Assembly (NCBI RefSeq): GCF_000981585.1
Contig: NZ_LN831776.1
Coordinates: 3,765,187 to 3,829,186 of the forward strand
Length of the DNA stretch: 64,000 bases
Direction of reading: 5' to 3'
Source of the DNA: Paenibacillus riograndensis SBR5
GTDB lineage: Bacteria > Bacillota > Bacilli > Paenibacillales > Paenibacillaceae
A program made the translations under genes and the position numbers. The notes under the pieces are model-generated. The model had not been told where the DNA came from, ran no database searches, and saw only the letters and a program-made list of their open reading frames with translations. This document shows positions 1 through 64,000 of this stretch, piece after piece. Each line of letters starts with the position of its first letter. Position 1 is the first letter of the stretch.

Positions 1-750
1 GACTTGTGGCGCTTCTTCGCTGGAGATAAATCGGCCGGAATGTTCATGACAGGCTTCTTCCCGATTATGATGTTTGCATTGCCGGGAGCAGCACTTGCAT
101 TTATTCATACGGCTAAACCGGAAAAACGCAAAATGGTCGCATCTATCTTTATTGGTTCCGCGATTGCGTCCTTCTTAACCGGGATTACAGAACCGCTCGA
201 ATTCTCCTTCATGTTCATTGCACCTGTACTATATCTGGTTCATGCTCTGCTTACCGGCTTCGCCGGGTTCCTGATGTATGTGCTCGATGTAAAGCTGGGC
301 TTCGGATTCTCTGCGGGACTCATCGATTATCTGCTGAATATGAAGCTGTCTACGAATGCGTGGGTTCTGATCCCTGTGGGTCTTGGATTCTTTGTCCTCT
401 ACTATGTGCTGTTCCGGTTTATCATCACCAAGTTCAACCTGAAAACACCTGGACGTGAGGATGACACGGAGGACGAAGCGCTGGAAGCTGATGTGAGCGG
501 TGCGAAAATTTCGGCATCCTCCAGAGCGGTTAAAATTCTGGAGAATGTGGGCGGCCCGTCAAATATCCGCAACATCGATGCTTGCATTACTCGTCTGAGG
601 CTGATTGTGAATGACGAGAAAGCGGTCAAGGACGCTGCGCTGAAGCAGTTGGGAGCTTCGGGAGTCATGAGATTGGGCCAGGGTGCGGTACAGATCGTAT
701 TCGGGCCGCAATCAGAACAGATCAAGGAAGATATCAATAAGCTTCTATAA
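1..750 (+). CDS. PTS sugar transporter EIIC-EIIB, C-terminal part (5' end outside window)
   Basis: This is the C-terminal end of a glucose/N-acetylglucosamine-family PTS permease that imports and phosphorylates a sugar at the membrane. The visible part has several hydrophobic EIIC segments and the EIIC motif GITEPLEF, a charged acidic linker, and an EIIB domain with the CITRLR motif whose Cys accepts phosphate. The protein ends right after EIIB, so no EIIA domain is fused and EIIA must come from elsewhere. The reading frame is open from base 1, so the gene begins upstream of the window. A strong terminator follows. The sugar (glucose or GlcNAc) cannot be told from this fragment. Confidence 0.9.
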   Translation, partial: DLWRFFAGDKSAGMFMTGFFPIMMFALPGAALAFIHTAKPEKRKMVASIFIGSAIASFLTGITEPLEFSFMFIAPVLYLVHALLTGFAGFLMYVLDVKLGFGFSAGLIDYLLNMKLSTNAWVLIPVGLGFFVLYYVLFRFIITKFNLKTPGREDDTEDEALEADVSGAKISASSRAVKILENVGGPSNIRNIDACITRLRLIVNDEKAVKDAALKQLGASGVMRLGQGAVQIVFGPQSEQIKEDINKLL

Positions 751-773
751 AATAGAAAAATGCGTTTTTAAGC

Positions 774-812
774 CACACGGGCGGATAATTCTACATCCTC
801 CCGTGTTTTTTT
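774..812 (+). terminator. Rho-independent terminator after PTS gene
   Basis: ACACGGG and CCCGTGT form a stem around a short loop and a run of seven T follows. It lies 24 bases after the PTS stop codon. Confidence 0.85.
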
Positions 813-886
813 ATCCGGAGACTATTGCATTATCTATAATACCGAGTATAATACTTGGTATAAAAGGGATTAAGGAGTCGGTACAC

Positions 887-1201
887 ATGTCAGTCGATGA
901 TTATCTGGATCTTTACAACTACGCCAAAGCAATTAACGATGGACAGTGGCAGGCTGACATCATAGAAAGCTTGAAGAATCACAAGGAAACGGCTGCTGAG
1001 CAGCAGAGAATGGACAGCGTCAAAGAGCTGTGGAACCGGTTTGATGAGATCAACTTGCTTTTGATGGAGCTGTTCGACAAGCTGAGAAATCAAGAGGAAG
1101 ACCCGGAGAGTGACCGCTGGAAAGAGCGGATCTGGGAGCTGAAGCTGGAACGGATTACACTGGCGAAGCAAATTCAGGAGAGATATATCAAGATCAGATA
1201 G
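887..1201 (+). CDS. Conserved-looking small hypothetical protein (104 aa)
   Basis: I do not recognise this protein. The ATG at 887 is preceded by TAAGGAG at good spacing; the upstream part of the open frame would run through the PTS terminator and is not likely to be translated. The product is highly charged, rich in Glu, Lys, Arg and Leu, has no signal peptide or membrane segment, and looks almost wholly alpha-helical, probably coiled-coil in its second half (ELWNRFDEINLLLMEL onward). It is a single gene between a terminator and a minus-strand gene. A small cytosolic helical protein is all that can be claimed. Confidence 0.65.
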   Translation: MSVDDYLDLYNYAKAINDGQWQADIIESLKNHKETAAEQQRMDSVKELWNRFDEINLLLMELFDKLRNQEEDPESDRWKERIWELKLERITLAKQIQERYIKIR

Positions 1202-1232
1202 ATCTAATCATTGATGTATTGCTGTACAAGAC

Positions 1233-1265
1233 AAAAAAAATGGCATGCAGTTGTCTGCTCTGCCA
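1233..1265 (-). terminator. Terminator of the Met-rich gene (minus strand)
   Basis: Read on the minus strand, TGGCA-GAGCAG and CTGC-TGCCA pair into a hairpin followed by eight T. It sits just downstream of the stop of the minus-strand Met-rich frame and supports that strand as the coding one. Confidence 0.75.
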
Positions 1266-1296
1266 AGACCGCGAATGATTAATTTGACTTTTATGA

Positions 1297-1509
1297 TTAC
1301 TTGGACATTTGCATTCCTTCACGCATCATCGTCATACACATAGTCATCATTTCATCACAGTCCTGCATTTTCTTCATCATCATGTCCATATCCATGTCCA
1401 TCATGCCCATTTCGGTCATCTTTTCCATGCACATCTTCATGGTGTTCATCTTGGACATCATGTCCTCCATGCACATGTTCATCATCATTTCCATACACAT
1501 CTTTTCCAT
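1297..1509 (-). CDS. Methionine-rich small protein (70 aa, 32 Met, 5 Cys)
   Basis: The product is 70 residues with 32 methionines (46%) and five cysteines, four of them in Met-Cys-Met triplets (MCMEMMM, MCMEDMM, MCMEKM, MCMTMM). The rest is mainly Glu, Asp and Lys, with no signal peptide, so it should be cytosolic. The chosen ATG at 1509 has AAAGGCGG about eight bases upstream; an ATG at 1515 is also possible but too close. A Rho-independent terminator follows on the same strand. The opposite strand reads as a His-rich frame only because antisense ATG codons give CAT, and it lacks a ribosome binding site. Met/Cys-rich peptides are known to bind Cu(I)/Ag(I) or to act as methionine oxidant sinks; either role here is inference. 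Confidence 0.75.
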   Translation of the reverse strand: MEKMCMEMMMNMCMEDMMSKMNTMKMCMEKMTEMGMMDMDMDMMMKKMQDCDEMMTMCMTMMREGMQMSK

Positions 1510-1561
1510 TGTCATTACCGCCTTTCGTTTTTTGATAGGTTCATCTTTAAAATTACTATAT

Positions 1562-1574
1562 TTACCTGTGGTAA
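1562..1574. promoter_or_regulatory. Inverted repeat upstream of Met-rich gene
   Basis: TTACC-tgt-GGTAA is a perfect 5-bp-arm palindrome about 50 bases upstream of the Met-rich start, where its promoter must lie. It may be an operator; no regulator can be assigned and the promoter hexamers are not clear. Confidence 0.35.
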
Positions 1575-1601
1575 GCAATACTATGTGAGCTATTTGTCCC
1601 C

Positions 1602-1640
1602 AAAAAGCGGTTCCTTTCTTATACAGGAGCTGCTTTTTTT
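1602..1640. terminator. Bidirectional terminator-like hairpin
   Basis: A 13-bp stem (AAAAAGCGGTTCC with GGAGCTGCTTTTT, two G-T wobbles) has T runs on both strands. It separates the Met-rich gene from the sigma factor gene. On the minus strand it lies upstream of the Met-rich gene, so either it insulates that gene or it could act as an attenuator if transcription starts further up. Confidence 0.6.
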
Positions 1641-1689
1641 GTGTTGAATACGTGAAAACCAGAAATGTTATGATAATTATGCTGTATTC

Positions 1690-1716
1690 TGATACAAAAT
1701 CGCTTTGGCATCCGTC
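1690..1716 (+). promoter_or_regulatory. Candidate ECF-sigma autoregulatory promoter
   Basis: TGATAC, 17 bases, then CGTC resembles the -35/-10 pattern of Firmicute SigX/SigW-type promoters (TGwAAC ... CGwC) and lies 38 bases upstream of the sigma factor gene. Autoregulation is common in this family. The match is partial. Confidence 0.4.
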
Positions 1717-1753
1717 TTACTTATAGCTGCAGCTAATAAGGAGGATTTACACA

Positions 1754-2272
1754 ATGGAAATTCCGGAATCTGATAAGTTTCGAACCGTATTTTATGAACA
1801 CTATCCGGTGGTGCGGCGCAAGCTCGCAGCTCTGGTCCGCGACGAAGCGGCAGCAGACGATTTAGCCCAGGATGTGTTTCTTAGACTATACCGCAATCCG
1901 CCGGATGACCCGAACGCGCTGGGCGCTTGGCTTCATAGAGTGCTGACCCGGATCGGATATGATTATTTAACCCAAAAAGCGAGGGAGCGGCGTCTCCAGA
2001 ATAAGCAGGAGTTGCTGGTCAGCGCAGAGGCAGGCCCCCCTTCCGGTGAAGAGGCCGTGCTCAGCAAGCTGGACCAGGAGGATGTGCGGACTTGGCTGGA
2101 CGGCCTGCCCGAGAGAGACAGGCAAGCACTGCTGCTGCGCTATTCGGGCTACAGCTACACTGAAATTGCCGGCCAAATCGGGGTAAACCCGCCGGTTGTC
2201 GGAACACTGCTGAACCGGGCTACCCATAAGCTGAAGCAGCAGGCGGTAAATTCATACCCTCAGACAGATTAA
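1754..2272 (+). CDS. ECF-family RNA polymerase sigma factor
   Basis: This 172-residue protein directs RNA polymerase to stress-response promoters. Region 2 lies at about residues 10-75 (DDLAQDVFLRLYR is the typical core-binding/-10 helix) and region 4 at about 115-165, with the helix-turn-helix YSGYSYTEIAGQIGVNPPVV. The start is supported by TAAGGAGG ten bases upstream. The gene leads an operon in which the next gene encodes a membrane-anchored anti-sigma-like protein and the following two an ABC exporter. An ECF-type promoter candidate precedes it. The closest functional class is the SigX/SigW/SigV group of envelope-stress sigma factors; the exact subgroup cannot be fixed by eye. Confidence 0.9.
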   Translation: MEIPESDKFRTVFYEHYPVVRRKLAALVRDEAAADDLAQDVFLRLYRNPPDDPNALGAWLHRVLTRIGYDYLTQKARERRLQNKQELLVSAEAGPPSGEEAVLSKLDQEDVRTWLDGLPERDRQALLLRYSGYSYTEIAGQIGVNPPVVGTLLNRATHKLKQQAVNSYPQTD

Positions 2273-2336
2273 TCACGTCCGAAATGAATCAATCAAGTGA
2301 ATATGGTGCTAACAAAACTTTTAGGAGGACCCTCAA

Positions 2337-3458
2337 ATGACCAATCCTTTGAAATATGATCCCGATAAACAACTTACGGATGAAGCCTGGGCGAACCTGC
2401 AAGCCAAGCTTGCCGCTGAGCCGGTGAATCCGGTATGGGCAGCATGGGGGCAGGATGCCAAGAATGTGAACAGAGCAGAAGGCAATGCGGCAGCCATACC
2501 GGACACACATCATATAGGAGATGCGGCACAGCCTTCAGCGAGTCCTGTGGCAGTCCGCGCTGCACACGAAAAAACCAAAGGCCGGACGACCCGCCGGAAG
2601 GGAATGACGCGCCGCCGGAAATGGGCAACTGCTGCGGCAGGTGCAGCTATATTTGCGGCTATACTCGCCACACCTGTAGGCAATACAGCCATGGCGGCCA
2701 TACTGAGTCAATTCCGTGTACAGGAAGTTACAGCCGTTAATGAAGAGGATCTGCGGAGTTTGTTCTATCAGGCCAGCGGGGAAGACAATGTCAATGATGC
2801 TGTCAACAAATTTGGTTCATTCAGCTATTCATACGGTACGCTAAATGGAATGGTGCCAGTGAATGCATTGCAGGATAAATTGGGCTACGCTGCGCCGACC
2901 GGTGAAGCTTTTAACCACATCAAATCGGTGTTAGTAAACCCCTCACAGCAAATTACACTGACGCTGAAGGTGGATGAGGTGAATAAGGCGCTAAAGCGTC
3001 TGGGTGCGACCCGGCTGCTGCCAGAATCCGTTGACGGCAAGCCAGTCACACTGTCGATTCCCGAGTCCGTAAGCTATGATTTTACTACGGATGATCATTG
3101 GGCGAATCTGATGCAGATGAATACACCTGTGGTGAATGTAGATCCTTCTATTAACGTGGAAGAAGCTGTGCAGGCTATCATTGACTTCCCACTTCTCCCG
3201 GATGAACTGAAATCCAGTCTCCAGCAGAGCAGTATTCTGGCCGGCGACCTGCCCATGCCTGTGATCAAAGGGAACCATTCCGAGCAGATTACAGTGAACG
3301 GCATAAAGGTAATTATGGAAGCTACAGAGTATAGTAATGGGCCAGTATATAGCGCTACGTGGGTGAATAAAGGGCAGCTGTTTGATTTTTCCGGCGGATC
3401 GCTGTATCAGGATAAAGAGAAATTCATGAAACAGCTTCAGGAGTTGATTACGTTATGA
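2337..3458 (+). CDS. Membrane-anchored anti-sigma-factor-like protein
   Basis: The 373-residue product has a hydrophilic N-terminal part of about 90 residues, a basic stretch (TRRRK), one hydrophobic segment at about 97-117 (WATAAAGAAIFAAILATPV) and a large extracytoplasmic domain. The order cytosolic domain, single membrane helix, outer sensor domain, directly after an ECF sigma gene, is that of an anti-sigma factor that holds the sigma factor at the membrane. I see no zinc-type HxxxCxxC motif. The start follows TAGGAGG. It overlaps the ABC ATPase gene by four bases (ATGA), so translation is probably coupled. The fold of the outer domain is unknown to me. Confidence 0.7.
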   Translation: MTNPLKYDPDKQLTDEAWANLQAKLAAEPVNPVWAAWGQDAKNVNRAEGNAAAIPDTHHIGDAAQPSASPVAVRAAHEKTKGRTTRRKGMTRRRKWATAAAGAAIFAAILATPVGNTAMAAILSQFRVQEVTAVNEEDLRSLFYQASGEDNVNDAVNKFGSFSYSYGTLNGMVPVNALQDKLGYAAPTGEAFNHIKSVLVNPSQQITLTLKVDEVNKALKRLGATRLLPESVDGKPVTLSIPESVSYDFTTDDHWANLMQMNTPVVNVDPSINVEEAVQAIIDFPLLPDELKSSLQQSSILAGDLPMPVIKGNHSEQITVNGIKVIMEATEYSNGPVYSATWVNKGQLFDFSGGSLYQDKEKFMKQLQELITL

Positions 3459-4447
3459 ATGTACCCGCAATTGAAGCACAATTACTGACTAAAGAATACA
3501 GTAACGGACGCGGCTGCCGGGATGTATCAATTACTGTTGAGAAAGGGGAAGCCTTTGGCTTCCTCGGTCCCAACGGCGCCGGTAAAAGCACCATTGTCAA
3601 AATGCTGGCGGGCCTGATCCGTCCTACCAGCGGGAGCGCGGCTCTGTTCGGGCATCCGGTCGGAACACTTGCAGCCAAGGCAAAGATTGGTTATCTGCCC
3701 GAGCTGTACCGGTATCAGGAATGGCTGACCGGAGAAGAGGTAGTCAGGCTCCATGCCCGCTTATGCGGTATCGATAAGTCTGTGGCAGACCGAAGGATAC
3801 CGGAGCTGCTGAAGGAGGTAGGGATAGGATTGCGGGGACGTGACCGCGTGAAGCATTACTCCAAGGGGATGCAACAGCGGCTGGGTCTAGCCTGTGCACT
3901 TGTAAACGAACCGGAGCTCGTTTTTCTGGATGAACCTTCATCGGCACTTGACCCTATCGGCCGTATGGAAGTGCGGACTATACTGGAAAGGCTGAAGCAG
4001 CGGGGCATCACCATCTTTCTCAACTCTCACCTGCTTGAGGATGTTGAGGTGCTGTGCGACCGGATGGCGCTGCTGAATAACGGCGAGATCCTGCGGCACG
4101 GCAAAGTTACAGATATCTTAAACAAGCGAACTAGCTGGCATTTTAAAGTGGGCGGCTATTCGCCTTTTTTGCTGTCCTGGCTTATAGAGCTTACGGGGCT
4201 CCAGATCAGACAGGCGGTGGGGGACGAAGATCACCAAAAGGGCGGCGGAGCTGTGCCTTCGTCTGTTGAAGGCAGCACGGTATGGCTGGAGGCGGAAGTC
4301 GAGAGTGAGGAGCAAGTAGGCTGGCTGAATACCCTAATCATCGAGCAAGGCATGACCTTGTATGAGGTTGCCCGTAAAAAAGAACGGCTGGAAGAATGGT
4401 TCCTGGATGCCGTGTCCGGGCTCAACCAGAGGGGGGAGCGGGAATGA
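3455..4447 (+). CDS. ABC exporter ATP-binding protein (BcrA/NatA type)
   Basis: This 330-residue ATPase powers the permease encoded next. It has Walker A GPNGAGKS (residues 38-45), a Q-loop region, the signature YSKGMQQR, Walker B ELVFLDEPSSALDP and an H-loop SHLLED. The last 100 residues are an extension typical of ABC-2 exporters. It overlaps both neighbours by four bases. In Firmicutes such pairs export lantibiotics, bacitracin-like antibiotics or sodium; linkage to an ECF sigma and anti-sigma suggests a cell-envelope-stress or antibiotic-resistance exporter. The substrate is not visible in the sequence. Confidence 0.9.
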   Translation: MNVPAIEAQLLTKEYSNGRGCRDVSITVEKGEAFGFLGPNGAGKSTIVKMLAGLIRPTSGSAALFGHPVGTLAAKAKIGYLPELYRYQEWLTGEEVVRLHARLCGIDKSVADRRIPELLKEVGIGLRGRDRVKHYSKGMQQRLGLACALVNEPELVFLDEPSSALDPIGRMEVRTILERLKQRGITIFLNSHLLEDVEVLCDRMALLNNGEILRHGKVTDILNKRTSWHFKVGGYSPFLLSWLIELTGLQIRQAVGDEDHQKGGGAVPSSVEGSTVWLEAEVESEEQVGWLNTLIIEQGMTLYEVARKKERLEEWFLDAVSGLNQRGERE

Positions 4448-5328
4448 GAATCATACTAGGAATGACCTGGAAGGAACTGCTGAGGAAAAAGGTAATGCTT
4501 ATGACTCTGATCATGACTGCCGTATTTCTGCTCGCATTCTGGTTTGTTGCGGCAACCGTGGGAAGCAGCGGGTCTACCCAGGTATCAAGCATCGCAAATG
4601 GGGGGAACCTGATCGAAAGTTTTTCGACCGGAGCTGTCGTTGTGTCCATGGGATTTTTCTTCGGGGCTTTTGTCATCGCCTTTCTGGCTATATTCAGTTC
4701 CTTCTCTTCTATTGCAGGGGAAGAGGAGCAGGGTGTCATGCAAGCTTTGCTGCCCCGGCCGCTGCCGCGCTGGAAATGGTATCTCGGCCGCTGGCTCGGC
4801 TACGTCACATTTGGGATTCTTTATGCGCTGCTTCTGTTTACTGCGATTCTGCTGATCGCGGATGCCCATGCGTCCATACCGCGGGACGGGGAGGCGCTTG
4901 TAATAGCATACCTGCTCTTTGCCTCTGTAGTCCCGCTGCTGATCAGTTTATCCATGCTGGGTTCCGGGTTGTTCTCGTCAGTGGGCAACGGTGTCTTCAT
5001 GACCATGCTCTATGGAGCGGGCTGGCTCGGGGGAATGATCGACAAGCTGAGCGGTCAGCTTGGGTTGAAGGAAGAGGCGCTAAATACACTGAATAATCTC
5101 ACAGGGATTATGTCTCTGCTCATGCCGGCGGATGGCCTGCAGCGCAAAATGACAGCGGAGCTGTTCAGTCTGGAAGATATGGGCGGCATGGTTGATATGA
5201 ATTTCAGCTCTTTCTCGTTCATAGACATCAAGTCCGTTCCTTCGAATTCATTTCTAATTTATGCCGCTCTGTATATGGTTGCGGTGTTTGCAATCGGATT
5301 GCTGCGGTTTCAGCGTAAGGATTTGTAG
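4444..5328 (+). CDS. ABC-2 family exporter permease
   Basis: The 294-residue protein starts at ATG 4444 within the ATGA overlap with the ATPase gene. It begins with a short cytosolic helix (MTWKELLRKK) and then shows six hydrophobic segments, the first around residues 18-40 and the last just before the C-terminal RFQRKDL, the layout of ABC-2 permeases. A long outside loop follows segment one. It forms the transporter with the preceding ATPase and closes the ECF sigma operon; a strong terminator follows. Confidence 0.85.
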   Translation: MRIILGMTWKELLRKKVMLMTLIMTAVFLLAFWFVAATVGSSGSTQVSSIANGGNLIESFSTGAVVVSMGFFFGAFVIAFLAIFSSFSSIAGEEEQGVMQALLPRPLPRWKWYLGRWLGYVTFGILYALLLFTAILLIADAHASIPRDGEALVIAYLLFASVVPLLISLSMLGSGLFSSVGNGVFMTMLYGAGWLGGMIDKLSGQLGLKEEALNTLNNLTGIMSLLMPADGLQRKMTAELFSLEDMGGMVDMNFSSFSFIDIKSVPSNSFLIYAALYMVAVFAIGLLRFQRKDL

Positions 5329-5363
5329 TATGTGCTTCCATAACTAATAGATACAGCAACAGC

Positions 5364-5413
5364 AAATAGCGCCCTGACGGATTCCGTGGATGGAACCAGC
5401 AGGGCGCTATTTT
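5364..5413. terminator. Bidirectional terminator between convergent genes
   Basis: A perfect 13-bp stem (AAATAGCGCCCTG with CAGGGCGCTATTT) is followed by T on the plus strand and mirrored on the minus strand. It serves the ABC permease operon and the convergent HxlR gene. Confidence 0.85.
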
Positions 5414-5429
5414 GCTTGCAGGCCGGATG

Positions 5430-5756
5430 TCATTTGCCTGCGCCGATCTCGATCCAATCGGTAGACCAGTTGCCAATCTCTCCAAGGATAGGAGCCAGGG
5501 CATTTCCTTTGCTGGTCAACGAGTACTCGATCCGGACAGGCATCTCAGGATACACCGTGCGCTCGATGATGCCTTCGTTCTCCATTTCCTTCAAGCGGTC
5601 CGACAGCACTTTGCCGCTCAGATTGGAAAGGCAGCTCTCAATTTCACCAAAACGGCGGGGACCCTTCATCAGAACAAATACGATTAGCGCAACCCAACGT
5701 TTACTGAGCATATCAACTGCTTTTTCAAAGCGTGGGCACATTTCGAAATCATCCAT
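5430..5756 (-). CDS. HxlR-family winged-helix transcriptional regulator
   Basis: The 108-residue protein has the HxlR pattern: an N-terminal CPRFEKAVDML with the single Cys typical of the family, followed by KRWVALIVFVLMKGPRRFGEI and the recognition region LSGKVLSDRLKEMENEGII. Several members of the family sense thiol-reactive compounds, quinones or aldehydes through that Cys. The ATG at 5756 is chosen because GAGGTGATC, a perfect anti-16S match, lies upstream; a GTG nine bases earlier would overlap it. The gene is divergent from a GTP cyclohydrolase II gene, and the AT-rich space between holds repeats that may be its operators. Confidence 0.88.
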   Translation of the reverse strand: MDDFEMCPRFEKAVDMLSKRWVALIVFVLMKGPRRFGEIESCLSNLSGKVLSDRLKEMENEGIIERTVYPEMPVRIEYSLTSKGNALAPILGEIGNWSTDWIEIGAGK

Positions 5757-5782
5757 AAAGATCACCTCGCATTCATTATATC

Positions 5783-5861
5783 ATAAACTTACAATAAGTA
5801 ATTATAAATATTTAAATATATATTATAACTTGACGAAGTTATATTACAATGATAAACTTAC
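5783..5861. promoter_or_regulatory. Divergent control region with repeats (HxlR operator candidates)
   Basis: The very AT-rich gap between the HxlR and GTP cyclohydrolase II genes carries ATAAACTTAC twice (5783-5792 and 5852-5861) and a perfect inverted repeat TATAACTT-gacg-AAGTTATA (5824-5843). Their placement between divergent genes suggests binding sites of the adjacent HxlR regulator. Confidence 0.5.
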
Positions 5862-5933
5862 TTACAAATAGTTACTTGACGTAAAAAAAGTGAATACTTA
5901 AAATTTAAGAATACTGTTTAGGACGGTGCAGAC

Positions 5934-6716
5934 ATGATCAAACCAGATATCTTATCTATATTACAGAATAAAATCAAACGGATTACCATGGACGATTCCA
6001 CCAATATACTTGTAGGCCCCATCACACTGCCGGTGAACCTGGACGGGGAGACGGTTACCTTCAAGTGGTACAGCTGGCTGAAAGCCACTGATGAGGAATT
6101 GCAGGGCGGGGACAGCAAAGAAGCGACGGAATTGCTGATTTCCCGGCTATCCTCGATGAATCTGGCCGAAGGGCAGCAATCGAGCGTCCTGGTCTATGGA
6201 GATTTTGCAGATTCGGATGAAGCGCTGATCCGGATGCACAGCATCTGCCATACCGGGGATATCTTCGGCAGCAAACGCTGCGATTGCGGCTTCCAGCTTC
6301 GCCAGTCCATGAAGATGATTGCACAGCACGGATCGGGTGCGCTGTTCTATCTGGCCAACCATGAAGGAAGAGGCATTGGCCTGTTCAGCAAGGCTATGGC
6401 ATACATTCTTCAGGAAGAAGGGTATGATACTGTGGAAGCCAATCTGGAGCTGGGCTTTGCCGATGATTCCAGAGATTACAGAGATGCGATCAGCGTCCTG
6501 CAGCATTTGCGCAGCAAGCCGGTGACTCTGATTACAAATAATCCGAAGAAGATGGAAGCCCTGAAGGCAGCCGGAATGAATACCGGCAAGAGAATACCTC
6601 TGTGGGGCGACGTTTCAGTCTTCAATGAGAAGTACTTACGGACGAAGGTGAGCCGTTCCGGCCATCTGGAGGCGGTACCGGACGCTGATTTTTTTGAGGG
6701 ACGAGTAGCCAAATAA
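5934..6716 (+). CDS. ribA: Stand-alone GTP cyclohydrolase II
   Basis: GTP cyclohydrolase II opens GTP to the first pyrimidine precursor of riboflavin. The 260-residue protein has the zinc ligands C-x10-C-x-C (CHTGDIFGSKRCDC), the active-site stretch FYLANHEGRGIGL, the EANLELGFA motif and the nucleotide-binding NNPKKMEAL, so it looks catalytically complete. In Bacillus-type bacteria this domain is normally fused to the RibB domain in a riboflavin operon; here it is alone, has about 60 extra N-terminal residues and is divergent from an HxlR regulator. It is therefore probably a second, inducible copy, perhaps for flavin supply under stress or for a GTP-derived secondary metabolite. The start has only a modest ribosome binding site; ATG 5988 is an alternative. 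Confidence 0.88.
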   Translation: MIKPDILSILQNKIKRITMDDSTNILVGPITLPVNLDGETVTFKWYSWLKATDEELQGGDSKEATELLISRLSSMNLAEGQQSSVLVYGDFADSDEALIRMHSICHTGDIFGSKRCDCGFQLRQSMKMIAQHGSGALFYLANHEGRGIGLFSKAMAYILQEEGYDTVEANLELGFADDSRDYRDAISVLQHLRSKPVTLITNNPKKMEALKAAGMNTGKRIPLWGDVSVFNEKYLRTKVSRSGHLEAVPDADFFEGRVAK

Positions 6717-6724
6717 TTCAGAGA

Positions 6725-6733
6725 TGATATAAT
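6725..6733 (+). promoter_or_regulatory. Extended -10 promoter for ABC exporter operon
   Basis: TG-A-TATAAT is a perfect extended -10 element 40 bases upstream of the ATPase gene, just after the cyclohydrolase stop. No good -35 box is present, as is usual with extended -10 promoters. Confidence 0.55.
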
Positions 6734-6772
6734 GGGGTACTGAACCTAATTCTTAGCTTAGCGAGGTACATT

Positions 6773-7828
6773 ATGAATGCGATACAAGTGCAGGACTTGC
6801 GCAAAACCTTCAAAGTCCAAAAAAACCGCGAGGGCCTCAAAGGGGCCTTCGCTGATTTGTTTAAACGGCAATATTCCGAGGTCACGGCGGTAAAGGATAT
6901 TTCCTTCAGCATTCCCCAAGGTGAGATTTGCGGTTATATCGGGGAGAATGGTGCGGGTAAATCGACGACGATCAAGATGCTCACAGGCATTCTTGTTCCT
7001 ACTTCGGGTACCCTCTCAGTCGGTGGTTATGTACCTTATGAGGAACGCGAGAAATTTGTGCGGAATATCGGCGTCGTGTTCGGGCAGCGCAGCCAGCTAT
7101 GGTGGGATATCGGCGTTATTGAATCCTTTCAGCTGCTGCGCAAGGTGTACCGGGTGCCGGAGCAGGAATTCAAAAAACGGCTGGACGAGCTGGTGGAGCG
7201 GCTGGAGCTGCAGGATCTGCTGAACCGCCCGGTCCGCAAGCTCAGCCTTGGACAGCGGATGCGGTGTGAGCTGGTAGCCGCGCTTTTGCATAATCCGTCC
7301 ATCCTGTTTCTGGATGAGCCTACAATTGGGCTCGACATTGTGGTTAAATCTGAAATCCGCCAGTTCCTTAAGGATATGAACCGTGAGCACGGAACAACTA
7401 TTTTGCTGACCACTCATGATCTTCAGGATATTGAAGCGCTCTGTTCACGGGTGATTATGCTTGACGATGGGCGCATCATTTATGATGGCGGCCTGGAGGA
7501 TCTGAAGCAGCGCTGGGGAACCGGCCGTGAGGTGGAGTTCCAATTCGGGACAGCCACGAAGCTGCAGCAGCTTATGCAGTGGACGGAAGGAATGCCGGTG
7601 ACCTGGTCCTCAGAGAATGATCTGGGTGCAAAGGTCTGGATTCCGCTGGAGCTGAATGTTTCCGATGTGCTTGGACTGGTTGTGGGACAAGCGGACATTA
7701 CCGATATCAAAATTATTGAAACCAATACGGATGATATTGTCCGCAGTATTTATCAATCAGGCTCAGCCGAGAAACCGGAAGATAAGATTCTTGCGCTGCA
7801 GGATGAGAAAGAGGTCATCCATGTCTGA
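6773..7828 (+). CDS. ABC-2 exporter ATP-binding protein (viologen-exporter type)
   Basis: The 351-residue ATPase has Walker A GENGAGKS (57-64), the signature LSLGQRMR, Walker B LFLDEPTIGLD and an H-loop TTHDLQD. The N-terminal 25-residue insert (NREGLKGAFADLFKRQ) before the core, and the long C-terminal part, are typical of the three-component exporters with two different DUF990-type permeases. The next two genes are those permeases and overlap or abut, so this is one operon. Members of the family export cationic compounds such as viologens; the actual substrate here is unknown. Confidence 0.88.
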   Translation: MNAIQVQDLRKTFKVQKNREGLKGAFADLFKRQYSEVTAVKDISFSIPQGEICGYIGENGAGKSTTIKMLTGILVPTSGTLSVGGYVPYEEREKFVRNIGVVFGQRSQLWWDIGVIESFQLLRKVYRVPEQEFKKRLDELVERLELQDLLNRPVRKLSLGQRMRCELVAALLHNPSILFLDEPTIGLDIVVKSEIRQFLKDMNREHGTTILLTTHDLQDIEALCSRVIMLDDGRIIYDGGLEDLKQRWGTGREVEFQFGTATKLQQLMQWTEGMPVTWSSENDLGAKVWIPLELNVSDVLGLVVGQADITDIKIIETNTDDIVRSIYQSGSAEKPEDKILALQDEKEVIHV

Positions 7829-8702
7829 ACAGCTAAAGGCCGCGGCAGCCGCATCCTCCGCCGGAGGTTCTCCCGCCGGCAGTCCGCCGGTGAACGGTTG
7901 GAGGCTGCTGCTCGGCGCTTATTTCGATTTTATCCGTATCCGTTTTTTAACTATGCTGGCTTACCGCGTCAATTATTATTCCGGCATACTGATCTATACG
8001 CTGAATATCGGCGTGAATTATTTCACCTGGAGAGCCATTTACGGCGATGGTGAGTCCCTGGGCGGCTTTACAGGTGCACAGATGACGACATATGTTGCGG
8101 TATCCTGGATGGCACGCGCTTTTTATTTCAACAACCTGGACCGGGAGATTTCCACGGATATAAGAGACGGAAGCATCGCGATCCAGTTCATTAGACCCTA
8201 CAACTACGTACTGGTCAAAATGATGCAGGGACTTGGCGAAGGCCTGTTCCGCTTCATGATGCTGATGATCCCGGGCATGGTGATTGCCATTCTGCTGTTT
8301 CCGGTGCAGCTGCCGACAGATTTGTCTGCATGGGCAGGGTTTCTTGTCATGCTTTTCTTCAGCTTCCTGATCAGTTCACAGATAAATATCATTACGGGAT
8401 TATCGGCGTTTTTCGTCGAGAATAACGAGGGCATGATGCGTATGAAGCGTGTCGTGGTTGACCTGTTCTCCGGCCTGATCGTGCCGATCAGCCTGTTCCC
8501 GGGCTGGCTGTCCTCTGTCCTCGAAGTTCTGCCCTTTCAAGCCATCACCTATCTGCCGGGCTCTGTATTTACGGGACGGGTGCAGGGAGTGGGCATTTGG
8601 AATGTGCTGGGTATCCAGATCATCTGGTTCGTAGTGCTGCTGATTCCCATTGTCTGGCTATATCATGCGGCGCGTCAGCGGCTGTTCGTGCAGGGAGGGT
8701 GA
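7821..8702 (+). CDS. ABC-2 family permease (DUF990-type), first subunit
   Basis: The 293-residue membrane protein starts at ATG 7821, eight bases inside the preceding ATPase gene. An Ala/Gly/Pro-rich N-terminus is followed by about six membrane segments. Motifs such as YRVNYYSGILIYTLNIGVNYFTWRAIY cut across a family in which two unlike permeases form a heterodimer. It pairs with the protein encoded at 8703. Confidence 0.82.
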   Translation: MSEQLKAAAAASSAGGSPAGSPPVNGWRLLLGAYFDFIRIRFLTMLAYRVNYYSGILIYTLNIGVNYFTWRAIYGDGESLGGFTGAQMTTYVAVSWMARAFYFNNLDREISTDIRDGSIAIQFIRPYNYVLVKMMQGLGEGLFRFMMLMIPGMVIAILLFPVQLPTDLSAWAGFLVMLFFSFLISSQINIITGLSAFFVENNEGMMRMKRVVVDLFSGLIVPISLFPGWLSSVLEVLPFQAITYLPGSVFTGRVQGVGIWNVLGIQIIWFVVLLIPIVWLYHAARQRLFVQGG

Positions 8703-9494
8703 GTGAAGTTGTATTACTTGGGATTATTGTTTGAGTATTTGAAGAATTATATGAAGACACGTCTGACGTACCGCGCCGATTTTTGGGTGGAGGTGGTGTC
8801 GGATTTGCTGTTTCAAGCGACCAACTTCATTTTTATTCTGGTCATCTTCATGCATACCGAGAGCCTTGGCGGGTGGAGCCAGAATGAAGTTGTGTTCGTA
8901 TACGGCTTTTTCATGGTGCCTTTTGGCGTCTTCAGCTGCTTCGTGAACATGTGGGGCTTCAGCGAGCGCTATATTGTCAAGGGTGAAATGGACCGCATCC
9001 TGACCCGTCCGGCGCATAACCTGTTCCAGATTTTCCTCGAAAATGTGGACCCTCCGGCACTGGTCGGCTCGGTTATCGGACTGATTATCATGGGGATCAG
9101 CGGCAGCAATCTGGGACTGCCCTTTGAATGGTGGACGATTCCGATGGTGATTATTTTGACGCTCAGCGCAGTTGCCATTTACACGGGGATTTATACGACT
9201 CTGACTTCATTGTCGTTTTATTCGGATGCACCAACCGGCATTTTGCCGCTGATGTATAACATTCAGAACTACGGCCGTTATCCGGTCACGATCTATAACC
9301 GGGCAATACAGGTATTGCTTACCTGGATTATTCCGTTTGCTTTTGTCGGGATATATCCGGCAGCAATGTTTCTTCACAGGGAGGAGATGCAGGGCATGGC
9401 GCTGCTGACTCCGGTGGTGGGGGCGATATTCCTGGGGATTGGACTGCTGTCCTGGAATTACGGTGTCAAAAGATATAAGGGAGCCGGCTCATAA
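8703..9494 (+). CDS. ABC-2 family permease (DUF990-type), second subunit
   Basis: The 263-residue protein begins with GTG directly after the stop of the first permease. It has six hydrophobic segments and motifs of the same family (LTYRADFWVEVVSDLLFQ near the N-terminus, VYGFFMVPFGVF, and EMDRILTRPAHNLFQ). It completes a three-gene exporter operon that ends in a terminator. Confidence 0.82.
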   Translation: MKLYYLGLLFEYLKNYMKTRLTYRADFWVEVVSDLLFQATNFIFILVIFMHTESLGGWSQNEVVFVYGFFMVPFGVFSCFVNMWGFSERYIVKGEMDRILTRPAHNLFQIFLENVDPPALVGSVIGLIIMGISGSNLGLPFEWWTIPMVIILTLSAVAIYTGIYTTLTSLSFYSDAPTGILPLMYNIQNYGRYPVTIYNRAIQVLLTWIIPFAFVGIYPAAMFLHREEMQGMALLTPVVGAIFLGIGLLSWNYGVKRYKGAGS

Positions 9495-9558
9495 GGCAGG
9501 CTTCTCTTTTTACGCAGGCAAGGCAGATTGGCGGATGACACGCCAGCCTGCCTTTTTT
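9495..9558 (+). terminator. Terminator after three-gene exporter operon
   Basis: GGCAGGC near 9495 can pair with GCCTGCC at 9546-9552, and an inner TGGCG/CGCCA stem is also present; seven T follow. Confidence 0.75.
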
Positions 9559-9616
9559 TGTTATATAGGAAATCGATCATAAGTCTTCCTTTCGCTTCGC
9601 TGTGAAAACCAATCTG

Positions 9617-9631
9617 TTGCACAAAATGCAA
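9617..9631. repeat. Single intergenic palindrome of the TTGCAC/TGCAA family
   Basis: TTGCA-caaaa-TGCAA preceded by AATCTG resembles the core of the tandem palindromic repeats at 38.7, 57.0 and 60.4 kb. Here there is one copy in the 220-base gap before the ROK gene. Nothing else was recognised in this gap. Confidence 0.45.
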
Positions 9632-9780
9632 TCACAATATGAAGCGATACATTTTCATGCCACCAGGCTGTCCGGCCAGAAGTTCCAAAAGTGATATAAG
9701 ATGTTATTTAAATCTCTTTCCACTGGTGCTGCAGTTCCTCATAATGATCATTGAAAAGTGTATCACTGAGGAGTGGGGAA

Positions 9781-10758
9781 ATGAAAACGTATACCATCGG
9801 TGTCGATTTAGGCGGAACCAATATCAAAGCGGCATTGTTTGATGCCAGCTTTAATGCAATCGGAGAAATCTCCTTATCTACGGAAGCAGCTAAAGGCCCG
9901 GCACATGTGCTGTCGCGAATCCGGCTGGCTGTACAGCAATTGACAGAAGACAAAGGGATCCCCCTTCAGAGCATAACCTGCATGGGGCTGGGCATTCCGG
10001 GTCTGCTTGATCCCGAGGAAGGAATGTCCCTGTTTTCACCCAACTTTCCGGGCTGGGAACACATACATATCGTGAATGAAATGAAGCTTTATTACGATTT
10101 CCCTATTTTTATTGATAATGATGTCAGGGTAAATCTGTATGGAGAATGGCAGTATGGGGCAGCAAGAGGGTACAAAAATGTGGTTCTGCTGACTCTGGGA
10201 ACGGGGCTGGGTTCTGGAATTGTGAGCGATGGTAAGGTAGTCTATGGAACCACGTTCAGTGCAGGGGAGATCGGCCATATGAACATGTTCAGACGAGGCC
10301 GTCCCTGCCGATGCGGCAGCTCGGGCTGTCTTGGAAGATACGTCTCGGCTGTCGGGATGGTGAACACCTTCACAGAAAAGCTGGCGGAAGGCAGGCCAAG
10401 CATCATTCAAGCCTGGACAAACGGTAACAATGGGCAGATAACCGCTCAAATGATCTCCGAAGCCTATGATCTTGAAGACCCGCTGGCTGCAGAGGTTATG
10501 CATGAGACCGGGGTCTTGCTGGGTTTTGGACTGGCGAATGTGATCAATCTGCTGAATCCGGAAGTCATTGTGGTTGGCGGAGGGATGTCTGCGGCCGGGG
10601 AACGGCTGCTGCACAGCGTCCGTGAAACGGTGAAGGACCATGCGCTGAAGCTGTCCGGGAGCAAGTGCAGTATTGTTCAGGCGGAGCTGGGGAGCCGGGC
10701 GGGTACGCTGGGTGCAGCGGTTTATGCGCACCGGCGGCTGCAAACGAAAAAACATTAA
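9781..10758 (+). CDS. ROK-family sugar kinase (glucokinase-like)
   Basis: The 325-residue protein has the ATP-binding DLGGTNIKAALFD at the N-terminus, the GEIGHM motif with the zinc-site His, and the ROK zinc-finger CRCGSSGCLGRY, then the C-terminal VVGGGMS. It lacks an N-terminal helix-turn-helix, so it is an enzyme and not a repressor. It most likely phosphorylates glucose or another hexose in the cytosol. The start at 9781 follows GAGGAGTGGGG. It stands alone between two operons. Glucose, mannose, fructose or GlcNAc specificity cannot be told. Confidence 0.88.
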   Translation: MKTYTIGVDLGGTNIKAALFDASFNAIGEISLSTEAAKGPAHVLSRIRLAVQQLTEDKGIPLQSITCMGLGIPGLLDPEEGMSLFSPNFPGWEHIHIVNEMKLYYDFPIFIDNDVRVNLYGEWQYGAARGYKNVVLLTLGTGLGSGIVSDGKVVYGTTFSAGEIGHMNMFRRGRPCRCGSSGCLGRYVSAVGMVNTFTEKLAEGRPSIIQAWTNGNNGQITAQMISEAYDLEDPLAAEVMHETGVLLGFGLANVINLLNPEVIVVGGGMSAAGERLLHSVRETVKDHALKLSGSKCSIVQAELGSRAGTLGAAVYAHRRLQTKKH

Positions 10759-10776
10759 AATCCGATTGAAATAGTA

Positions 10777-10805
10777 TTGATTAACCTTTGTGCTCATGCT
10801 ATTAT
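10777..10805 (+). promoter_or_regulatory. Sigma-A promoter of DUF427/IclR unit
   Basis: TTGATT, 17 bases, TATTAT. It lies 50 bases upstream of the first DUF427 gene. Confidence 0.6.
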
Positions 10806-10840
10806 CATTTAAAAATAAATGATTCTCTATTAATGATAAT
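10801..10840. promoter_or_regulatory. 9-bp inverted repeat overlapping the -10 box
   Basis: ATTATCATT (10801-10809) and AATGATAAT (10832-10840) are perfect inverted arms; the first overlaps the -10 box and the second abuts the ribosome binding site AAGGAG. A binding site for the nearby IclR regulator, or an mRNA hairpin next to the start, are both possible. Confidence 0.45.
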
Positions 10841-10854
10841 AAGGAGCTGAGAGT

Positions 10855-11676
10855 ATGGGTACGCAGGAACTGCAAGAGGTTAGGGAGCAACGCCCGCAGA
10901 AGCTGAATGTAAAGACCGACCGTATTGCCAAAAAGGTGTCCGTACGCTGGCGCGGGGAGATCATTGCTGAATCAACAGATGTGCTGCTGCTGCATGAACG
11001 GGGTCAGCTTCCGGTCTATTATTTTCCTGCGGGGGATGTGCGGAATGATCTGCTGACGGCAAGTGACCGGAAGAGCTTTTTCCCTTTGAAGGGGGAGGCA
11101 TCTTACTGGAGTCTTCAGCTGGGAGACGAAATCAGCGAGAATGCGGCATGGAGCTATGAGCATCCGATTCCGGGGCGTGAAGACATTGCGGGGTATTACG
11201 CTTTTTACTGGAACGCAGTTGACGGCTGGTATGAAGAAGAGGAAGAGATTTTTGTTCACGCCCGTGACCCTTACAAACGTATTGATGCGCTGCGCAGCTC
11301 ACGGCATATTGAGATTTATTTGAACGGGGTGAAGCTGGCAGACAGCACCCGGCCGGTGATTCTTTTTGAGACTGGTGTGCCTGTACGCTATTATCTGCCG
11401 GAGGATGATCTTAATACCGCACTCCTGGAATTTTCGGATTCCAAAACTGCCTGCCCTTACAAGGGACACGCTTCTTACCGCTCAGTGCGTATTCATGATG
11501 AACTGCACAAGGATCTTGTCTGGACGTATGCCTCCCCGATAGCGGAAATTCCGCAGATTGCCGGTTTGTTCTCTTTTTACAATGAACGGGTTGAAATATT
11601 TGTTGACGGAAAGAGACAGCCAAAGCAGGCGTGGTACCGCAGTGCTCTGGACTTCTTTAACGAGAACGAAATATAA
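10855..11676 (+). CDS. Double-DUF427 protein (copy 1)
   Basis: The 273-residue soluble protein holds two DUF427-like domains, about residues 20-135 and 140-255. Each carries the repeating pattern (LPVYYFP.. and VRYYLPEDD.., KG.ASYWS and KGHASYRS, ..WSYEHPIP and ..WTYASPI, IAGYYAFY and IAGLFSFY). It resembles the product at 21310 closely (EEEEEIFVHARDPYKRIDAL). DUF427 has no established reaction. The gene stands before the IclR regulator of a locus with a betaine-type transporter, urocanase- and ammonia-lyase-like enzymes, so a role in the same catabolic route is likely. It follows a good ribosome binding site (AAGGAG). Confidence 0.82.
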   Translation: MGTQELQEVREQRPQKLNVKTDRIAKKVSVRWRGEIIAESTDVLLLHERGQLPVYYFPAGDVRNDLLTASDRKSFFPLKGEASYWSLQLGDEISENAAWSYEHPIPGREDIAGYYAFYWNAVDGWYEEEEEIFVHARDPYKRIDALRSSRHIEIYLNGVKLADSTRPVILFETGVPVRYYLPEDDLNTALLEFSDSKTACPYKGHASYRSVRIHDELHKDLVWTYASPIAEIPQIAGLFSFYNERVEIFVDGKRQPKQAWYRSALDFFNENEI

Positions 11677-11719
11677 TTTTATATGCAGAGCATCTTGAAA
11701 CAAGAGGAGTCGTTGGCTG

Positions 11720-12505
11720 GTGCAAAAAATGAACGGGACGCAGACATTAAGCCGTGCGCTGGATATTCTATTCGCTTTGGCGGAAGAAAGCGGAACTCTG
11801 ACTGTGAGCGAAATCGCCCAGAAGGTGTCCATTCCGGAGAGCACGACATACCGCTTCCTGCAGACCCTGGAACAGAACGGAATTATAGAGCGGAGGGGGA
11901 AAAACCAGATTGGTCTGGGATTGCGCATCCTTGATCTTGCCCGCAGCCTGAACATGCAGTTTCAACGCGATCTGCTGCCGCTGGCGCTGCCTATTATGGA
12001 AAAGCTGACGGAAACTGTACAGGAAACCTCGGTGTTGTTTGTGCGCACAGGAGTGAATGCCGTATGCATTCAGAATGTAAAAAGCCGCGGTTTGATCCAG
12101 TTTTCAATCGAGAACGGGAGAATTCTGCCACTGCATCTGGGTGCATCAGGCAAGTGTATTTTGGCTTTTGAAAACCTCAAGGTTACGGAACGGATTATGT
12201 CTTCCCTTGAGAATGATCAGGAAAGAGCGCGCCTGAGCGTTGAACTTGAGCATATCCGCGCAAGGAACTACTGCATTACCAAAGGGGAAGTGGACCCTGA
12301 TGTATTCGCAATCGCTGCTCCCATTACCGATGGGCAAGGGCCTGTCATCGCCAGCCTGTCTGTTGCCGGCCCCAGCTTCCGCTGTAATAAAGAGCATGAC
12401 AAGGCAATTATTGCGAGGGTAGTGAGTGCTGCGGAAGAGTTGTCAGCTCTTATGGGGAATAAGCAGGGATTTAATCCCGACAAAAAGACTCAAATTAATA
12501 GTTGA
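11720..12505 (+). CDS. IclR-family transcriptional regulator
   Basis: The 261-residue protein has the N-terminal winged helix (LDILFALAEESGTLTVSEIA, then IPESTTYRFLQTLEQNG) and a C-terminal effector domain with LGASGKCILAF and VFAIAAPITD, the usual small-aromatic/organic-acid sensing fold of IclR regulators. A GTG start at 11720 follows GAGGAG; the ATG at 11729 is an alternative. It lies between the first DUF427 gene and the transporter-lyase operon and is the obvious local regulator. Its effector could be the transported betaine or its urocanate-like intermediate. Confidence 0.88.
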   Translation: MQKMNGTQTLSRALDILFALAEESGTLTVSEIAQKVSIPESTTYRFLQTLEQNGIIERRGKNQIGLGLRILDLARSLNMQFQRDLLPLALPIMEKLTETVQETSVLFVRTGVNAVCIQNVKSRGLIQFSIENGRILPLHLGASGKCILAFENLKVTERIMSSLENDQERARLSVELEHIRARNYCITKGEVDPDVFAIAAPITDGQGPVIASLSVAGPSFRCNKEHDKAIIARVVSAAEELSALMGNKQGFNPDKKTQINS

Positions 12506-12530
12506 CAATAAACATCACGGATAATATTAT
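12502..12530 (+). promoter_or_regulatory. Sigma-A promoter of transporter-lyase operon
   Basis: TTGACA, exactly 17 bases, TATTAT. It overlaps the IclR stop codon and lies about 165 bases upstream of the ATPase gene, leaving a long leader. Confidence 0.75.
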
Positions 12531-12574
12531 TAAAACACGATAATTGTTTATCACATATTAATAATCAATTGACT

Positions 12575-12637
12575 GACCATTCATATGGAGGTCTTGTTTT
12601 CTGCCAAACTGCGGAGGATAAGGCCTCCTTTTATTTT
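12575..12637 (+). promoter_or_regulatory. Candidate transcription attenuator in the operon leader
   Basis: GGAGGTCTT (12587-12595) pairs with AAGGCCTCC (12620-12628) in a nine-pair stem followed by TTTTATTTTT, a terminator inside the leader of the 12502 promoter. Upstream GACCAT (12575-12580) can instead pair with ATGG-GGTC sequences at 12585-12593, which removes the 5' arm of the terminator. A second GGAGG at 12613 can pair with the same CCTCC. This is the layout of an antiterminator/terminator switch, though it could also be a simple terminator for the IclR transcript. Confidence 0.45.
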
Positions 12638-12695
12638 TCATCAAAATCCTAGTTAAACAATCAGAATAATTAACTAAAGAGAGGAAGGATGCGGA

Positions 12696-13835
12696 ATGAC
12701 TGAAGCTGTTGCGGTGGAGTTCAGAAATGTAAGCAAGGATTACGGCTCCGGCAGTGTGCTGCGGAACTTTAATCTCACTGTGCCGAAGGGGCAAATCGTA
12801 ACGATAATCGGACCCTCCGGCTGCGGTAAAACAACACTGCTTAAGATGATCAACCGCCTGGTGGAGCCAAGCATCGGAAACGTGCTTGTAGAAGGAACAG
12901 ATATCGGCACTTTGGATGCGGTTGAACTAAGACGTGATATCGGTTATGTCATTCAGCAAATTGGGCTGTTTCCCCACATGACGATTGAAGAGAATATCTC
13001 CATTGTTCCGAAGCTGAAGGGAGCGGGAAAGACCGAGCGTAAAGAACGGGTCGATGCTTTGCTGAGTCTCATCGGTCTGCCGCCGGAGCAGTACCGCAAA
13101 CGGTATCCCCATGAATTAAGCGGCGGACAGCAGCAAAGAATCGGTGTCGCCCGGGCGCTCGCCTCTGATCCGTCGATTATTTTGATGGATGAGCCATTCA
13201 GTGCGCTGGACCCGATCAGCCGCGTACAGCTGCAAAAGGAACTGATCAATCTCAACCAGCGGCTGCACAAAACCATTGTTTTTGTAACGCATGATATTGA
13301 TGAAGCGCTGAAAATTGCAGACCGGATCATCTTGCTGAATGAAGGTGAGGTGGTGCAGAACAGCACCCCGGAAGAGCTTTTAGCTCATCCGGCTAATGAT
13401 TTTGTAATTGAATTTGTGGGACAGGAGCGGTTTCAGCCTGCTCTTCCGCAAGGTTCGGCCCACCATATTATGATCGACGGGCTGTCGATTGGCAGTGAAT
13501 CCCCGATATCGGAGGCACTGGAGGTGATGCGGATCAACCGTGTGGAGGGACTTGCAGTCATTGGGAAATGGGGGGATCTGCTCGGCATTGTCGGCATCGG
13601 GGAAATCGGCCAGCACTTGCCGCTGGACAGCAGGCTGAAGGTTGGCGATCTCCTGCAGACAGACACGGTTGCGCTGCAGGAGCATACCCCTCTCTCCGAA
13701 GTATTCGAGCTGATGCGGAGAAGTCCAATTCTGCCGGTGGTCGATGATGATAACCGTCTAATCGGCACGGTAACCCGTTCCTGCGTCATAGAAGCGCTTG
13801 GACGCCATCTGCACCGGGAGGTGAGCAGCGCATGA
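12696..13835 (+). CDS. Betaine/choline-type ABC importer ATPase with CBS domains (OpuCA/EgtV-like)
   Basis: The 379-residue ATPase has Walker A GPSGCGKT (39-46), signature LSGGQQQRIGVARAL, Walker B IILMDEPFSALDP and HDIDEAL, followed by two CBS domains at about residues 250-310 and 315-375. This build is that of OpuCA and of the ergothioneine importer subunit EgtV; the CBS pair usually senses ionic strength or nucleotides. It overlaps the permease gene by four bases. Because it heads an operon of urocanase- and lyase-like enzymes, a catabolic substrate with a trimethylammonium group fits better than pure osmoprotection. Confidence 0.88.
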   Translation: MTEAVAVEFRNVSKDYGSGSVLRNFNLTVPKGQIVTIIGPSGCGKTTLLKMINRLVEPSIGNVLVEGTDIGTLDAVELRRDIGYVIQQIGLFPHMTIEENISIVPKLKGAGKTERKERVDALLSLIGLPPEQYRKRYPHELSGGQQQRIGVARALASDPSIILMDEPFSALDPISRVQLQKELINLNQRLHKTIVFVTHDIDEALKIADRIILLNEGEVVQNSTPEELLAHPANDFVIEFVGQERFQPALPQGSAHHIMIDGLSIGSESPISEALEVMRINRVEGLAVIGKWGDLLGIVGIGEIGQHLPLDSRLKVGDLLQTDTVALQEHTPLSEVFELMRRSPILPVVDDDNRLIGTVTRSCVIEALGRHLHREVSSA

Positions 13836-14482
13836 ACCACGTATGGGATACTCTGGTTGCCGACTGGCCGATGATCCTTGATAAGACCGGGGAGCATATG
13901 TACCTCTCACTAGTCTCGGTCTGCATCGCCGGACTGATTGCCATTCCGCTCGGCATTTATCTGACCAGCCGTAAAAGCCTGGCGAACAGCATCATTACGA
14001 TCATCTCTGCGGTCCAAACCATTCCCAGTCTGGCTCTGTTCGGATTCATGATTCCGCTGGTCGGGATTGGAACCACACCCGCCATTATAGCCTTAACGTT
14101 ATATGCCCTGCTGCCGATGCTTCAGAATACTTATGTGGGAATCAGTGGGGTCAATCCGGCTTTGATTGAGGCGGGCACGGGAATGGGCATGACCAGATGG
14201 CAGATGATGACTATGATCCAACTGCCGATTGCCCGCAGCATTATCATGGCTGGAGTCCGGCTTGTAGCCGTGCAGACGATCAGTCTGGCCACCATTGCCA
14301 CCTATATCGCTGCCGGAGGCTTGGGTGATATTATCACGCGGGGGATTGCCATGATCAATACGGTTACGATTATGGAAGGTGCGATTCCGGTATCCCTGCT
14401 CGTCATTTCCGTCAACTTCATCTTGCTGCTGCTCAACAGGGTGCTTACCCCCAAAGGGCTGCGTCATTTGAATAAATTCTAA
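13832..14482 (+). CDS. Betaine/choline-type ABC importer permease (OpuCB-like)
   Basis: The 216-residue membrane protein has about five to six membrane segments and the permease loop EAGTGMGMTRWQMMTMIQLP, the EAA-type contact with the ATPase. Its size fits OpuCB. Only one permease gene is present, whereas osmolyte OpuC systems usually have two (OpuCB and OpuCD), so here it should form a homodimer. The ribosome binding site lies inside the ATPase gene (GGGAGG). Confidence 0.87.
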   Translation: MNHVWDTLVADWPMILDKTGEHMYLSLVSVCIAGLIAIPLGIYLTSRKSLANSIITIISAVQTIPSLALFGFMIPLVGIGTTPAIIALTLYALLPMLQNTYVGISGVNPALIEAGTGMGMTRWQMMTMIQLPIARSIIMAGVRLVAVQTISLATIATYIAAGGLGDIITRGIAMINTVTIMEGAIPVSLLVISVNFILLLLNRVLTPKGLRHLNKF

Positions 14483-14507
14483 TCATTTATGGAGAGGGGA
14501 TTCAATC

Positions 14508-15446
14508 ATGACCACAGATAAACCCGCGAATACACTGGCAAGAAAAGGAGGCAGGCTTCTTTTAACAGCAGCTCTTCTTCTTAGTGCGGCGCTGGCAGCG
14601 GCAGGCTGCTCCAACTCGAAGGCTTCCGGCAGCTCGGATACGATTGTGCTTGCAACCAAAGGTTTTGCCGAATCCGATATTTTAGCCAATGCCTTCAAGC
14701 TGCTGATCGAGGAGGATACGGATCTGAAAACAGAGGTCAAAAAGCTCGATAACACGCTGCTCTGGAATGCGATTGATACCGGTGATGTGGATGCATACGT
14801 GGAGTACAGCGGCACGGCGTTGATTAATATTCTGAAGCTTGACCCGGAGTTTGATCCGGACAAAGCTTTTCAGACTGTAGTAGCCCAGCTCAAAGAGAAG
14901 AATAATCTGACTGCCCTTGAGCCGCTTGGCTTCAACAACACTTATGTTTTTGCTGTTCGCAAGGAAACCGCAGAGAAGTACGGACTGACGACGGCTTCGC
15001 AATTAGCGGAGAAGTCCGGCGAGCTGATCTTTGGCTCCAGTGAAGAATTCCTGAACCGAGCGGATGCCTGGCCTTATGTAGAGAATATTTATAAACCGAA
15101 ATTCAAGGAGATCAAATCGATCCAGAATAAATCACTGCAATATCAGGCCATTGACCAGAAGCTGATTGATGTGATGCTCCCTTACTCCACGGACAGCCAA
15201 CTGCTGACAAGCGGTCTGGTGGCACTCGAAGACGACAAGCATGTGTTCATTCCCTACGATGCTTTTCCGATTGTCCGCGGCCAGACTTTGGAGGAGCACC
15301 CGGAGCTGAAGGAAACACTGAACAAGCTGGCCGGCAAAATTGACGAGGCCACAATGCAGGCACTTAACGCTGAGGTCGAGCAGGAGCAGAAACCGGCAAT
15401 TGACGTAGCCAAAGAATGGCTGAAGAGCCAGGCGTTGATCAAATAA
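14508..15446 (+). CDS. Betaine/choline-type substrate-binding lipoprotein (OpuCC/EgtU-SBP-like)
   Basis: The 312-residue protein has a lipoprotein signal (LLLSAALAAAGC, lipidated Cys 34), so it is anchored on the outside of the membrane, then the quaternary-ammonium binding fold with VLATKGFAESDILA, the DAYVEYSGTAL strand and PYVENIYKPKF. This family binds glycine betaine, carnitine, choline or, in EgtU, ergothioneine in an aromatic cage. It delivers substrate to the two preceding subunits. The exact ligand needs binding data. Confidence 0.85.
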   Translation: MTTDKPANTLARKGGRLLLTAALLLSAALAAAGCSNSKASGSSDTIVLATKGFAESDILANAFKLLIEEDTDLKTEVKKLDNTLLWNAIDTGDVDAYVEYSGTALINILKLDPEFDPDKAFQTVVAQLKEKNNLTALEPLGFNNTYVFAVRKETAEKYGLTTASQLAEKSGELIFGSSEEFLNRADAWPYVENIYKPKFKEIKSIQNKSLQYQAIDQKLIDVMLPYSTDSQLLTSGLVALEDDKHVFIPYDAFPIVRGQTLEEHPELKETLNKLAGKIDEATMQALNAEVEQEQKPAIDVAKEWLKSQALIK

Positions 15447-15497
15447 TTGAGTTAACTGAGCCCAGACCATTCACAAGAATGAAAGGAGTCAACACTT

Positions 15498-16865
15498 ATG
15501 AGCGATGTTAAACGGCAATTGGCGCTTGGGGCGATGATGTTTTTTCCGGCAGGGGAGCATATCTCCAGTTGGAGGCACCCGGGTTCCGAAGCAGCGGCAC
15601 TTCTCGATTTCGATTATTACAAAAGGATTGTCCAGACGGCGGAGCGGGGACGGTTCGACATGTTCTTTTATGCCGATGAGCTGTATGTATGGGACCGCTT
15701 TGAGTCCGGGATCAGTCATGCCAACAGTATCCGGCCGGAGCCGTTCACGCTGCTGTCCGCCCTGGCGGCCGTGACGACCCATATTGGACTAGCCGCGACG
15801 ATTTCAACTACTTACAACGATCCTTATCATATCGCCCGCAAGCTGGCTTCGCTTGATCATCTCAGCGGAGGCCGGGCCGCATGGAATATTGTCACTTCGC
15901 AGACAGATGAAGAGGCCCGGAATTTTGGCAAGGAGCGGCATCTGCAGCATGAGCTGCGCTATGAACGCGCCAAGGAATTTGTAGCGGTTACCCAAGGCTT
16001 GTGGGATAGCTGGGAAGAGGATGCGTGTGTTTTCGACAAGGAGAGCGGTTATTTTGCTGACAAAGATAAGCTCCATAACCTGGATTTTGAAGGGAAGCAT
16101 TTCAAAGTTAAAGGGCCGCTTAATATTACCCGGCCTCCGCAGGGCTATCCTGTACTAATTCAGGCGGGGGCTTCTGAGGCCGGAAAAGAGGTTGCTGCTG
16201 CCACAGCAGAAATTGTGTTCGCCCCGGGTGGAACACTTGCCGAAGGCCGGGCGCTATATGCCGACATTAAGGGCAGACTTGCAAAATACGGACGTACAGC
16301 GGATGAATTGAAGATCTTTCCCGCCTTGATGCCGGTTATCGGGATAACGGAAGAGGACGCAGCGGAGAAGCTGTCAGTCATTGAGAACCTGACTCCAGAC
16401 CGTCTGGCGCTGGATTTGCTGTCCCACTATATCGGGACCGATGTCTCCAGCTATCCGCTGGATGAACCTTTGCCCTTCCTGCCGGAGGAAGAGGGCTTCA
16501 ACCAGAGCAAAACCGGTTTGCTCAAAATCCGCAGCATTCTGGAACAGGAAAATCTGACGCTGCTGCAGCTGGCCAAGCGGGTAGCGGTGAAGCGGGGCAT
16601 TGCCGGAACTCCTGAACAAATCGCCGATCATATTGAAGAATGGTTCAAAAGCAAGGCGGCGGATGGCTTCAACATCGCCTTCACCCATCTTCCCGGAGCG
16701 CTTGATGATTTCGTCAATCTGGTAGTTCCCATACTCCAGCAGAGGGGCCTTCTGCGCACAGAGTACGAAGGCACAACGCTGCGTGCACATCTTGGACTGA
16801 ACACACCGGCAAGCCGTTATGCCAAGATCGGGATCAGCCCTGGAGCGGGATCGGAGCAGCATTAG
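15498..16865 (+). CDS. LLM-class flavin-dependent monooxygenase (NtaA/SnaA family)
   Basis: The 455-residue protein belongs to the luciferase-like TIM-barrel oxygenases that use reduced FMN from a separate reductase. Family motifs include FFYADELYVWDRFESG, EPFTLLSALAAVTTHIGLAATIST, the SLDHLSGGRAAWNIVTS stretch and PVLIQAGASEAGKEVAA. Such enzymes cleave C-N or C-S bonds by oxygenation. It lies in the operon between the importer and the urocanase homologue, with AAAGGAG before the start. In a histidine-betaine pathway it could act on the thiol, methylthio or trimethylamine product; that is inference. Confidence 0.85.
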   Translation: MSDVKRQLALGAMMFFPAGEHISSWRHPGSEAAALLDFDYYKRIVQTAERGRFDMFFYADELYVWDRFESGISHANSIRPEPFTLLSALAAVTTHIGLAATISTTYNDPYHIARKLASLDHLSGGRAAWNIVTSQTDEEARNFGKERHLQHELRYERAKEFVAVTQGLWDSWEEDACVFDKESGYFADKDKLHNLDFEGKHFKVKGPLNITRPPQGYPVLIQAGASEAGKEVAAATAEIVFAPGGTLAEGRALYADIKGRLAKYGRTADELKIFPALMPVIGITEEDAAEKLSVIENLTPDRLALDLLSHYIGTDVSSYPLDEPLPFLPEEEGFNQSKTGLLKIRSILEQENLTLLQLAKRVAVKRGIAGTPEQIADHIEEWFKSKAADGFNIAFTHLPGALDDFVNLVVPILQQRGLLRTEYEGTTLRAHLGLNTPASRYAKIGISPGAGSEQH

Positions 16866-16903
16866 CTTCTGCATTAACACGAAGACAGAAAGCGGGGAGA
16901 GAC

Positions 16904-18568
16904 ATGGGCAGAATTACGGCCGCCAGAGGCGGGGCACTGCGCTGCAAAGGCTGGAGACAGGAAGCGCTGCTGCGGATGCTGGAGAACGTGCTGGAGAATG
17001 GCGAGAACCAGAGAGAGCTGATCGTATATGCTTCTCTCGGTAAGGCGGCCCGCAATTGGCCTTCCTATCTGGCGATCGTCGATACACTGAAGAGACTGGA
17101 AGAGGATGAAACACTGGTGATCCAGTCCGGGAAGCCGATCGGCGTCTTCAAGACCCATCGCCAGGCTCCGCTGGTGGTGATGGCGAACTGCAATCTGGTC
17201 GGAAGATGGGCGACCAGCGAGAACTTTTATGAGCTTCAGGATAAAGGTTTGATTATTTGGGGCGGGCTGACTGCAGCCGCCTGGCAGTATATCGGTTCAC
17301 AAGGTGTGATTCAGGGCACCTATGAAATATTTCAGAGTATTGCCCGGCTCCACTTTGGCGGCAATCTGCGCGGGCGCTTCATCCTGACTGCCGGGCTTGG
17401 GGGAATGGGCGGAGCGCAGCCGCTCGCAGGCACGTTGGCCGGTGCAGCCATTCTCTGCGTCGAGGTTGCAGAGGAACGGATCGATAAGCGGATTGCCGCC
17501 GGATATTTGCAGCGGAAGACAGACAGCCTGGATGAGGCGCTGGCCTGGATTGAGATTGCCCGGCGCAGCGGAGAGAGCGTCTCCGTCGGCTTGCTTGGGA
17601 ATGCGGCTGAGGTCTACCCTGAGCTGCTGCGCAGAGGGGTTCAGCCGGATGTAGTCACGGACCAGACTTCTGCGCATGATTTGCTCTATGGTTATATCCC
17701 TGAGGGATATACTCCGGCTTCTGCTGCGGCAGCCCGCAAGGAGGATCCGGCAAGGCTGCAGGCTGCCGCCGGAGCATCCATCGCGCTTGAAGTGAAGGCG
17801 ATGCTGCAGTTCAAGGAGCGGGGGGCCATCGTTTTCGATAATGGCAACAACATCCGCTCCCAGGCGGTTCAGCATGGTGTGCCTGACGCGTTTGAGATCG
17901 ATATCTTTACCGAAGCGTTCCTGCGCCCGCTGTTTGCCAAGGCCATCGGGCCCTTCCGCTGGATCGCGCTCAGTGGCGAACCTCAGGATATCCGCATCAT
18001 TGACGAGCTTATTCTGCAGGAATTCAGTGACAATGAAATTGTAACCAACTGGATTAAGCTCGCGAATGACCATATTCCGTTCGAAGGCTTGCCTGCACGG
18101 ATCGGCTGGTTTGGACATAAGGACCGCAGCAGGCTGGCTGTAGCTGTTAATGAGCTGGTCCGGGAAGGCAGGCTTGCCGGACCGGTAGCTTTTTCCCGCG
18201 ATCATCTGGACGCGGCGGCAATGGCACATCCCAACATTATGACGGAACGGATGAAGGATGGCAGCGATGCGGTCTCGGACTGGCCGCTCTTAAATGCGAT
18301 GCTGAACTGCTCTTCCATGGCGGATCTGGTAGCCATTCATTCCGGCGGCGGGGGTTATGCCGGCTACATGACTAGTGCAGGAGTGACCATCGTCGCTGAT
18401 GGAACGGCTGATAGCGGGCTGCGTCTGCGCACAGCGCTTGACAATGACACAGGTCTAGGGGTGCTGCGCTATGCGGATGCCGGCTATGAGACGTCTCTTG
18501 CAGAAGCTGCTAACAAAGAAATCGACCGGGTTGACACCGGACGATACGACGACATTCCGGTGGATTGA
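16904..18568 (+). CDS. Urocanate hydratase homologue (probable thiourocanate-type hydratase)
   Basis: The 554-residue protein has the length and fold of urocanase, with the NAD-binding signature LTAGLGGMGGAQPLA and the HSGGGGYAG region near the C-terminus. Urocanase adds water to urocanate using tightly bound NAD as an electrophile. True HutU occurs with HutH, HutI and HutG; none of these is here, and the partners are a DUF917 protein and a MIO-less lyase. That set matches the hydratases of ergothioneine and S-methyl-ergothioneine breakdown, so thiourocanate or its S-methyl form is the likelier substrate. Start chosen at ATG 16904 after GGGGAGAG. Confidence 0.85.
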   Translation: MGRITAARGGALRCKGWRQEALLRMLENVLENGENQRELIVYASLGKAARNWPSYLAIVDTLKRLEEDETLVIQSGKPIGVFKTHRQAPLVVMANCNLVGRWATSENFYELQDKGLIIWGGLTAAAWQYIGSQGVIQGTYEIFQSIARLHFGGNLRGRFILTAGLGGMGGAQPLAGTLAGAAILCVEVAEERIDKRIAAGYLQRKTDSLDEALAWIEIARRSGESVSVGLLGNAAEVYPELLRRGVQPDVVTDQTSAHDLLYGYIPEGYTPASAAAARKEDPARLQAAAGASIALEVKAMLQFKERGAIVFDNGNNIRSQAVQHGVPDAFEIDIFTEAFLRPLFAKAIGPFRWIALSGEPQDIRIIDELILQEFSDNEIVTNWIKLANDHIPFEGLPARIGWFGHKDRSRLAVAVNELVREGRLAGPVAFSRDHLDAAAMAHPNIMTERMKDGSDAVSDWPLLNAMLNCSSMADLVAIHSGGGGYAGYMTSAGVTIVADGTADSGLRLRTALDNDTGLGVLRYADAGYETSLAEAANKEIDRVDTGRYDDIPVD

Positions 18569-18600
18569 AATCACCGGCTTTCTTACAGGAGGAGATCGAT

Positions 18601-19707
18601 ATGAGAGAACTGACCAGGGATGATGTCTTCGCCGCTGTCAAAGGCGGCTCTGTATTTGCCAGCGGCGGCGGCGGCTGGGTCGATCACGGATTGGAGATCG
18701 GCCACGCTGCTTTAAGCATAGGACGGCCTAAGCTGCTGTCTGTAGAGGAACTGCCGGACGATGCGATTATTCTGACTTGTACCGCGATTGGTGCTCCGGC
18801 CGGCCGGGACTGGCAAATGCTCGGCAAGGATTATATCAGAGCTGTTCAATTGGTTATTGATCACTACGACGGCAAGATTGCCGGAGTGATGACACCGCAA
18901 AACGGCATGTCCAGCACGATTAACGGCTGGCTTCCCGCAGCGGCATTGGGGCTTGCTGTTATTGATGCGACCGGTGATATCCGTGCGCATCCTACCGGCA
19001 AAATGGGCTCGCTTGGCCTAGCCTCGTCCATTGATTATGAGACTATACAAGCGGTGGCCGGCGGCAGACCCGAGCTTGGCAGCTACATCGAGCTGGTCGT
19101 CAAGGGAACCCCCGCACGAACCTCCAACATCCTGCGCACCGCATCGGATATGGCGGGCGGATTCATTGCAGCGGCACGGCATCCGCTTCCGGCCAAGTAC
19201 ATTAAGGAGCATGCCGCGCTGGGTGGGATCTCGATTGCCCTTGAACTGGGTCAAGCGATTATTCAGGCAGAACCGGAAGGCCCGGAAGCGGTCTTAAAGG
19301 CGGTGGTACGCAAGACGAAGGGGAAGATCCTTGGGAGAGGTAAGGTGATTTCCAAAAATGTCCGTTACTCCGGCGCCTTCGATATCGGCACCATCGATGT
19401 GGAGGTCGCGAAAAATGTCTTCAGGCTGCATGTGATGAATGAATATATGGCAGTCGATGACCGCAGCAGCAAACGTCTGGCTACTTTCCCGGATGTCATT
19501 ACCACAATCGATGCGGCTACGGGCCTGCCGGTCAGCGTTGGTGATGTGGTGGAAGGAATGGAGCTGGCGGTGTTCGCCATTGATAAATCCCGAATTCCTC
19601 TAAGCGCAAGTGTGAAGGACCCCACTGTGTATCCCGAGGTGGAGGAAGTGCTGGGCATAGATCTGCAAAGCTATGCCTTTGGCAAGGAGAAGCAGAATTA
19701 TGCTTGA
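18601..19707 (+). CDS. DUF917 family protein (S-methylthiohydantoin desulfurase family)
   Basis: The 368-residue protein starts at ATG 18601 after a perfect AGGAGG; an in-frame TTG at 18565 overlapping the previous stop is less likely. It shows the DUF917 N-terminal pattern VFASGGGGWVDHGLEIGHAAL, the GAPAGRDW and TPQNGMSSTINGWLPAAALGLAVIDATGDIRAHPT regions (shown in parts) and the C-terminal half typical of the family. DUF917 proteins are now named S-methylthiohydantoin desulfurases, metalloenzymes that release methanethiol in S-methyl-ergothioneine breakdown; others are linked to hydantoin use. Its neighbours here, urocanase and MIO-less lyase homologues, are exactly the earlier steps of that route. 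Confidence 0.82.
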   Translation: MRELTRDDVFAAVKGGSVFASGGGGWVDHGLEIGHAALSIGRPKLLSVEELPDDAIILTCTAIGAPAGRDWQMLGKDYIRAVQLVIDHYDGKIAGVMTPQNGMSSTINGWLPAAALGLAVIDATGDIRAHPTGKMGSLGLASSIDYETIQAVAGGRPELGSYIELVVKGTPARTSNILRTASDMAGGFIAAARHPLPAKYIKEHAALGGISIALELGQAIIQAEPEGPEAVLKAVVRKTKGKILGRGKVISKNVRYSGAFDIGTIDVEVAKNVFRLHVMNEYMAVDDRSSKRLATFPDVITTIDAATGLPVSVGDVVEGMELAVFAIDKSRIPLSASVKDPTVYPEVEEVLGIDLQSYAFGKEKQNYA

Positions 19708-21295
19708 GGAGGCAGCTAATTCGGGAGGTTCAGCCACAGGGATTGCAGGAAAAGTCCTTCAGGACTTGAATCCCCTCGTTCTGGATGGGAACAATCTGAC
19801 GATCGCAGATGTGGACAGTGTAGCCCGCGGCCGCAGGGCTGTTGTTATAGACGATGGAGCCTGGCAGCGGATGGAGGCGGCCCGCAGGACGATTTTTGCT
19901 GTTGCTGACCAAGGCCTGCCTGTATATGGACTGAACCGGGGAGTCGGCTGGAACAAGGATCTGGAGATCAGCCCGGATTTCTTCGAAGCCTATAACCGCA
20001 ATTTGCTGCTGTCGCATAGTGCAGGGGTCAAGCCGGAGGCAGATACAGATGTGGTCCGGGCAGTCATGCTTGCCCGCTTGAACGGTTTGCTGACCGGGGC
20101 AGCCGGTGTACAGCCGGAGCTTGCCGGACGTTATGCTGATTTTCTTAACCTCGGCATCCATCCCGTTCTTCCGCTTCGCGGTTCTGTAGGCGCGGCAGAT
20201 ATTACTTCGATCTCCCACATTGGGCTGGCGATGATCGGCGAAGGCGAGGCCCATATGGACGGCAGCCGGGTTCCGGCGCTGGAAGCATTGAAGGCCGCAG
20301 GGCTGGCACCGCTGCGGCTTGGCCCCAAGGACGGACTGGCGGTGGTCAGTTCCAACGCGCTCTCAGCCGGGAATGGCGCGCTGGCGCTGTATGATATGGA
20401 AAAACTGCTGGAGACGGCTGACAGAATATATGCTTTGTCGCTTGAAGCCATTCGTGGCAATGTCAGTCCGCTGGATGAAGCGGTGCACCGCAAGCGCCCT
20501 TTTCCCGGCCAGTTGAAAAGTCTGGGAATTGTTCGAAGCAGCTTGGCAGGAAGCGACCTATGGACAGACTACAACCCCGAATCTCTGCAGGACCCGCTGA
20601 GCTTCCGCGATGCCTGCCAGATTCACGGTGCCGCCCGCGATGCCCATGATTTTACCTCCCGGCAGCTGGTGCTCCATCTGAACAGCTCGGATGATAATCC
20701 GTGTGTGCTGTCGGACGAACAGCGGATTGTATCCTGCGCCAATTATGATCCTTTGTCCTGGACGCTTGGATTCGAGATGCTGGGCAGTGCTCTGCACCAT
20801 GTTTCCAAAAGCTCCTGCCACCGCATCATCAAGCTCGGAGATCCGCGTTTTACCGGTTTAACCCGGTTTCTGACGGCTGACACCAGCCGCTCCGTAGGCT
20901 TTTGCACCGTGCAGAAGACCGCGACGTCGCTGGATGCCGAAATCCGGCATCTGAGCAATCCGGTTTCCGCCGATTATCTGTCGCTGGCCGGAGAAATCGA
21001 GGATCATGCCGCCAACTCGCCGTATGTCGTGTCCAAGACAAGAGAGATTCTTGACCGGCTCACCTATATCCTGGCCATTGAACTGCTGCACGCGGCGCAA
21101 GCGGTTGATCTCCGGGGCGGTCTGACCTTGGGTCATGCCTCATGGGCCGGTTACAAGAGCTTAAGAAGGGCGGTGCCTTTTTTGAGTGAAGACCGCAATC
21201 AGAGTGAGGATATCGAACGTGCTTACCGGCTGCTAAAAGATGGAACATGGCTAAACGATATTCATCTAGCGCTGAACACAAAAGCATCAGTTTAG
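19700..21295 (+). CDS. Histidine/phenylalanine ammonia-lyase homologue lacking the MIO triad
   Basis: The 531-residue protein has the ammonia-lyase fold (YGLNRGVGWNKD replaces YGvNTGFG; NGLLTGAAGVQPEL; GLAMIGEGEA; LHLNSSDDNPCVL). The loop that normally holds the self-cyclising Ala-Ser-Gly reads GSVGAADITSISH at residues 161-173: Ser is Ala and Gly is deleted, so no MIO cofactor can form. Ergothionase, which eliminates trimethylamine from ergothioneine, is a lyase-fold enzyme that works without MIO because its leaving group is already charged. With a betaine-type importer, a urocanase homologue and DUF917 in the operon, a betaine 1,2-elimination is the best inference. Start ATG 19700 has AAGGAG upstream and overlaps the previous gene by eight bases. 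Confidence 0.85.
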   Translation: MLEEAANSGGSATGIAGKVLQDLNPLVLDGNNLTIADVDSVARGRRAVVIDDGAWQRMEAARRTIFAVADQGLPVYGLNRGVGWNKDLEISPDFFEAYNRNLLLSHSAGVKPEADTDVVRAVMLARLNGLLTGAAGVQPELAGRYADFLNLGIHPVLPLRGSVGAADITSISHIGLAMIGEGEAHMDGSRVPALEALKAAGLAPLRLGPKDGLAVVSSNALSAGNGALALYDMEKLLETADRIYALSLEAIRGNVSPLDEAVHRKRPFPGQLKSLGIVRSSLAGSDLWTDYNPESLQDPLSFRDACQIHGAARDAHDFTSRQLVLHLNSSDDNPCVLSDEQRIVSCANYDPLSWTLGFEMLGSALHHVSKSSCHRIIKLGDPRFTGLTRFLTADTSRSVGFCTVQKTATSLDAEIRHLSNPVSADYLSLAGEIEDHAANSPYVVSKTREILDRLTYILAIELLHAAQAVDLRGGLTLGHASWAGYKSLRRAVPFLSEDRNQSEDIERAYRLLKDGTWLNDIHLALNTKASV

Positions 21296-21309
21296 AAAGG
21301 GTGGAGACT

Positions 21310-22140
21310 ATGGCTCATTTGGATCCCCAGTGGTCTTTACGGGACCCTAACCGGGAAGGCTGGCAAATCCGGGCGGAGATCAGCCCGAAGTGGATTCGTG
21401 TTAAATTTGGCGGGGATTATATCGCAGACAGCAAGGAGGTAATGGTTGTAACGGAAACAGGACGGCTTCCCGTGTATTATTTTCCGCTGAAGGATGTGAA
21501 CGCTGCTCTGTTCCAGCCTTCGGAGAAGCTGGCGACCCATCCACAGAAGGGAATCCAGACCTTTTGGGATATTACCAGTGGTGGCCGTACGGCCAGGAAT
21601 GCAGTGTGGACCTATTCCGGGCCTCAGCCGGAAGCCCATTTTTTACACGGCTATGTTTCCTTTTCGTGGAGTAAAATGGATGGATGGTTCGAGGAAGAGG
21701 AGGAGGTCTTTGTCCATGCCCGTGACCCCTACACGCGGGTGGATGCCATACCGGCTTCGCGCCATGTGCAGCTTGAAGTGAACGGGATAATCGTAGCCGA
21801 CAGCCGCCGTCCGGTGATTCTGTATGAGACAGGGCTGACACCACGCTATTATCTGCCGGCTGAAGACGTGCGGCTTGATCTGCTGCAAGAGAATCCGAAC
21901 AGCACCCGCTGCCCGTATAAGGGAATCGCTACCTATTGGACTGCTGCAGTCAACGGCCGCGAGTATGAAGACCTTGTATGGAGCTATAAAGAGCCGCTGC
22001 CGGAGGTCCATGAAATAGCGGGTCTGCTGTGCTTCTACCATGAGGCTGCGGATGCGCTGTATGTAGATGGGATCAAGTGGTCGCTGAACAGTGAAGAACG
22101 ACTGCCTTATCGTGGAAGCGAAGCCATCTATATAAGTTGA
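21310..22140 (+). CDS. Double-DUF427 protein (copy 2), 3' end altered by an inserted element
   Basis: The 276-residue protein is a paralogue of the product at 10855, with two DUF427-like units (LPVYYFPLKDV and TPRYYLPAEDV; EEEEEVFVHARDPYTRVDAI). Start ATG 21310 follows AAAGGGTGGAG; the upstream extension lies in the lyase gene. It is the last gene of the operon. Its final codons and TGA stop lie inside the left terminal repeat of a 218-bp palindromic element, so the native C-terminus may have been replaced by Ile-Tyr-Ile-Ser or shortened by a few residues. Function of DUF427 is unknown; gene neighbourhood ties it to the lyase pathway. Confidence 0.82.
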   Translation: MAHLDPQWSLRDPNREGWQIRAEISPKWIRVKFGGDYIADSKEVMVVTETGRLPVYYFPLKDVNAALFQPSEKLATHPQKGIQTFWDITSGGRTARNAVWTYSGPQPEAHFLHGYVSFSWSKMDGWFEEEEEVFVHARDPYTRVDAIPASRHVQLEVNGIIVADSRRPVILYETGLTPRYYLPAEDVRLDLLQENPNSTRCPYKGIATYWTAAVNGREYEDLVWSYKEPLPEVHEIAGLLCFYHEAADALYVDGIKWSLNSEERLPYRGSEAIYIS

Positions 22141-22344
22141 ACTTAAAGAATTCATAAAAGGGAAGAAGTGCGGAGGGGAAGTTTGGAACTGGAAGAGCGG
22201 TAGCGTCCGCCTTTGTCACCGGATTTCAACCGCAAAAGGCGGTTCCAATCAAGAAATCTGGGGACAACAGCGGCTGGAAGTCCAAACATTCCCCGCAGTG
22301 ACGACCATGCCCACAATGTAAAACTAAAGTTCAACTTATATAGA
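22127..22344. mobile_element. 218-bp MITE-like palindromic element with 18-bp terminal inverted repeats
   Basis: TCTATATAAGTTGAACTT at 22127 recurs in inverted form at 22327-22344 (18 of 18 bases). Inside, further pairing is possible: TTGTCACCGGATTTC with GAAATCTGGGGACAA around an inner AACCGC-aaaa-GGCGGTT hairpin, and a GCGG-GGGAA-GTTTGGA-type motif occurs on both sides in opposite orientation. No open frame is present. The left repeat overlaps the stop codon of the DUF427 gene. Between this element and the next start at 22492 only a short hairpin (GCCGGT...ACCGGC near 22380-22412) was seen. Confidence 0.7.
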
Positions 22345-22491
22345 CAGTTGAGTGAGTGAGAAATGAATGATTTCAGAAGCCGGTCTATCCTTAATATAGG
22401 GGTGGCCGGTTTCATTATGTCTCCTGAATGATGTATCTGCCTCCGTAGCATGCTATGCTATATATTATTACGATTAAGCAGGAGGCCAAAG

Positions 22492-23028
22492 ATGAAACGA
22501 GATATTCAGAACGTGCCTTACGGCTACGAGCCGCCGGCTGCCGAACGCAAGGGAACCCTGGTATTCTATGATTCGTTTGAGCATATTACTGATCGGGATC
22601 TGGAGCAGGCAGCCCGCACGGCAACGGAGCGCAAATTCACCAAGCTGGTGCTGTATCCGCTGCATGAAGAAACGGTTAGACGGATGAGCAAGGAGCCGGT
22701 GGCTGCCTTTTACAAGCGGGAGGACCGTCTGCATGAATGGAAAAGAGAGCAGGGACGCCCGTTCATTATCGTGGAGAGTCTCGAAGGGAAGCGGAAGAAG
22801 TATACGCCGCTGGACTCGGCGCTGCGCCATATCAGCGAAGTGTATCCATCGCCGTATTTTCTCTACCTCACTCCTGAAACGGCCAACCAGTTTGCTTCTT
22901 ATGCTTCTTTTGAGGAGTGGATTGTCAAGCTGCGCCTGATTCTGTCTGCGGCTCCCGCTTATGTGCACCCGCGTCTGGAGAAGTTCCGTCACCGCTGGGA
23001 TATCGCCGGGGAAGAGAAGCGGGAATAA
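22492..23028 (+). CDS. Hypothetical protein (178 aa)
   Basis: I do not recognise this protein. The ATG at 22492 follows AGGAGG. The product is soluble and mixed alpha/beta, with a beta strand TLVFYDSF, a repeated KLVLYPLHEETVRRM strand-helix unit, RPFIIVESLEGKRKKYTPLD and PYFLYLTPETANQFASY. The alternation of strands and helices suggests a small Rossmann-like domain, perhaps nucleotide-binding, but no catalytic motif is clear. It stands alone between the palindromic element and a convergent membrane protein gene. Confidence 0.65.
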   Translation: MKRDIQNVPYGYEPPAAERKGTLVFYDSFEHITDRDLEQAARTATERKFTKLVLYPLHEETVRRMSKEPVAAFYKREDRLHEWKREQGRPFIIVESLEGKRKKYTPLDSALRHISEVYPSPYFLYLTPETANQFASYASFEEWIVKLRLILSAAPAYVHPRLEKFRHRWDIAGEEKRE

Positions 23029-23054
23029 GAAAGCAGGAGAGGTTGCAGAATATA

Positions 23055-23495
23055 TTATTGTGCATTTCCCTGTTTGCGTCTGTAGGTGTACATTCTCCAT
23101 TGATAGTGGATGAAGCAGCCTATGCAGAAGCCAAGAATAGCTACAGTGGCAGCCACCGCGACCATAGCCGTGAAGATGTAGGCGGCAACCGTCCAGCCGG
23201 CCAGGAAGCTGAGCAGTCCAGCCGCAAGACAGAAGACAGCTATACCCTGGTTGAACTGCTGCTGCTCCGGGTCTTCAAGCACATAGGCGGAACGCTCCTT
23301 GCGGAGGAAGCGGGCAGCCAGTTTGATCACGGGATTATATTGGAATATCAGCCCGGATAATCCAGCGGCAAGCGGCAATGCCAGAATCCAGTACTGGGCA
23401 GTTATCCAGCTTAGCAATACCGAAAGTACAATAAAAGCCTGATTGGTTTTGACCAGCGGCCGTGGAATACCCTTTGATGCAGCAACCTCATGCAT
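23055..23495 (-). CDS. DUF4395 family membrane protein
   Basis: The 146-residue protein has the DUF4395 opening GIPRPLVKTNQAFIVLSVLLS and four hydrophobic segments in two pairs (about 23-40, 42-58, 88-106, 108-130), separated by a basic cytosolic loop. The ATG at 23495 is preferred to a GTG nine bases earlier because AAAGGTG lies upstream at good spacing. Function is unknown; family members are often next to rhodanese or thiol-redox genes in other bacteria, but none is adjacent here. Confidence 0.78.
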   Translation of the reverse strand: MHEVAASKGIPRPLVKTNQAFIVLSVLLSWITAQYWILALPLAAGLSGLIFQYNPVIKLAARFLRKERSAYVLEDPEQQQFNQGIAVFCLAAGLLSFLAGWTVAAYIFTAMVAVAATVAILGFCIGCFIHYQWRMYTYRRKQGNAQ

Positions 23496-23606
23496 TGAAA
23501 ACACACCTTTCGGATTGGAATAATAAAATTATAACTGAACCATCGGACCGTAGCAATTGAAAACTATAAAGTTTAAATTTGAAATAATAAAATATTGACA
23601 GTTCAC

Positions 23607-23647
23607 CATGATTCATGGTTTTATTATGTAGACCGATTGTTATAAAA
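23607..23647. promoter_or_regulatory. Operator region of the LmrA-like repressor
   Basis: ACCATGA-t-TCATGGT (23607-23621) is a perfect palindrome, and TAGACCGATTGTTATAA (23629-23645) resembles the TAGACCrkTCtnTATA sequence bound by Bacillus LmrA/YxaF. TTGACA at 23594 and TATTAT at 23622 may be the promoter, although the 21-base spacing is long. Confidence 0.55.
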
Positions 23648-23665
23648 GCAAAGGAAGTGTCGCGC

Positions 23666-24235
23666 TTGTCAAACAAGCCCAATGCGCGTGAAGCGATTGT
23701 CGATACCGCTTCAAGACTATTTTTCACACAAGGCTATCATGCTACGGGTCTAAGTCAGATTATCAAGGACAGCGACTCGCCTAAGGGATCTCTTTATTAT
23801 TATTTCCCCCATGGCAAAGAGGAGCTGGCATTAACTTGCATCCACAAGACCAGTGAGATCGTTGTAAGACAGCTGAAGCAATACGTGGAGAAGGATGTAG
23901 CTGTGGAGCAGGCGGTTCAGGATTTCATTCTTCAGATGGTCAGGGATGCTGAGGAGTCCGACTACAAAGGAATGGTGCCGTTCAGTTTCTGGGTAGCCGT
24001 AGAGACTTCATGTATCAGCGAGGATCTGAGAACAGCGTGCCAGGCTGTATTCAAGGATTGGCAGGATGTCATTCTGCGGCGTCTGCTTGAAGAAGGAACC
24101 GACGCTGAGCTTGCAGCCGATAAGGCTTCAGTAGTCGTCTCGTTGTTTGAAGGCGCGCTGCTTCAGACCTTGACCTGCCGGAGCACCGGTCCGCTGCTTG
24201 CCGCTGCCAAGATGATTCCCGGATTGCTCGGTTAA
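23666..24235 (+). CDS. lmrA: TetR-family repressor (LmrA/YxaF type)
   Basis: The 189-residue protein has the TetR helix-turn-helix at residues 10-55 (FFTQGYHATGLSQIIKDSD then PKGSLYYYFPHGKEELA), the pattern of LmrA, YxaF and QacR-like regulators of drug efflux. A TTG start at 23666 is chosen because AAGGAAG lies eight bases upstream; longer frames run through the operator. The next gene encodes an LmrB-like 14-segment MFS exporter, and an LmrA-type operator precedes this gene, so it should repress its own operon and be released by the exported drug. Confidence 0.82.
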   Translation: MSNKPNAREAIVDTASRLFFTQGYHATGLSQIIKDSDSPKGSLYYYFPHGKEELALTCIHKTSEIVVRQLKQYVEKDVAVEQAVQDFILQMVRDAEESDYKGMVPFSFWVAVETSCISEDLRTACQAVFKDWQDVILRRLLEEGTDAELAADKASVVVSLFEGALLQTLTCRSTGPLLAAAKMIPGLLG

Positions 24236-24287
24236 GCAAGAAAAAAGAAAAATAGAGAAAAATATTTTTATCAGGAGGATTTTTAGA

Positions 24288-25754
24288 GTGGGAGCCACCA
24301 TGACTGGAAAGAAACAAACCGAAGACAGAAAGTTCAAAACCATGCCGATCCTTATCTCCTTGCTGCTTGCCGGATTTATCGGCATGTTCAGTGAGACCGC
24401 GCTCAACGTAGCCTTAAGTGATCTGATGAAAGTGCTGGATATTACACCGGCGACGGCACAGTGGCTGACAACAGCTTACTTGCTGACATTGGGGATTCTT
24501 GTACCGATATCCGGGTTGCTCCTGCAGTGGTTCTCAACGAGACAGCTGTTCATTGCAGCCCTTAGCTTCTCCATCCTGGGAACCTTCCTGGCCGCAATGT
24601 CGCCGAATTTCGAGTTTCTGCTTATAGCGCGTGTAGTTCAGGCAATGGGAACAGCACTGCTACTGCCGCTGATGTTCAACACGATCCTGGTCATTATTCC
24701 CGCTGAAAAACGAGGGGCCGCGATGGGGCTCATCGGACTGGTCATCATGGTTGCTCCGGCAATTGGGCCAACGATTGCGGGCCTATTGATTGAGAGCCTC
24801 AGCTGGCACTGGATCTTTTGGCTGTCACTGCCGTTTCTCGTGATCGCACTAATCAGCGGAATTTTCTTCATGCAGAATGTTACCGAGGTTACCAAGCCGA
24901 AAATTGATGTGCTGTCTATTGTGCTCTCATCTGTAGGATTTGGCGGCGTGGTATTCGGTTTCAGCAGCGCCGGCGAAGCTGAGGGCTGGGGAAGCCCGAA
25001 AGTAATCATAGCTATTGCCATTGGTGTGGTGGCGCTTGTGCTGTTTGTAATCCGTCAAATGACGATGAAGCAGCCTATGATTAATCTGCGTGCGTTCAAG
25101 TTCCCGATGTTTGTGGTTGGCGTATTGATGGTCTTCATCTGTATGATGGTCATTCTGTCCTCCATGCTGATTCTTCCGATGTACCTTCAGCAGGGACAGG
25201 GGTACTCGGCCTTCAAAGCGGGTCTGCTGCTGCTGCCCGGAGGGATTATCAACGGATTGATGTCGCCGATTATGGGACGCTTGTTCGATAAATACGGTCC
25301 GAAATGGCTGGTTATTCCCGGCCTGATTATTGTAGCGGTATCGCTGTGGTTCTTCTCCAGCATCACCGCCACGTCTACCGTGGTCTTCGTTATTGTGCTG
25401 CATAGTGCACTGATGGTAGGGGTATCCATGATCTTCATGCCGGCTCAGACCAATGGGATTAATCAACTGCCTATGGAACTGTATCCGGATGGTACAGCCA
25501 TCATGAATACACTGCAGCAGGTTGCCGGAGCCATTGGTACGGCACTGGCCGTCAGCATCATGACCGCAGGCTCCAAAAGCTATATGGAGAGCGTAAGCAA
25601 TCCTTCCGATCCGGCCAATCTGCTGCCGGCCTTTACGCAAGGGGTACAGAATGCCTTCGTATTCGGAATGGCCATGGCCATTATCGGCTTGGTGGTCGCT
25701 TTCTTCCTGAAGCGTGTCATTGTACAGCATAAAGCTCAGGCTTCAATGCATTAA
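24288..25754 (+). CDS. lmrB: MFS multidrug exporter, DHA2 (LmrB-like)
   Basis: The 488-residue inner-membrane antiporter has about 14 hydrophobic segments. Motifs fit the DHA2 family: SETALNVALSDLMKVLDI in segment 1, the motif-C-like PAIGPTIAGLLIESLSWHWIF (in parts), and GRLFDKYGPK. The GTG start at 24288 follows AGGAGG. It lies 52 bases downstream of an LmrA-type repressor. In Bacillus, LmrB exports lincomycin and puromycin; the spectrum here is not known. Confidence 0.88.
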   Translation: MGATMTGKKQTEDRKFKTMPILISLLLAGFIGMFSETALNVALSDLMKVLDITPATAQWLTTAYLLTLGILVPISGLLLQWFSTRQLFIAALSFSILGTFLAAMSPNFEFLLIARVVQAMGTALLLPLMFNTILVIIPAEKRGAAMGLIGLVIMVAPAIGPTIAGLLIESLSWHWIFWLSLPFLVIALISGIFFMQNVTEVTKPKIDVLSIVLSSVGFGGVVFGFSSAGEAEGWGSPKVIIAIAIGVVALVLFVIRQMTMKQPMINLRAFKFPMFVVGVLMVFICMMVILSSMLILPMYLQQGQGYSAFKAGLLLLPGGIINGLMSPIMGRLFDKYGPKWLVIPGLIIVAVSLWFFSSITATSTVVFVIVLHSALMVGVSMIFMPAQTNGINQLPMELYPDGTAIMNTLQQVAGAIGTALAVSIMTAGSKSYMESVSNPSDPANLLPAFTQGVQNAFVFGMAMAIIGLVVAFFLKRVIVQHKAQASMH

Positions 25755-25764
25755 TTCCAGATTT

Positions 25765-25814
25765 AAGGGACGATTCCATCCAACCGCTGAAGCGGCTGGG
25801 GAATCGTCCCTTTT
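25765..25814. terminator. Terminator after lmrB-like gene
   Basis: AAGGGACGATTCC and GGAATCGTCCCTT form a 13-bp stem followed by TT; it also faces the convergent monooxygenase gene. Confidence 0.8.
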
Positions 25815-25835
25815 GCATTAGACGGAGCCGCCAGT

Positions 25836-27197
25836 CTATTTTGTAACCTGCCGGAATGCTGCCCCTGGATGCGTATCGGGCAGACGCTGCTTGCCTTGGC
25901 CGAACAGCCGCTCGCGGAGCGTAGTTTCTTCATAGTGCCTGCGGAACATGCCGCGTGCCTGTAGTTCAGGCACCACGTAGTCTACAAACTCGCGGTGGTT
26001 GCCCGGCAGCGTGTACCGCTCCAGATTGAAACCGTCGATTCCGCTTTCCTCCACCCAGTACTGCATCTGATCGGCAATTTCACCCGCTGTACCCGCAACT
26101 GTAATCCCTCTGAACTCCTTGCCTGTAAAGTTGTCCATCACCTCACGCACAGTCTGGACAGAACCGCTGTGCTTCGTATACCGCTCAGTATGGGTGCGGC
26201 CTTGCTCAGTCTGAACCCCTATGAACGGAGCATCCGGGTCCATTGCAGTAAGATCGATGCCGGTGGAGTTCTCATAAGTCAGCAGAGCGGCTTCACGGCT
26301 GGCATACCTGCGGTAGGATTCCAGCTTATCCAACGCTTCTTGAGCGGTTTGTCCCACAACTGCGGACAGGCCGGTAAAGATCTTGATCTGCTCCGGAAGT
26401 CTGCCGTAAGCGGCAGCCCGGCTGCGGATATCCTGCACCTGGGCGCGCAAGGCTTCTACCGTGGGGGCTTTGAGGAACACACCTTCGGCATGTTTGGCTG
26501 CAAATGCCCTTCCGCGTTCCGAACTTCCGGCCTGGAACAGCACCGGCGTTCTTTGAATGGAGGGCTCGCAGGCATGGGAGGCTGTCATCTCATAATATTT
26601 GCCCTGATGCTTCACGATATGTACCTTATCTGCATCGGCATAATAACGGTGCTCTTTATCCGCGCTAACAGCATCGTCTTGCCAGCTGCCCTCAAGCAGG
26701 CGGTAACTCACTTCCATGAATTCTTCTGCCTGTTCGTAGCGTTCGTCGTGTGGGAGAACCCCTGGACGGCCAAAAGCCTCCGCTCCGCTGGCCCCTCCAG
26801 TCGCCACCACATTCCAGCCGATGCGTCCATTCGTCAAATGATCGAGGGTGGAGAAACGCCGGGCATTCGGAAATGTCAGTTCATAGACCGGTGAGGCGGT
26901 GGTGACGAAGGCCAAGTGCTTGGTCACTGCTGCCAGCGCGGGGATGAGCAGCATGGGATCGCCCGAAGGCGTGTAAACGGCCTCGCGGAACGTAAGCTCC
27001 CGCTTATGGTTTGGATAGCCGTAAGAATCGGCAAAAAACATAAAATCAAACATTCCGCGCTCCAGCGTCTGCGCAAGCTCAATCCAGAAGCTGAGCTCTT
27101 TATAGCGGTACGACTGGTTCTCCGGGTGTGCCCACAGTCCTTGCGTCATTTGGTTGGGGGTATTGATGTCAAAGATCCCCAGATGGATTTGTTTCAA
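25836..27197 (-). CDS. LLM-class flavin monooxygenase (YtnJ/YxeK/NtaA type), copy 1
   Basis: The 453-residue protein starts with TTG at 27197 (Lys-Gln-Ile-His-Leu-Gly follows, as in the paralogue at 36028), after GCAGGTGA. Motifs: GLWAHPENQ, MFDFMFFADSYGYP, RFSTLDHLTNGRIGWNVVAT and PVLFQAGSSERGRAFAAKHAEGVF (in parts). It uses reduced flavin from a separate reductase to oxygenate C-S or C-N bonds. Bacillus YtnJ and YxeK act in sulfur scavenging from S-substituted cysteines. It is downstream of the LysR gene on the same strand and divergent from the M20/ABC importer genes. Confidence 0.87.
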   Translation of the reverse strand: MKQIHLGIFDINTPNQMTQGLWAHPENQSYRYKELSFWIELAQTLERGMFDFMFFADSYGYPNHKRELTFREAVYTPSGDPMLLIPALAAVTKHLAFVTTASPVYELTFPNARRFSTLDHLTNGRIGWNVVATGGASGAEAFGRPGVLPHDERYEQAEEFMEVSYRLLEGSWQDDAVSADKEHRYYADADKVHIVKHQGKYYEMTASHACEPSIQRTPVLFQAGSSERGRAFAAKHAEGVFLKAPTVEALRAQVQDIRSRAAAYGRLPEQIKIFTGLSAVVGQTAQEALDKLESYRRYASREAALLTYENSTGIDLTAMDPDAPFIGVQTEQGRTHTERYTKHSGSVQTVREVMDNFTGKEFRGITVAGTAGEIADQMQYWVEESGIDGFNLERYTLPGNHREFVDYVVPELQARGMFRRHYEETTLRERLFGQGKQRLPDTHPGAAFRQVTK

Positions 27198-27300
27198 GCT
27201 GTCTTCACCTGCTCTTTGTCGGATTGTACATAGAAGGATATAGGAGCCGGGCCAACAAGTAAATTTGAAATAAGTGAAGCAGCGATTTACTAATCTTGAA

Positions 27301-28197
27301 TTAAGAAACGGACGGGCTGGCATACATCTGCCGGATTTCGTCCAGGAGGGACAGGCTGATCTTACTCATCGTCGCGTGATTGCGGCGTGTCAAGAGGCCA
27401 AGTGAAGGGCCTTCCATCAGATCTGCAACTTCTCTAAGAACAGTACCCGGGATCGGCGGCGATACGGCAACTACGGGAGCCAGGGCAATGCCAAGTCTCG
27501 ACTGCACATAATACTTGATCGCGGTGATGCCGGCGACTTCGATGCTGCTCTGGCGCAGTTTACCGATGTGCTTAGTAATCATCTCTTCGATTCGGATGCG
27601 GAACGCACAGGAACCCGGTGTGAAGAGGAAAACTTCATCTTGCAAATCCTTAAGGCGGATGTGTTCCCGGGCAGCGAGCGGATGGTCCGCTGGCACAATC
27701 AGTTTAAACGTCTCATGCAGCAGCGGGTGGAACTCCAGTTCAAGATGAGGTTCCGGCTGGTTACAGAGGGCCAGGTCGATCTGGTCTTCGAGCAGCATAT
27801 TTACCAGTTCCCTGGTCGTGCCGATGGTTACTTTGGTTTGGGCTTTGGGTTTCTTCCGGGTAAAAGAAGCCAGAATATCCGGCACACGGTTGCTGGCCGA
27901 AGGTTCGGAAGCGCCAATGCGCACGAGGCCTGCATCTCCCTGGATGAAGTCATACAGCGCGACGTTCAGGTCATCGTACTCCCGGAGCAGCGAATCGGCC
28001 CGTTCATGAAGCAAACGTCCGGCTGTTGTCAGGGTGATTGTTTTGCCCCGCTCGAATAACTTCACGCCCAGCTCTTCCTCCAGTTTTTTGATCTGACTGG
28101 TAATGGTCGGCTGCGAATATTGCAGTGCAGCGGCGGCCCGCTGGAAATTGCCGAGCTTGACGATAGTCTGAAAGGTTTTGATGAGCCGGATTTCCAT
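27301..28197 (-). CDS. LysR-family transcriptional regulator
   Basis: The 298-residue protein has the N-terminal LysR helix-turn-helix (FQRAAAALQYSQPTITSQIKKLEEELG) and the periplasmic-binding-like effector domain. The start follows GAGAGG. It is divergent from the AhpD/M20/importer genes and co-directional with a flavin monooxygenase gene, so it probably controls both arms. Similar regulators in Firmicutes (CysL, YtlI, CmbR) answer to sulfur state through O-acetylserine or related signals. Confidence 0.88.
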   Translation of the reverse strand: MEIRLIKTFQTIVKLGNFQRAAAALQYSQPTITSQIKKLEEELGVKLFERGKTITLTTAGRLLHERADSLLREYDDLNVALYDFIQGDAGLVRIGASEPSASNRVPDILASFTRKKPKAQTKVTIGTTRELVNMLLEDQIDLALCNQPEPHLELEFHPLLHETFKLIVPADHPLAAREHIRLKDLQDEVFLFTPGSCAFRIRIEEMITKHIGKLRQSSIEVAGITAIKYYVQSRLGIALAPVVAVSPPIPGTVLREVADLMEGPSLGLLTRRNHATMSKISLSLLDEIRQMYASPSVS

Positions 28198-28283
28198 GAT
28201 GTCGGCCTCTCTTTCGAACGAATTTAGATTTTTTAAAGAGTGACATTATAAATTTGAAATATACTTCGGACGGATATTGACCT

Positions 28284-28292
28284 ATTATAACA
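28284..28292 (-). promoter_or_regulatory. Extended -10 promoter of the LysR gene
   Basis: On the minus strand TG-T-TATAAT is a perfect extended -10 element about 90 bases upstream of the LysR start. The 166-base divergent gap is AT-rich and should hold LysR binding sites; no single T-N11-A box stands out. Confidence 0.5.
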
Positions 28293-28363
28293 GATATATA
28301 GTCCATTAAAACAAGTGGATTACCGTGAATAAAAAATACAACAGCTGAAGAGAGGTAAACATT

Positions 28364-29023
28364 ATGTCCAGTGAAAGTTTATATGTCCGTCATACGCCGA
28401 GTTTTGGAGCCAAATTGTTTCCATTTGCCCCGGAAGGGTTCAAAGCGTTCGGAGCATTCAATACCGAGGCCCTTGCAGCAGGAGCACTGTCCGTAAAAAC
28501 CAAAGAGTTAATCGCTGTAGCGGTTTCCCATATTACCGGCTGCCCCTATTGTATTGAAGCCCATGTCGGCAAATCGAAGGCGGAGCAGACCTCTTTTGAA
28601 GAGATCTTTGAAGCTGCCGCAGTCGCTGCTGCAGTTAAGGCGCACTCCGCGTTCCATAATGCCGCGAATGCGCTCAAATCTTATGAAGGCAGCCAGGAAC
28701 CGGACCTGTTTCCCCGCAGCAACCTGGAACTTGCCGGGAAGCTGGAAAGCGTCAATGAAGAGATCTTCAACTCTTTCCAGGCTTACATTCATACTTCTCT
28801 GAAAGCCGGACGAATCAGCGAAAAAGACAAATTGCTGATTGCCGTAGGATCTGCAATTGTGGAAGGAAGCGCCTATTCCATTGAAGCGTTCACCATCCGC
28901 GCCAAAGCGGCGGGGATGACCGTGGAAGAACTGGCCGAGACGACACTGGTCGCTACTGTTCTGAAAGCAGGGTCGGCGATGGCCCACCGGGTGAATGCGT
29001 ACCAGGCATTTGAACGGGAATAA
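28364..29023 (+). CDS. AhpD/carboxymuconolactone-decarboxylase-like protein, two domains
   Basis: The 219-residue protein has two CMD-like helical repeats. The first keeps the redox motif GCPYCIEAH (Cys 60 and Cys 63) of AhpD-type peroxidase partners. The second has SAYSIEAF at the same place (about 170-177) with both Cys lost, so only the first can be redox-active. It is the first gene of the sulfur-type cluster and follows GAGAGGT. It may recycle or detoxify peroxides or sulfenates made by the flavin monooxygenases; that role is inferred. Confidence 0.8.
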   Translation: MSSESLYVRHTPSFGAKLFPFAPEGFKAFGAFNTEALAAGALSVKTKELIAVAVSHITGCPYCIEAHVGKSKAEQTSFEEIFEAAAVAAAVKAHSAFHNAANALKSYEGSQEPDLFPRSNLELAGKLESVNEEIFNSFQAYIHTSLKAGRISEKDKLLIAVGSAIVEGSAYSIEAFTIRAKAAGMTVEELAETTLVATVLKAGSAMAHRVNAYQAFERE

Positions 29024-29074
29024 CTTAATTCAATATGAGTAAGAGAATTCAGGAAAAAGGAGCGTGAACGGACC

Positions 29075-30265
29075 TTGACACGGTCACTCGCAATCGTAGA
29101 AAATTGGCCGCCGGAGCTGCAGGAGCAGTTGGTGGCATGGAGAAGGCATCTGCACTTGAATCCTGAGCTGTCGTTCGAGGAGCATCACACAGCGGCTTAT
29201 GTGGAGAAGAACCTGCGGGAAATCGGCGGCCTGGAGATCAGCCGTCCTACGCCGACCAGCGTAGTGGCGCGGCTGATCGGCGGCAAACCGGGTAAGACGC
29301 TCGCGCTTAGAGCGGATATGGATGCCTTGCCGATTCATGAGGAGAATGAGTTCGAATTCGCTTCAGCTGTTCCGGGCGTCATGCACGCTTGCGGACATGA
29401 CGGCCATACGTCCATCCTGCTGGGCGTTGTCAGTCTGCTTGCGGGGCAGCGCGGACAGCTGCATGGGGAGATCCGCTTTATTTTTCAGCATGCGGAAGAA
29501 TTGCCGCCGGGAGGTGCCGCTGAACTGGTGGCTGCCGGTGTGCTGGATGGAGTTGACTATATCGTAGGGGAACACTTGGCCTCCCAGCTCCCGCTGGGGC
29601 AGATCGGCGTGGCTTATGGAGAGATGATGGCCTCACCAGACAATTTCACTATTGTGGTGAAGGGATATGGCGGGCATGGCGGCTTCCCGCATAAGTCAGT
29701 TGATCCGATTGCCATCGGAGCACAAATTGTCTCGAATCTGCAGCACATTGCCTCCCGCAATACGAATCCGCTGGACCGGCTGGTTGTCTCCATCACTCAA
29801 TTCACCTCCGGTTCCTCCCATAATGTCATTCCTGATACGGCAACACTGAAGGGCACGGTCCGCAGCTTCGATCCGCAGGTGCGAAAGGATGCACAGCAGC
29901 AATTGCGCCGCATTGTGGAAGGAATTACGAATGCACATGGAGCGGAGTATGAGCTCGATTATTTACTGGGGTACGATCCGGTGGTCAATGACCACACACT
30001 GACCAGGCTGGCAGAAGAAGCGGCAGTGGAATTGGTTGGAAGGGACAATGTTGTGCAAACCCCGCCCGGGATGAGCGGAGAGGATTTCTCGGCTTACCAG
30101 CAACGGGTGCCGGGAACGTTCATTAACATTGGAGCGGGCAATCCGGACAAGGGCATCTTGTACCCGCACCACCACCCGCGATTTACGTTCGATGAGGCGG
30201 CACTGGCTACCGGAGTGCAGCTGTTTGTGCGGACGGCCGAGAAATTGCTGGAATGGGACTATTAA
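29075..30265 (+). CDS. M20-family amidohydrolase/deacetylase
   Basis: The 396-residue protein is a dinuclear-metal amidohydrolase with HACGHDGHTS, the catalytic EE in HAEELPPGG and the dimerisation lid domain (GGHGGFPHKSVDP), plus a C-terminal metal ligand in HHHPRF. This subfamily removes N-acyl groups from amino acids; YxeP and SndA of Bacillus deacetylate N-acetyl-S-substituted cysteines next to an LLM monooxygenase, the same pairing as here. The TTG start has AAGGAG rather far upstream (about 14 bases), so the exact start is uncertain. Confidence 0.87.
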   Translation: MTRSLAIVENWPPELQEQLVAWRRHLHLNPELSFEEHHTAAYVEKNLREIGGLEISRPTPTSVVARLIGGKPGKTLALRADMDALPIHEENEFEFASAVPGVMHACGHDGHTSILLGVVSLLAGQRGQLHGEIRFIFQHAEELPPGGAAELVAAGVLDGVDYIVGEHLASQLPLGQIGVAYGEMMASPDNFTIVVKGYGGHGGFPHKSVDPIAIGAQIVSNLQHIASRNTNPLDRLVVSITQFTSGSSHNVIPDTATLKGTVRSFDPQVRKDAQQQLRRIVEGITNAHGAEYELDYLLGYDPVVNDHTLTRLAEEAAVELVGRDNVVQTPPGMSGEDFSAYQQRVPGTFINIGAGNPDKGILYPHHHPRFTFDEAALATGVQLFVRTAEKLLEWDY

Positions 30266-30378
30266 AGGATTCAATGTACAAGCTCCGTTATCTGCGGTAT
30301 AGTAATAAATGTTTAAATTTAATCCGATTAAAAACGTTGGAATAATTATGATTAGTTGGACTAAAGGGGAGAAGAAAG

Positions 30379-31962
30379 ATGAAACCATATTACCGTCATT
30401 TGCTTACCGTCTTGCTGCTGCTGTCGCTGTTCACTGTTTACGGTTGTTCTTCGGCAGGAAATACGACCGGCAACGCTGCAGCAGGGGAGCCGGCTGCAGA
30501 CGCGGAGCTGGCTACGGAGCTGCATTTTCCGTTGGCGCAGCAGGTACCCACGCTTGATCCGCATCTGTCTTTGAATACGAATGTGTATATTGGGCTGAAC
30601 ATTTTTGAAGGCTTGTTCGCTTTTGATGCCAATTTCCAGCCGGTGCCGATGCTGGCCGAATCTTATGAGCTGAGCGACGATGCCAAGACTTACACCTTCC
30701 ATTTACGGCATGGTGTTCAATTCCATAATGGCAAAGAGATGAAGGCTGAAGATGTAACGGCTTCGCTGAACCGCTGGAAATCAATTACCGGCCGTGCGCA
30801 AGCATCACTGGGAGAGTCCGAATTCACCATCAAGGATGACTACACCGTAGAGCTCAAGCTGGATCATCCGCGCAATGATATTCTGGCCCAGCTCAGCCAT
30901 GTTCTTAACAATGCAGCTATCATGCCTAAAGAGATTGTTGAAGCGGCCGGTCCGGACGGTGTCAGCGAATATATCGGGACAGGCCCTTTCAAATTCGTGG
31001 AGTGGAAGCAGGACCAATATGTCCATGTCGCCAAATTTGATGATTACCAATCGGTAGAGACAGCAGCTTCAGGTTTATCGGGCAAAAAAGAAGCGCTGCT
31101 GCAGGATGTATATTTTGATATCGTACCTGACAGTGCCACCCGTTTTTCCTCGTTCCTGGCGGGAACCTATGACTATGTTGATGTGAGTCTCGACAATCTG
31201 CCGCAAGTGGAGGGCTCGCCTGATGTAAAGGTGAATAAGGTACTTGGTTCCGACATTAATCTCGTGTTCAACAAAAAATCCCCGTTGTTCTCTAATCTCA
31301 AAAACCGTGAGGCGGTTGCCGCCGTAATTGATGCGGACGAGATTCTGCTGGGAACCGTCAATTCGCCCGATCTGTACCGCTTGAATTCAAGCTATATGTA
31401 CCCCGAGAACAAGACGTGGTACAGCGAAGCTGGACAAGAGAATTACAATCAGAAGAATCCCGACAAAGCCAAAGCTCTGTTGAAGGAATCCGGTTATAAC
31501 GGTGAGGAAGTCGTACTGCTGACCACCAAAGAGCTGGGCGGTTCTTTCTATAATGCGACCATCGTCGTGCAGAAGGAACTGGAATCGATCGGCGTGAAGA
31601 CGAAGCTCGACATTAATGATTTTGCCACCTTGCTGCAAAAACGTGCTGATCCCAATGCCTGGGATATCTACGTAGGATTGTTCACCATGCCGTCTACGCC
31701 TTCACAGCTGCTCTACCTGAATCCCTCTTACGGATTCGCCGATGATGCCAAGCTGGCGGAGTTGACAGTCAAGCTGACCTCGGCGGTATCGCCAGAAGAG
31801 ATCAAAGCGGCTAATGATGCTTTGCAGCAGTATGAATGGGAATACCTCGCAGCAGTGAAGATTGGAGACACCTATTCCCAAAGTGCAACCCGCGATAAGC
31901 TGGTCGGTCTGACTACGCTGGCCGGATATCCCAATCTGGCAAACACCAAGCTGCTGAAATAG
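30379..31962 (+). CDS. Peptide/opine-type ABC substrate-binding lipoprotein (family 5)
   Basis: The 527-residue protein has a lipoprotein signal (LLLLSLFTVYGC, lipidated Cys 23) and a family-5 binding fold (VPTLDPHLSLN, LAESYELSDDAKTYTFHLR, GTGPFKFVEWKQ). It captures the substrate outside the cell for the permeases DppB/DppC-like encoded next. Family members bind oligopeptides, nickel, glutathione or opines; with an M20 deacetylase and monooxygenases nearby an N-acyl thioether amino acid or small peptide is plausible. GGGGAG lies upstream. Confidence 0.85.
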   Translation: MKPYYRHLLTVLLLLSLFTVYGCSSAGNTTGNAAAGEPAADAELATELHFPLAQQVPTLDPHLSLNTNVYIGLNIFEGLFAFDANFQPVPMLAESYELSDDAKTYTFHLRHGVQFHNGKEMKAEDVTASLNRWKSITGRAQASLGESEFTIKDDYTVELKLDHPRNDILAQLSHVLNNAAIMPKEIVEAAGPDGVSEYIGTGPFKFVEWKQDQYVHVAKFDDYQSVETAASGLSGKKEALLQDVYFDIVPDSATRFSSFLAGTYDYVDVSLDNLPQVEGSPDVKVNKVLGSDINLVFNKKSPLFSNLKNREAVAAVIDADEILLGTVNSPDLYRLNSSYMYPENKTWYSEAGQENYNQKNPDKAKALLKESGYNGEEVVLLTTKELGGSFYNATIVVQKELESIGVKTKLDINDFATLLQKRADPNAWDIYVGLFTMPSTPSQLLYLNPSYGFADDAKLAELTVKLTSAVSPEEIKAANDALQQYEWEYLAAVKIGDTYSQSATRDKLVGLTTLAGYPNLANTKLLK

Positions 31963-32009
31963 GCGGAAAAATAAGAGCCTGCCGAGCCGTGCCGGTCTCA
32001 TGGATACCC

Positions 32010-32052
32010 GAAACGGATGCCTTCCTCCTTGCGGGGAGGGTCCGTCCGTTTC
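32010..32052 (+). promoter_or_regulatory. Intercistronic hairpin between binding protein and permease genes
   Basis: GAAACGG...CCGTTTC with an inner CCTCC/GGAGG makes a stable stem without a T run. Hairpins at this place in ABC importer operons commonly stabilise the binding-protein mRNA or partly stop transcription. Confidence 0.5.
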
Positions 32053-32085
32053 TTCTGGTTAGCGCAGACGCAGGAGGGGAGAAAC

Positions 32086-33030
32086 ATGGCATTTTATATT
32101 GCAAAACGAATCTTAACGATCATACCCGTAGTTCTTGTGCTGTCGGTTATCGTCTTTCTGATTATTTATTTGATTCCCGGCGATCCTGCCGCAGTGATGC
32201 TGGGGGATGGGACCAATCCTGAGACCGTGGCTGCGCTGAGAACTCAGCTTGGACTGGATCTGCCCTTGCTTCAGCAGTATACCCGCTGGATAGGTCAAGC
32301 GCTGACAGGAGACCTGGGTGACTCTTTCTTCATGAAACAATCCGTGGTACAGGCACTCCGGGAACATTTGGGGCCTACATTGTCGCTTGCCCTCCTCGCG
32401 GAAGTTATTGCGCTTGCCGTTGCCATTCCGCTGGGGATCCGGGCGGCAGTGAAACGCGGTGAAGCCGCCGACAAAATGCTTACCGGGTTCACGCTGTTCG
32501 GGATCACCGTTCCGGGCTTTGTCTTGAGCATGTTCACGGTTCTGCTGTTTTCCGTTCAGCTGAAGTGGCTGCCGGTCTCAGGGTATAAGCCGCTCAGCGC
32601 GGGATTGTGGACACATTTGAAATATTTGCTGCTGCCCGCTTTGTCACTCGGCGTGGTTCAGGCGGCTGTGCTGGCGAGAGTAACCCGCTCCGCAGTGCTT
32701 GAAGTCTTGGGAGAGAACTATATCAAGACAGCGTTGTCCAAAGGCATGAGCGACAGAATGATTGTATACAAGCATGTTCTGCGCAATGCGCTAATCCCGA
32801 TCCTTACCGTGATCGGCGGCTCATTCGGCACGCTGATTGCAGGTGCGGCGGTGATCGAGACGATTTTTAATATCCCGGGTATGGGACAAATGCTGGTGAA
32901 TTCGGTGCAGCGGAGGGATTATACAGTAATTCAAGGGATTATTCTGTTCGTAGCCGTAACTTATGTGCTGGTGAACCTGATCGTAGATTTGCTCTATGCA
33001 GCAGTGGATCCCAGAATCAGGCTGAAATAA
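32086..33030 (+). CDS. ABC importer permease (DppB-like)
   Basis: The 314-residue protein has six membrane segments, the N-terminal FYIAKRILTIIPVVLVLS and the contact loop ENYIKTALSKGMSDRMIVYKHVLRNALIP (in parts), typical of DppB/OppB. The start at 32086 follows GGAGGGGAG; an earlier start would run through the hairpin. It pairs with the next permease. Confidence 0.88.
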   Translation: MAFYIAKRILTIIPVVLVLSVIVFLIIYLIPGDPAAVMLGDGTNPETVAALRTQLGLDLPLLQQYTRWIGQALTGDLGDSFFMKQSVVQALREHLGPTLSLALLAEVIALAVAIPLGIRAAVKRGEAADKMLTGFTLFGITVPGFVLSMFTVLLFSVQLKWLPVSGYKPLSAGLWTHLKYLLLPALSLGVVQAAVLARVTRSAVLEVLGENYIKTALSKGMSDRMIVYKHVLRNALIPILTVIGGSFGTLIAGAAVIETIFNIPGMGQMLVNSVQRRDYTVIQGIILFVAVTYVLVNLIVDLLYAAVDPRIRLK

Positions 33031-33050
33031 GGATAGAAAGGAGGCTGCCA

Positions 33051-33965
33051 ATGACAACTTTAGGTGCCGAGGTGCTGGAAGAAGGGGCGCAGATCCGGAA
33101 AAGACTGAAGCTAGAGCAGCGGCGGCTTTTTTTGAAGCGTTTTGCCGGCAACAAGCCGATGGTGATTGGAAGTGTTCTGATTCTGTGCGTTGCCGCTGTA
33201 TCCCTGCTGGCTCCCTGGCTGGTTACTGGAGATCCTTATGGTGTGGATGTGGTCAACCGTCTGTCACCCCCAAGCGGAACACATCTGTTCGGAACGGATA
33301 ATTTCGGCCGCGATCTGCTGGCCCGGGTAGTCTATGGAATTGGCATGTCGGCGCTGATTGGCTGTGCAGTTGCGCTCGGGGCATCGGCCATCGGGCTTGT
33401 TATTGGACTCTATTCCGGTTATTACAAGTGGCTTGACCAGATTTTAATGCGGATTATGGACGGCTTGTTTGCTTTTCCGGCCACGCTGCTTGCCATTGCC
33501 ATGATGGCTGCGCTCGGGCCGAGTTCCGGCAATTTGATTCTGTGTCTGACGATCGTATTCATTCCTTCCATTGCCAGAATTGTCCGCTCTGCCGTACTGG
33601 TTGCAAAAGAGCAGACTTATATAGAAGCCATGCAGGCGCTGGGTGCTTCGCAGACACGTATGATCTGGAGTCACATTCTCCCGAATACGCTGCCCCAGCT
33701 CATTGTGCAAGGCACGTTTATTTTTGCCGAAGCGATTATTGTGGAAGCTGCGCTCAGCTTCCTAGGGGCCGGAATTCCGGCACCGACACCCAGTCTCGGC
33801 AACCTGCTGTCTGACGGTAAATTGTATATTTACAATTCACCCTGGATGACGATTTTTCCGGGGCTGGCGCTCGTTCTGGTAGTGCTGGCGATGAACCTGT
33901 TCGGAGACGGGCTGCGCGATCTGCTGGACCCGCATGCGAGAAGACCTGGGAACAAGAAGAAATAA
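33051..33965 (+). CDS. ABC importer permease (DppC-like)
   Basis: The 304-residue protein has a cytosolic N-terminus of about 35 residues, then six segments and the DppC motifs GTDNFGRDLLARVVYG and the loop EAMQALGASQTRMIWSHILPN (in parts). GGAGG precedes the ATG. It makes the heterodimeric channel with the previous protein. Confidence 0.88.
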   Translation: MTTLGAEVLEEGAQIRKRLKLEQRRLFLKRFAGNKPMVIGSVLILCVAAVSLLAPWLVTGDPYGVDVVNRLSPPSGTHLFGTDNFGRDLLARVVYGIGMSALIGCAVALGASAIGLVIGLYSGYYKWLDQILMRIMDGLFAFPATLLAIAMMAALGPSSGNLILCLTIVFIPSIARIVRSAVLVAKEQTYIEAMQALGASQTRMIWSHILPNTLPQLIVQGTFIFAEAIIVEAALSFLGAGIPAPTPSLGNLLSDGKLYIYNSPWMTIFPGLALVLVVLAMNLFGDGLRDLLDPHARRPGNKKK

Positions 33966-34007
33966 GCCTTATCAGTCGGCTGACCCAACCGGAAGGAGGA
34001 GTGCGGA

Positions 34008-35012
34008 ATGGCAGCTGTGCCTATTCTTGAGATTAAAGAATTAAGAACGCTTTTTCATACCGAACGCGGTACGGTGCCGGCGGTGGATGGGGTATCACTC
34101 CAGATTGAAGCCGGCGAAATCGTCGGCATTGTCGGCGAGTCGGGCTGCGGCAAAAGCGTAACCGCCCAGTCCGTACTGCGGCTGCTGGATGAGAAGCGCC
34201 AAGTCAGTTATGAAGGCGAGATTCGCTACAACGGCCAGGATCTGCTTAAGCTGACACCGAAGCAAATGCGGGATGTTCGCGGCAATGCGATCTCCATGGT
34301 GTTCCAGGACCCGTTAAGCTCGCTCAATCCGGTCTATACGATTGGGGAACAGATTGTGGAGACTTTGCGGCTGCATCAATCCATCGGCAAAAAAGCGGCC
34401 TGGGCCCGCGCGGTGGAACTGCTCAAGCTGACAGGCATTCCTGCGCCGGAACGCAGAGTGCATGATTATCCCCATCAGCTGTCAGGAGGCATGCGGCAGC
34501 GCGTCATGATTGCCATCGCACTGGCCTGCGAGCCGAAGCTGCTTGTCGCGGACGAGCCGACGACCGCGCTGGATGTCACCATTCAGGCGCAGATCCTCGA
34601 TCTGCTCACCAGTCTCAACAAGAAGCTGGGCATGAGTGTGATGTTCATCACGCATGACTTGGGGGTCGTAGCCGAGGTCTGCAGCCGGGTGGTTGTGATG
34701 TACCTGGGGCAGGTGGTGGAAATGGCCGATGTGCGGACATTGTTCGCCCAGCCGCTTCATCCCTACACGAGAGGCTTAATGCGCGCCGTTCCGCGGCTGG
34801 ATGGAGACCGCAGCCGGGAGCTGGAGGCGATCCAGGGCAGTGTCCCGTCCCTGCATCAAATCCCGGAAGGCTGCCGCTTCGCCCCGCGTTGTGCCTATGC
34901 GGATGATCAGTGCCGGGCCAAGATGCCGGCGCTTGAAGTATTGCCTGGAACGACTACAGCCGTCCGGTGCTGGCATGCCGATGAGATGTCCGGGAAGGAG
35001 GACTATGAATGA
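34008..35012 (+). CDS. ABC importer ATPase (DppD-like)
   Basis: The 334-residue ATPase has Walker A GESGCGKS, signature [12 protein letters not shown], Walker [13 protein letters not shown] and the C-terminal oligopeptide-transporter zone with [14 protein letters not shown], whose Cys often hold an iron-sulfur cluster. It overlaps the next ATPase gene by four bases. Confidence 0.9.
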
Positions 35013-36007
35013 ATGCTGTGAGTCTGGCAACGGGTGAAGCCAAGCAGCCGCTGCTGCAGGTCAAGAATTTGAAGAAACATTTCCCGGCCCGGACCCCCGG
35101 CAGTTTCCGCAAATCGCTGGTCAAGGCAGTGGACGGTGTTTCTTTTGAAATGAATGAAGGAGAGACTTATGGACTCGTGGGGGAATCGGGCTGCGGCAAG
35201 AGCACGCTCGGCCGCACACTTCTGCGCCTGACGGAGCCGACTTCCGGTGAAGCGCTGTATCAAGGCAATGATCTGATCGGGCAATCCAGGCATGCGTTAA
35301 GAGGCTACCGCCAGGAGCTGCAAATGGTGTTTCAAGATCCTTTTTCTTCACTGAATCCGCGCAAGATTATCGGCAAGGCCCTGGAGGAGCCTCTGGTCAT
35401 TCATGGCATCGGCTCGCCGGAAGAGCGGATGAGACGTGCGATGGATATTCTTCAGACCGTCGGCATGCAGATGGAACATTACTATCGTCTTCCGCATGAG
35501 CTGTCCGGCGGACAAAGACAGCGGATCGGCCTGGCACGCGCCCTGATCCTGAATCCGAAGATCGTCGTCTGCGATGAACCAGTCTCGGCCCTGGATGTCA
35601 TTATCCAATCCCAGATTATTAACCTGATGCGTAAACTGCAGGACGAACTGGGCCTGACCTATCTGTTCATTGCCCATGATATCGGGGTGGTCCGGCATAT
35701 TTCCGACCGGATCGGGATCATGTATCTCGGGAAGCTGGTCGAAGAGGCCGATACCGACAGTCTCTTTGCGAACCCGCTGCACCCCTACACCCAGGTGCTG
35801 TTATCAGCCGTACCGGCACCAGATCCTACGCGGATTAAGGAGCGTATTATTCTGCAAGGCGACCTCCCGTCGCCGCTTGATCCTCCCGGAGGATGTGCTT
35901 TTCATACCCGCTGTCCGTATGCCCTTGAGAAATGCGCATCAGAGGTTCCCATTCAGCGCAGCGTAGCCCCGGGCCATCGGGTAGCTTGCCATGTAGTCCA
36001 GTCATGA
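35009..36007 (+). CDS. ABC importer ATPase (DppF-like)
   Basis: The 332-residue ATPase has Walker A GESGCGKS, signature [15 protein letters not shown], Walker [13 protein letters not shown] and the C-terminal [14 protein letters not shown]. It completes the five-gene Dpp-type importer with the genes from 30379 on. Its start overlaps the DppD-like stop and follows AAGGAGG. Confidence 0.9.
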
Positions 36008-36027
36008 GAGAGAGGCGGAAATTATTC

Positions 36028-37398
36028 ATGAAACAAATTCATCTTGGAGTCTTTGAAGTGAACAGCATCAATCACCTCACGCAAGGCATCTGGGCCCACC
36101 CGGAGCAGAACCGTGTACATTACCGCAAAATCGGTTATTGGACCCGGATCGCCAAAATCCTGGAACGCGGCAAGTTTGATTTTATGTTTTTTGCCGATAC
36201 CTACGGCTATCCCAAAGAACGCACAGAGCTTGCTTTCCGGGAAGCTACAGGCCTGCCGGGCAATGATCCGATGCTGCTGATCCCCGCGCTGTCGATGGTG
36301 ACGGAGCATTTGGCGTTCACGATGACGACCTCCACCAGCTATGAAGCGCCGTTTGCCAATGCCCGCCGTTTTTCATCCCTCGATCATGTCACGGATGGGC
36401 GGATCGGCTGGAACGTGGTCACGACCAGCAACAAGACGGCTGCGGACCTGTTCGGGCGCGAGGACTTGTTCCTTCCGCATGATGAAAGGTACGACAGTGC
36501 TGATGAATATATGGAACTGAGTTACAAACTGTTCGAAGGCAGCTGGGAAGACGATGCGGTGAAAATTGACCGGGAAAACCGGGTATTCACCGATCCGTCC
36601 AAGGTGCATAAAATCAAGCATGAAGGCAAGTATTTCAAGCTGACCGGATATCACAGCTCAGAGCCTTCTTTGCAGCGGACACCGGTGATTTTTCAGGCGG
36701 GGAGTTCGGACCGGGGGAGAGCGTTTGCCGCCAAGCATGCAGAAGGCGTCTTCCTGAAAGCTCCCACCACCGAGGTGCTGCGGGAACAAATCAAGGATAT
36801 CCGCAGACGCGCCCGTGAATATGGACGTGACCCGGCTGCGGTCAAAGTGTTCACGGGACTTTCGGTCGTCGTTGGCCGGACCAAAGAGGAAGCGGAGCGC
36901 AAGCATACCGAGTATCTGTCCTATCAAAGTGCCGAAGCCACATTGTCCAGCTATGCCAACGTCACCGGCATTGACCTGACCAAGCTTGATCCTGACTCTT
37001 ATTTTGAGAATATCCACACCGAAATGGGACAGACCCATACTGACCGGTTCACCAAGCACAGCAAGACCAAAAAGACCGTGCGCGAAGTGACGGAAGATTT
37101 CCTCAAAAAAGGGTTCCGCGGCCTGACTGTCATCGGAACACCGGAAGAGATTGCCGATCAGATTCAATACTGGGTTGAAGAGACCGATGTAGACGGTTTT
37201 AATCTGGAGCCTTATGTGCTGCCTGCATCGTATGAGGACTTTGTGGATCTTGTCGTACCTGTTCTCCAGCAGCGGGGAATCTTCAAAAAAGAATACGAGG
37301 AAGGCACGTTCCGCGAAAAGCTGTTCGGTAAAGGACAGGCGCGCTTGCCGGAACATCATCCGGGGACCGTCTTCCGCAACCCTGCTACACTATCATGA
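36028..37398 (+). CDS. LLM-class flavin monooxygenase (YtnJ/YxeK/NtaA type), copy 2
   Basis: The 456-residue protein is a close paralogue of the one at 25836: MKQIHLGVFEVNS, GIWAHPEQN, FDFMFFADTYGYP, RFSSLDHVTDGRIGWNVVTT and FQAGSSDRGRAFAAKHAEGVF (in parts) match almost position by position. The start at 36028 follows GAGAGGCGG. It overlaps the next gene by four bases. Two similar monooxygenases flanking one importer suggest different but related substrates or successive oxidations. Confidence 0.88.
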   Translation: MKQIHLGVFEVNSINHLTQGIWAHPEQNRVHYRKIGYWTRIAKILERGKFDFMFFADTYGYPKERTELAFREATGLPGNDPMLLIPALSMVTEHLAFTMTTSTSYEAPFANARRFSSLDHVTDGRIGWNVVTTSNKTAADLFGREDLFLPHDERYDSADEYMELSYKLFEGSWEDDAVKIDRENRVFTDPSKVHKIKHEGKYFKLTGYHSSEPSLQRTPVIFQAGSSDRGRAFAAKHAEGVFLKAPTTEVLREQIKDIRRRAREYGRDPAAVKVFTGLSVVVGRTKEEAERKHTEYLSYQSAEATLSSYANVTGIDLTKLDPDSYFENIHTEMGQTHTDRFTKHSKTKKTVREVTEDFLKKGFRGLTVIGTPEEIADQIQYWVEETDVDGFNLEPYVLPASYEDFVDLVVPVLQQRGIFKKEYEEGTFREKLFGKGQARLPEHHPGTVFRNPATLS

Positions 37399-38588
37399 TC
37401 AGGAGTCAAGCTGAAGCACTGGATTATACTCCTGCACAATATGAAGTCCTGCTGCGCGTCCGCAGGCTGGGTGCGGCCGTTATTGGCCCCTCCGCGAAGG
37501 AGACCGACAGGGAAGGTCGATATCCTTACACCGGAATCAACGCCCTTCGGGTAGCGGGATTTACCGGATTGTCCGTTCCAGTTAAGGATGGTGGACTAGG
37601 CGCAGGCTACCGGGGAGACGCGGTTCTGCTGACGGCCGTACTAATGGAGCTGGCCTCCTGGTGTTCTTCAACTTCGCAGATCTTCGCTCTGCATAACACC
37701 GGAGTGCAGCTGGTTCATGCGCTGGGCACGGCGGAGCAGCAGCAGTTTTTCTTCAAGGAAGCTGTGGAAGGGCATCTGTTCGCCAGCTTTGGCAGCGAGG
37801 CGAATAAGGACCGCACAGCGCTAACCAGTGTGTTGGAGCATACTGACGGGGGTTATCTCCTGAACGGGAAGAAAATTTTCGCCACCGGATCGCCGGGGGC
37901 CAAATGGGCCTTCTGGCGCTCCGTCTCTGCGGAAGCAAGCGGCAGCCAGGACGAGCGTTACATGATGCCGATTGTCCAGTTATCGGCAGACGGCGTGACG
38001 GTTAGTGACGATTGGGATGGCATCGGCCAGCGGGGAACCGGCAGCGGCAGGGTTGAAGCCGTGAACGTTTTCGTACCTGATGGTCATGTGGCTGGCGGGC
38101 CGGGTGCATACTCCGCATGCAGTTCGTTTTTCGCTGCGCAGTTCCACGTTAATTTCGCTGCCCAGTTCGTTGGCATGGCGGCCGGTGCGTTCCGGGAGGC
38201 GCGTCAGTATATTCTGGAGCAAGCCAGGCCCTGGCAGGGAGCGGGCCGCGCAGCGGAAGACCCGTTCACGCTGCTGCGGATGGGGGATATGGCGGTCCGC
38301 ATCGATTCCGCCCGGCAGCTCGTGCTTCGGGCCTCCCGCTTGCTGGGGGCCTGTCATGAGCAGCCGGAACTGCTGCCCGAAGCACAGACCGCCGCTTCCC
38401 GGGCCAAGGTTGCCGCAACCGATGCAGCGCTAGAAGTAACCGGCTCTGTGTTCCAGGTCATGGGCGCAAGAGCGGCCTCCCGCAAATATGGGATCGATAT
38501 GTACTATCGCAACGCGCGCACACTGACCTTGCATGACCCCGTGGACCGGCAGAGAGAAGCGGTTGGCCGCTATGAGCTGGGACAGTGA
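37395..38588 (+). CDS. Acyl-CoA-dehydrogenase-fold monooxygenase (DszC/SfnB type)
   Basis: The 397-residue flavoprotein has the acyl-CoA dehydrogenase fold (MELASWCSSTSQIFALHN, GYLLNGKKIFATGSPGAKW, DDWDGIGQRGTGSGRVEAVNVFVP in parts) but the usual catalytic Glu region is not evident. Members such as DszC and SfnB use reduced flavin to oxygenate thioethers, sulfones or other heteroatoms. It overlaps the LLM gene by four bases and closes the cluster. Together with two LLM enzymes it supports organosulfur desulfurisation. Confidence 0.8.
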   Translation: MIRSQAEALDYTPAQYEVLLRVRRLGAAVIGPSAKETDREGRYPYTGINALRVAGFTGLSVPVKDGGLGAGYRGDAVLLTAVLMELASWCSSTSQIFALHNTGVQLVHALGTAEQQQFFFKEAVEGHLFASFGSEANKDRTALTSVLEHTDGGYLLNGKKIFATGSPGAKWAFWRSVSAEASGSQDERYMMPIVQLSADGVTVSDDWDGIGQRGTGSGRVEAVNVFVPDGHVAGGPGAYSACSSFFAAQFHVNFAAQFVGMAAGAFREARQYILEQARPWQGAGRAAEDPFTLLRMGDMAVRIDSARQLVLRASRLLGACHEQPELLPEAQTAASRAKVAATDAALEVTGSVFQVMGARAASRKYGIDMYYRNARTLTLHDPVDRQREAVGRYELGQ

Positions 38589-38738
38589 ACTTGACCTGGA
38601 GAATAGCCTGATGCACACCAGTAAGGGATCTCCTGTCCGCATCCTTAGCCGGGTGGATCATGAAACGTCTCCGAAATGTGCCCGAAGAGGAATCTGGACG
38701 GAGTCCGTATGCAAACTATGTGTATCTTAACCACACTA

Positions 38739-38945
38739 GGCGAAAATCTTGCACGTTGTACAACAAAGTGTGCCCGAAGTACACCAAATGGGCAATAATG
38801 TTGTGCGTTGTACAACAGTATGGGCCAAAAGCGCACCAATCGGGTGATAATGCTGCAAATTATACAGCAATATGTGCTCTAAGCACGCCAAAAGGGCAAA
38901 AATCTTGCACATTGTACAACAAAGTATGTTTCGTACCCCCTACCT
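38739..38945. repeat. Four tandem 52-bp palindromic intergenic repeats
   Basis: Cores start at 38749, 38801, 38853 and 38905, exactly 52 bases apart. Each is a near-palindrome of the form TTGCAC-gtt-GTACAA-CA preceded by GGGCaAAAATc and followed by a less conserved part ending in gcaCaCCAAA. No open frame spans the array. The remaining part of the 680-base gap holds a hairpin at 39086 and the end of an IS200/IS605-type element. Confidence 0.75.
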
Positions 38946-39085
38946 CTTCTCAAGACTCGTCCGTAGTTATTACAAACTGGATTTTGCCCTGGCCCGATAG
39001 AAAGTCATAGTGATTCCGCCGGAATCTTTGGAGGCTTTTAGAAGTGATATTGATTCCTTTTCAAGATAATTTATTTATGAAGGGG

Positions 39086-39136
39086 GTGTCCTAAGCCGCT
39101 ATTTTATTCATGGCTTTTGAGACACTCTCTTTTACT
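39086..39136 (+). other. Hairpin GTGTC...GACAC next to the IS element
   Basis: GTGTCctaaGCC pairs with GGCttttgaGACAC and a T-rich tract follows. It may be a terminator or the worn end of an older insertion sequence. No gene reads into it on the plus strand closely enough to decide. Confidence 0.3.
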
Positions 39137-39167
39137 TTTTTACTATTACTGGACAGGAGAAGCATAA

Positions 39168-39300
39168 GTGAACTACACACCACCTAAGAGGTGGGTGCTT
39201 CTTGGTCAATAGAGCTACTGCTCCAAGTTTACCCAAGCTTAGAGGCTAGTTCCTAGCCCAATCGTTGCCATCTTATATGGCTAATTGTAGTAAGTTTTTA
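39168..39300 (-). ncRNA. Probable omega RNA (reRNA) of tnpB
   Basis: In this family the guide-scaffold RNA overlaps the 3' end of tnpB and runs to the right end of the element. The segment contains GGGCTAGGAACTAGCC (hairpin), GAGCAGTAGCTC (hairpin) and the terminal CCACCTCTTAGGTGG hairpin on the minus strand, which fits such a scaffold. The guide would be the bases just beyond the right end (below about 39168). Placement is by analogy. Confidence 0.4.
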
Positions 39301-40352
39301 GCTGCGTTTACATCTCTGTCGTGTTGTGCACTACATTCAGGACAAGTCCATTCACGTACCGCAAGGTTCTTCACTTCTGCGTTTTTGTAGCCGCAGCAGG
39401 AACATCTTTGGCTGCTCGCAAAGTGTTTTGGGGCAATCATCAATTCTCTACCGTACCATTCTGATTTGTAAGTAAGCATCTCTCTGAACATGCTCCACGA
39501 TACTTCGGATATGGCTTTCGCTAATTTGTGATTCTGCATCATGTTCTTTACACGCAGGTCTTCCATCACGATCACTTGGTTTTCGCGTATCATTTGGGTT
39601 GACGTTTGGTGCAAGAAGTCTTTACGCTGATTCGCTATTTTTTCATGAAGCTTGGCGACCTTCAAACGTGCTTTATTTCGGTTATGGCTTCCTTTCTTCT
39701 TTCTCGACAAGTCCTTTTGCAGTTTGGCTAATCGTTGTTCCGATTGACGAAGATGTTTCGGATTTGCGATCACTTCGCCACACGAAGTAATCGCAAAGTT
39801 TCTTAGTCCCAGATCTACGCTAATCTTCTTTTCTGTTTTTGGCAAAGGAGCGATATCTGTTTCTACCCGTACGGAGGCAAAATATTTTCCTGATGGTGTT
39901 TTGGATAGGGTGCAGGATTTGATTCGCCCCCAGAATGGACGATGTACCTTGATTCGGATTCTTGTCTTTAGTTTCGGAATTTTAATCGTTCCAGCTTTGG
40001 TGGCTATCGTTCCGTTTTGATTGTTCGTTGTGAAGCTATTGTTGTTCGTTTTCTTGCTTTTGAATGTAGGGAAACCCACGTTCTTATCCCGAAAAAAATG
40101 CCTATAGGCTTTCTCCAGGTTGAGCTGAACGTTTGCTAATGCCAGGCTGTCCACTTCTTTCAGCCACGGGTATTCTTTTTTGTACCTGGCAGGTGTATTA
40201 TGGAGCATTTTCTCCGTTTGTTTATAGTGTTCGATCTTATCCGCAAGCATTTTGTTGTAGATAAAACGGACACATCCGAACACCTTTGCCAGATATTGTT
40301 GTTGCTCATGGGTGGGGTAGATCCGATACTTATACGCTTTAAGTACGAACAT
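39273..40352 (-). CDS. tnpB: TnpB RNA-guided nuclease
   Basis: The 359-residue protein has the N-terminal helical/WED part ([13 protein letters not shown]), the split RuvC domain with Asp in [14 protein letters not shown], Glu in [12 protein letters not shown] and Asp in [10 protein letters not shown], and the zinc ribbon CSCCG...CPEC. All three catalytic acids and the four Cys are present, so it should be active. TnpB enzymes cut DNA guided by an omega RNA and favour retention of their element. ATG 40352 follows GGAAAGGAG; the TTG nine bases earlier lies in that site. It is a little shorter than ISDra2 TnpB (408). Confidence 0.9.
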
Positions 40353-40377
40353 GCCTCGCAACTCCTTTCCAGGAATT

Positions 40378-40407
40378 TACGAATCCATCATAGCACAAAT
40401 GTTCGTA
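40378..40407. repeat. Left-end hairpin of the IS200/IS605-type element
   Basis: TACGAA and TTCGTA are inverted arms around an 18-base interior just upstream of tnpB. From here to 40622 only a 20-codon frame (40519-40581) was seen, too short to call. Confidence 0.45.
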
Positions 40408-40622
40408 TTTATGGAAGATAATTTCCTTTAGATAAGAAAGACCGTTGCCATTCATCCCACCATTTTAGAAATGGGGGAATTCTGACAACTGATGGTTAAA
40501 GAAAAAGGATGATATTGTATGGTTATTCTATTGTCGGCCATCAGTCTGCTGGGAATGGGTTTGAGCCGGGTAAGGGAATAGGTTATCCTGAAGTTGACTT
40601 TGCAGATGGAGGAGGAAAATAA

Positions 40623-41387
40623 ATGTTCAGCAAACAGCAGCCCTTAGCGAAAAAAATAACGGCTTATACATTCGCGGTCAGCTTGGGCATCGCATTTATG
40701 TTGCATGGCAGCAGCGCTGCGGCAGAACCTGCACAGAAGGCCGTTTCCCAGCCGGTCAAAGTGCAGAAAAAAAACAACCTGCCCAAGGGGTTCGTTTATC
40801 TGGACGAGATTATTCCTACAGCACAATACGAAATACGATATTTCAGTGAGAACAATTTTACGGGATCACGCGTTGACGGATACAAAGCGCCGCTGGCCAT
40901 CTTTTCACAAGTTGGGGCCAAAGCTTTAAAGGCGGTGAGTGACGATCTGGCCCGCAAGGGATATATTCTAAGAATTTATGATGCTTACCGCCCGCAAAAA
41001 GCAGTGGATGATTTTGTGGCCTGGTCTCAGGACGCCGCCGACATTAAGATGAAGCAGCAGTACTATCCCAAGCTGGATAAGCGTAATCTGTTCAAGCTGG
41101 GCTTTATCGCTAAAAAATCAGGCCATACCCGGGGCGGCACGATTGATTTGACGCTGGCGTATGCCAAAACGGGCAACCTGGTGGATATGGGCAGCCCGTA
41201 TGATTTTTTTGGAGAAATATCTTATTACAATACTTCACTCATCAGCACCACACAGCATGCTAACCGTAAAATCCTCAAGGATGCTATGGTGAAACATGGT
41301 TTTAAGCCCTACAGCAAAGAGTGGTGGCATTTCACCCTGATCAAAGAGCCTTTTCCGTCACAGTACTTTAATTTCGATGTAGAATAA
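40623..41387 (+). CDS. Secreted D-Ala-D-Ala dipeptidase (VanX-like, M15D)
   Basis: The 254-residue zinc peptidase has an N-terminal signal peptide (residues about 1-34, ending SSAAAEP) and the VanX motifs SGHTRGGTIDL with zinc ligands His 168 and Asp 175, the base Glu 233 and ligand His 236 in EWWHF, plus the substrate Arg 123 in YRPQ. It cleaves D-Ala-D-Ala or related dipeptides outside the cell. No vanH or vanA homologue is near, so a role in peptidoglycan recycling or dipeptide use is likelier than vancomycin resistance. GGAGGAGG precedes the start. Confidence 0.88.
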   Translation: MFSKQQPLAKKITAYTFAVSLGIAFMLHGSSAAAEPAQKAVSQPVKVQKKNNLPKGFVYLDEIIPTAQYEIRYFSENNFTGSRVDGYKAPLAIFSQVGAKALKAVSDDLARKGYILRIYDAYRPQKAVDDFVAWSQDAADIKMKQQYYPKLDKRNLFKLGFIAKKSGHTRGGTIDLTLAYAKTGNLVDMGSPYDFFGEISYYNTSLISTTQHANRKILKDAMVKHGFKPYSKEWWHFTLIKEPFPSQYFNFDVE

Positions 41388-41539
41388 GCAGGCTCTATGA
41401 TCAATTAACCATAAAGATTTTTCTTCCATCGAAAGCAGGAGTGTTATAAAATCAAAACAAATGGGTAATGTTTAATGTGAGGTCTAGTTGCAGCAGCTTG
41501 AATGCCTAGTCAATCAAATACAGGAGAGGTGGAATCGAT

Positions 41540-42313
41540 GTGAAGATCAAAATCGCAACCGTAATCCTCAGTATTCTGTTATTGGCAGCCGGGTTAGGGC
41601 TATTCGCGCCACATCGCGTACAAGCCGCGGATCATATCAAGGTAATTCTGAATGGACAGTTGCTGCAGTTGGATGAGTCGGCGCCTTACAAAAGCGGATC
41701 GAATCTTATGATTCCGCTGCGGGAAACAGCCGAAGCCCTCAAATATACAACAACGTATCAGGGAAGCACCGGACAAATTCAGCTTACACGGGTTAAAGAT
41801 ACCATTGACTTCAAGCTTAGCGGGGATGCAGTCTTGCTTAACGGCAAAGACAAAGTGGTATTAAATGATAAAATAGAAGTCAGACAGAAGCGCATTTATG
41901 TTCCGCTATCCTTTTTTAATGCAATCGGGCTTATTGCCTCTTATAATCCGGGCACCGGACAAGCCGAGATCTATGCACCCGAGGTGACTGCGGGCGCGGT
42001 AACCGGGCTGCTTGCGGCAGGCAAATACCAGGAGCTTCAGGAGCGCTACTTGAGCAATACCGCGTCCCAGCAGGCATTCTTGCAGCTCATCCAGAAAACC
42101 TGGGAATCTGTTGCGGTTCCCGCTGGAAATTACTTTGGAATGAAAACCACGGACAGCCACTGGGCGCAGGATGAAATGACTATCCAAAGTGTACTCATCT
42201 TTGCGAAGTCCGAGGCAACACTGACATTGACCGTGGACACAACAGGAAAAATTACCGGACTGACCCTGGCCCCCCTTGCTGCGAGCGAGGCGGCAGCCGG
42301 TCCGGTCCAATAA
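41540..42313 (+). CDS. Secreted copper-amine-oxidase-N-domain / DUF3887-like protein
   Basis: The 257-residue protein has a signal peptide (MKIKIATVILSILLLAAGLG to VQAAD) and a stalk-type domain (DHIKVILNGQLLQ, MIPLRETAEALKYTT, KRIYVPLSFFNAIG) named after copper amine oxidase N-termini but without copper or oxidase function. The C-terminal 100 residues (AAGKYQELQERYLS onward) look like DUF3887. The GTG start follows GGAGAGGTGG. Such proteins are frequent and lineage-specific in Paenibacillus; function unknown, cell-wall association likely. Confidence 0.78.
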   Translation: MKIKIATVILSILLLAAGLGLFAPHRVQAADHIKVILNGQLLQLDESAPYKSGSNLMIPLRETAEALKYTTTYQGSTGQIQLTRVKDTIDFKLSGDAVLLNGKDKVVLNDKIEVRQKRIYVPLSFFNAIGLIASYNPGTGQAEIYAPEVTAGAVTGLLAAGKYQELQERYLSNTASQQAFLQLIQKTWESVAVPAGNYFGMKTTDSHWAQDEMTIQSVLIFAKSEATLTLTVDTTGKITGLTLAPLAASEAAAGPVQ

Positions 42314-42323
42314 GCACAGCAGG

Positions 42324-42371
42324 CAAGAAGGTGATCGTCCTTACGGCAAGGACGAAAGCCTTCTTTTTTTT
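42324..42371 (+). terminator. Terminator after the stalk-domain gene
   Basis: AAGAAGG...CCTTCTT with an inner CGTCCTT/AAGGACG stem, followed by eight T. Confidence 0.85.
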
Positions 42372-42482
42372 CTAAAGGGCTATTGACAGGAATGCTTTTT
42401 GGGAGTAAATTTAGTTTCTGTTAAACAGCGTTTAAAACGGTGATTAGACAAGATGCCGGGGAAGGGGGATGCAGCTTAAGCT

Positions 42483-43103
42483 ATGAACAGAAACGACAGC
42501 ATTGCAGATCATGCAGATAAGGATACGAAACAGACGATTCTTGAAGCGACCGTGGATTTGATCCGGGCATATGGGTTCAGCTGTGCCACAATGCGTAATA
42601 TAGCCGCCAAAGCAGAGACGAATCTGGCCCTTGTCAACTATCATTACGGCTCTAAGGAAAAGCTGCTGGCAGATGCGGTAAGGGTGCTGCTCTCTACCTT
42701 TGATGACGCCTTTAAAGTGCTGGAGGACGACACAGTGCCGCCAAGGGAGCGGCTCAAGGAATTTTTCATCCGTTATATAGAAGAGCTCAAGCGTTATCCC
42801 GGGATGGCGAGACAAATGCTTGAGCAGAGACATCATATTATGAGTTCCCTGGATGAATACTCCCGTTACTGCAAAATGATGCGGCTTGAAAAGATTTTGC
42901 AGGCTATTCAGGAAATCACCGGTGAGCAGGATAAAAACAAGCTGATGATGATGCAGCTTCAGATATATGGTGCAGTGGTTGTTCCTGAGATCATGCTGTC
43001 CAGCCTGCCTGCGGACAAAGCGGATTTCATGCCGGTCTTCAACCCTCCGCCCATTGAGGAGCAGATTGACGGGTTGTTCGAACGTTATTTTCATCAATAC
43101 TAA
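42483..43103 (+). CDS. TetR-family transcriptional regulator
   Basis: The 206-residue protein has a TetR helix-turn-helix at about residues 18-62 (IRAYGFSCATMRNIAAKAETNLALVNYHYGSKEKLL in parts). The rest is the helical ligand-binding domain. It lies 23 bases upstream of an MFS exporter gene in the same direction and very likely represses it. The ribosome binding site AAGGGGG is about 13 bases from the ATG, a little far. Confidence 0.87.
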   Translation: MNRNDSIADHADKDTKQTILEATVDLIRAYGFSCATMRNIAAKAETNLALVNYHYGSKEKLLADAVRVLLSTFDDAFKVLEDDTVPPRERLKEFFIRYIEELKRYPGMARQMLEQRHHIMSSLDEYSRYCKMMRLEKILQAIQEITGEQDKNKLMMMQLQIYGAVVVPEIMLSSLPADKADFMPVFNPPPIEEQIDGLFERYFHQY

Positions 43104-43126
43104 TAGAGAAATGAGTGGAGAAAAGA

Positions 43127-44623
43127 ATGTCAAACACAACAAATGCGAAAGGCGCTCCTGCAGAGCAGCCCTTCTCACTGAAAGCTATACTGCCGCCGCT
43201 GCTGGCAATTATCGTTGGGATGATTATGGTTATCCTCGACGGTACAGTAGTCAATGTAGCCGTACCTAAGCTGGTGGAGTATTTCAACACTGACCTCAAA
43301 ACTGTGCAGTGGGCCATTACCGGATATACACTTGCCCTGGCTGCTGTAATCCCGCTCGCCGGCTATATGACGGACCGTTTCGGATCGAAGCAGGTATTCG
43401 TTGCAACGGTTGCCATGTTCGTACTGGGCTCCATGCTGTGCTCGATCGCGCAAACTTCAAGCCAGCTGGTACTCTTCCGAGTCATTCAAGGTCTGGGCGG
43501 CGGGATGGTTGCCCCCATCGGGATGGCGATGGTCTTCAGACTGGCTCCGCCGGAGCGCAGAGGGTCGATCATGGGTCTGCTGGGTATTCCAATGCTGCTG
43601 GCTCCTGCACTCGGACCGGTTTTGTCCGGCTGGCTGGTGGAATATGTGAGCTGGCACTGGATTTTCCTGATCAATTTACCAATCGGAATCGTAGGAATCA
43701 CGCTGGGCATTAAATATCTGCCGAAGACAGAAACGAAAGGAAGAGCCCATCTCGATATTCTGGGTATTATCCTGGCTCCGGTAGCCTTCTCCATGCTTGC
43801 CTACGGTGTGAATCAGGGCGGCGGTGAAAGCTGGTCCTCAACGGGTGCCATTGTAGGGTTGTCTGTGGGCGGTGTGGCGCTGGTGTTGTTTATCATTGTA
43901 GAGCTGCTTCACAAGCATCCTCTGCTGGAGCTTCGCGTATTCCGTTCATCTGACTTCACCCGGGGGATTATTCTAAGCTGGGTAACCCAGGCTGCATTGT
44001 TCGGCTCCATGTTGTTCGTGCCGCTGTATCTGCAGCAGATCCGTAATTATACACCGCTGGAAACCGGTCTGATCCTGCTGCCGCAGGCGCTGGCTTCCGG
44101 GATCGGCATGCCGCTGGGCGGCCGCCTGTTTGACAAAATCGGTGCGCGTCCATTGGTATTTGTCGGCCTGAGCATTATTTCAACCGCACTCTTTATGCTT
44201 TCGAATGTGACTGTGGATACTGGACTGCCGTTTATTATGTCCTGTCTGGCGATGATGGGGCTTGGCATGGGTCTCTCCATGATGCCGGTCAACACCCATG
44301 TGCTGAACTCGGCGCCGCGTGAATGGGTGAACCGGGTTACACCGCTCACCGCTGCTGCCCAGCAGGTTGTGGTGTCCTTTGCAGTGGCAGGAATGACCGG
44401 TTACCTGACCAGTCAAATAGCAGTTCATATGGGAAAAATGGCCGCTGGCGCGAATCCGCTCTCTGCCATGGTTCTTGGATTCAATGATGTGTTCTTCTTC
44501 TCGGCCTGTATCGCTGTAGCAGGTGTGGTCATCAGCCTGATTCTGCGCAAGCCTAAAGTGTCTGCTGTTCCGGCTTCCCCGGACGCTCAGACCGCTGATC
44601 CCGCGATGATGATGGGACATTAA
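43127..44623 (+). CDS. MFS multidrug exporter, DHA2 (EmrB/QacA type)
   Basis: The 498-residue protein has about 14 membrane segments, motif LDGTVVNVAVPKLVEYF (segment 1 D1 motif), GYMTDRFGSKQ (motif A), the motif C-like PALGPVLSGWLVEYVSWHWIF (in parts) and GGRLFDKIGARP. ATG 43127 is chosen after GTGGAGAAAAG. The C-terminal tail ends in Met-Met-Met-Gly-His. It forms an operon with the TetR regulator; substrate unknown. Confidence 0.88.
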   Translation: MSNTTNAKGAPAEQPFSLKAILPPLLAIIVGMIMVILDGTVVNVAVPKLVEYFNTDLKTVQWAITGYTLALAAVIPLAGYMTDRFGSKQVFVATVAMFVLGSMLCSIAQTSSQLVLFRVIQGLGGGMVAPIGMAMVFRLAPPERRGSIMGLLGIPMLLAPALGPVLSGWLVEYVSWHWIFLINLPIGIVGITLGIKYLPKTETKGRAHLDILGIILAPVAFSMLAYGVNQGGGESWSSTGAIVGLSVGGVALVLFIIVELLHKHPLLELRVFRSSDFTRGIILSWVTQAALFGSMLFVPLYLQQIRNYTPLETGLILLPQALASGIGMPLGGRLFDKIGARPLVFVGLSIISTALFMLSNVTVDTGLPFIMSCLAMMGLGMGLSMMPVNTHVLNSAPREWVNRVTPLTAAAQQVVVSFAVAGMTGYLTSQIAVHMGKMAAGANPLSAMVLGFNDVFFFSACIAVAGVVISLILRKPKVSAVPASPDAQTADPAMMMGH

Positions 44624-44635
44624 TCTTAAGCGAAT

Positions 44636-44702
44636 GTTGTAAGAATGAAGAACGTCCCTTGCTGTCGGTTGGCAGGAAGGGACGTTCTTTTTGTGCTATA
44701 TA
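44636..44702 (+). terminator. Terminator, copy 1 of a duplicated sequence
   Basis: AACGTCCCTT and AAGGGACGTT pair around gctgtcggttggcagg and T follows. The 60-odd bases from GTTGTAAGAATG to GTGCTATATA recur almost unchanged at 50543. Confidence 0.85.
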
Positions 44703-44779
44703 ATGCACTTTTATGCCCATGTTAAGGACTCATACTGAAACGAATGGGAAGCTCAAAATGGCAAATGAGACATTGCGTA

Positions 44780-46093
44780 TCATTTGCCATTTTTGCGCCC
44801 TTCTTTGTCGAGAAACAACAGCTCGTAGTATTTTTTGGGCCGCCCTTTGCTGTTGTCCCGTTTTTCAAATACCGTTTGTGCATATTTATTTTCTTCAATC
44901 TTGTTAAGGATACGGTTTGCACCTCTGACGGTCATGGACAGGCACTCTGCAACATCCTCAGAGGATAATTTATTGGTTCTCATGATTTCTGCATAGGACA
45001 TGATTTTCTGTAAATTGATGTTGTTTATTCCGATCCTTTTGGCTAATGCGATGATTTCCGGGTCACCCTGTTCTGAGAACTGTATGACATGCATGCTCCG
45101 CATGGGGCCGATAACCTTCTGATTCTCGTCTATAAAAAAGCTGCAGCTGCCCGTATAGGCTTCAGCCTGCCGGTGGGCTTTGGTGGCATTTACGTTAGCT
45201 TGAAAATACTCGTGCCCCGAACCCCAACCGATTTTCACCTTGCCCTGTATGCGTTCTTCCAGATACTCCAGCAGGGTGCAATTATTCGCGTTAGAGGTGA
45301 TCCTCATGAAATTGCCGTAGGTGGTGTACAGTCTGACATAGCCATCCGAAATTTGGGCCGTGTCTGCCAGATTCATATCGTGCAGAAACCTGCCGACAAG
45401 GACTTTCAGCTCTTGAAGCTGCTCTGTAGATGGCGGCTGCTCCGACTGGGCCGATAAGCATGCGACCACTGCCCTCTGGTTCTTTAGCTTGAGGATGGTA
45501 ATCTCATTGATGATTTCGCTGATCGTCTCTTTGACGTTCTCCAAGGTGGGGCGGATTAAGATATATCTGACACCGTGCTTTTGGAGTTCAGGAACGAAGT
45601 GGCCGAACGCTGTAATGGACAGATCTATTTTCTTGTCTTCCCACAGCGTGATATGGTTCTCCAGCATGGTCTCCACCCGCTCCAGCAGATCTCCGCTGTC
45701 TACGGGCTTTCCTTCGTGAGTCAGATACTGCTGGAATTCACTGAAAGAATCGATAACATACGCATAATCCACATAGATCCTCGATATATCAAGCCCGGGT
45801 TCTGTAACCAGCAGCCGGAAAAGCTCCCTGTACAGCAGGTTCTCATCATCGTGCAAAATGTGAACAGGCACCTTGTCATCCAGGCATTCCTTATCGATTG
45901 ACTCGTAAAGCATCCTGCCGCTGATCACAAATCCATCCACCGAATCCAGGTTTTTGAGATAGATGTCTGTAGTTTCCCGGAAGTTGCTGATGGTAAGGAA
46001 GCGGAACTGGCATAAGGGCCGCATTTCTTCTTCAATGGCGCGGAAATAATCCATATGGGTCTCTGGCGTGATAATACCCAGGTTGATTTTCAT
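44780..46093 (-). CDS. Putative transcriptional regulator of unknown family
   Basis: I do not recognise this 437-residue family. The N-terminal 110 residues look like a receiver- or PrpR-N-like alpha/beta sensor (MKINLGIITPETHMDYF, DGFVISGRMLYESI). The middle (about 190-330) could be a further sensor. The C-terminal 80 residues look like a winged helix (KLSSEDVAECLSMTVRGANRILNKIEENK, then KRDNSKGRPKKYY, shown in parts). No signal or membrane segment. It is divergent from the amidohydrolase/crotonase/serine-dehydratase operon, whose promoter is flanked by direct repeats, so it is the probable regulator of that operon, and one of its sensor domains may bind the pathway substrate. Confidence 0.6.
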   Translation of the reverse strand: MKINLGIITPETHMDYFRAIEEEMRPLCQFRFLTISNFRETTDIYLKNLDSVDGFVISGRMLYESIDKECLDDKVPVHILHDDENLLYRELFRLLVTEPGLDISRIYVDYAYVIDSFSEFQQYLTHEGKPVDSGDLLERVETMLENHITLWEDKKIDLSITAFGHFVPELQKHGVRYILIRPTLENVKETISEIINEITILKLKNQRAVVACLSAQSEQPPSTEQLQELKVLVGRFLHDMNLADTAQISDGYVRLYTTYGNFMRITSNANNCTLLEYLEERIQGKVKIGWGSGHEYFQANVNATKAHRQAEAYTGSCSFFIDENQKVIGPMRSMHVIQFSEQGDPEIIALAKRIGINNINLQKIMSYAEIMRTNKLSSEDVAECLSMTVRGANRILNKIEENKYAQTVFEKRDNSKGRPKKYYELLFLDKEGRKNGK

Positions 46094-46131
46094 AATAGAT
46101 TCCTTTCATTAACAGTCCAATCAAAAGAGTT

Positions 46132-46152
46132 ATATCACAATAAATGTGATAT
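46132..46152. promoter_or_regulatory. Palindrome ATATCACA-N5-TGTGATAT
   Basis: Perfect 8-bp arms separated by five bases in the divergent control region, about 40 bases from the regulator start. It resembles a CRP-type dyad, but may be an operator for the local regulator. Confidence 0.5.
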
Positions 46153-46181
46153 TACAATGTTCCGGCAGCCTCCGAAATAAT

Positions 46182-46258
46182 GTTCTTAAAATGTCTAATA
46201 ATCTCTTGACAGCGAATAAAAATACCAGTACGATAAAAGTGTTCTTAAAAAGTCTTAA
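46182..46258. promoter_or_regulatory. Direct repeats flanking the operon promoter
   Basis: GTTCTTAAAATGTCTAA at 46182 and GTTCTTAAAAAGTCTTAA at 46241 lie 59 bases apart, one just upstream of the -35 box and one just downstream of the -10 box. The placement suggests two sites for the divergent regulator. Confidence 0.55.
46206..46234 (+). promoter_or_regulatory. Sigma-A promoter of amidohydrolase/crotonase operon
   Basis: TTGACA, 17 bases, TACGAT, about 93 bases upstream of the GTG start at 46327. Confidence 0.65.
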
Positions 46259-46326
46259 AATACAAAGGGGGAATGTTCACTCTGTTCTAACATTCATTTA
46301 ATTTGTGTTTTGGGAGATGTTCATTT

Positions 46327-47544
46327 GTGATTGAAAAAGCTGGAGACTTTTTGAGTATGGCCCATCAGCTGCAGGACAAAATGGTCATGTACAGGCATCA
46401 TCTTCATGCGGTTCCGGAACTTGATTTAAGTTTGCCCAGGACAACGGCCTACGTAAAAGAGGTGTTGGAGTCGATGGGGCTTAAGCCCGCTCCCGTAGGA
46501 GAATCAGGTCTAATGGTTACGATCGGCGGTCAACATGCCGGGAAGGTGATTCTTGTTCGTGCAGATATGGACGGGCTGCCCATTCAAGAGGAAACGGAGC
46601 TGTCTTACGCATCGTTGAATGGAAACATGCACGCCTGTGGGCATGACATGCATACTTCCATGCTGCTCGGAGCTGCGGAGATCCTGAAGGCGAGCGAAGG
46701 GCAGCTTCGCGGGACGGTTAAGCTTATGTTTCAGCCGGGTGAAGAGACTCTGCACGGGGCAAAGATGATGCTGGAGAATGGGATTCTCGACAATCCTAAA
46801 GTGGATGCAGCCATGATGCTCCATGTGTTGACCGGAATGCCGCTTCCTATCGGACAATTTGTTGTGCCTGAGGAAGGTGGAGCGATCTCTGCTTCTTCGG
46901 ATTGGTTCGAAATCATCATCCGCGGAAGGGGCTCACATGGAGCGATGCCCGAGGCCGCAGTGGACCCCTTAAATGTGGCTGCTCATCTACATCTGGCACT
47001 GCAGGGTATCCTCAGCCGGGAAATTTCGCCGATTGATAATGCAGTGCTTACCATCGGCGTGATGGAAGGTGGAACTACGAACAACGTGATTCCCGATACG
47101 GCCAGATTGAAAGGAAGCGTGCGCACATTTAACGCCGCTTTGCGGGATAAAGTGGAAACCCGTATCCGCGAAATTAGCGCAGGGATCGGAGATACTTTTC
47201 AGGCCAAGGTGGAAGTGATCTATACGAGGGGTTGTCCTGAAGTGAAAACGGATGGCGGACTTAATGAGCAAATGAGGGCTTCGATTGGAAATACCTTTGG
47301 CGACGGCTCCTATATTGGTATAACTGAGCTGGTACCCGGCGGCAAATTAATGGGATCAGAAGACTTCGCCTTTGTCTCACAGGCGGTGCCAAGTACCACA
47401 GTGTTTCTTAACGCAGGCAATGCCGAAGAAGGTTATAGTTACCCTGTACACCATCCTAAGACGATGTTCTCGGATGAGGTGCTTCATAGAGGGGCTGCGG
47501 CTTTCGCAGCTTTTGCCAGAGATTGGCTTGAAAGTAACAGATAA
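46327..47544 (+). CDS. M20-family amidohydrolase
   Basis: The 405-residue protein has the metal site HACGHDMHTSM, catalytic Glu in FQPGEETLHGA, the lid domain (RGRGSHGAMPEAAVDPLN) and the C-terminal metal ligand in YPVHHPKTMF. It should hydrolyse an N-acyl amino acid or similar amide in the cytosol. The GTG at 46327 follows GGGAGATG; a TTG at 46303 is less likely. It is first in an operon with two crotonase-type C-C hydrolases and serine dehydratase, so it may release an amino acid from an acylated conjugate. Confidence 0.85.
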   Translation: MIEKAGDFLSMAHQLQDKMVMYRHHLHAVPELDLSLPRTTAYVKEVLESMGLKPAPVGESGLMVTIGGQHAGKVILVRADMDGLPIQEETELSYASLNGNMHACGHDMHTSMLLGAAEILKASEGQLRGTVKLMFQPGEETLHGAKMMLENGILDNPKVDAAMMLHVLTGMPLPIGQFVVPEEGGAISASSDWFEIIIRGRGSHGAMPEAAVDPLNVAAHLHLALQGILSREISPIDNAVLTIGVMEGGTTNNVIPDTARLKGSVRTFNAALRDKVETRIREISAGIGDTFQAKVEVIYTRGCPEVKTDGGLNEQMRASIGNTFGDGSYIGITELVPGGKLMGSEDFAFVSQAVPSTTVFLNAGNAEEGYSYPVHHPKTMFSDEVLHRGAAAFAAFARDWLESNR

Positions 47545-47573
47545 GCTCTAAACCAAACTTAGGAGGAATTACA

Positions 47574-48413
47574 ATGACAGAGAGACGTATGATTGGACCC
47601 ACCAAATTTGAAGAGTACTCGGAGAAATACAAGGAATTCCTGTTAATGACCCGTCGTGACGGAATCATTGAAGTGCGTCTTCACACGGGCGGAGGTCCGT
47701 ACAAGCACAATTGGGAAGCTCATACCGCCTGGTCTCATGCCTGGTCAGATATTGGCCGTGACCCTGAGAACGAAGTCATGATTATTTCGGGAACTGGGGA
47801 TAAATGGGTGATTGGCGACCCTGAGGTCTGGAATACGAAATTTATGGATTGGCCGAAGCAAAAGAAGCTCGAACAGTATCATGAATCACTGAGACTGCTT
47901 GAAAATCTGATCTTCTGCATTGACATCCCGACTATCGGGGCGGTCAACGGTCCGGGAACGCACTGTGAGCTTGCAACACTCTGTGATATTACCATTTGTA
48001 CGGAAGACGCGGACTTTTTCGATCCGCATTATCTGGGAGGCACGCCTCCAGGAGATGGTATGCTGCTCACACTGCAGAACATGATCGGTTTCAAAAAAGC
48101 AGCCTATTATGCATACACCGGCAAGAATATCAATGGTCAGACCGCCTTGGACCTGGGTATCGTCAGTGAAGTCCTGCCCCGTGAGCAGCTCCTTCCACGC
48201 GCATGGGAGCTTGCGGAGATGATCATGCAGGCACCGCGTTCAACGAGACATCTGTCTCACTCCATCATCTCCCGTCCATGGAAGCAGGCCCTGGTCGCCG
48301 ATCAAGGGTTCCAACTGGCCCACCAAATGTACGACATGGCCATTGATGAAGAAGGAGCACTGGAGCGGCTGAAGAAAATGCAGGGACGCCTGATGGGCAA
48401 AGATGTTCAATAG
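47574..48413 (+). CDS. Crotonase-fold C-C hydrolase, 6-oxocamphor-hydrolase-like (copy 1)
   Basis: The 279-residue protein is closer to 6-oxocamphor hydrolase than to enoyl-CoA hydratase: the order FEEYSEKYKEF, DIGRDPENEVMIISGTG, NGPGTHCELATLCDI, FDPHYLGGTPPGDG and EVLPREQLLPRAWELAE runs in step with that enzyme. His 130, His 152 and Asp 161 sit where the catalytic His 122, His 145 and Asp 154 of 6-oxocamphor hydrolase are. That enzyme cleaves cyclic beta-diketones by a retro-Claisen reaction without CoA. GGAGG precedes the start. A paralogue follows with an 11-base overlap. Confidence 0.8.
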   Translation: MTERRMIGPTKFEEYSEKYKEFLLMTRRDGIIEVRLHTGGGPYKHNWEAHTAWSHAWSDIGRDPENEVMIISGTGDKWVIGDPEVWNTKFMDWPKQKKLEQYHESLRLLENLIFCIDIPTIGAVNGPGTHCELATLCDITICTEDADFFDPHYLGGTPPGDGMLLTLQNMIGFKKAAYYAYTGKNINGQTALDLGIVSEVLPREQLLPRAWELAEMIMQAPRSTRHLSHSIISRPWKQALVADQGFQLAHQMYDMAIDEEGALERLKKMQGRLMGKDVQ

Positions 48414-49239
48414 AAAGATGATAGGACCTACACGGTTCGAAGAGTACTCTGAGAAGTACAAGGACTTATTCCTCATGACCCGCCACGACGGCATCCTCGA
48501 AGTGCGTATGCACACTAACGGGGGACCTTTACAATTCGACTGGCCGGTCCAAGCCGCATATGGTCATGTATGGTCAGATATTGGCCGTGATCCTGAGAAT
48601 GAGGTCATGATCCTTACAGGGACAGGAGAGCTGTGGCAGATAGGCAATCCTGAAGTCTGGACCACCAAATTCATGGATTGGCCGAATCGCCGGAAGCTGG
48701 AGATGTATCATGAATCGCTCAGAATGATTGAAAATATGGTTCATTGCCTGGACATCCCCACGATTGGGGCGATCAATGGGACAGGCGCACACTGGCAGCT
48801 GGGAACGCTTTGTGACATTACCATTTGCGCGGAAGACACCGCGTTCTTCGATGCCCATTATCTGGGCGGTGTTCCGCCTGGAGACGGAATCGTTCTGGCC
48901 CTTCAAAAGATACTGGGGAGCAAAAAAGCGGCATACTACGCATACACGGGCTTGAACATTACTGCCCAAGAGGCACTGGACCTCGGTCTGATCAGTGAGG
49001 TACTGCCTCGTGAACAGCTTCTTCCACGGGCATGGGGGCTGGCAGAGATGATCATGCAGGCACCCCGCTCTACAAGACATCTTACGCATTCGATTGTATC
49101 GCACCCTTGGAAACAAGCTTTTGCAGAGAATCAAGGTCTTCAGCTTACTCACCAATTGGTTGACATGGCGATTGATGAAGAGGGGATTCATGAGCGGCTG
49201 ATGAAGCTCAAGGAACGTTTTCAGAGGAATGGGCGATAA
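48403..49239 (+). CDS. Crotonase-fold C-C hydrolase, 6-oxocamphor-hydrolase-like (copy 2)
   Basis: The 278-residue protein is a tandem duplicate of the previous one and aligns without gaps over most of its length. It also keeps His 130, His 152 and Asp 161 (NGTGAHWQL, FDAHYLGGVPPGDG). Differences cluster in residues 40-55 and in the 75-80 loop, where the substrate pocket of crotonases lies, so the two may form a heteromer or act on different substrates. The start overlaps the end of copy 1, which suggests translational coupling; ATG 48418 is an alternative. Confidence 0.78.
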   Translation: MFNRKMIGPTRFEEYSEKYKDLFLMTRHDGILEVRMHTNGGPLQFDWPVQAAYGHVWSDIGRDPENEVMILTGTGELWQIGNPEVWTTKFMDWPNRRKLEMYHESLRMIENMVHCLDIPTIGAINGTGAHWQLGTLCDITICAEDTAFFDAHYLGGVPPGDGIVLALQKILGSKKAAYYAYTGLNITAQEALDLGLISEVLPREQLLPRAWGLAEMIMQAPRSTRHLTHSIVSHPWKQAFAENQGLQLTHQLVDMAIDEEGIHERLMKLKERFQRNGR

Positions 49240-49302
49240 GCCTGGTCAAACCGCAGGATGAAGATCTTAAGCCAAAGACAACTGAGAAGGGATAAGGGTG
49301 CT

Positions 49303-50511
49303 ATGAGATCGTTGACTGAGCTATATAAGATTGGCAGTGGACCGTCCAGCTCCCATACCATGGGGCCGGAGAAGGCGGCCAGAATCTTCAAAGCAGAAAA
49401 TGAAGACGCAGACCAGTTCAAGGCACTGATCTATGGTTCCCTTGCCAAAACAGGCAAAGGCCATATGACGGACAAGGCCATTATTCGCGCATTGTCACCC
49501 GCTTCAGCGGAGGTTGAATTTGTTCCGCAGCCAGATTTTGTTCTGCCCCATCCCAATACGATGGACTTGTTCGCTTACCAAGACGGTCAGCAAACCAATT
49601 CCATGCGTGCTGTCAGTATCGGCGGCGGGGATATCGTAATTGAGGGGCGGGAGGAGACGCATGGGCCTGATGTTTACCCGGAGAACAGCTTTGCAGAGAT
49701 CAGTGCCTTTTGTAAAGCGAATCATATCCGGCTAAGCGATTATGTCGAGCAGCGTGAAGGCAATCAGATCTGGGAATTCCTCCAAGGAATCTGGGAAGCG
49801 ATGAAGCGGTCGATCGACGAAGGGCTGTCCGTCACAGGTATTCTGGAAGGCGGTCTTCATGTCGAACGCAAGGCGAAATATCTCTATCATCAGCGGGATA
49901 TGGATGAGAGCCCGGAGACGCGTGAGAATCGGATCGTTAGCGCGTACGCTTTTGCCGTCAACGAACAGAATGCGGCCGCCGGCACAGTCGTAACTGCTCC
50001 AACCTGCGGGGCCAGCGGTGTTGTGCCCGCCTCGCTCCGTTATATGCAGGAGAAGCTGCAGGTCCCGGACGAACGGATTCTCCGGGCGCTGGCCGTCGGC
50101 GGGCTCATTGGCAATCTGGTCAAGCAGAACGCCTCCATCAGCGGCGCTCAATGCGGCTGCCAGGCGGAGGTTGGCACGGCTTGCTCTATGGCAGCGGCTG
50201 CACTGGCTGAACTGTCTGGTATGGAGATCGACCAGATTGAGTATGCGGCGGAGGTTGCTATGGAGCACCACTTGGGTTTAACCTGTGATCCGATTAACGG
50301 ACTTGTTCAGATCCCTTGCATTGAGCGGAATGCTGTGGGTGCGATGCGGGCGATCAATGCGCTGAGCCTGGCTAAATTCTTGTCTGGTACCCGTAAGATA
50401 TCTTTTGATCTGGTTGTACAGACCATGTATGAGACAGGCCAGGATATGAACAGTAGTTACCGCGAAACTTCAGAAGGCGGGCTCGCTAAACTTTACAAAA
50501 TAGACAGTTAA
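49303..50511 (+). CDS. sdaA: L-serine ammonia-lyase, iron-sulfur type, single chain
   Basis: The 402-residue protein turns L-serine into pyruvate and ammonia. It has the beta-domain opening LYKIGSGPSSSHTMGP and the alpha-domain motifs TAPTCGASGVVPASL, ISGAQCGCQAEVGTACSM and DPINGLVQIPCIERN, whose Cys hold the 4Fe-4S cluster. In Bacillus the two domains are separate subunits; here they are fused. ATG 49303 is chosen; ATG 49258 lacks a ribosome binding site. Being fourth in the operon, it suggests that serine, or a serine-like beta-hydroxy amino acid, is freed by the upstream enzymes. Confidence 0.85.
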   Translation: MRSLTELYKIGSGPSSSHTMGPEKAARIFKAENEDADQFKALIYGSLAKTGKGHMTDKAIIRALSPASAEVEFVPQPDFVLPHPNTMDLFAYQDGQQTNSMRAVSIGGGDIVIEGREETHGPDVYPENSFAEISAFCKANHIRLSDYVEQREGNQIWEFLQGIWEAMKRSIDEGLSVTGILEGGLHVERKAKYLYHQRDMDESPETRENRIVSAYAFAVNEQNAAAGTVVTAPTCGASGVVPASLRYMQEKLQVPDERILRALAVGGLIGNLVKQNASISGAQCGCQAEVGTACSMAAAALAELSGMEIDQIEYAAEVAMEHHLGLTCDPINGLVQIPCIERNAVGAMRAINALSLAKFLSGTRKISFDLVVQTMYETGQDMNSSYRETSEGGLAKLYKIDS

Positions 50512-50542
50512 GCTCAGCTGTGAGGTCCACTAAGGGAGTACC

Positions 50543-50609
50543 GTTGTAAAAATGAAGAACGTCCCTTGCTGCCGGTTGGCAGGAAGGGACGTTTTTTTTG
50601 TGCTATATA
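50543..50609. terminator. Terminator, copy 2 of a duplicated sequence
   Basis: Nearly identical to the sequence at 44636: AACGTCCCTT/AAGGGACGTT stem, loop gctgccggttggcagg, eight T, then GTGCTATATA. It ends the serine-dehydratase operon and faces the convergent DMT gene. Confidence 0.85.
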
Positions 50610-50633
50610 TAAGGAGGCTGGTGTGGTACTAAG

Positions 50634-51533
50634 CTACAGATTCGCCCGCCGTTTCTTCAGCATCCTTGCCGGAGGAACAAAATGCAGCTTACCCAGCAGC
50701 TCCGAGGCAACGATGCCCAGCAGAACCAGCGCTGCGCCTGTGTAGCCTTGGAGGGAGAGCTTCTCATGCACGAACCAGTAGCCGAAGAAGGCAGCGAAGA
50801 CAGGCTCCAGGGCGAAGATCAGGCCGGTGCGGGTCGGTGAGGTGTGCTTCTGGGCCACGGGCTGGAGGATGAAGCCGCAGGCGCTGCAGAAGATGCCGAG
50901 GGCGAGAACAGCAATCCAGCCGGGCAGGGTGGCCGGCAGCGAAGGTGTCTCGAAGACGGCCGACAGAATCAGGGCATAGCCTCCGGCGAAGCCGAGCTGC
51001 AGAATGCCGATGTTCAGCGAGTCGCCGGTCTTGACCGCCCGGGCTGTGACCAGGATCTGCACCGCATAGAACACGGCAGACAAGATACAGAGAAGGTCGC
51101 CGGGACGGACCTGCAGTGAGCCGTTCAGCGTAAGCAACCCGATGCCGCTGATGGCGAGAATAGCGCCGAAGAGCTGCGGGGGCGCGACTCTTTTTTTGAA
51201 GACCAGAACCTCCAGCATGGGGACGAACACCACGGTTAGCGCTACGAGGAAGCCGGCATTCGAGGTCGTGGTCGTCTTTAGCCCGAAGGTGATGCAGGTG
51301 AAGACTCCGAGCAGGAGGAAACCCAGCAATGCCCCATATTTCACTGTCCGGGCATCTACTGTTCTAAGGCGCTTGTGAAACAAAACCGCTGCCAGGATAA
51401 AAGCAAGCCCAAAGCGCAGCGCAATGAGGTTGAACTCTCCGAGCGACCCCAGACCCATCTTCATGAACAGGTAAGAAGAGCCCCAGAACATAGTTACTAC
51501 AAAAAGCATCAGCTCAGCCTTAAGCGGCTTCAT
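50634..51533 (-). CDS. EamA/DMT-family transporter
   Basis: The 299-residue membrane protein has about ten hydrophobic segments in two EamA repeats (LFVVTMFWGSSYLFMKMGLG in the first; QPVAQKHTSPTRTGLIFALEPVFAAFFG in the second, in parts) and the Pro/Glu EPVFA motif of the family. It probably exports an amino acid or other metabolite. The start at 51533 is chosen for its AAGGATG upstream and family-like N-terminus; ATG 51554 is an alternative. It is divergent from a LysR gene that may control it. Confidence 0.82.
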   Translation of the reverse strand: MKPLKAELMLFVVTMFWGSSYLFMKMGLGSLGEFNLIALRFGLAFILAAVLFHKRLRTVDARTVKYGALLGFLLLGVFTCITFGLKTTTTSNAGFLVALTVVFVPMLEVLVFKKRVAPPQLFGAILAISGIGLLTLNGSLQVRPGDLLCILSAVFYAVQILVTARAVKTGDSLNIGILQLGFAGGYALILSAVFETPSLPATLPGWIAVLALGIFCSACGFILQPVAQKHTSPTRTGLIFALEPVFAAFFGYWFVHEKLSLQGYTGAALVLLGIVASELLGKLHFVPPARMLKKRRANL

Positions 51534-51665
51534 TCCTTCATCATCCTTCATCATTCCAAGTTGCAAGCCACTATAGTATAATATGCTCGAATACATAAGT
51601 TAACTGAATGTTTATCATAGAATACATGAGTAAAACTCATGTAATTTCAGGAGGTGCACAGCAGT

Positions 51666-52532
51666 TTGAGCATCAGCAAATACGAGGTGTTTCTCAAGGT
51701 GGTGGAGCTGGGAAGCCTGACCCGGGCCGCAGAGGTGCTGGGCTTCACCCAATCCGGCATCAGCCATACGATCAGCAGTCTGGAATCGGAGTTTGGCTTC
51801 ACTCTGCTGCTGAGAAACCGCTCGGGAGTCAGGCTGACAGTCAACGGTGAGCAGGTGGTTCAGCCCATCCGGGAGATCATGAAATGGAATGAGCAGCTGA
51901 AGCAGCAGGTCGCAGATATCCATGGCCTGGAGACAGGAACGATTACCATCGGTACCTTCACCAGCGTTTCGGTTCACTGGCTGCCGGGAATGATTAAGCA
52001 GTTCCGTGAAGAATATCCGTATATCGAATTCAAGCTGATGGAAGGCGGTTACCTGGAAATTGAGCAGTGGATCGAGGCTGGAGTGGTGGATTTCGGGTTT
52101 ATCTCTTTGCCCACAAGGGAGAACTTCGAGGTGTTTCCGCTGAAGCAGGACCGGATGCTGGCCATCCTCTCCAAGGAGCATCCCCTGAGCAAGGCCCCCT
52201 ATATGCCGCTTGCGCAAATCGCCCATGAGGATTTCATTATCCCGAAGGCAGGTTCGGATTACGATGTCAGAAGGGTGCTGGAAAAGGCAGCGATCAAGCC
52301 GAATATCAAATTCTCGGCCGGGGATGATTATGCCATTATCGCCATGGTGGAAAACGGGCTTGGCATCAGTATTCTGCCGGAACTGGTCATCCAGCGCCAG
52401 AACCATAACGTCGCCATGCTGGAGCTTGAAGAACGCAGCTTCCGTTCACTGGGCATTGCCGTGCATTCCATGAGACATGCTTCACCGGCGGCCAAAAGGT
52501 TCCTGGGGCATGTCCAGTCCTGGTTCAAATAG
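51666..52532 (+). CDS. LysR-family transcriptional regulator
   Basis: The 288-residue protein has the LysR helix-turn-helix (LTRAAEVLGFTQSGISHTISSLESEFG in parts) and effector domain. The TTG at 51666 is chosen because GGAGGTG lies nine bases upstream; a GTG at 51654 overlaps that site. It is divergent from the DMT exporter, a common pairing in which the regulator induces the exporter in response to its substrate. Confidence 0.85.
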   Translation: MSISKYEVFLKVVELGSLTRAAEVLGFTQSGISHTISSLESEFGFTLLLRNRSGVRLTVNGEQVVQPIREIMKWNEQLKQQVADIHGLETGTITIGTFTSVSVHWLPGMIKQFREEYPYIEFKLMEGGYLEIEQWIEAGVVDFGFISLPTRENFEVFPLKQDRMLAILSKEHPLSKAPYMPLAQIAHEDFIIPKAGSDYDVRRVLEKAAIKPNIKFSAGDDYAIIAMVENGLGISILPELVIQRQNHNVAMLELEERSFRSLGIAVHSMRHASPAAKRFLGHVQSWFK

Positions 52533-52535
52533 GGA

Positions 52536-52579
52536 TTGACGGCAACCCGTCTTCGTGAGAGAATGTACGCGTGTACATT
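52536..52579 (+). promoter_or_regulatory. Promoter with LacI-type operator
   Basis: TTGACG, 17 bases, GAGAAT forms a plausible promoter. AATGTAC-gcgt-GTACATT (52562-52579), a perfect 7-bp-arm palindrome, overlaps the -10 box and lies about 48 bases before the LacI gene, as expected for autorepression. Confidence 0.6.
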
Positions 52580-52626
52580 ATGCTGTATTTGATAAGAGCG
52601 CAGGTCCCCATAACGATTTAGAAAGG

Positions 52627-53679
52627 ATGATTGCTATCGCAAGCCGCAAAGAAGTTGCCGAGCTTGCCGGAGTTTCCGAAGCGACAGTCTCCCGTGTGCT
52701 GAACAATGTCGGTCCGCTCAAGGAAAAGACGAAGGAGAAGGTTCTTGCAGCCGCCAGGGAGCTGGGATATACGCCCAGCTCGCTTGCCCGCAGCTTTGCC
52801 CGCAGGCGCAGCGGCAACCTGGGCGTCATCATGCCCTATCTGCCCAAAGCCCGGTTGTTCTCCGCATATTATTTCTCCGAGATTCTGAGCGGAATCGGCA
52901 GCCGGGCCAGGGAAGAAGGGTATGATCTGCTGATGATCTTCCGCGATGCCGATGAGCCGCTGGATTACTGCGGGCTCTTCCGTATGCGCAAGGTGGATGC
53001 CTGCATTGTGCTGGGCGCTAAGGAAGAGGCCGGAGAGCTTGCCGCGCTGCGGCAGCTGAAGCAGGAAGGGCATCCCTACTGTCTCATCAACCAGCATTTT
53101 GCGGGTGAGGGATTCCATGAGGTGGATGCCGATCATGTGGAAGGCTGCCAGCTTGCGGTGAAGCATCTGCTGCAGCAGGGCTTCACCAGAATTGCTTTCC
53201 TGAATGGGCCGCTGGCCTATTCCAACAGCCGGGACCGGCTGGAAGGATATATGCGGGCATTTCAGGAGGCAGGCATTCCGGCAGACCCTTCGCTTTTGTT
53301 CGAAGGGAATTTCAGCCGCAGAAGCGGAATTGCGGCTGCACAGGCTATTGCCCCACAGCTGGAGCGCATTGAGGCTGTGGCGGCAGCCAATGACCGGATG
53401 GCCATTGGCCTGCAGCAAGGCCTCCGGGAGCTGGGCATCCCCGCAGAGTGGATGCCGGCGATCGTCGGCTATGACGATTCGGATGCCGCAGAGCTTACAA
53501 CACCCGCCCTTAGCAGCGTGCGGGTACCCTTTTATCAGCTGGGGGAAATTGCTGCAGCCAAAGTGCTGGAACTGCCGGAGAGCGGAAGCAGGGATACGGA
53601 GCAGGAGACTATCCATGTGAAGCTTCCCGCCAAGCTTATTGTGCGTGCTTCATCATTAAGATTAGGAGGGATTCAATGA
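52627..53679 (+). CDS. LacI-family sugar repressor
   Basis: The 351-residue protein has the LacI helix-turn-helix and hinge (SRKEVAELAGVSEATVSRVLNN, in parts; LGYTPSSLARSFARRRS) and the periplasmic-binding-like sugar domain ending in the Val-Arg-Val-Pro core (SSVRVPFYQLGEIAA). It overlaps the first dehydrogenase gene by four bases and an operator-like palindrome precedes it, so it should repress the operon it leads. The start is odd: AGAAAGG touches the ATG at 52627, leaving no spacer, while an ATC codon nine bases further would have ideal spacing. Confidence 0.85.
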   Translation: MIAIASRKEVAELAGVSEATVSRVLNNVGPLKEKTKEKVLAAARELGYTPSSLARSFARRRSGNLGVIMPYLPKARLFSAYYFSEILSGIGSRAREEGYDLLMIFRDADEPLDYCGLFRMRKVDACIVLGAKEEAGELAALRQLKQEGHPYCLINQHFAGEGFHEVDADHVEGCQLAVKHLLQQGFTRIAFLNGPLAYSNSRDRLEGYMRAFQEAGIPADPSLLFEGNFSRRSGIAAAQAIAPQLERIEAVAAANDRMAIGLQQGLRELGIPAEWMPAIVGYDDSDAAELTTPALSSVRVPFYQLGEIAAAKVLELPESGSRDTEQETIHVKLPAKLIVRASSLRLGGIQ

Positions 53680-54836
53680 AACAGCTGCGCATCGGAATGA
53701 TTGGATACAAGTTCATGGGCAAGGCGCACAGCAATGCTTACCGGAGTCTGCCGATGTTTTTCCCGAAGGCGTTGAAGCCGGAGATGGCGGTGCTATGCGG
53801 CCGGAATGCCGTTGATCTGCAGGAGGCCGCAGCCCGGCTGGGCTGGTCGGATACCGTAACCGATTGGAGAGAACTGGTTGGCCGCGACGATATTGATCTA
53901 ATTGATATCAACGCGCCCAGTGATGCGCATAAGGAGATTGCACTGGCCGCGGCGAAGGCCGGAAAGCATATTTTTTGCGAGAAGCCCCTGGCCCTGACAC
54001 TTGCGGATTCCCGTGAAATGCTGGAGGCTGCAGAGGAAGCCGGGGTTATGCATATGGTTGGCTTCAACTACCGTTTCTCTCCGGCGGTTCGCCTGGCCAA
54101 GCGGCTGGTGGAGAGCGGACGGCTGGGACAAATCTATCATTTCCGGGCCTGGTTTCTGCAGGACTGGATTCTGGATCCCGAATTTCCGCTGGTATGGAGG
54201 CTGCAGAAGGAGATTGCCGGTTCCGGTTCTCACGGCGACCTCGGGGCGCATCTGATTGACCTCGCCCATTTTCTGGTCGGCGACATGAAAGAGGTCATCG
54301 GTATGAGTGAAACCTTCATCAAGGAGCGACCTTTGGCTGCCGAGATGACGGGCCTCAGTGCCAAGGCGAGTGCCGGTGCTCCAAGAGGACCGGTGACCGT
54401 AGATGATGCCACGCTGTTCCTGGCGCGGTTTGCAAACGGTGCCATCGGCAGTTTTGAGGCTACGCGTTTTGCTGCCGGCCACCGCTCGACCAATTCCTTT
54501 GAGATCAATGGCAGTCTTGGGAGTGTGAAATTTGATTTCGAACGGATGAATGAGCTTGAGGTCTATCTGACCTCTGACGAGGAGGATGTGCAGGGCTTCC
54601 GGCGGGTACTCGCCACAGATCCGGCCCATGATTATGCCGAAGCCTGGTGGCCGCCGGGACATACAATCGGTTTTGAGCATACCTTCATTCATGAATTTCT
54701 GGAGCTGGCATCGGCTGCCGCAGAAGGCCGCCAGCCGGTGCCGAATTTTCACGATGGCGTGAAATGCCAGGCGGTGCTGGAAGCCGTGGAACGGTCAGTG
54801 CAGGAGCGGCGCTGGGTTGAACTGTCTGAAATGTAA
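53676..54836 (+). CDS. Gfo/Idh/MocA-family dehydrogenase (1)
   Basis: The 386-residue NAD(P)-dependent oxidoreductase has the N-terminal Rossmann start RIGMIGYKFMGKAHSNAYR, the EKP motif (HIFCEKPLALT) whose Lys is catalytic, and GSHGDLGAHLIDLAHFLVG in the C-terminal domain. Such enzymes oxidise a hydroxyl on a sugar, inositol or glycoside. It is followed by a ThuA-like gene and a second dehydrogenase, a set seen in routes that pass through 3-keto sugars. AGGAGG precedes the start. Confidence 0.87.
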   Translation: MKQLRIGMIGYKFMGKAHSNAYRSLPMFFPKALKPEMAVLCGRNAVDLQEAAARLGWSDTVTDWRELVGRDDIDLIDINAPSDAHKEIALAAAKAGKHIFCEKPLALTLADSREMLEAAEEAGVMHMVGFNYRFSPAVRLAKRLVESGRLGQIYHFRAWFLQDWILDPEFPLVWRLQKEIAGSGSHGDLGAHLIDLAHFLVGDMKEVIGMSETFIKERPLAAEMTGLSAKASAGAPRGPVTVDDATLFLARFANGAIGSFEATRFAAGHRSTNSFEINGSLGSVKFDFERMNELEVYLTSDEEDVQGFRRVLATDPAHDYAEAWWPPGHTIGFEHTFIHEFLELASAAAEGRQPVPNFHDGVKCQAVLEAVERSVQERRWVELSEM

Positions 54837-54875
54837 TGGACTATATGCAATGATTCGGGAGAAGGAGTGATAATA

Positions 54876-55601
54876 ATGAAAAAAGCATTAATCGTATGGG
54901 GCGGCTGGGATGGACATGAACCGGAGCAGGTTGCCGGAGTGTTCGCCGGACTTTTGCGGGAAGCACAGTTCGATGTCGAGGTTGCCAATACGCTGGAAGC
55001 CTTCGCTGACGGCGAAAAGCTGCTGGGCCTGGATCTGATTGTGCCGGTCTGGACGATGGGGGAAATCTCACAGGAGCTGGTCAACAATGTGTCGGCAGCA
55101 GTTCAGAATGGAACCGGACTCGCGGGCTGCCATGGCGGGATGTGTGATTCGTTCCGCACGAATGTGGACTGGCAGTTCATGACTGGCGGGCAATGGGTTG
55201 CCCATCCCGGCAATGACGGTGTGCAGTATAAGGTAGAAATCTGCCAAAGCTCCAGCCCGCTGACCAAAGGCATTGAAGATTTTGATGTCACCTCTGAGCA
55301 ATATTATCTGCATATCGACCCGGCTGTGGAGGTGCTTGCCACCACACGGTTCCCGGTGATCCAAGGGCCACACGCCACGAACAAGGCAGTGGATATGCCT
55401 GTGGTCTGGACCAAACGCTGGGGTCAGGGGCGGGTCTATTACAACTCGCTGGGTCACCACGCTGACATCGTGGAGCTGCCGCCTGTGAAGGAACTGATGC
55501 GGCGGGGGCTGCTCTGGGCGGCAGAGGGCAAGCAGGAGGCTGCGGCGAACCCGAAGCAAATGGCGGGGGCCTACAGCGGCATGGCGGACAGCCAATTATA
55601 A
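54876..55601 (+). CDS. ThuA-like domain protein (trehalose-utilisation family)
   Basis: The 241-residue protein has the ThuA fold, a class-I glutamine-amidotransferase-like domain, with ALIVWGGWDGHEPEQVAG, GLAGCHGGMCDSFR and HPGNDGVQYKVEI. The nucleophile-elbow-like GCHGG is kept. ThuA with ThuB (a MocA dehydrogenase) takes part in use of trehalose and other disaccharides through 3-keto intermediates. Start ATG 54876 follows AAGGAGTG. It lies between two MocA dehydrogenase genes. Confidence 0.82.
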   Translation: MKKALIVWGGWDGHEPEQVAGVFAGLLREAQFDVEVANTLEAFADGEKLLGLDLIVPVWTMGEISQELVNNVSAAVQNGTGLAGCHGGMCDSFRTNVDWQFMTGGQWVAHPGNDGVQYKVEICQSSSPLTKGIEDFDVTSEQYYLHIDPAVEVLATTRFPVIQGPHATNKAVDMPVVWTKRWGQGRVYYNSLGHHADIVELPPVKELMRRGLLWAAEGKQEAAANPKQMAGAYSGMADSQL

Positions 55602-55619
55602 GGCGGGAGCGATCAGGAG

Positions 55620-56723
55620 ATGAAAAAAGTCAAGGTGGGCGTCATCGGCTGCGGCAAGATCAGCAGCATCTATATGGAGAATTGTCAAAAGTTTGCGATT
55701 CTGGACCTTTCCGCGTGCGCGGACATGGACCCGGCGCGGGCGGCAGAGCAGGCAGCCGCTTACGGAATCCCAAACGTCTACACCGTAGAACAGCTGCTCG
55801 CAGACCCGGAAATTGAGATCGTAATCAATTTAACCATTCCGGCTGCGCATGCCGAGATTAGTCTGCGGGCACTGGAGGCCGGCAAGCATGTCTATGTTGA
55901 GAAACCGCTGGCGGTTACCAGAGAGGAAGGACGCAAGGTGCTGGAAGCAGCCAGAGCCAATGGACTGCTGGTTGGCAGCGCCCCGGAAACCTTTCTGGGT
56001 GCCGGAATCCAGACTGCGCTGAAGATGATTGAGGATGGCGTGATCGGCAAGCCGGTGGCGGCGACATCGTTCATGATGAGCAGAGGGCATGAGTTTTGGC
56101 ATCCTGACCCGGAATTCTATTATGCCGCAGGCGGGGGGCCAATGTTCGATATGGGGCCTTATTATTTGACCGCACTCGTTCAGCTCCTTGGCCCCATCCG
56201 CACGGTAGCAGGCATAACCGGTAAAGCGTTGGCAGAACGGACAATTACGAGTGAGAAAAAAGCAGGCAAAAAAATTCCGGTGGACATCCCGACCCATGTT
56301 GCCGGGACGCTGCAATTCAGCAGCGGCGCAATCGCAACGCTGATCATGAGCTTCGATGTGTTCGGCGGCAGCGATCTGCCGCCGATTGAGATCTACGGTA
56401 CGGAAGGATCACTTCAAGTGCCCGATCCCAACACCTTCGGCGGTACTGTTAAATACCGCCGAATGGGAGAAAGTGAATGGCGCGAACAGCCGCTCCTGCC
56501 CGGCTACGACCAGAATACGCGGGGGATCGGTCCCGCGGATATGGCTTACGCCATCCGTACCGGCCGTCCACACCGGGCCAGCGGAGAGCTGGCCTACCAT
56601 GTGCTGGAGGCCATGTGGGCTTTTCATGATTCCTCCGACTCGAAGCATTTCTACGAAATGGAGAGCAGCTGCGGGCGTCCGTCTCCGCTTCCTCCGGGGC
56701 TTGCGCCGTATACACTCGACTAA
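55620..56723 (+). CDS. Gfo/Idh/MocA-family dehydrogenase (2)
   Basis: The 367-residue protein has the Rossmann start KVGVIGCGKISSIYMEN, the EKP motif (HVYVEKPLAVT) and the C-terminal FDMGPYYLTALVQLLG, all typical of MocA enzymes. It is the last gene of the LacI-led operon and is followed by a terminator. It shares the family but not close similarity with the dehydrogenases at 53676 and 59162, so distinct steps or substrates are likely. Confidence 0.87.
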   Translation: MKKVKVGVIGCGKISSIYMENCQKFAILDLSACADMDPARAAEQAAAYGIPNVYTVEQLLADPEIEIVINLTIPAAHAEISLRALEAGKHVYVEKPLAVTREEGRKVLEAARANGLLVGSAPETFLGAGIQTALKMIEDGVIGKPVAATSFMMSRGHEFWHPDPEFYYAAGGGPMFDMGPYYLTALVQLLGPIRTVAGITGKALAERTITSEKKAGKKIPVDIPTHVAGTLQFSSGAIATLIMSFDVFGGSDLPPIEIYGTEGSLQVPDPNTFGGTVKYRRMGESEWREQPLLPGYDQNTRGIGPADMAYAIRTGRPHRASGELAYHVLEAMWAFHDSSDSKHFYEMESSCGRPSPLPPGLAPYTLD

Positions 56724-56796
56724 CATGAGCGGACCTTTTAGAAACTTAATTTCAGTATGAGTGATTTGTAAGGATTCGAAATTCTGCAGTAATAGC

Positions 56797-56834
56797 ACAG
56801 CACCGCTCACACTACCGTGAACGGTGCTGTTTTG
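56797..56834 (+). terminator. Terminator after LacI-led operon
   Basis: ACAGCACCG and CGGTGCTGT pair and TTTT follows. The following stretch to 57012 holds no gene that I can support. Confidence 0.75.
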
Positions 56835-57012
56835 ATAGTCTGGGAAATCAACGGATCTCCTGTCCGCATCAATAGCTGGTGGGTGAGAACGAAACCTGTA
56901 AGCATCAGCAGAGGAGCAGAAGGAGGTGAGCAAAATTTCCGGTCTCGCGCTCAACTCGATTTGACCTATTCGTCAGGCGGGCGATAGAATGTGCGCCCCA
57001 AGTCTCCCGGAT

Positions 57013-57110
57013 AGGCGAATATCTTGCACGTTGTACAACAATGTTCACGCCCAGCCCCCAAAACGGGCGAACATCTTGCCTATTGTACCAACAATCCGCA
57101 CTTTGTAAGC
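57013..57110. repeat. Two 52-bp-spaced palindromic repeats
   Basis: Cores start at 57024 (TTGCAC-gtt-GTACAACA) and 57076 (TTGCCTATTGTACCAACA), 52 bases apart, each preceded by GGCGAAtATCT or GGCGAAcATCT. They belong to the same family as the array at 38739. A further worn unit may precede them near 56990. Confidence 0.65.
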
Positions 57111-57230
57111 TCCAGCTTTACATGTTTTTTTTCAACCCAAAGTATACTTTTGTTCCAGGCTCCGGCCCAAGCTATCAGGGATCAGGGGAACGTTTTTTGG
57201 CGGATAGATATCCTTTGGCTGGAGCAGCAT

Positions 57231-58127
57231 TTACATTTTTCTCGCGACGGAGGGAGTTAGTCCCTTGTACTGTTTGTAGAGCTTGGTGAAGTAATTGGGA
57301 TTGTCACAGCCGACTTTGCCGGCAATTTCAGTGATGGTCAAATCCGTCTCCAACAGCAGCCGCTCGGCTTCATTGACCCGGTAGAGGTTTACGTAATCAA
57401 TGAAGGTGCGTCCGGTCAGCTTTTTGAAGGTTTTGCAGAAGTGATAGGGATTCAGATTCACGAATCTGGCAGCGCTTTCGATGGTGATTTTCTCATCCAG
57501 ATGCTGTTCCAGATATTCCAGCAGCGGTTTGAAGCGTTCGCGGTTGACCGAGTAGCGTTCGCGGTGATGCCTGTCAGACATCCGCTGAGGCGGAAAGGTC
57601 CGCGAGAGCAGAGTGAAGAACAGATGAAGCTGGTTTTTGACAACCAATTGAAAAGCAGGGCTTTTGTCCCGGACTTCTTGGATAAGCGATTCAAGCAAAG
57701 GGTAATAGGTGCTGCATACCGGGTTCTGCTCTACAGGCTTAACCGGAAACCGGTAGAGATTATTCAAGTAGGGTGCCACAAACTGTTCGTGTTGGGAATC
57801 CTGATAACGGTCCTTGAACAGGGACGCATGAAACACAATGGACACGAATGCGATATCGCCGTTGATCAAGCTGTATCCGACATGAAGCCCGCCGGAAGGT
57901 ACAATGATTACGTCACCGGGTCCGGCTTCATAGGGTCTGCTGTCCACATGAAAAATCGCTCTGCCCTTCTGCATCACAATAATTTCGAAATGCTCATGCC
58001 AATGCAAAAAAAGAATGTTCTGCTCCGCTTTGGCGTCCCGGCACTGATTGAAAAACAAGCGGAACGGATAGGTCTTCTCTTCAAGCTGAGGATACTCCTT
58101 CAGCTCCTTCGGATAAGTCACGGCCAC
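57231..58127 (-). CDS. AraC-family regulator with cupin sensor (1)
   Basis: The 298-residue protein has an N-terminal cupin domain (LHWHEHFEIIVMQKGRAIFHV in parts, GDVIIVPSGGLHVG) and two C-terminal helix-turn-helix units (IESAARFVNLNPYHFCKTFKKLTG; ITEIAGKVGCDNPNYFTKLYKQYKGLTP, in parts). It probably senses a sugar and activates the divergent isomerase/dehydrogenase pair. GTG start at 58127 follows GGGAG. Confidence 0.87.
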   Translation of the reverse strand: MAVTYPKELKEYPQLEEKTYPFRLFFNQCRDAKAEQNILFLHWHEHFEIIVMQKGRAIFHVDSRPYEAGPGDVIIVPSGGLHVGYSLINGDIAFVSIVFHASLFKDRYQDSQHEQFVAPYLNNLYRFPVKPVEQNPVCSTYYPLLESLIQEVRDKSPAFQLVVKNQLHLFFTLLSRTFPPQRMSDRHHRERYSVNRERFKPLLEYLEQHLDEKITIESAARFVNLNPYHFCKTFKKLTGRTFIDYVNLYRVNEAERLLLETDLTITEIAGKVGCDNPNYFTKLYKQYKGLTPSVARKM

Positions 58128-58245
58128 TTCAACTCCCGCAATATTCAGCTATTTTTACACAAGATAAGAAGAGATTTCGCAGCAAATGAGCTATATACTT
58201 GCATTGCTGAACTAACTATAAACCAATATTGGAGTGGTAGACAAG

Positions 58246-59133
58246 ATGCATGATTCCCTTAGAATCGGAACACTGGTCGGAGCACCGGATGCAGTGCGGG
58301 TAATCCCGCAGATCGTGAAGCATGGTTTTGAATCCTTCAGTCTCACGTTCTGGCAGACCACAGGAGCAACGGATTTGGCGGAGACCGCAGCACGGGTGCG
58401 GGAGCTGGCTGCTGAACATGATTTCATCATTTCGTCGGTTGGCATTTTTGGCAACCCGTTGACCGGCACTGGCGATAATGCAGATGCACTTGCAAGCTGG
58501 GAACGGCTCATCGACCATGCCCATTTATTCGGTACCGATATGGTATCCGGGTTCACAGGAAGACTGACCGGACAGTCCATCGACGAGTCTATTCCGAAGT
58601 TTGCGGAAGTATTTGGAGAGCTGTCCAAGCGGGCGGCCGACAAGGGACTCCGGATTGCTTTTGAAAATTGTTCAATGGGCGGGGATTGGCAGACAGGAGA
58701 TTGGAATATCGCCCACAATCCGGCAGCCTGGGAGAAAATGTTCAACGCTGTTCCGGCGGACAACATCGGACTGGAATGGGAGCCATGTCATCAGATGGTG
58801 GCGCTGATTGATCCGATTCCGCAGCTGCGTAAATGGACAGACAAAATCTTTCACGTGCATGGCAAGGACGCAACGATTGCCTGGGATATTGTCAGGGAAT
58901 ACGGCATTCATGGTCCACAACCCTATGTCTGGCACCGGACACCTGGCTTTGGCGACACGAACTGGACAGATGTGATTAGCATTCTGCGGCAGGCCGGTTA
59001 CAAGGGTACCATCGACATTGAAGGCTGGCATGATCCCGTCTACCGGGACGAATTGGAAATGACCGGTCAAGTCCATGCGCTGAATTATTTGAAGCATTGC
59101 CGGGGAGGCAGCTTCATTCCTAATCCAATCTAA
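58246..59133 (+). CDS. Sugar phosphate isomerase/epimerase-like TIM-barrel protein
   Basis: The 295-residue protein has the xylose-isomerase-like barrel with metal-site regions IAFENCSMGG, LEWEPCHQMV, KIFHVHGKDAT and DIEGWHDP, where Glu, His and Asp bind a divalent metal. Members epimerise or isomerise keto sugars, inosose or related compounds. The ATG at 58246 is used with GGAG at 58231; a GTG at 58234 lies inside that site. It is co-transcribed with the MocA dehydrogenase that follows and divergent from an AraC regulator. Confidence 0.85.
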   Translation: MHDSLRIGTLVGAPDAVRVIPQIVKHGFESFSLTFWQTTGATDLAETAARVRELAAEHDFIISSVGIFGNPLTGTGDNADALASWERLIDHAHLFGTDMVSGFTGRLTGQSIDESIPKFAEVFGELSKRAADKGLRIAFENCSMGGDWQTGDWNIAHNPAAWEKMFNAVPADNIGLEWEPCHQMVALIDPIPQLRKWTDKIFHVHGKDATIAWDIVREYGIHGPQPYVWHRTPGFGDTNWTDVISILRQAGYKGTIDIEGWHDPVYRDELEMTGQVHALNYLKHCRGGSFIPNPI

Positions 59134-59161
59134 TGGAAGAAAAGAAAGAGGTGAATCTCCG

Positions 59162-60226
59162 ATGACAGCACAATATCGTGTAGCCGTCGCCGGCTGCGGA
59201 GGCATGGCTAACGAGTGGATCAGCTATGCTGTGAGGCGGCCGGATGTCCGTATTGTCGCGCTGGTGGATATCCGGCTTGATGCGGCAGCGGCCATGGCCG
59301 GCAAGCATGGCTTAACCTGTCCGGTCTTTACCGATATTGGAGAGGCGATCGAACAGACGGGAGCGAATCTAGTCTTTGATGTGACCATACCGGCCAGCCA
59401 TTATAGGGTTGCCAGCACAGCACTTACACATCAATGCGATGTGTTCAGCGAGAAGCCGCTGGCGGAGACCATGGAGCACTGTAATGCTATAGTTGCTTTA
59501 GCGGAGCGCACCGGAAAGAGCCATGCGGTTATGCAGAACAGGCGGTATGACCCCCGTATCCGCTCTCTGCGCCGCCTGATTGAAGCCGGAGAGATTGGAA
59601 GAATCGGCTACATCGGGGCGGGCTTTTTTCTGGCGCCGCATTTTGGCGGCTTCCGTGATGCGATGGAAAGCCCGCTGCTGCTCGATATGGCCATCCATAC
59701 CTTTGACCAGGCCCGATTCATCAGCGGCGCGGACCCGGTAACGGTATATTGCCAGGAGTTCAATCCTCCCGGGTCCTGGTATGCGGGGAATGCCTCGGCA
59801 GTCTGCATTTTTGAAATGTCGGACGGCTCCGTCTTCTGCTACCAGGGCTCATGGTGTGCAGAAGGGGCTCCAACCTCATGGGAAGCCACCTGGCGGATTC
59901 AGGGTGACAAAGGAACTGCGATATGGGATGGTGAGGGGATGCCGTATGCTGAAAAGGTAACGGATCGTAGCCCGGACGGCGAATTCATCCGTGACCACGA
60001 CCGTGTTGAAGGTGAAGCGGCAGACCTGAAAGAAACCTTCCATTACGGGTGTCTGGAGGAAATGTTCCAGGCGCTGGCTGAACGCCGCCCTGCAGAAACC
60101 GATTGCCGGGACAACCGTTACAGCATGGCTATGGTTTTTGGAGCGCTGGAGAGTGCCCGGACGGGAAGAAAGGTAGAGCTTGCCGGCTTTATGACCAGCG
60201 GCGAAGTGGGTATTTTGGGTAAATAG
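59162..60226 (+). CDS. Gfo/Idh/MocA-family dehydrogenase (3)
   Basis: The 354-residue protein has the Rossmann start RVAVAGCGGMANEWI, the EKP motif (VFSEKPLAET) with catalytic Lys, and MAIHTFDQARFISG in the C-terminal domain. It likely oxidises or reduces the substrate of the preceding TIM-barrel isomerase. AAAGAGG precedes the ATG. A terminator follows. Confidence 0.87.
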   Translation: MTAQYRVAVAGCGGMANEWISYAVRRPDVRIVALVDIRLDAAAAMAGKHGLTCPVFTDIGEAIEQTGANLVFDVTIPASHYRVASTALTHQCDVFSEKPLAETMEHCNAIVALAERTGKSHAVMQNRRYDPRIRSLRRLIEAGEIGRIGYIGAGFFLAPHFGGFRDAMESPLLLDMAIHTFDQARFISGADPVTVYCQEFNPPGSWYAGNASAVCIFEMSDGSVFCYQGSWCAEGAPTSWEATWRIQGDKGTAIWDGEGMPYAEKVTDRSPDGEFIRDHDRVEGEAADLKETFHYGCLEEMFQALAERRPAETDCRDNRYSMAMVFGALESARTGRKVELAGFMTSGEVGILGK

Positions 60227-60273
60227 GCTGGAGCCGCTGGGTAGGCGGAGAAGCAACCGATAGAGAGTAGAGG

Positions 60274-60317
60274 CGCTTTGGGCAGGAGTGAATTCCTTCT
60301 GTTCAAAGCGTTTTTTT
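60274..60317 (+). terminator. Terminator after dehydrogenase (3)
   Basis: CGCTTTG and CAAAGCG pair with an inner AGGA/TCCT stem; seven T follow. Confidence 0.85.
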
Positions 60318-60325
60318 GCCGGCAT

Positions 60326-60512
60326 TCAATTACACTTTATACAATAGATGATCTTTAAATCAGCGAAAAAGTGGAATCTGTTGCACTTTGTACAGCAGAA
60401 TCGGGCGAAAAAGGCGCTTTTGACTCCAAATCACGAAATCTACTGCACGAAATGCAGCAGAATGTGATTCGCCGCAGAACTCTCAGCTTTCCATTGTACA
60501 AAGTGCAGTCAC
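60326..60512. repeat. Palindromic repeats of the TTGCAC/GTACAA family (four cores)
   Basis: Cores start at 60330 (TTACACTTTATACAA), 60381 (TTGCACTTTGTACAGCA), 60443 (CTGCACGAAATGCAGCA) and 60494 (TTGTACAAAGTGCA, inverted sense). Spacings are 51, 62 and 51 bases. Flanks such as GGAATCTG and CGAAATCT resemble the other arrays. They fill the gap before gene relics at 60531. Confidence 0.6.
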
Positions 60513-60530
60513 CCACCGGTTAACCGTAAT

Positions 60531-60599
60531 TCACTCTTTATACTTTCCCGGAGTAACTCCCTCATACTTTTTTAGTTTACTGTATGCGTTTACATGTAG
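60531..60599 (-). pseudogene. Relic of an AraC-family regulator C-terminus
   Basis: The minus strand reads ...AYSKLKKYEGVTPGKYKE then TGA, the typical last residues of an AraC-type DNA-binding domain. No intact helix-turn-helix precedes it; the frame upstream (to about 60850) is open in another phase but has no recognisable domain. It looks like what is left of a deleted regulator gene. Confidence 0.6.
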
Positions 60600-60711
60600 A
60601 GGATAGTGTATTGGTAATTTCCGCCTGCAGTGCAGCTATGGTTTCACACTCAAACAATTTTTCCACCGGCTCAGCACCAGACAAAATGAAATAAACACAT
60701 ATAAGGGTGAA

Positions 60712-60834
60712 ATGTTTCTGAAGCGGCTTATGGGAAAAGAGGATGTGATTGCTACACTCCCTATCCTGGCGGCGTATCCATTCTTGCAGAAGTATTTTGT
60801 TAAGGGTGTAATGGTTGGAGCGCTCAAAGGTTAA
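60712..60834 (+). pseudogene. Relic of a sugar ABC permease (LplC/YtcP type) C-terminus
   Basis: The plus strand encodes MFLKRLMGKEDVIATLPILA followed by AYPFLQKYFVKGVMVGALKG and a stop. YPFLQKYFVKGVMxGxxKG is the hallmark end of MalG-like LplC permeases of Paenibacillus sugar importers. The upstream 250 residues are missing, so this is a fragment, perhaps left by deletion of an importer that once went with the neighbouring AraC and glycosidase genes. Confidence 0.65.
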
Positions 60835-60851
60835 ACTTGCTGATGACTCCA

Positions 60852-61670
60852 CTACAATCCAATATATTTATTCGGTGAGATTCCCTCTATTTTCTTAAAG
60901 TACCTGCTGAAATAAAACATGTCGCCAAAACCAACTAATCTTGCAGTATCGGTTACGGAGCAGCCGTTTTCCAGAAATTCTTTTGCGCGGGCGATCCGGT
61001 ATTTGATAATAAACTCAAAGGGAGTTTCTCCGGTGGTTTCCTTGAAAATATGCCCCAGATGGGAGCGGCTGATATGTATACTGTCGGCCAGTTCATCTAG
61101 GGTTAACTTTCGGGTATAGTTTGCTGCAATATAGTTGATTACTTTCTCCACTTTATGAATGGCGCTGTAATTTATGGTGTTATGTTCCATGTATTTAGAA
61201 ATAAGAAGCAGAATTTCCATGAAGTCGGCGCGGCATCTGAACGTCCGGTTCTCGTGCCCCGATGACCAGTGCCGCATGAACTCTTCAAATAATTCGGTCA
61301 AACGGCGGAACAGATACCGGTCCTGAATATGGGTATGCGCCGGAAAAGGAAGCGCAACATCAAGATTAACCCAACTGCCGTTCTCCATAACAGGGCAGGC
61401 ATATTGAAAATCAACGGTATAGCATTTCACAAGACAGTTTGGATTCGTATCGCCCCTTCTCATGTCGCCGGGTTTAAAATAAACAAGATCTCCGCTTACG
61501 GCTGTAAACTCAGCATCATTACAAAGGAGATTGGCTTCACCATCAAATACCAGCATCAGATTATGATGATGAAAAACAGCATGAGGAATTTTCCAGGAAG
61601 GGGTAGAGTACCGTTTGATCGCCAGGTGAAAATGTGGAACCATGGAGTTTAAAATATCGGTAGTCTTCAA
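60852..61670 (-). CDS. AraC-family regulator with cupin sensor (2)
   Basis: The 272-residue protein has an N-terminal cupin-like sensor (HHHNLMLVFDGEANLLC, GDLVYFKPGDMRRG) and two C-terminal helix-turn-helix units (LTLDELADSIHISRSHLGHIFKETTG; VTDTARLVGFGDMFYFSRYFKKIEGISP, in parts). TTG start at 61670 follows GGTGGTGA. It is divergent from the GH105-like gene and probably activates it in response to an oligosaccharide. Confidence 0.87.
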   Translation of the reverse strand: MKTTDILNSMVPHFHLAIKRYSTPSWKIPHAVFHHHNLMLVFDGEANLLCNDAEFTAVSGDLVYFKPGDMRRGDTNPNCLVKCYTVDFQYACPVMENGSWVNLDVALPFPAHTHIQDRYLFRRLTELFEEFMRHWSSGHENRTFRCRADFMEILLLISKYMEHNTINYSAIHKVEKVINYIAANYTRKLTLDELADSIHISRSHLGHIFKETTGETPFEFIIKYRIARAKEFLENGCSVTDTARLVGFGDMFYFSRYFKKIEGISPNKYIGL

Positions 61671-61783
61671 GCCGTCACCACCAAATAATCGGTATATATT
61701 ACAAACCGAATCATATCATGCATGCCTTATACATTCAACATATGCTAACATAAAATCGTAGAATACTTCATAAAGGAGTTGCG

Positions 61784-63976
61784 ATGATGAAGCCCTATTT
61801 TGATGAACAGGAAAGTATTTATTCGAAGTTGTATGACCGTACAGATGAGATTCTTGAAACCGTTGCCAATGCGTACATTGGAAGGAATCCTGCGCTTCCT
61901 TTTGAGTTCCGGAGTTTTTCGCGGGAAGGTTTTCTTAAGAAGAATAATGGAAGATATGACATGAATTTAGAGGAGAAGCTGCCAGAAGCCAAACTGGGCC
62001 AGTATGCTTATGTCTTTGGTCTGCTCTGGAGCAACCATGACGGGTGGACGGACTTTGGAGTGAGCTGCTATGGTCCAACTGCTGTTTATTTGAACCGGGA
62101 ATTTCTGTATAAATCCGATATTCATGAAGAAGCAAATCCTAAGGTAAATAAAGGCATTCGTGCCAAGCTGCAAAAGGGCTGGAATTCTGTATGCATTAAG
62201 TTTGTGAAGACAGGATCAGGTTTTGGCGGGATTTTTGGTACGCAGCACACCAAATGGAATCCCATGGAGTTTATGTCTCCCTTCCAGGAAAGAAAGGGAC
62301 AGGCCGGCTGGATCTATTCTGACGCAATGGACGCGGACTGTTTCAGCGAAGAGCATATTCCGGAATATACTGCTCTGGAAGAGCAATCCGGCATGGTCTG
62401 GCACCCCGGGCTTTCCTGGGATAAAGAACAAATGAAGTTGAATCCGTGCACGCGGATTTTCGGCAATACGCCCCACAAGGTGGCCTACCTCTGGTCGGAG
62501 CTTAGCCATTCCAGCGCTGGCTCAAAGGTGTGCAGCCTGAAGGGGAGTTCCACAGGGAAGCTGAGGGTGTGGCTTGATGGCAGCGAGGTGTTTTCAGGAG
62601 CGCTGAAGACATCGGATATGGCGGAATTCAAGCTGGAGCCGGGGAAGCATGAGGTGCTGGTGGAGCTGTGTTCCTCGGACAACGGATGGGAGTACGGCTT
62701 TGACTTCATCATCGATGGGGAAAACGTTGCGTTATCGATTCCGAGGGGGGTAAAGGGGAGCCGTGAACCATGGCTGTATCTGGGGCCTTTTGACAAACAG
62801 CTGGAGGAATCCGCCGATAGCATTTGTTCCCTGTACCGTTTGTTTGAACAGGGGGATAGTCAATACTTCTGGAGGGTGGACCGGCCGGATACATGGGTAA
62901 GACCTTACTTAGACAATGCTCTGTTCGCCAAATGGAATTATCCCCTGGGGGTTACGCTTTACGGGCTGCTGCAGACCGGAAGATTTTTACAGAAGCAGGG
63001 AATCCTCGATTATGCGGTGAACCATATTACAGAATGCACCAGGATCTATAAATATGCGAAATGGGATGCGGAGCAGTACGGCTATCCCTCGGTAAACAAT
63101 CAGCTGGTGGAAATGGATATGCTGGATGACTGCGGTTCATTCGGCTCCGCTGTGCTCGAAGCGTACAGCGACTCGCAGGATCCTCATACTCCTTACCTGG
63201 TTGAACAGATCGCGAATCATATGGAATATAAACAGGAACGGCTTGAAGACGGAGCCTTCTTCCGCATCTGCCTGAACAGCTTCCAGGAAAATACGCTATG
63301 GGCTGACGACCTGTATATGAGCACCCCGTTCTTAATCCGCTATTACCGGCTGACGGGGGAAGCCAAATATCTGGATGACGCAGCAAGACAATTTAACCGG
63401 TTTAAGAAGTATCTGTTTATTCCTGAATTCAAGATCATGTCCCATGTGTACGACTTTAAGCACAACAAGCCTACCAATGTCCCATGGGGCCGGGGCAACG
63501 GCTGGGTGTTCTTCTCCCTGTCGGAGTTGCTGGAGGTTATGCCGGAAACACACGTGGAGCGGGAAGAACTGCTGAAATTCTACAATGAGCTTGCCGAAGG
63601 GTATATGGCTTTGCAGGGAACCAGCGGGCTGTGGCATCAGGTGTTGACTCATCCGGATTCCTACGAGGAAACCTCCTGCACCAGTATGTTTGTTTACGGT
63701 TTATCCAGAGGAGTCCGCCATGGCTGGATTAGGGAGGACATGAAGTCCAAAGCGGTAAAGGCGGTGAGCAGGGGCTGGGAAGCCCTGACGAAATATGGCA
63801 TTGACCGGTTCGGGAATGTACACGGGGTATGCCGGGGTTCCGGGTATTCCTTCACACCTGAATATTATAAGGTTGAGCTGAACGCGTTGACGAATGATAC
63901 CCATGGTATTGGGATTGTGCTGCTGGCGGGCATCGAAACAGGAAAATTGTTGAAGTGGCTGAAGCAAAAGAATTAA
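61784..63976 (+). CDS. GH105/GH88-like glycoside hydrolase with long N-terminal region
   Basis: The 730-residue protein has no signal peptide and so acts in the cytosol. The C-terminal part, about residues 370-725, is an alpha/alpha-barrel of the unsaturated-glucuronyl/rhamnogalacturonyl hydrolase type, with WADDLYMSTPFLIRYYRLTG (the Asp pair includes the catalytic acid), VPWGRGNGWVFFSLSELL and GLWHQVL. The first 350 residues are beta-rich and not typical of the family (usual length about 370); they may be a carbohydrate-binding or lid domain. The start follows AAAGGAG. It is divergent from an AraC regulator. Likely substrates are oligosaccharides from pectin or similar plant polymers. Confidence 0.78.
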   Translation: MMKPYFDEQESIYSKLYDRTDEILETVANAYIGRNPALPFEFRSFSREGFLKKNNGRYDMNLEEKLPEAKLGQYAYVFGLLWSNHDGWTDFGVSCYGPTAVYLNREFLYKSDIHEEANPKVNKGIRAKLQKGWNSVCIKFVKTGSGFGGIFGTQHTKWNPMEFMSPFQERKGQAGWIYSDAMDADCFSEEHIPEYTALEEQSGMVWHPGLSWDKEQMKLNPCTRIFGNTPHKVAYLWSELSHSSAGSKVCSLKGSSTGKLRVWLDGSEVFSGALKTSDMAEFKLEPGKHEVLVELCSSDNGWEYGFDFIIDGENVALSIPRGVKGSREPWLYLGPFDKQLEESADSICSLYRLFEQGDSQYFWRVDRPDTWVRPYLDNALFAKWNYPLGVTLYGLLQTGRFLQKQGILDYAVNHITECTRIYKYAKWDAEQYGYPSVNNQLVEMDMLDDCGSFGSAVLEAYSDSQDPHTPYLVEQIANHMEYKQERLEDGAFFRICLNSFQENTLWADDLYMSTPFLIRYYRLTGEAKYLDDAARQFNRFKKYLFIPEFKIMSHVYDFKHNKPTNVPWGRGNGWVFFSLSELLEVMPETHVEREELLKFYNELAEGYMALQGTSGLWHQVLTHPDSYEETSCTSMFVYGLSRGVRHGWIREDMKSKAVKAVSRGWEALTKYGIDRFGNVHGVCRGSGYSFTPEYYKVELNALTNDTHGIGIVLLAGIETGKLLKWLKQKN

Positions 63977-64000
63977 TTAAGGTAATGCTTCTCCTCCATC

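Follow-up and report, generated by a model that had tools for sequence, protein, structure and literature searches.

A leader-bearing ergothioneine operon of Paenibacillus riograndensis SBR5 predicted to end after desulfurisation

The window analysed here, a stretch of 64,000 nucleotides of Paenibacillus riograndensis SBR5 (NZ_LN831776.1, positions 3,765,187 to 3,829,186), carries a ten-gene operon that probably represents a sulfur-acquisition version of ergothioneine catabolism, controlled by a leader RNA and ending after desulfurisation; we put the probability of this reading at roughly two in three. The 33 ergothionase loci of Paenibacillaceae comprise two operon types. The canonical type continues with an ErtD-like hydantoinase and an ErtE-like carbamoylase, whereas in the window type these are mostly absent, and a betaine importer, an LLM monooxygenase clade of the organosulfur class and tandem DUF427 proteins are added. 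A conserved attenuator RNA (12571-12628) stands at the start of the window type. The preliminary description of this DNA did not include the leader, the lack of hydantoinase and carbamoylase, or the connection with sulfur genes.

Gene content and order

All ten genes of positions 10855-22140 lie on the + strand at the coordinates given below, and Pfam confirmed their families, in order DUF427, IclR, ATPase, permease, lipoprotein, LLM, urocanase, DUF917, aromatic lyase and DUF427. With the called starts, the intergenic gaps range from -49 to +51 nt; the exception is the 190 nt between the end of the IclR-family regulator gene (11720..12505; PF01614, PF09339) and the OpuCA start at 12696, which contain a promoter-like site and the attenuator. 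Homologue alignments indicated that two starts should be corrected: the ATG at 18601 is more likely than 18565 for the desulfurase, and the ATG at 21310 more likely than 21247 for the second DUF427 protein, whose aligned homologues begin MAH.DPQW. The tightly spaced operon proposed earlier, with its importer, urocanase homologue, DUF917 protein, MIO-less lyase, LLM monooxygenase, two DUF427 proteins and IclR regulator, was verified, and neither hutI nor hutG, described as missing, was found by Pfam in the operon. The window gene order, including IclR, recurs in loci L044, L045 and L047, and the order without IclR is present in Neobacillus sp. SuZ13 (L138), which argues that the array is not due to chance.

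The core enzymes

Among solved structures, the lyase (19673..21295) is nearest to the ergothionase 6s7j, with which it scored 486.7 bits in a PDB sequence comparison; the best HAL reached 225.5. It is 47.9% identical to TdETL, versus 32.0% to the HAL/PAL side, and 21 of the 26 compared sites carry the same residue as TdETL; the shared residues include Y85, N88, R89, W93, N94-K95-D96, H115, Q306, R312 and E443 (the roles assigned to HAL active-site residues are general background). The motif GSVG-AA-DI replaces its HAL counterpart, which we take to read GSVG-ASG-DL, PDB 7tqr having X at that place; the MIO triad is therefore absent from the lyase. The thiourocanate hydratase (16904..18568) scored 993.4 bits with NF058530, over the cut-off of 930, against 719.7 with the HutU model, and 974 bits with PDB 7ned, which is named urocanate hydratase there and is presumably a thiourocanate hydratase. 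The thiohydantoin desulfurase (18565..19707), a DUF917 protein (S-Me-THD in current Pfam), scored 607.9 bits with NF058529, over the cut-off of 440. By these scores, rather than by a full phylogeny, kinship with true HutU and HutH did not emerge, the hydratase being nearest the thiourocanate model and 7ned, and the lyase nearest 6s7j.

The S-methyl-thiourocanate branch has a homologous hydratase and desulfurase, and breakdown of S-methyl-ergothioneine had been put forward as one option for this operon. Both window proteins fall below the cut-offs of that branch (799.9 bits against 880 for NF058531; 313.2 against 450 for NF058532), and this part of the proposal is not supported. Judged by family assignment, the core is that of the known ergothioneine route rather than the S-methyl branch, and the first three enzymes of the Ert pathway (ergothionase, thiourocanate hydratase and thiohydantoin desulfurase, followed there by ErtD and ErtE) are common to it and the window. 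On the basis of the protein families and of what is established about the pathway, ergothionase would remove trimethylamine to give thiourocanate, the hydratase would convert this to thiohydantoin-5-propionate, and the desulfurase would free sulfide, leaving hydantoin-5-propionate. The predicted families give good support to the earlier proposal of ergothioneine import and of a breakdown that frees trimethylamine and sulfur.

The importer and its ligand

The importer consists of an OpuCA/ProV-type ABC ATPase with a CBS domain (12696..13835; TIGR01186, 394.5 bits, cut-off 326.6), an OpuCB-type permease (13832..14482; PF00528) and a betaine-type (OpuAC-type) substrate-binding lipoprotein (14508..15446; PF04069), in which a motif alignment revealed aromatic-cage motifs and whose PDB relatives are OpuBC, EgtUC and ProX. 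It would take up ergothioneine or a close derivative. The kinship with EgtUV and OpuC suggested earlier holds for the OpuC type and the binding-protein class, but the protein departs from EgtU at three positions that are diagnostic. The EgtU transporter, as described in excerpts of PMC9732360, shares the binding-protein class and the aromatic-cage motifs; in contrast, the permease and binding protein of the window are separate, and a motif alignment against the residue positions named in those excerpts, rather than against the EgtUC sequence, placed Phe, Tyr and Phe at Gly244, Phe293 and Tyr337, so that none of the three signature residues is present. According to the same excerpts, G244F in EgtUC lowers the affinity for ergothioneine about 100-fold (PMC9732360), and the Phe at this place suggests that something other than plain ergothioneine may be bound.

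The LLM monooxygenase and the DUF427 proteins

The FMN-dependent LLM monooxygenase of the NtaA/DmoA family (15498..16865) scored 544.8 bits with TIGR03860, over the cut-off of 279.7, and its nearest folds are the organosulfur enzymes BdsA and CmoJ (VIA). Unlike the BdsA/DszA and CmoJ/YtnJ monooxygenases, it belongs to a clade of its own that is tied to ergothionase genomes: in a scoring limited to the 5 best LLM candidates of each genome, the clade was present in 16 of 295 genomes (the copy numbers in G226 and G256 being lower bounds), and ergothionase and DUF427 were each present in all 16. Class-wide searches of 398 genomes found ergothionase in 6 and the LLM clade in G000, G032 and G115 alone; these three were already in the family sample, so the LLM search adds no new positive case. 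Fisher values for loci and genomes overstate independence, because both share descent. The co-occurrence with ergothionase bears out the earlier view of the LLM and DUF427 proteins as linked parts.

These results are also consistent with a ligand that is a sulfur-modified ergothioneine (an S-methyl form, an S-conjugate or a sulfonate), which the LLM enzyme would convert before the core enzymes follow. We regard this as a real possibility, somewhat short of even odds, and it is compatible with the sulfur-acquisition reading. Besides the missing EgtU signature at three positions and the organosulfur relatives of the LLM protein, it is favored by LLM copies that, in ergothionase-bearing genomes, adjoin importer genes with no neighboring ergothionase, and by a sister LLM clade whose operons encode NMT1-like binding proteins and SsuB/SsuC-like parts, together with TauD or MFS genes; however, the hydratase and desulfurase lie outside the S-methyl families, and ligand and turnover are predictions. 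A bacterial ergothioneine sulfonate catabolic pathway was reportedly described by Yan et al. in 2022; its substrate is possibly related, a likeness drawn from the title.

A different role for the LLM enzyme would be to demethylate the released trimethylamine for nitrogen or one-carbon gain. The NtaA/DmoA family does include N-dealkylating members, such as the EDTA and NTA monooxygenases, and the LLM gene directly precedes the core genes, but its duplicates beside importers without ergothionase are not what is expected of a downstream enzyme, and both the closest folds and the sister operons concern organosulfur compounds; we consider this role improbable. Under the sulfur-acquisition reading, the most likely role of the LLM enzyme, though a tentative one, would instead be to make S-alkyl or sulfonate ergothioneine accessible to the core route.

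The two DUF427 proteins (a, 10855..11676, Pfam DUF427, two beta-tent domains; b, 21247..22140, PF04248, two stretches) share the Pfam domain and beta-tent fold (3djm) of the family treated in the consulted part of PMC4287342; compared with that account, the domain is here doubled within each protein, occurs as two paralogues and, in Firmicutes, is linked to ergothionase and to importers of the OpuC type. They might bind or process an ergothioneine-type ligand. In the literature searched, which lacked the original papers on ergothioneine-degradation enzymes, we found no report linking DUF427 or this LLM clade to ergothioneine. DUF427-importer units without a clear leader were observed at L150, which has the ergothioneine core, L179 and L190, and L168 and L198 gave weak leader matches only; 13 of the 23 Firmicutes DUF427 loci overlap the genome sample, and the two sets are not independent.

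Structure of the leader RNA

On the + strand of the IclR-OpuCA gap, a promoter-like site (TTGACA-17-TATTAT, 12502..12530, 11/12 matches) precedes the leader, and similar sites are readable by eye in many related upstream regions. An inverted repeat (12526..12565; arms 12526-12543 and 12548-12565), whose second arm TTATCACAT.TTAATAAT is kept in many window-type loci, is a putative operator that might be bound by the IclR protein. The antiterminator hairpin that follows (12571..12593; GRYY-NA-CCA-loop-UGG-A-GGYC) has 23 nt and consists of P1, an NA/A internal loop and P2. The 5' arm of the intrinsic terminator (12587..12628) overlaps it; the two structures are mutually exclusive and both are conserved, with a predicted function in attenuation. 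Transcription would begin ahead of the leader, and the antiterminator would form as the alternative to the terminator.

Covariation supports the antiterminator, which was drawn from the same sequences as were scored and so has an advantage over slid controls: in the 28-row alignment 96.4% of its cells are paired, and in the 35-row alignment 92.7%, levels that 0/500 shuffles reached. Of five measures of pair counts, two did not exceed the shuffles with 28 rows (both-side change, 54/500; further pair types, 303/500), and all five were above the shuffles with 35 rows (≤5/500). Compensatory changes occur in 10 of the 17 terminator pairs, and the full leader fold has a stability z of -5.19. In the truncated window leader the antiterminator is the MFE fold, although not an unusually stable one (z -1.48). 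Among the four truncated leaders folded, those of the window, L045 and L219 gave P1 and P2, and that of L264 another hairpin; only the L045 leader stood out clearly from its shuffles in stability (1/200), the other three reaching 19 to 26/200. The antiterminator pattern with a T-run has a single match in the 64 kb window.

A scan of positions 10500-22600 against Rfam 15 gave no match for the leader even at an E threshold of 10. Other leader copies gave only matches below gathering (the MS2 operator hairpin on L263, 18.7 bits against 40; mir-3121 on L287, 24.4 against 108), and no PyrR match was obtained among the leaders in these scans.

Genes preceded by the leader

Elsewhere, the leader precedes sulfonate operons of the SsuC-SsuB-SsuA-SsuD type, sister LLM operons and OAH sulfhydrylase; in Neobacillus sp. 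SuZ13 it stands before SsuA-SsuD and before the gene for a sulfate-binding protein. Of the strong leaders whose neighbors are annotated, most precede LLM or sulfonate-type genes. Since the same leader precedes sulfonate, sulfate-binding and sulfhydrylase genes, it would probably signal sulfur status, through a putative factor. The genome-wide search covered 280 genomes with stricter filters, and a separate whole-genome search in Neobacillus missed the L138:20128 copy that a local search detected; the 20 stretches inspected around matches outside ergothioneine or sister-LLM loci are a subset of such matches. No leader was found in the 43 non-Firmicutes loci searched, of 57.

Other strong leaders precede genes of the enolase superfamily (72.5 bits in G226, 69.2 in G256), of an ECF-type transporter in G138 and of a nitroreductase in G212, as well as unannotated frames in G109, and some of the leader-preceded genes have no obvious sulfur role.

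Two earlier accounts may concern the same element. The available portion of a 2010 survey describes ABC-leader attenuators of bacilli, one of which precedes an alkanesulfonate transporter operon (PMC2965389). Like the window leader, these combine an attenuator and an antiterminator ahead of sulfonate transport genes, and the two may be of the same class, a likeness of description rather than of sequence; ergothioneine operons are absent from the leader account in that portion. In Bacillus methanolicus, according to excerpts of PMC4342826, PyrR-annotated leaders precede sulfonate, methionine and MFS transporters; the one annotated upstream of a sulfonate uptake operon may be this element with a different label, whereas window-type leaders have no PyrR match in Rfam.

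The steps after desulfurisation

The two operon types separate by the leader: hydantoinase is present in 4 of the 18 leader-bearing loci and in 14 of the 15 leader-less ones, LLM in 14/18 versus 0/15, and DUF427 in 13/18 versus 0/15. The 14 leader-bearing loci without hydantoinase form one ergothionase clade, and the separate leader acquisitions L052/L054 and L058/L059 retain it, which indicates that the absence of hydantoinase follows ancestry. On the ergothionase tree the leader label needs 5 changes, of which at least 4 are forced. The window operon thus differs from the Ert pathway in the absence of ErtD and ErtE and in its LLM enzyme, two tandem DUF427 proteins, separate OpuC-type importer and leader RNA.

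In canonical operons, hydantoinase and carbamoylase lead on to glutamate. If these enzymes were encoded elsewhere in window-type genomes, the operon could serve ordinary nitrogen or carbon catabolism, with the leader sensing a non-sulfur signal. In genomes G152, G032 and G219, HyuB is absent and there is no full-length homologue of ErtE (best scores, 45 to 47 bits); their best ErtD-like protein reaches about 217 bits, compared with 499.5 bits for the canonical protein of G208. ErtE was over its cut-off in 0 of 7 genomes with the window type only, and among the other three searched G257 and G208 were over and G212 under. ErtD, searched with NF058539 and without the second model NF058538, was likewise over in none of the seven (217 to 317 bits), and only G257 passed; this cut-off is strict, as the canonical proteins of G208 and L055 fail it. 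At L055, the sole canonical locus checked by NCBIfam, ErtE was over its cut-off and the hydantoinase was nearest ErtD but under it.

Genome G000 encodes an ErtD-like (317 bits) and an ErtE-like protein (368 bits) in adjoining genes at 1845821-1848465, as well as three HyuB proteins, and may therefore go beyond desulfurisation. This pair, the hybrid operons L052/L054, which combine LLM, leader and ErtD-type hydantoinase, and the leaders before genes with no sulfur role all favor nitrogen or carbon catabolism. However, both G000 proteins are below the curated cut-offs, the three genomes above have no full-length ErtE homologue or HyuB, and LLM or sulfonate-type genes lie behind most strong leaders with annotated neighbors, and we consider nitrogen or carbon catabolism unlikely. 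Under the sulfur-acquisition reading, the window type would end at hydantoin-5-propionate, hydantoinase and carbamoylase not being in the operon, and the gain would be sulfur. EamA transporters, present in some relatives and not in the window operon, might export the leftovers.

Implications

A broader interpretation, which we offer tentatively and hold to be open to considerable doubt, is that an uncurated class of short attenuator RNAs senses sulfur, runs a sulfur regulon in Bacillales and captured ergothioneine catabolism in Paenibacillaceae and Neobacillus; in the resulting sulfur-only version, the LLM enzyme would free S-modified ergothioneine, and the tandem DUF427 proteins would be the first of their family to be linked with ergothioneine. 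The leader would then define a Bacillales sulfur regulon with an element absent from Rfam, whose sensor would be a concrete target. The analysis also provides candidates for two protein groups, the LLM clade and DUF427. If the sulfur-acquisition reading is true, soil bacteria would use ergothioneine, which is abundant in fungi, as a source of sulfur and not of nitrogen alone.

Core enzymes and importer

The gene set given in the preliminary description was borne out: ten plus-strand genes lie at 10855-22140, and the 190 nt between the IclR gene and the importer ATPase gene form the sole long gap of the operon. Each of the two DUF427 proteins carries two DUF427 domains, and a genome search confined DUF427 to this pair. 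A Pfam search at E ≤ 1e-10 found no domain in a 192-aa open frame 3' of the operon (22450-23028).

The operon had been ascribed to catabolism of ergothioneine, its S-methyl form or another histidine betaine; of the first two, only the ergothioneine branch held. The urocanase homologue scored 993 bits with the thiourocanate hydratase model (cut-off 930), 800 with the S-methyl model (cut-off 880) and 720 with HutU, while the DUF917 protein scored 608 bits with the thiohydantoin desulfurase model (cut-off 440) and 313 with its S-methyl counterpart (cut-off 450). The lyase lacks the MIO triad, is nearest to the solved ergothionase 6s7j (487 bits versus 225 for the best HAL) and equals the reference ergothionase TdETL at 21 of 26 sites compared, including the W-N-K-D stretch. 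Judged by sequence, these scores, together with the kinship and sites that the lyase shares with ergothionase, place the core in the ergothioneine branch and not in the S-methyl branch.

Other MIO-less lyase homologues were seen in loci of other genomes (L-numbers). L120 (15895-18699) and L149 (Paenibacillaceae bacterium CAVE-418) encode two tandem aromatic-lyase homologues (PF00221), MIO-less by eye and preceded by two copies of the LLM (NtaA/DmoA-family) monooxygenase gene, an importer and DUF427a; their substrate may be another aromatic betaine. Such a homologue also lies near a tandem DUF427 gene in L160 (2416-4803, Acidimicrobiales), with a TauD-like gene, and in L176 (4386-9369, Streptosporangiaceae), with an IPNS-like gene, a cysteine-dioxygenase-like cupin and an LLM piece, these neighbours being judged by eye.

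The importer binding protein was aligned and interpreted through residues named in PMC9732360. The aromatic cage and carboxylate-binding residues are present, whereas Gly244, Phe293 and Tyr337 of the ergothioneine-binding protein EgtUC are replaced by Phe, Tyr and Phe. Because the cage is present but these three positions differ, the ligand is probably a betaine, but plain ergothioneine is not certain. In the binding proteins beside the canonical operons of L050, L051, L065 and L066, the N-T-Y cage motif is missing from the alignment, and these proteins may therefore bind something other than a betaine.

A leader RNA with two exclusive structures

Downstream of a promoter-like site (12502-12530), the leader can form an antiterminator hairpin (12571-12593; P1 GRYY:GGYC, internal loop NA/A, P2 CC(A):(U)GG) or a terminator (12587-12628) whose 5' arm is the antiterminator 3' arm; the two structures are mutually exclusive. 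When truncated, the window leader adopts the antiterminator fold, with an energy that is not unusual (z -1.48), and when complete, the terminator fold (z -5.19). In an alignment of 28 leaders, the antiterminator reached 96.4% paired cells (90.0 in shuffles and no more than 54.6 in slid versions), with two of five pairing measures not above shuffles. The structure is supported by covariation in a 35-leader alignment (92.7% of cells paired, both-side changes in 6/7 pairs, covariation 0.416 versus 0.263, 0/500 shuffles), and the terminator shows compensatory changes in 10/17 pairs.

Rfam scans of the leaders gave no hit that approached a gathering score, the strongest overlaps, both far below it, being mir-3121 on the L287 element and the MS2 operator hairpin on that of L263 (7160-7178; 18.7 bits, gathering 40). 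A bulged A close to the loop is common to the L263 antiterminator and the phage hairpin, a resemblance that may be one of shape only. In many loci (L045:5226-5264, L116:8585-8623 and others), DUF427a is followed by a terminator-like match of 39 nt that shares part of the leader motif.

Two operon types in Paenibacillaceae

Ergothionase at ≥48% identity was found at 33 places in 27 of 295 Paenibacillaceae genomes, and stretches of 12 to 20 kb were examined around the 32 loci besides the window. Two operon types occur: the canonical one has an amidohydrolase and M20 peptidases after ergothionase, and the window type carries a separate importer (OpuCA, OpuCB and binding protein) together with the LLM and tandem DUF427. 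In L055, the single canonical locus scored against Ert models, one M20 protein scores as ErtE above cut-off (541.6 vs 520), while the amidohydrolase comes closest to ErtD without reaching its cut-off (491 vs 650); in L054, one of four hybrid loci (with L052, L058 and L059), the amidohydrolase is ErtD above cut-off (748).

Every one of the 17 ergothionase loci with at least one window-type gene (importer, LLM or DUF427) has the leader, as does L046, and the leader search found none at the other 15. Leader-bearing loci (n = 18) include a hydantoinase in 4, LLM in 14 and DUF427 in 13, against 14, 0 and 0 of the leader-less ones (n = 15). This contrast is partly one of ancestry, since in the tree the 14 hydantoinase-less leader-bearing loci fall in one clade that also holds L138 and two loci lacking the leader, L039 and L048. 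Two genomes have a gene of the nucleoside-hydrolase family (PF01156) inside their ergothioneine operons (L039:9942-10901, L066:14417-15391), and its product could release a glycosylated form.

Neither ErtE nor ErtD (single model searched) gave a match above cut-off in the seven window-type-only genomes (the window's own, G000, and G189, G115, G152, G032, G190 and G219). As the ErtD cut-off is strict, bit scores are more telling: G152, G032 and G219 (reported completeness 99 to 100%) reached about 217 bits at best for ErtD and gave only partial ErtE matches (45 to 47 bits), and genome searches found no HyuB in them. The control G257 was above both cut-offs and the control G208 above that of ErtE only (ErtD 499.5); G212, which holds L039, was below both. 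Elsewhere in the window's genome, two adjacent genes give weaker ErtD- and ErtE-like matches, and it also encodes three HyuB proteins, so the pathway may continue past desulfurisation there.

Sulfur genes and others downstream of the leader

A leader search of 280 family genomes picked out 58 at E ≤ 0.01, and the match scored ≥40 bits in 27 of them. The ergothionase-associated LLM clade is present in 15 of these 27, and in nine of the remaining 12 the leader is followed by LLM or sulfonate-type ABC genes: operons of the sister LLM clade in G003, G022, G035 and G067, the SsuC-SsuB-SsuA-SsuD type in G217 and G231, and others in G014, G143 and G270. Two strong leaders have no obvious sulfur gene beside them, that of G138 (peptidases and an ECF-type transporter) and that of G212 (a nitroreductase), and the G109 neighbourhood is unannotated. 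G226 and G256 have strong extra leaders before genes of the enolase superfamily (L267:10094-11353, L268:1632-4151), which have no obvious sulfur role, and a weaker match in G196 (38.2 bits) lies upstream of an OAH/OAS sulfhydrylase (675.6, cut-off 495.1).

Among 14 sister LLM loci, the leader model R2 matched 10 at E < 1e-3 (six outside the seed). In L223 the match falls where the LLM gene ends, and in the others it is 5' of the operon. Named Firmicutes DUF427 loci carry a strong leader in 18 of 23 cases, with weak matches only in L168 and L198 and none in L150, L179 and L190. In L124, a PnuC-type transporter gene (10203-10922) lies just 5' of a leader preceding LLM and binding-protein genes.

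The whole genome of Neobacillus sp. SuZ13, from another family, gave 11 matches, seven credible by sequence: two upstream of DUF427a, one upstream of OpuCA, one about 700 nt 5' of the binding-protein gene of a sulfate transporter (390, cut-off 288), one upstream of SsuA (255.8, cut-off 163.5) and then an SsuD start, one before genes for a glutaredoxin-like protein and a cystine-like binding protein (both below cut-off), and one upstream of a peptide-type binding protein. In the six credible copies with the 3+4 layout, P2 is paired in 24/24 cells and P1 in 17/18, and in two of them GG replaces the loop NA.

These positions suggest that the leader reports sulfur status. The operon would serve sulfur gain, the LLM may act on a sulfur-modified ergothioneine, and the DUF427 proteins may bind or process an ergothioneine-type ligand. 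In bacilli, a 2010 survey describes an attenuator upstream of an operon for alkanesulfonate transport (PMC2965389), and a Bacillus methanolicus study lists PyrR-labelled leaders upstream of sulfonate uptake genes (PMC4342826). Our leader may be the same element as either; if so, it would have been rediscovered here, with its regulon widened and its anatomy better described.
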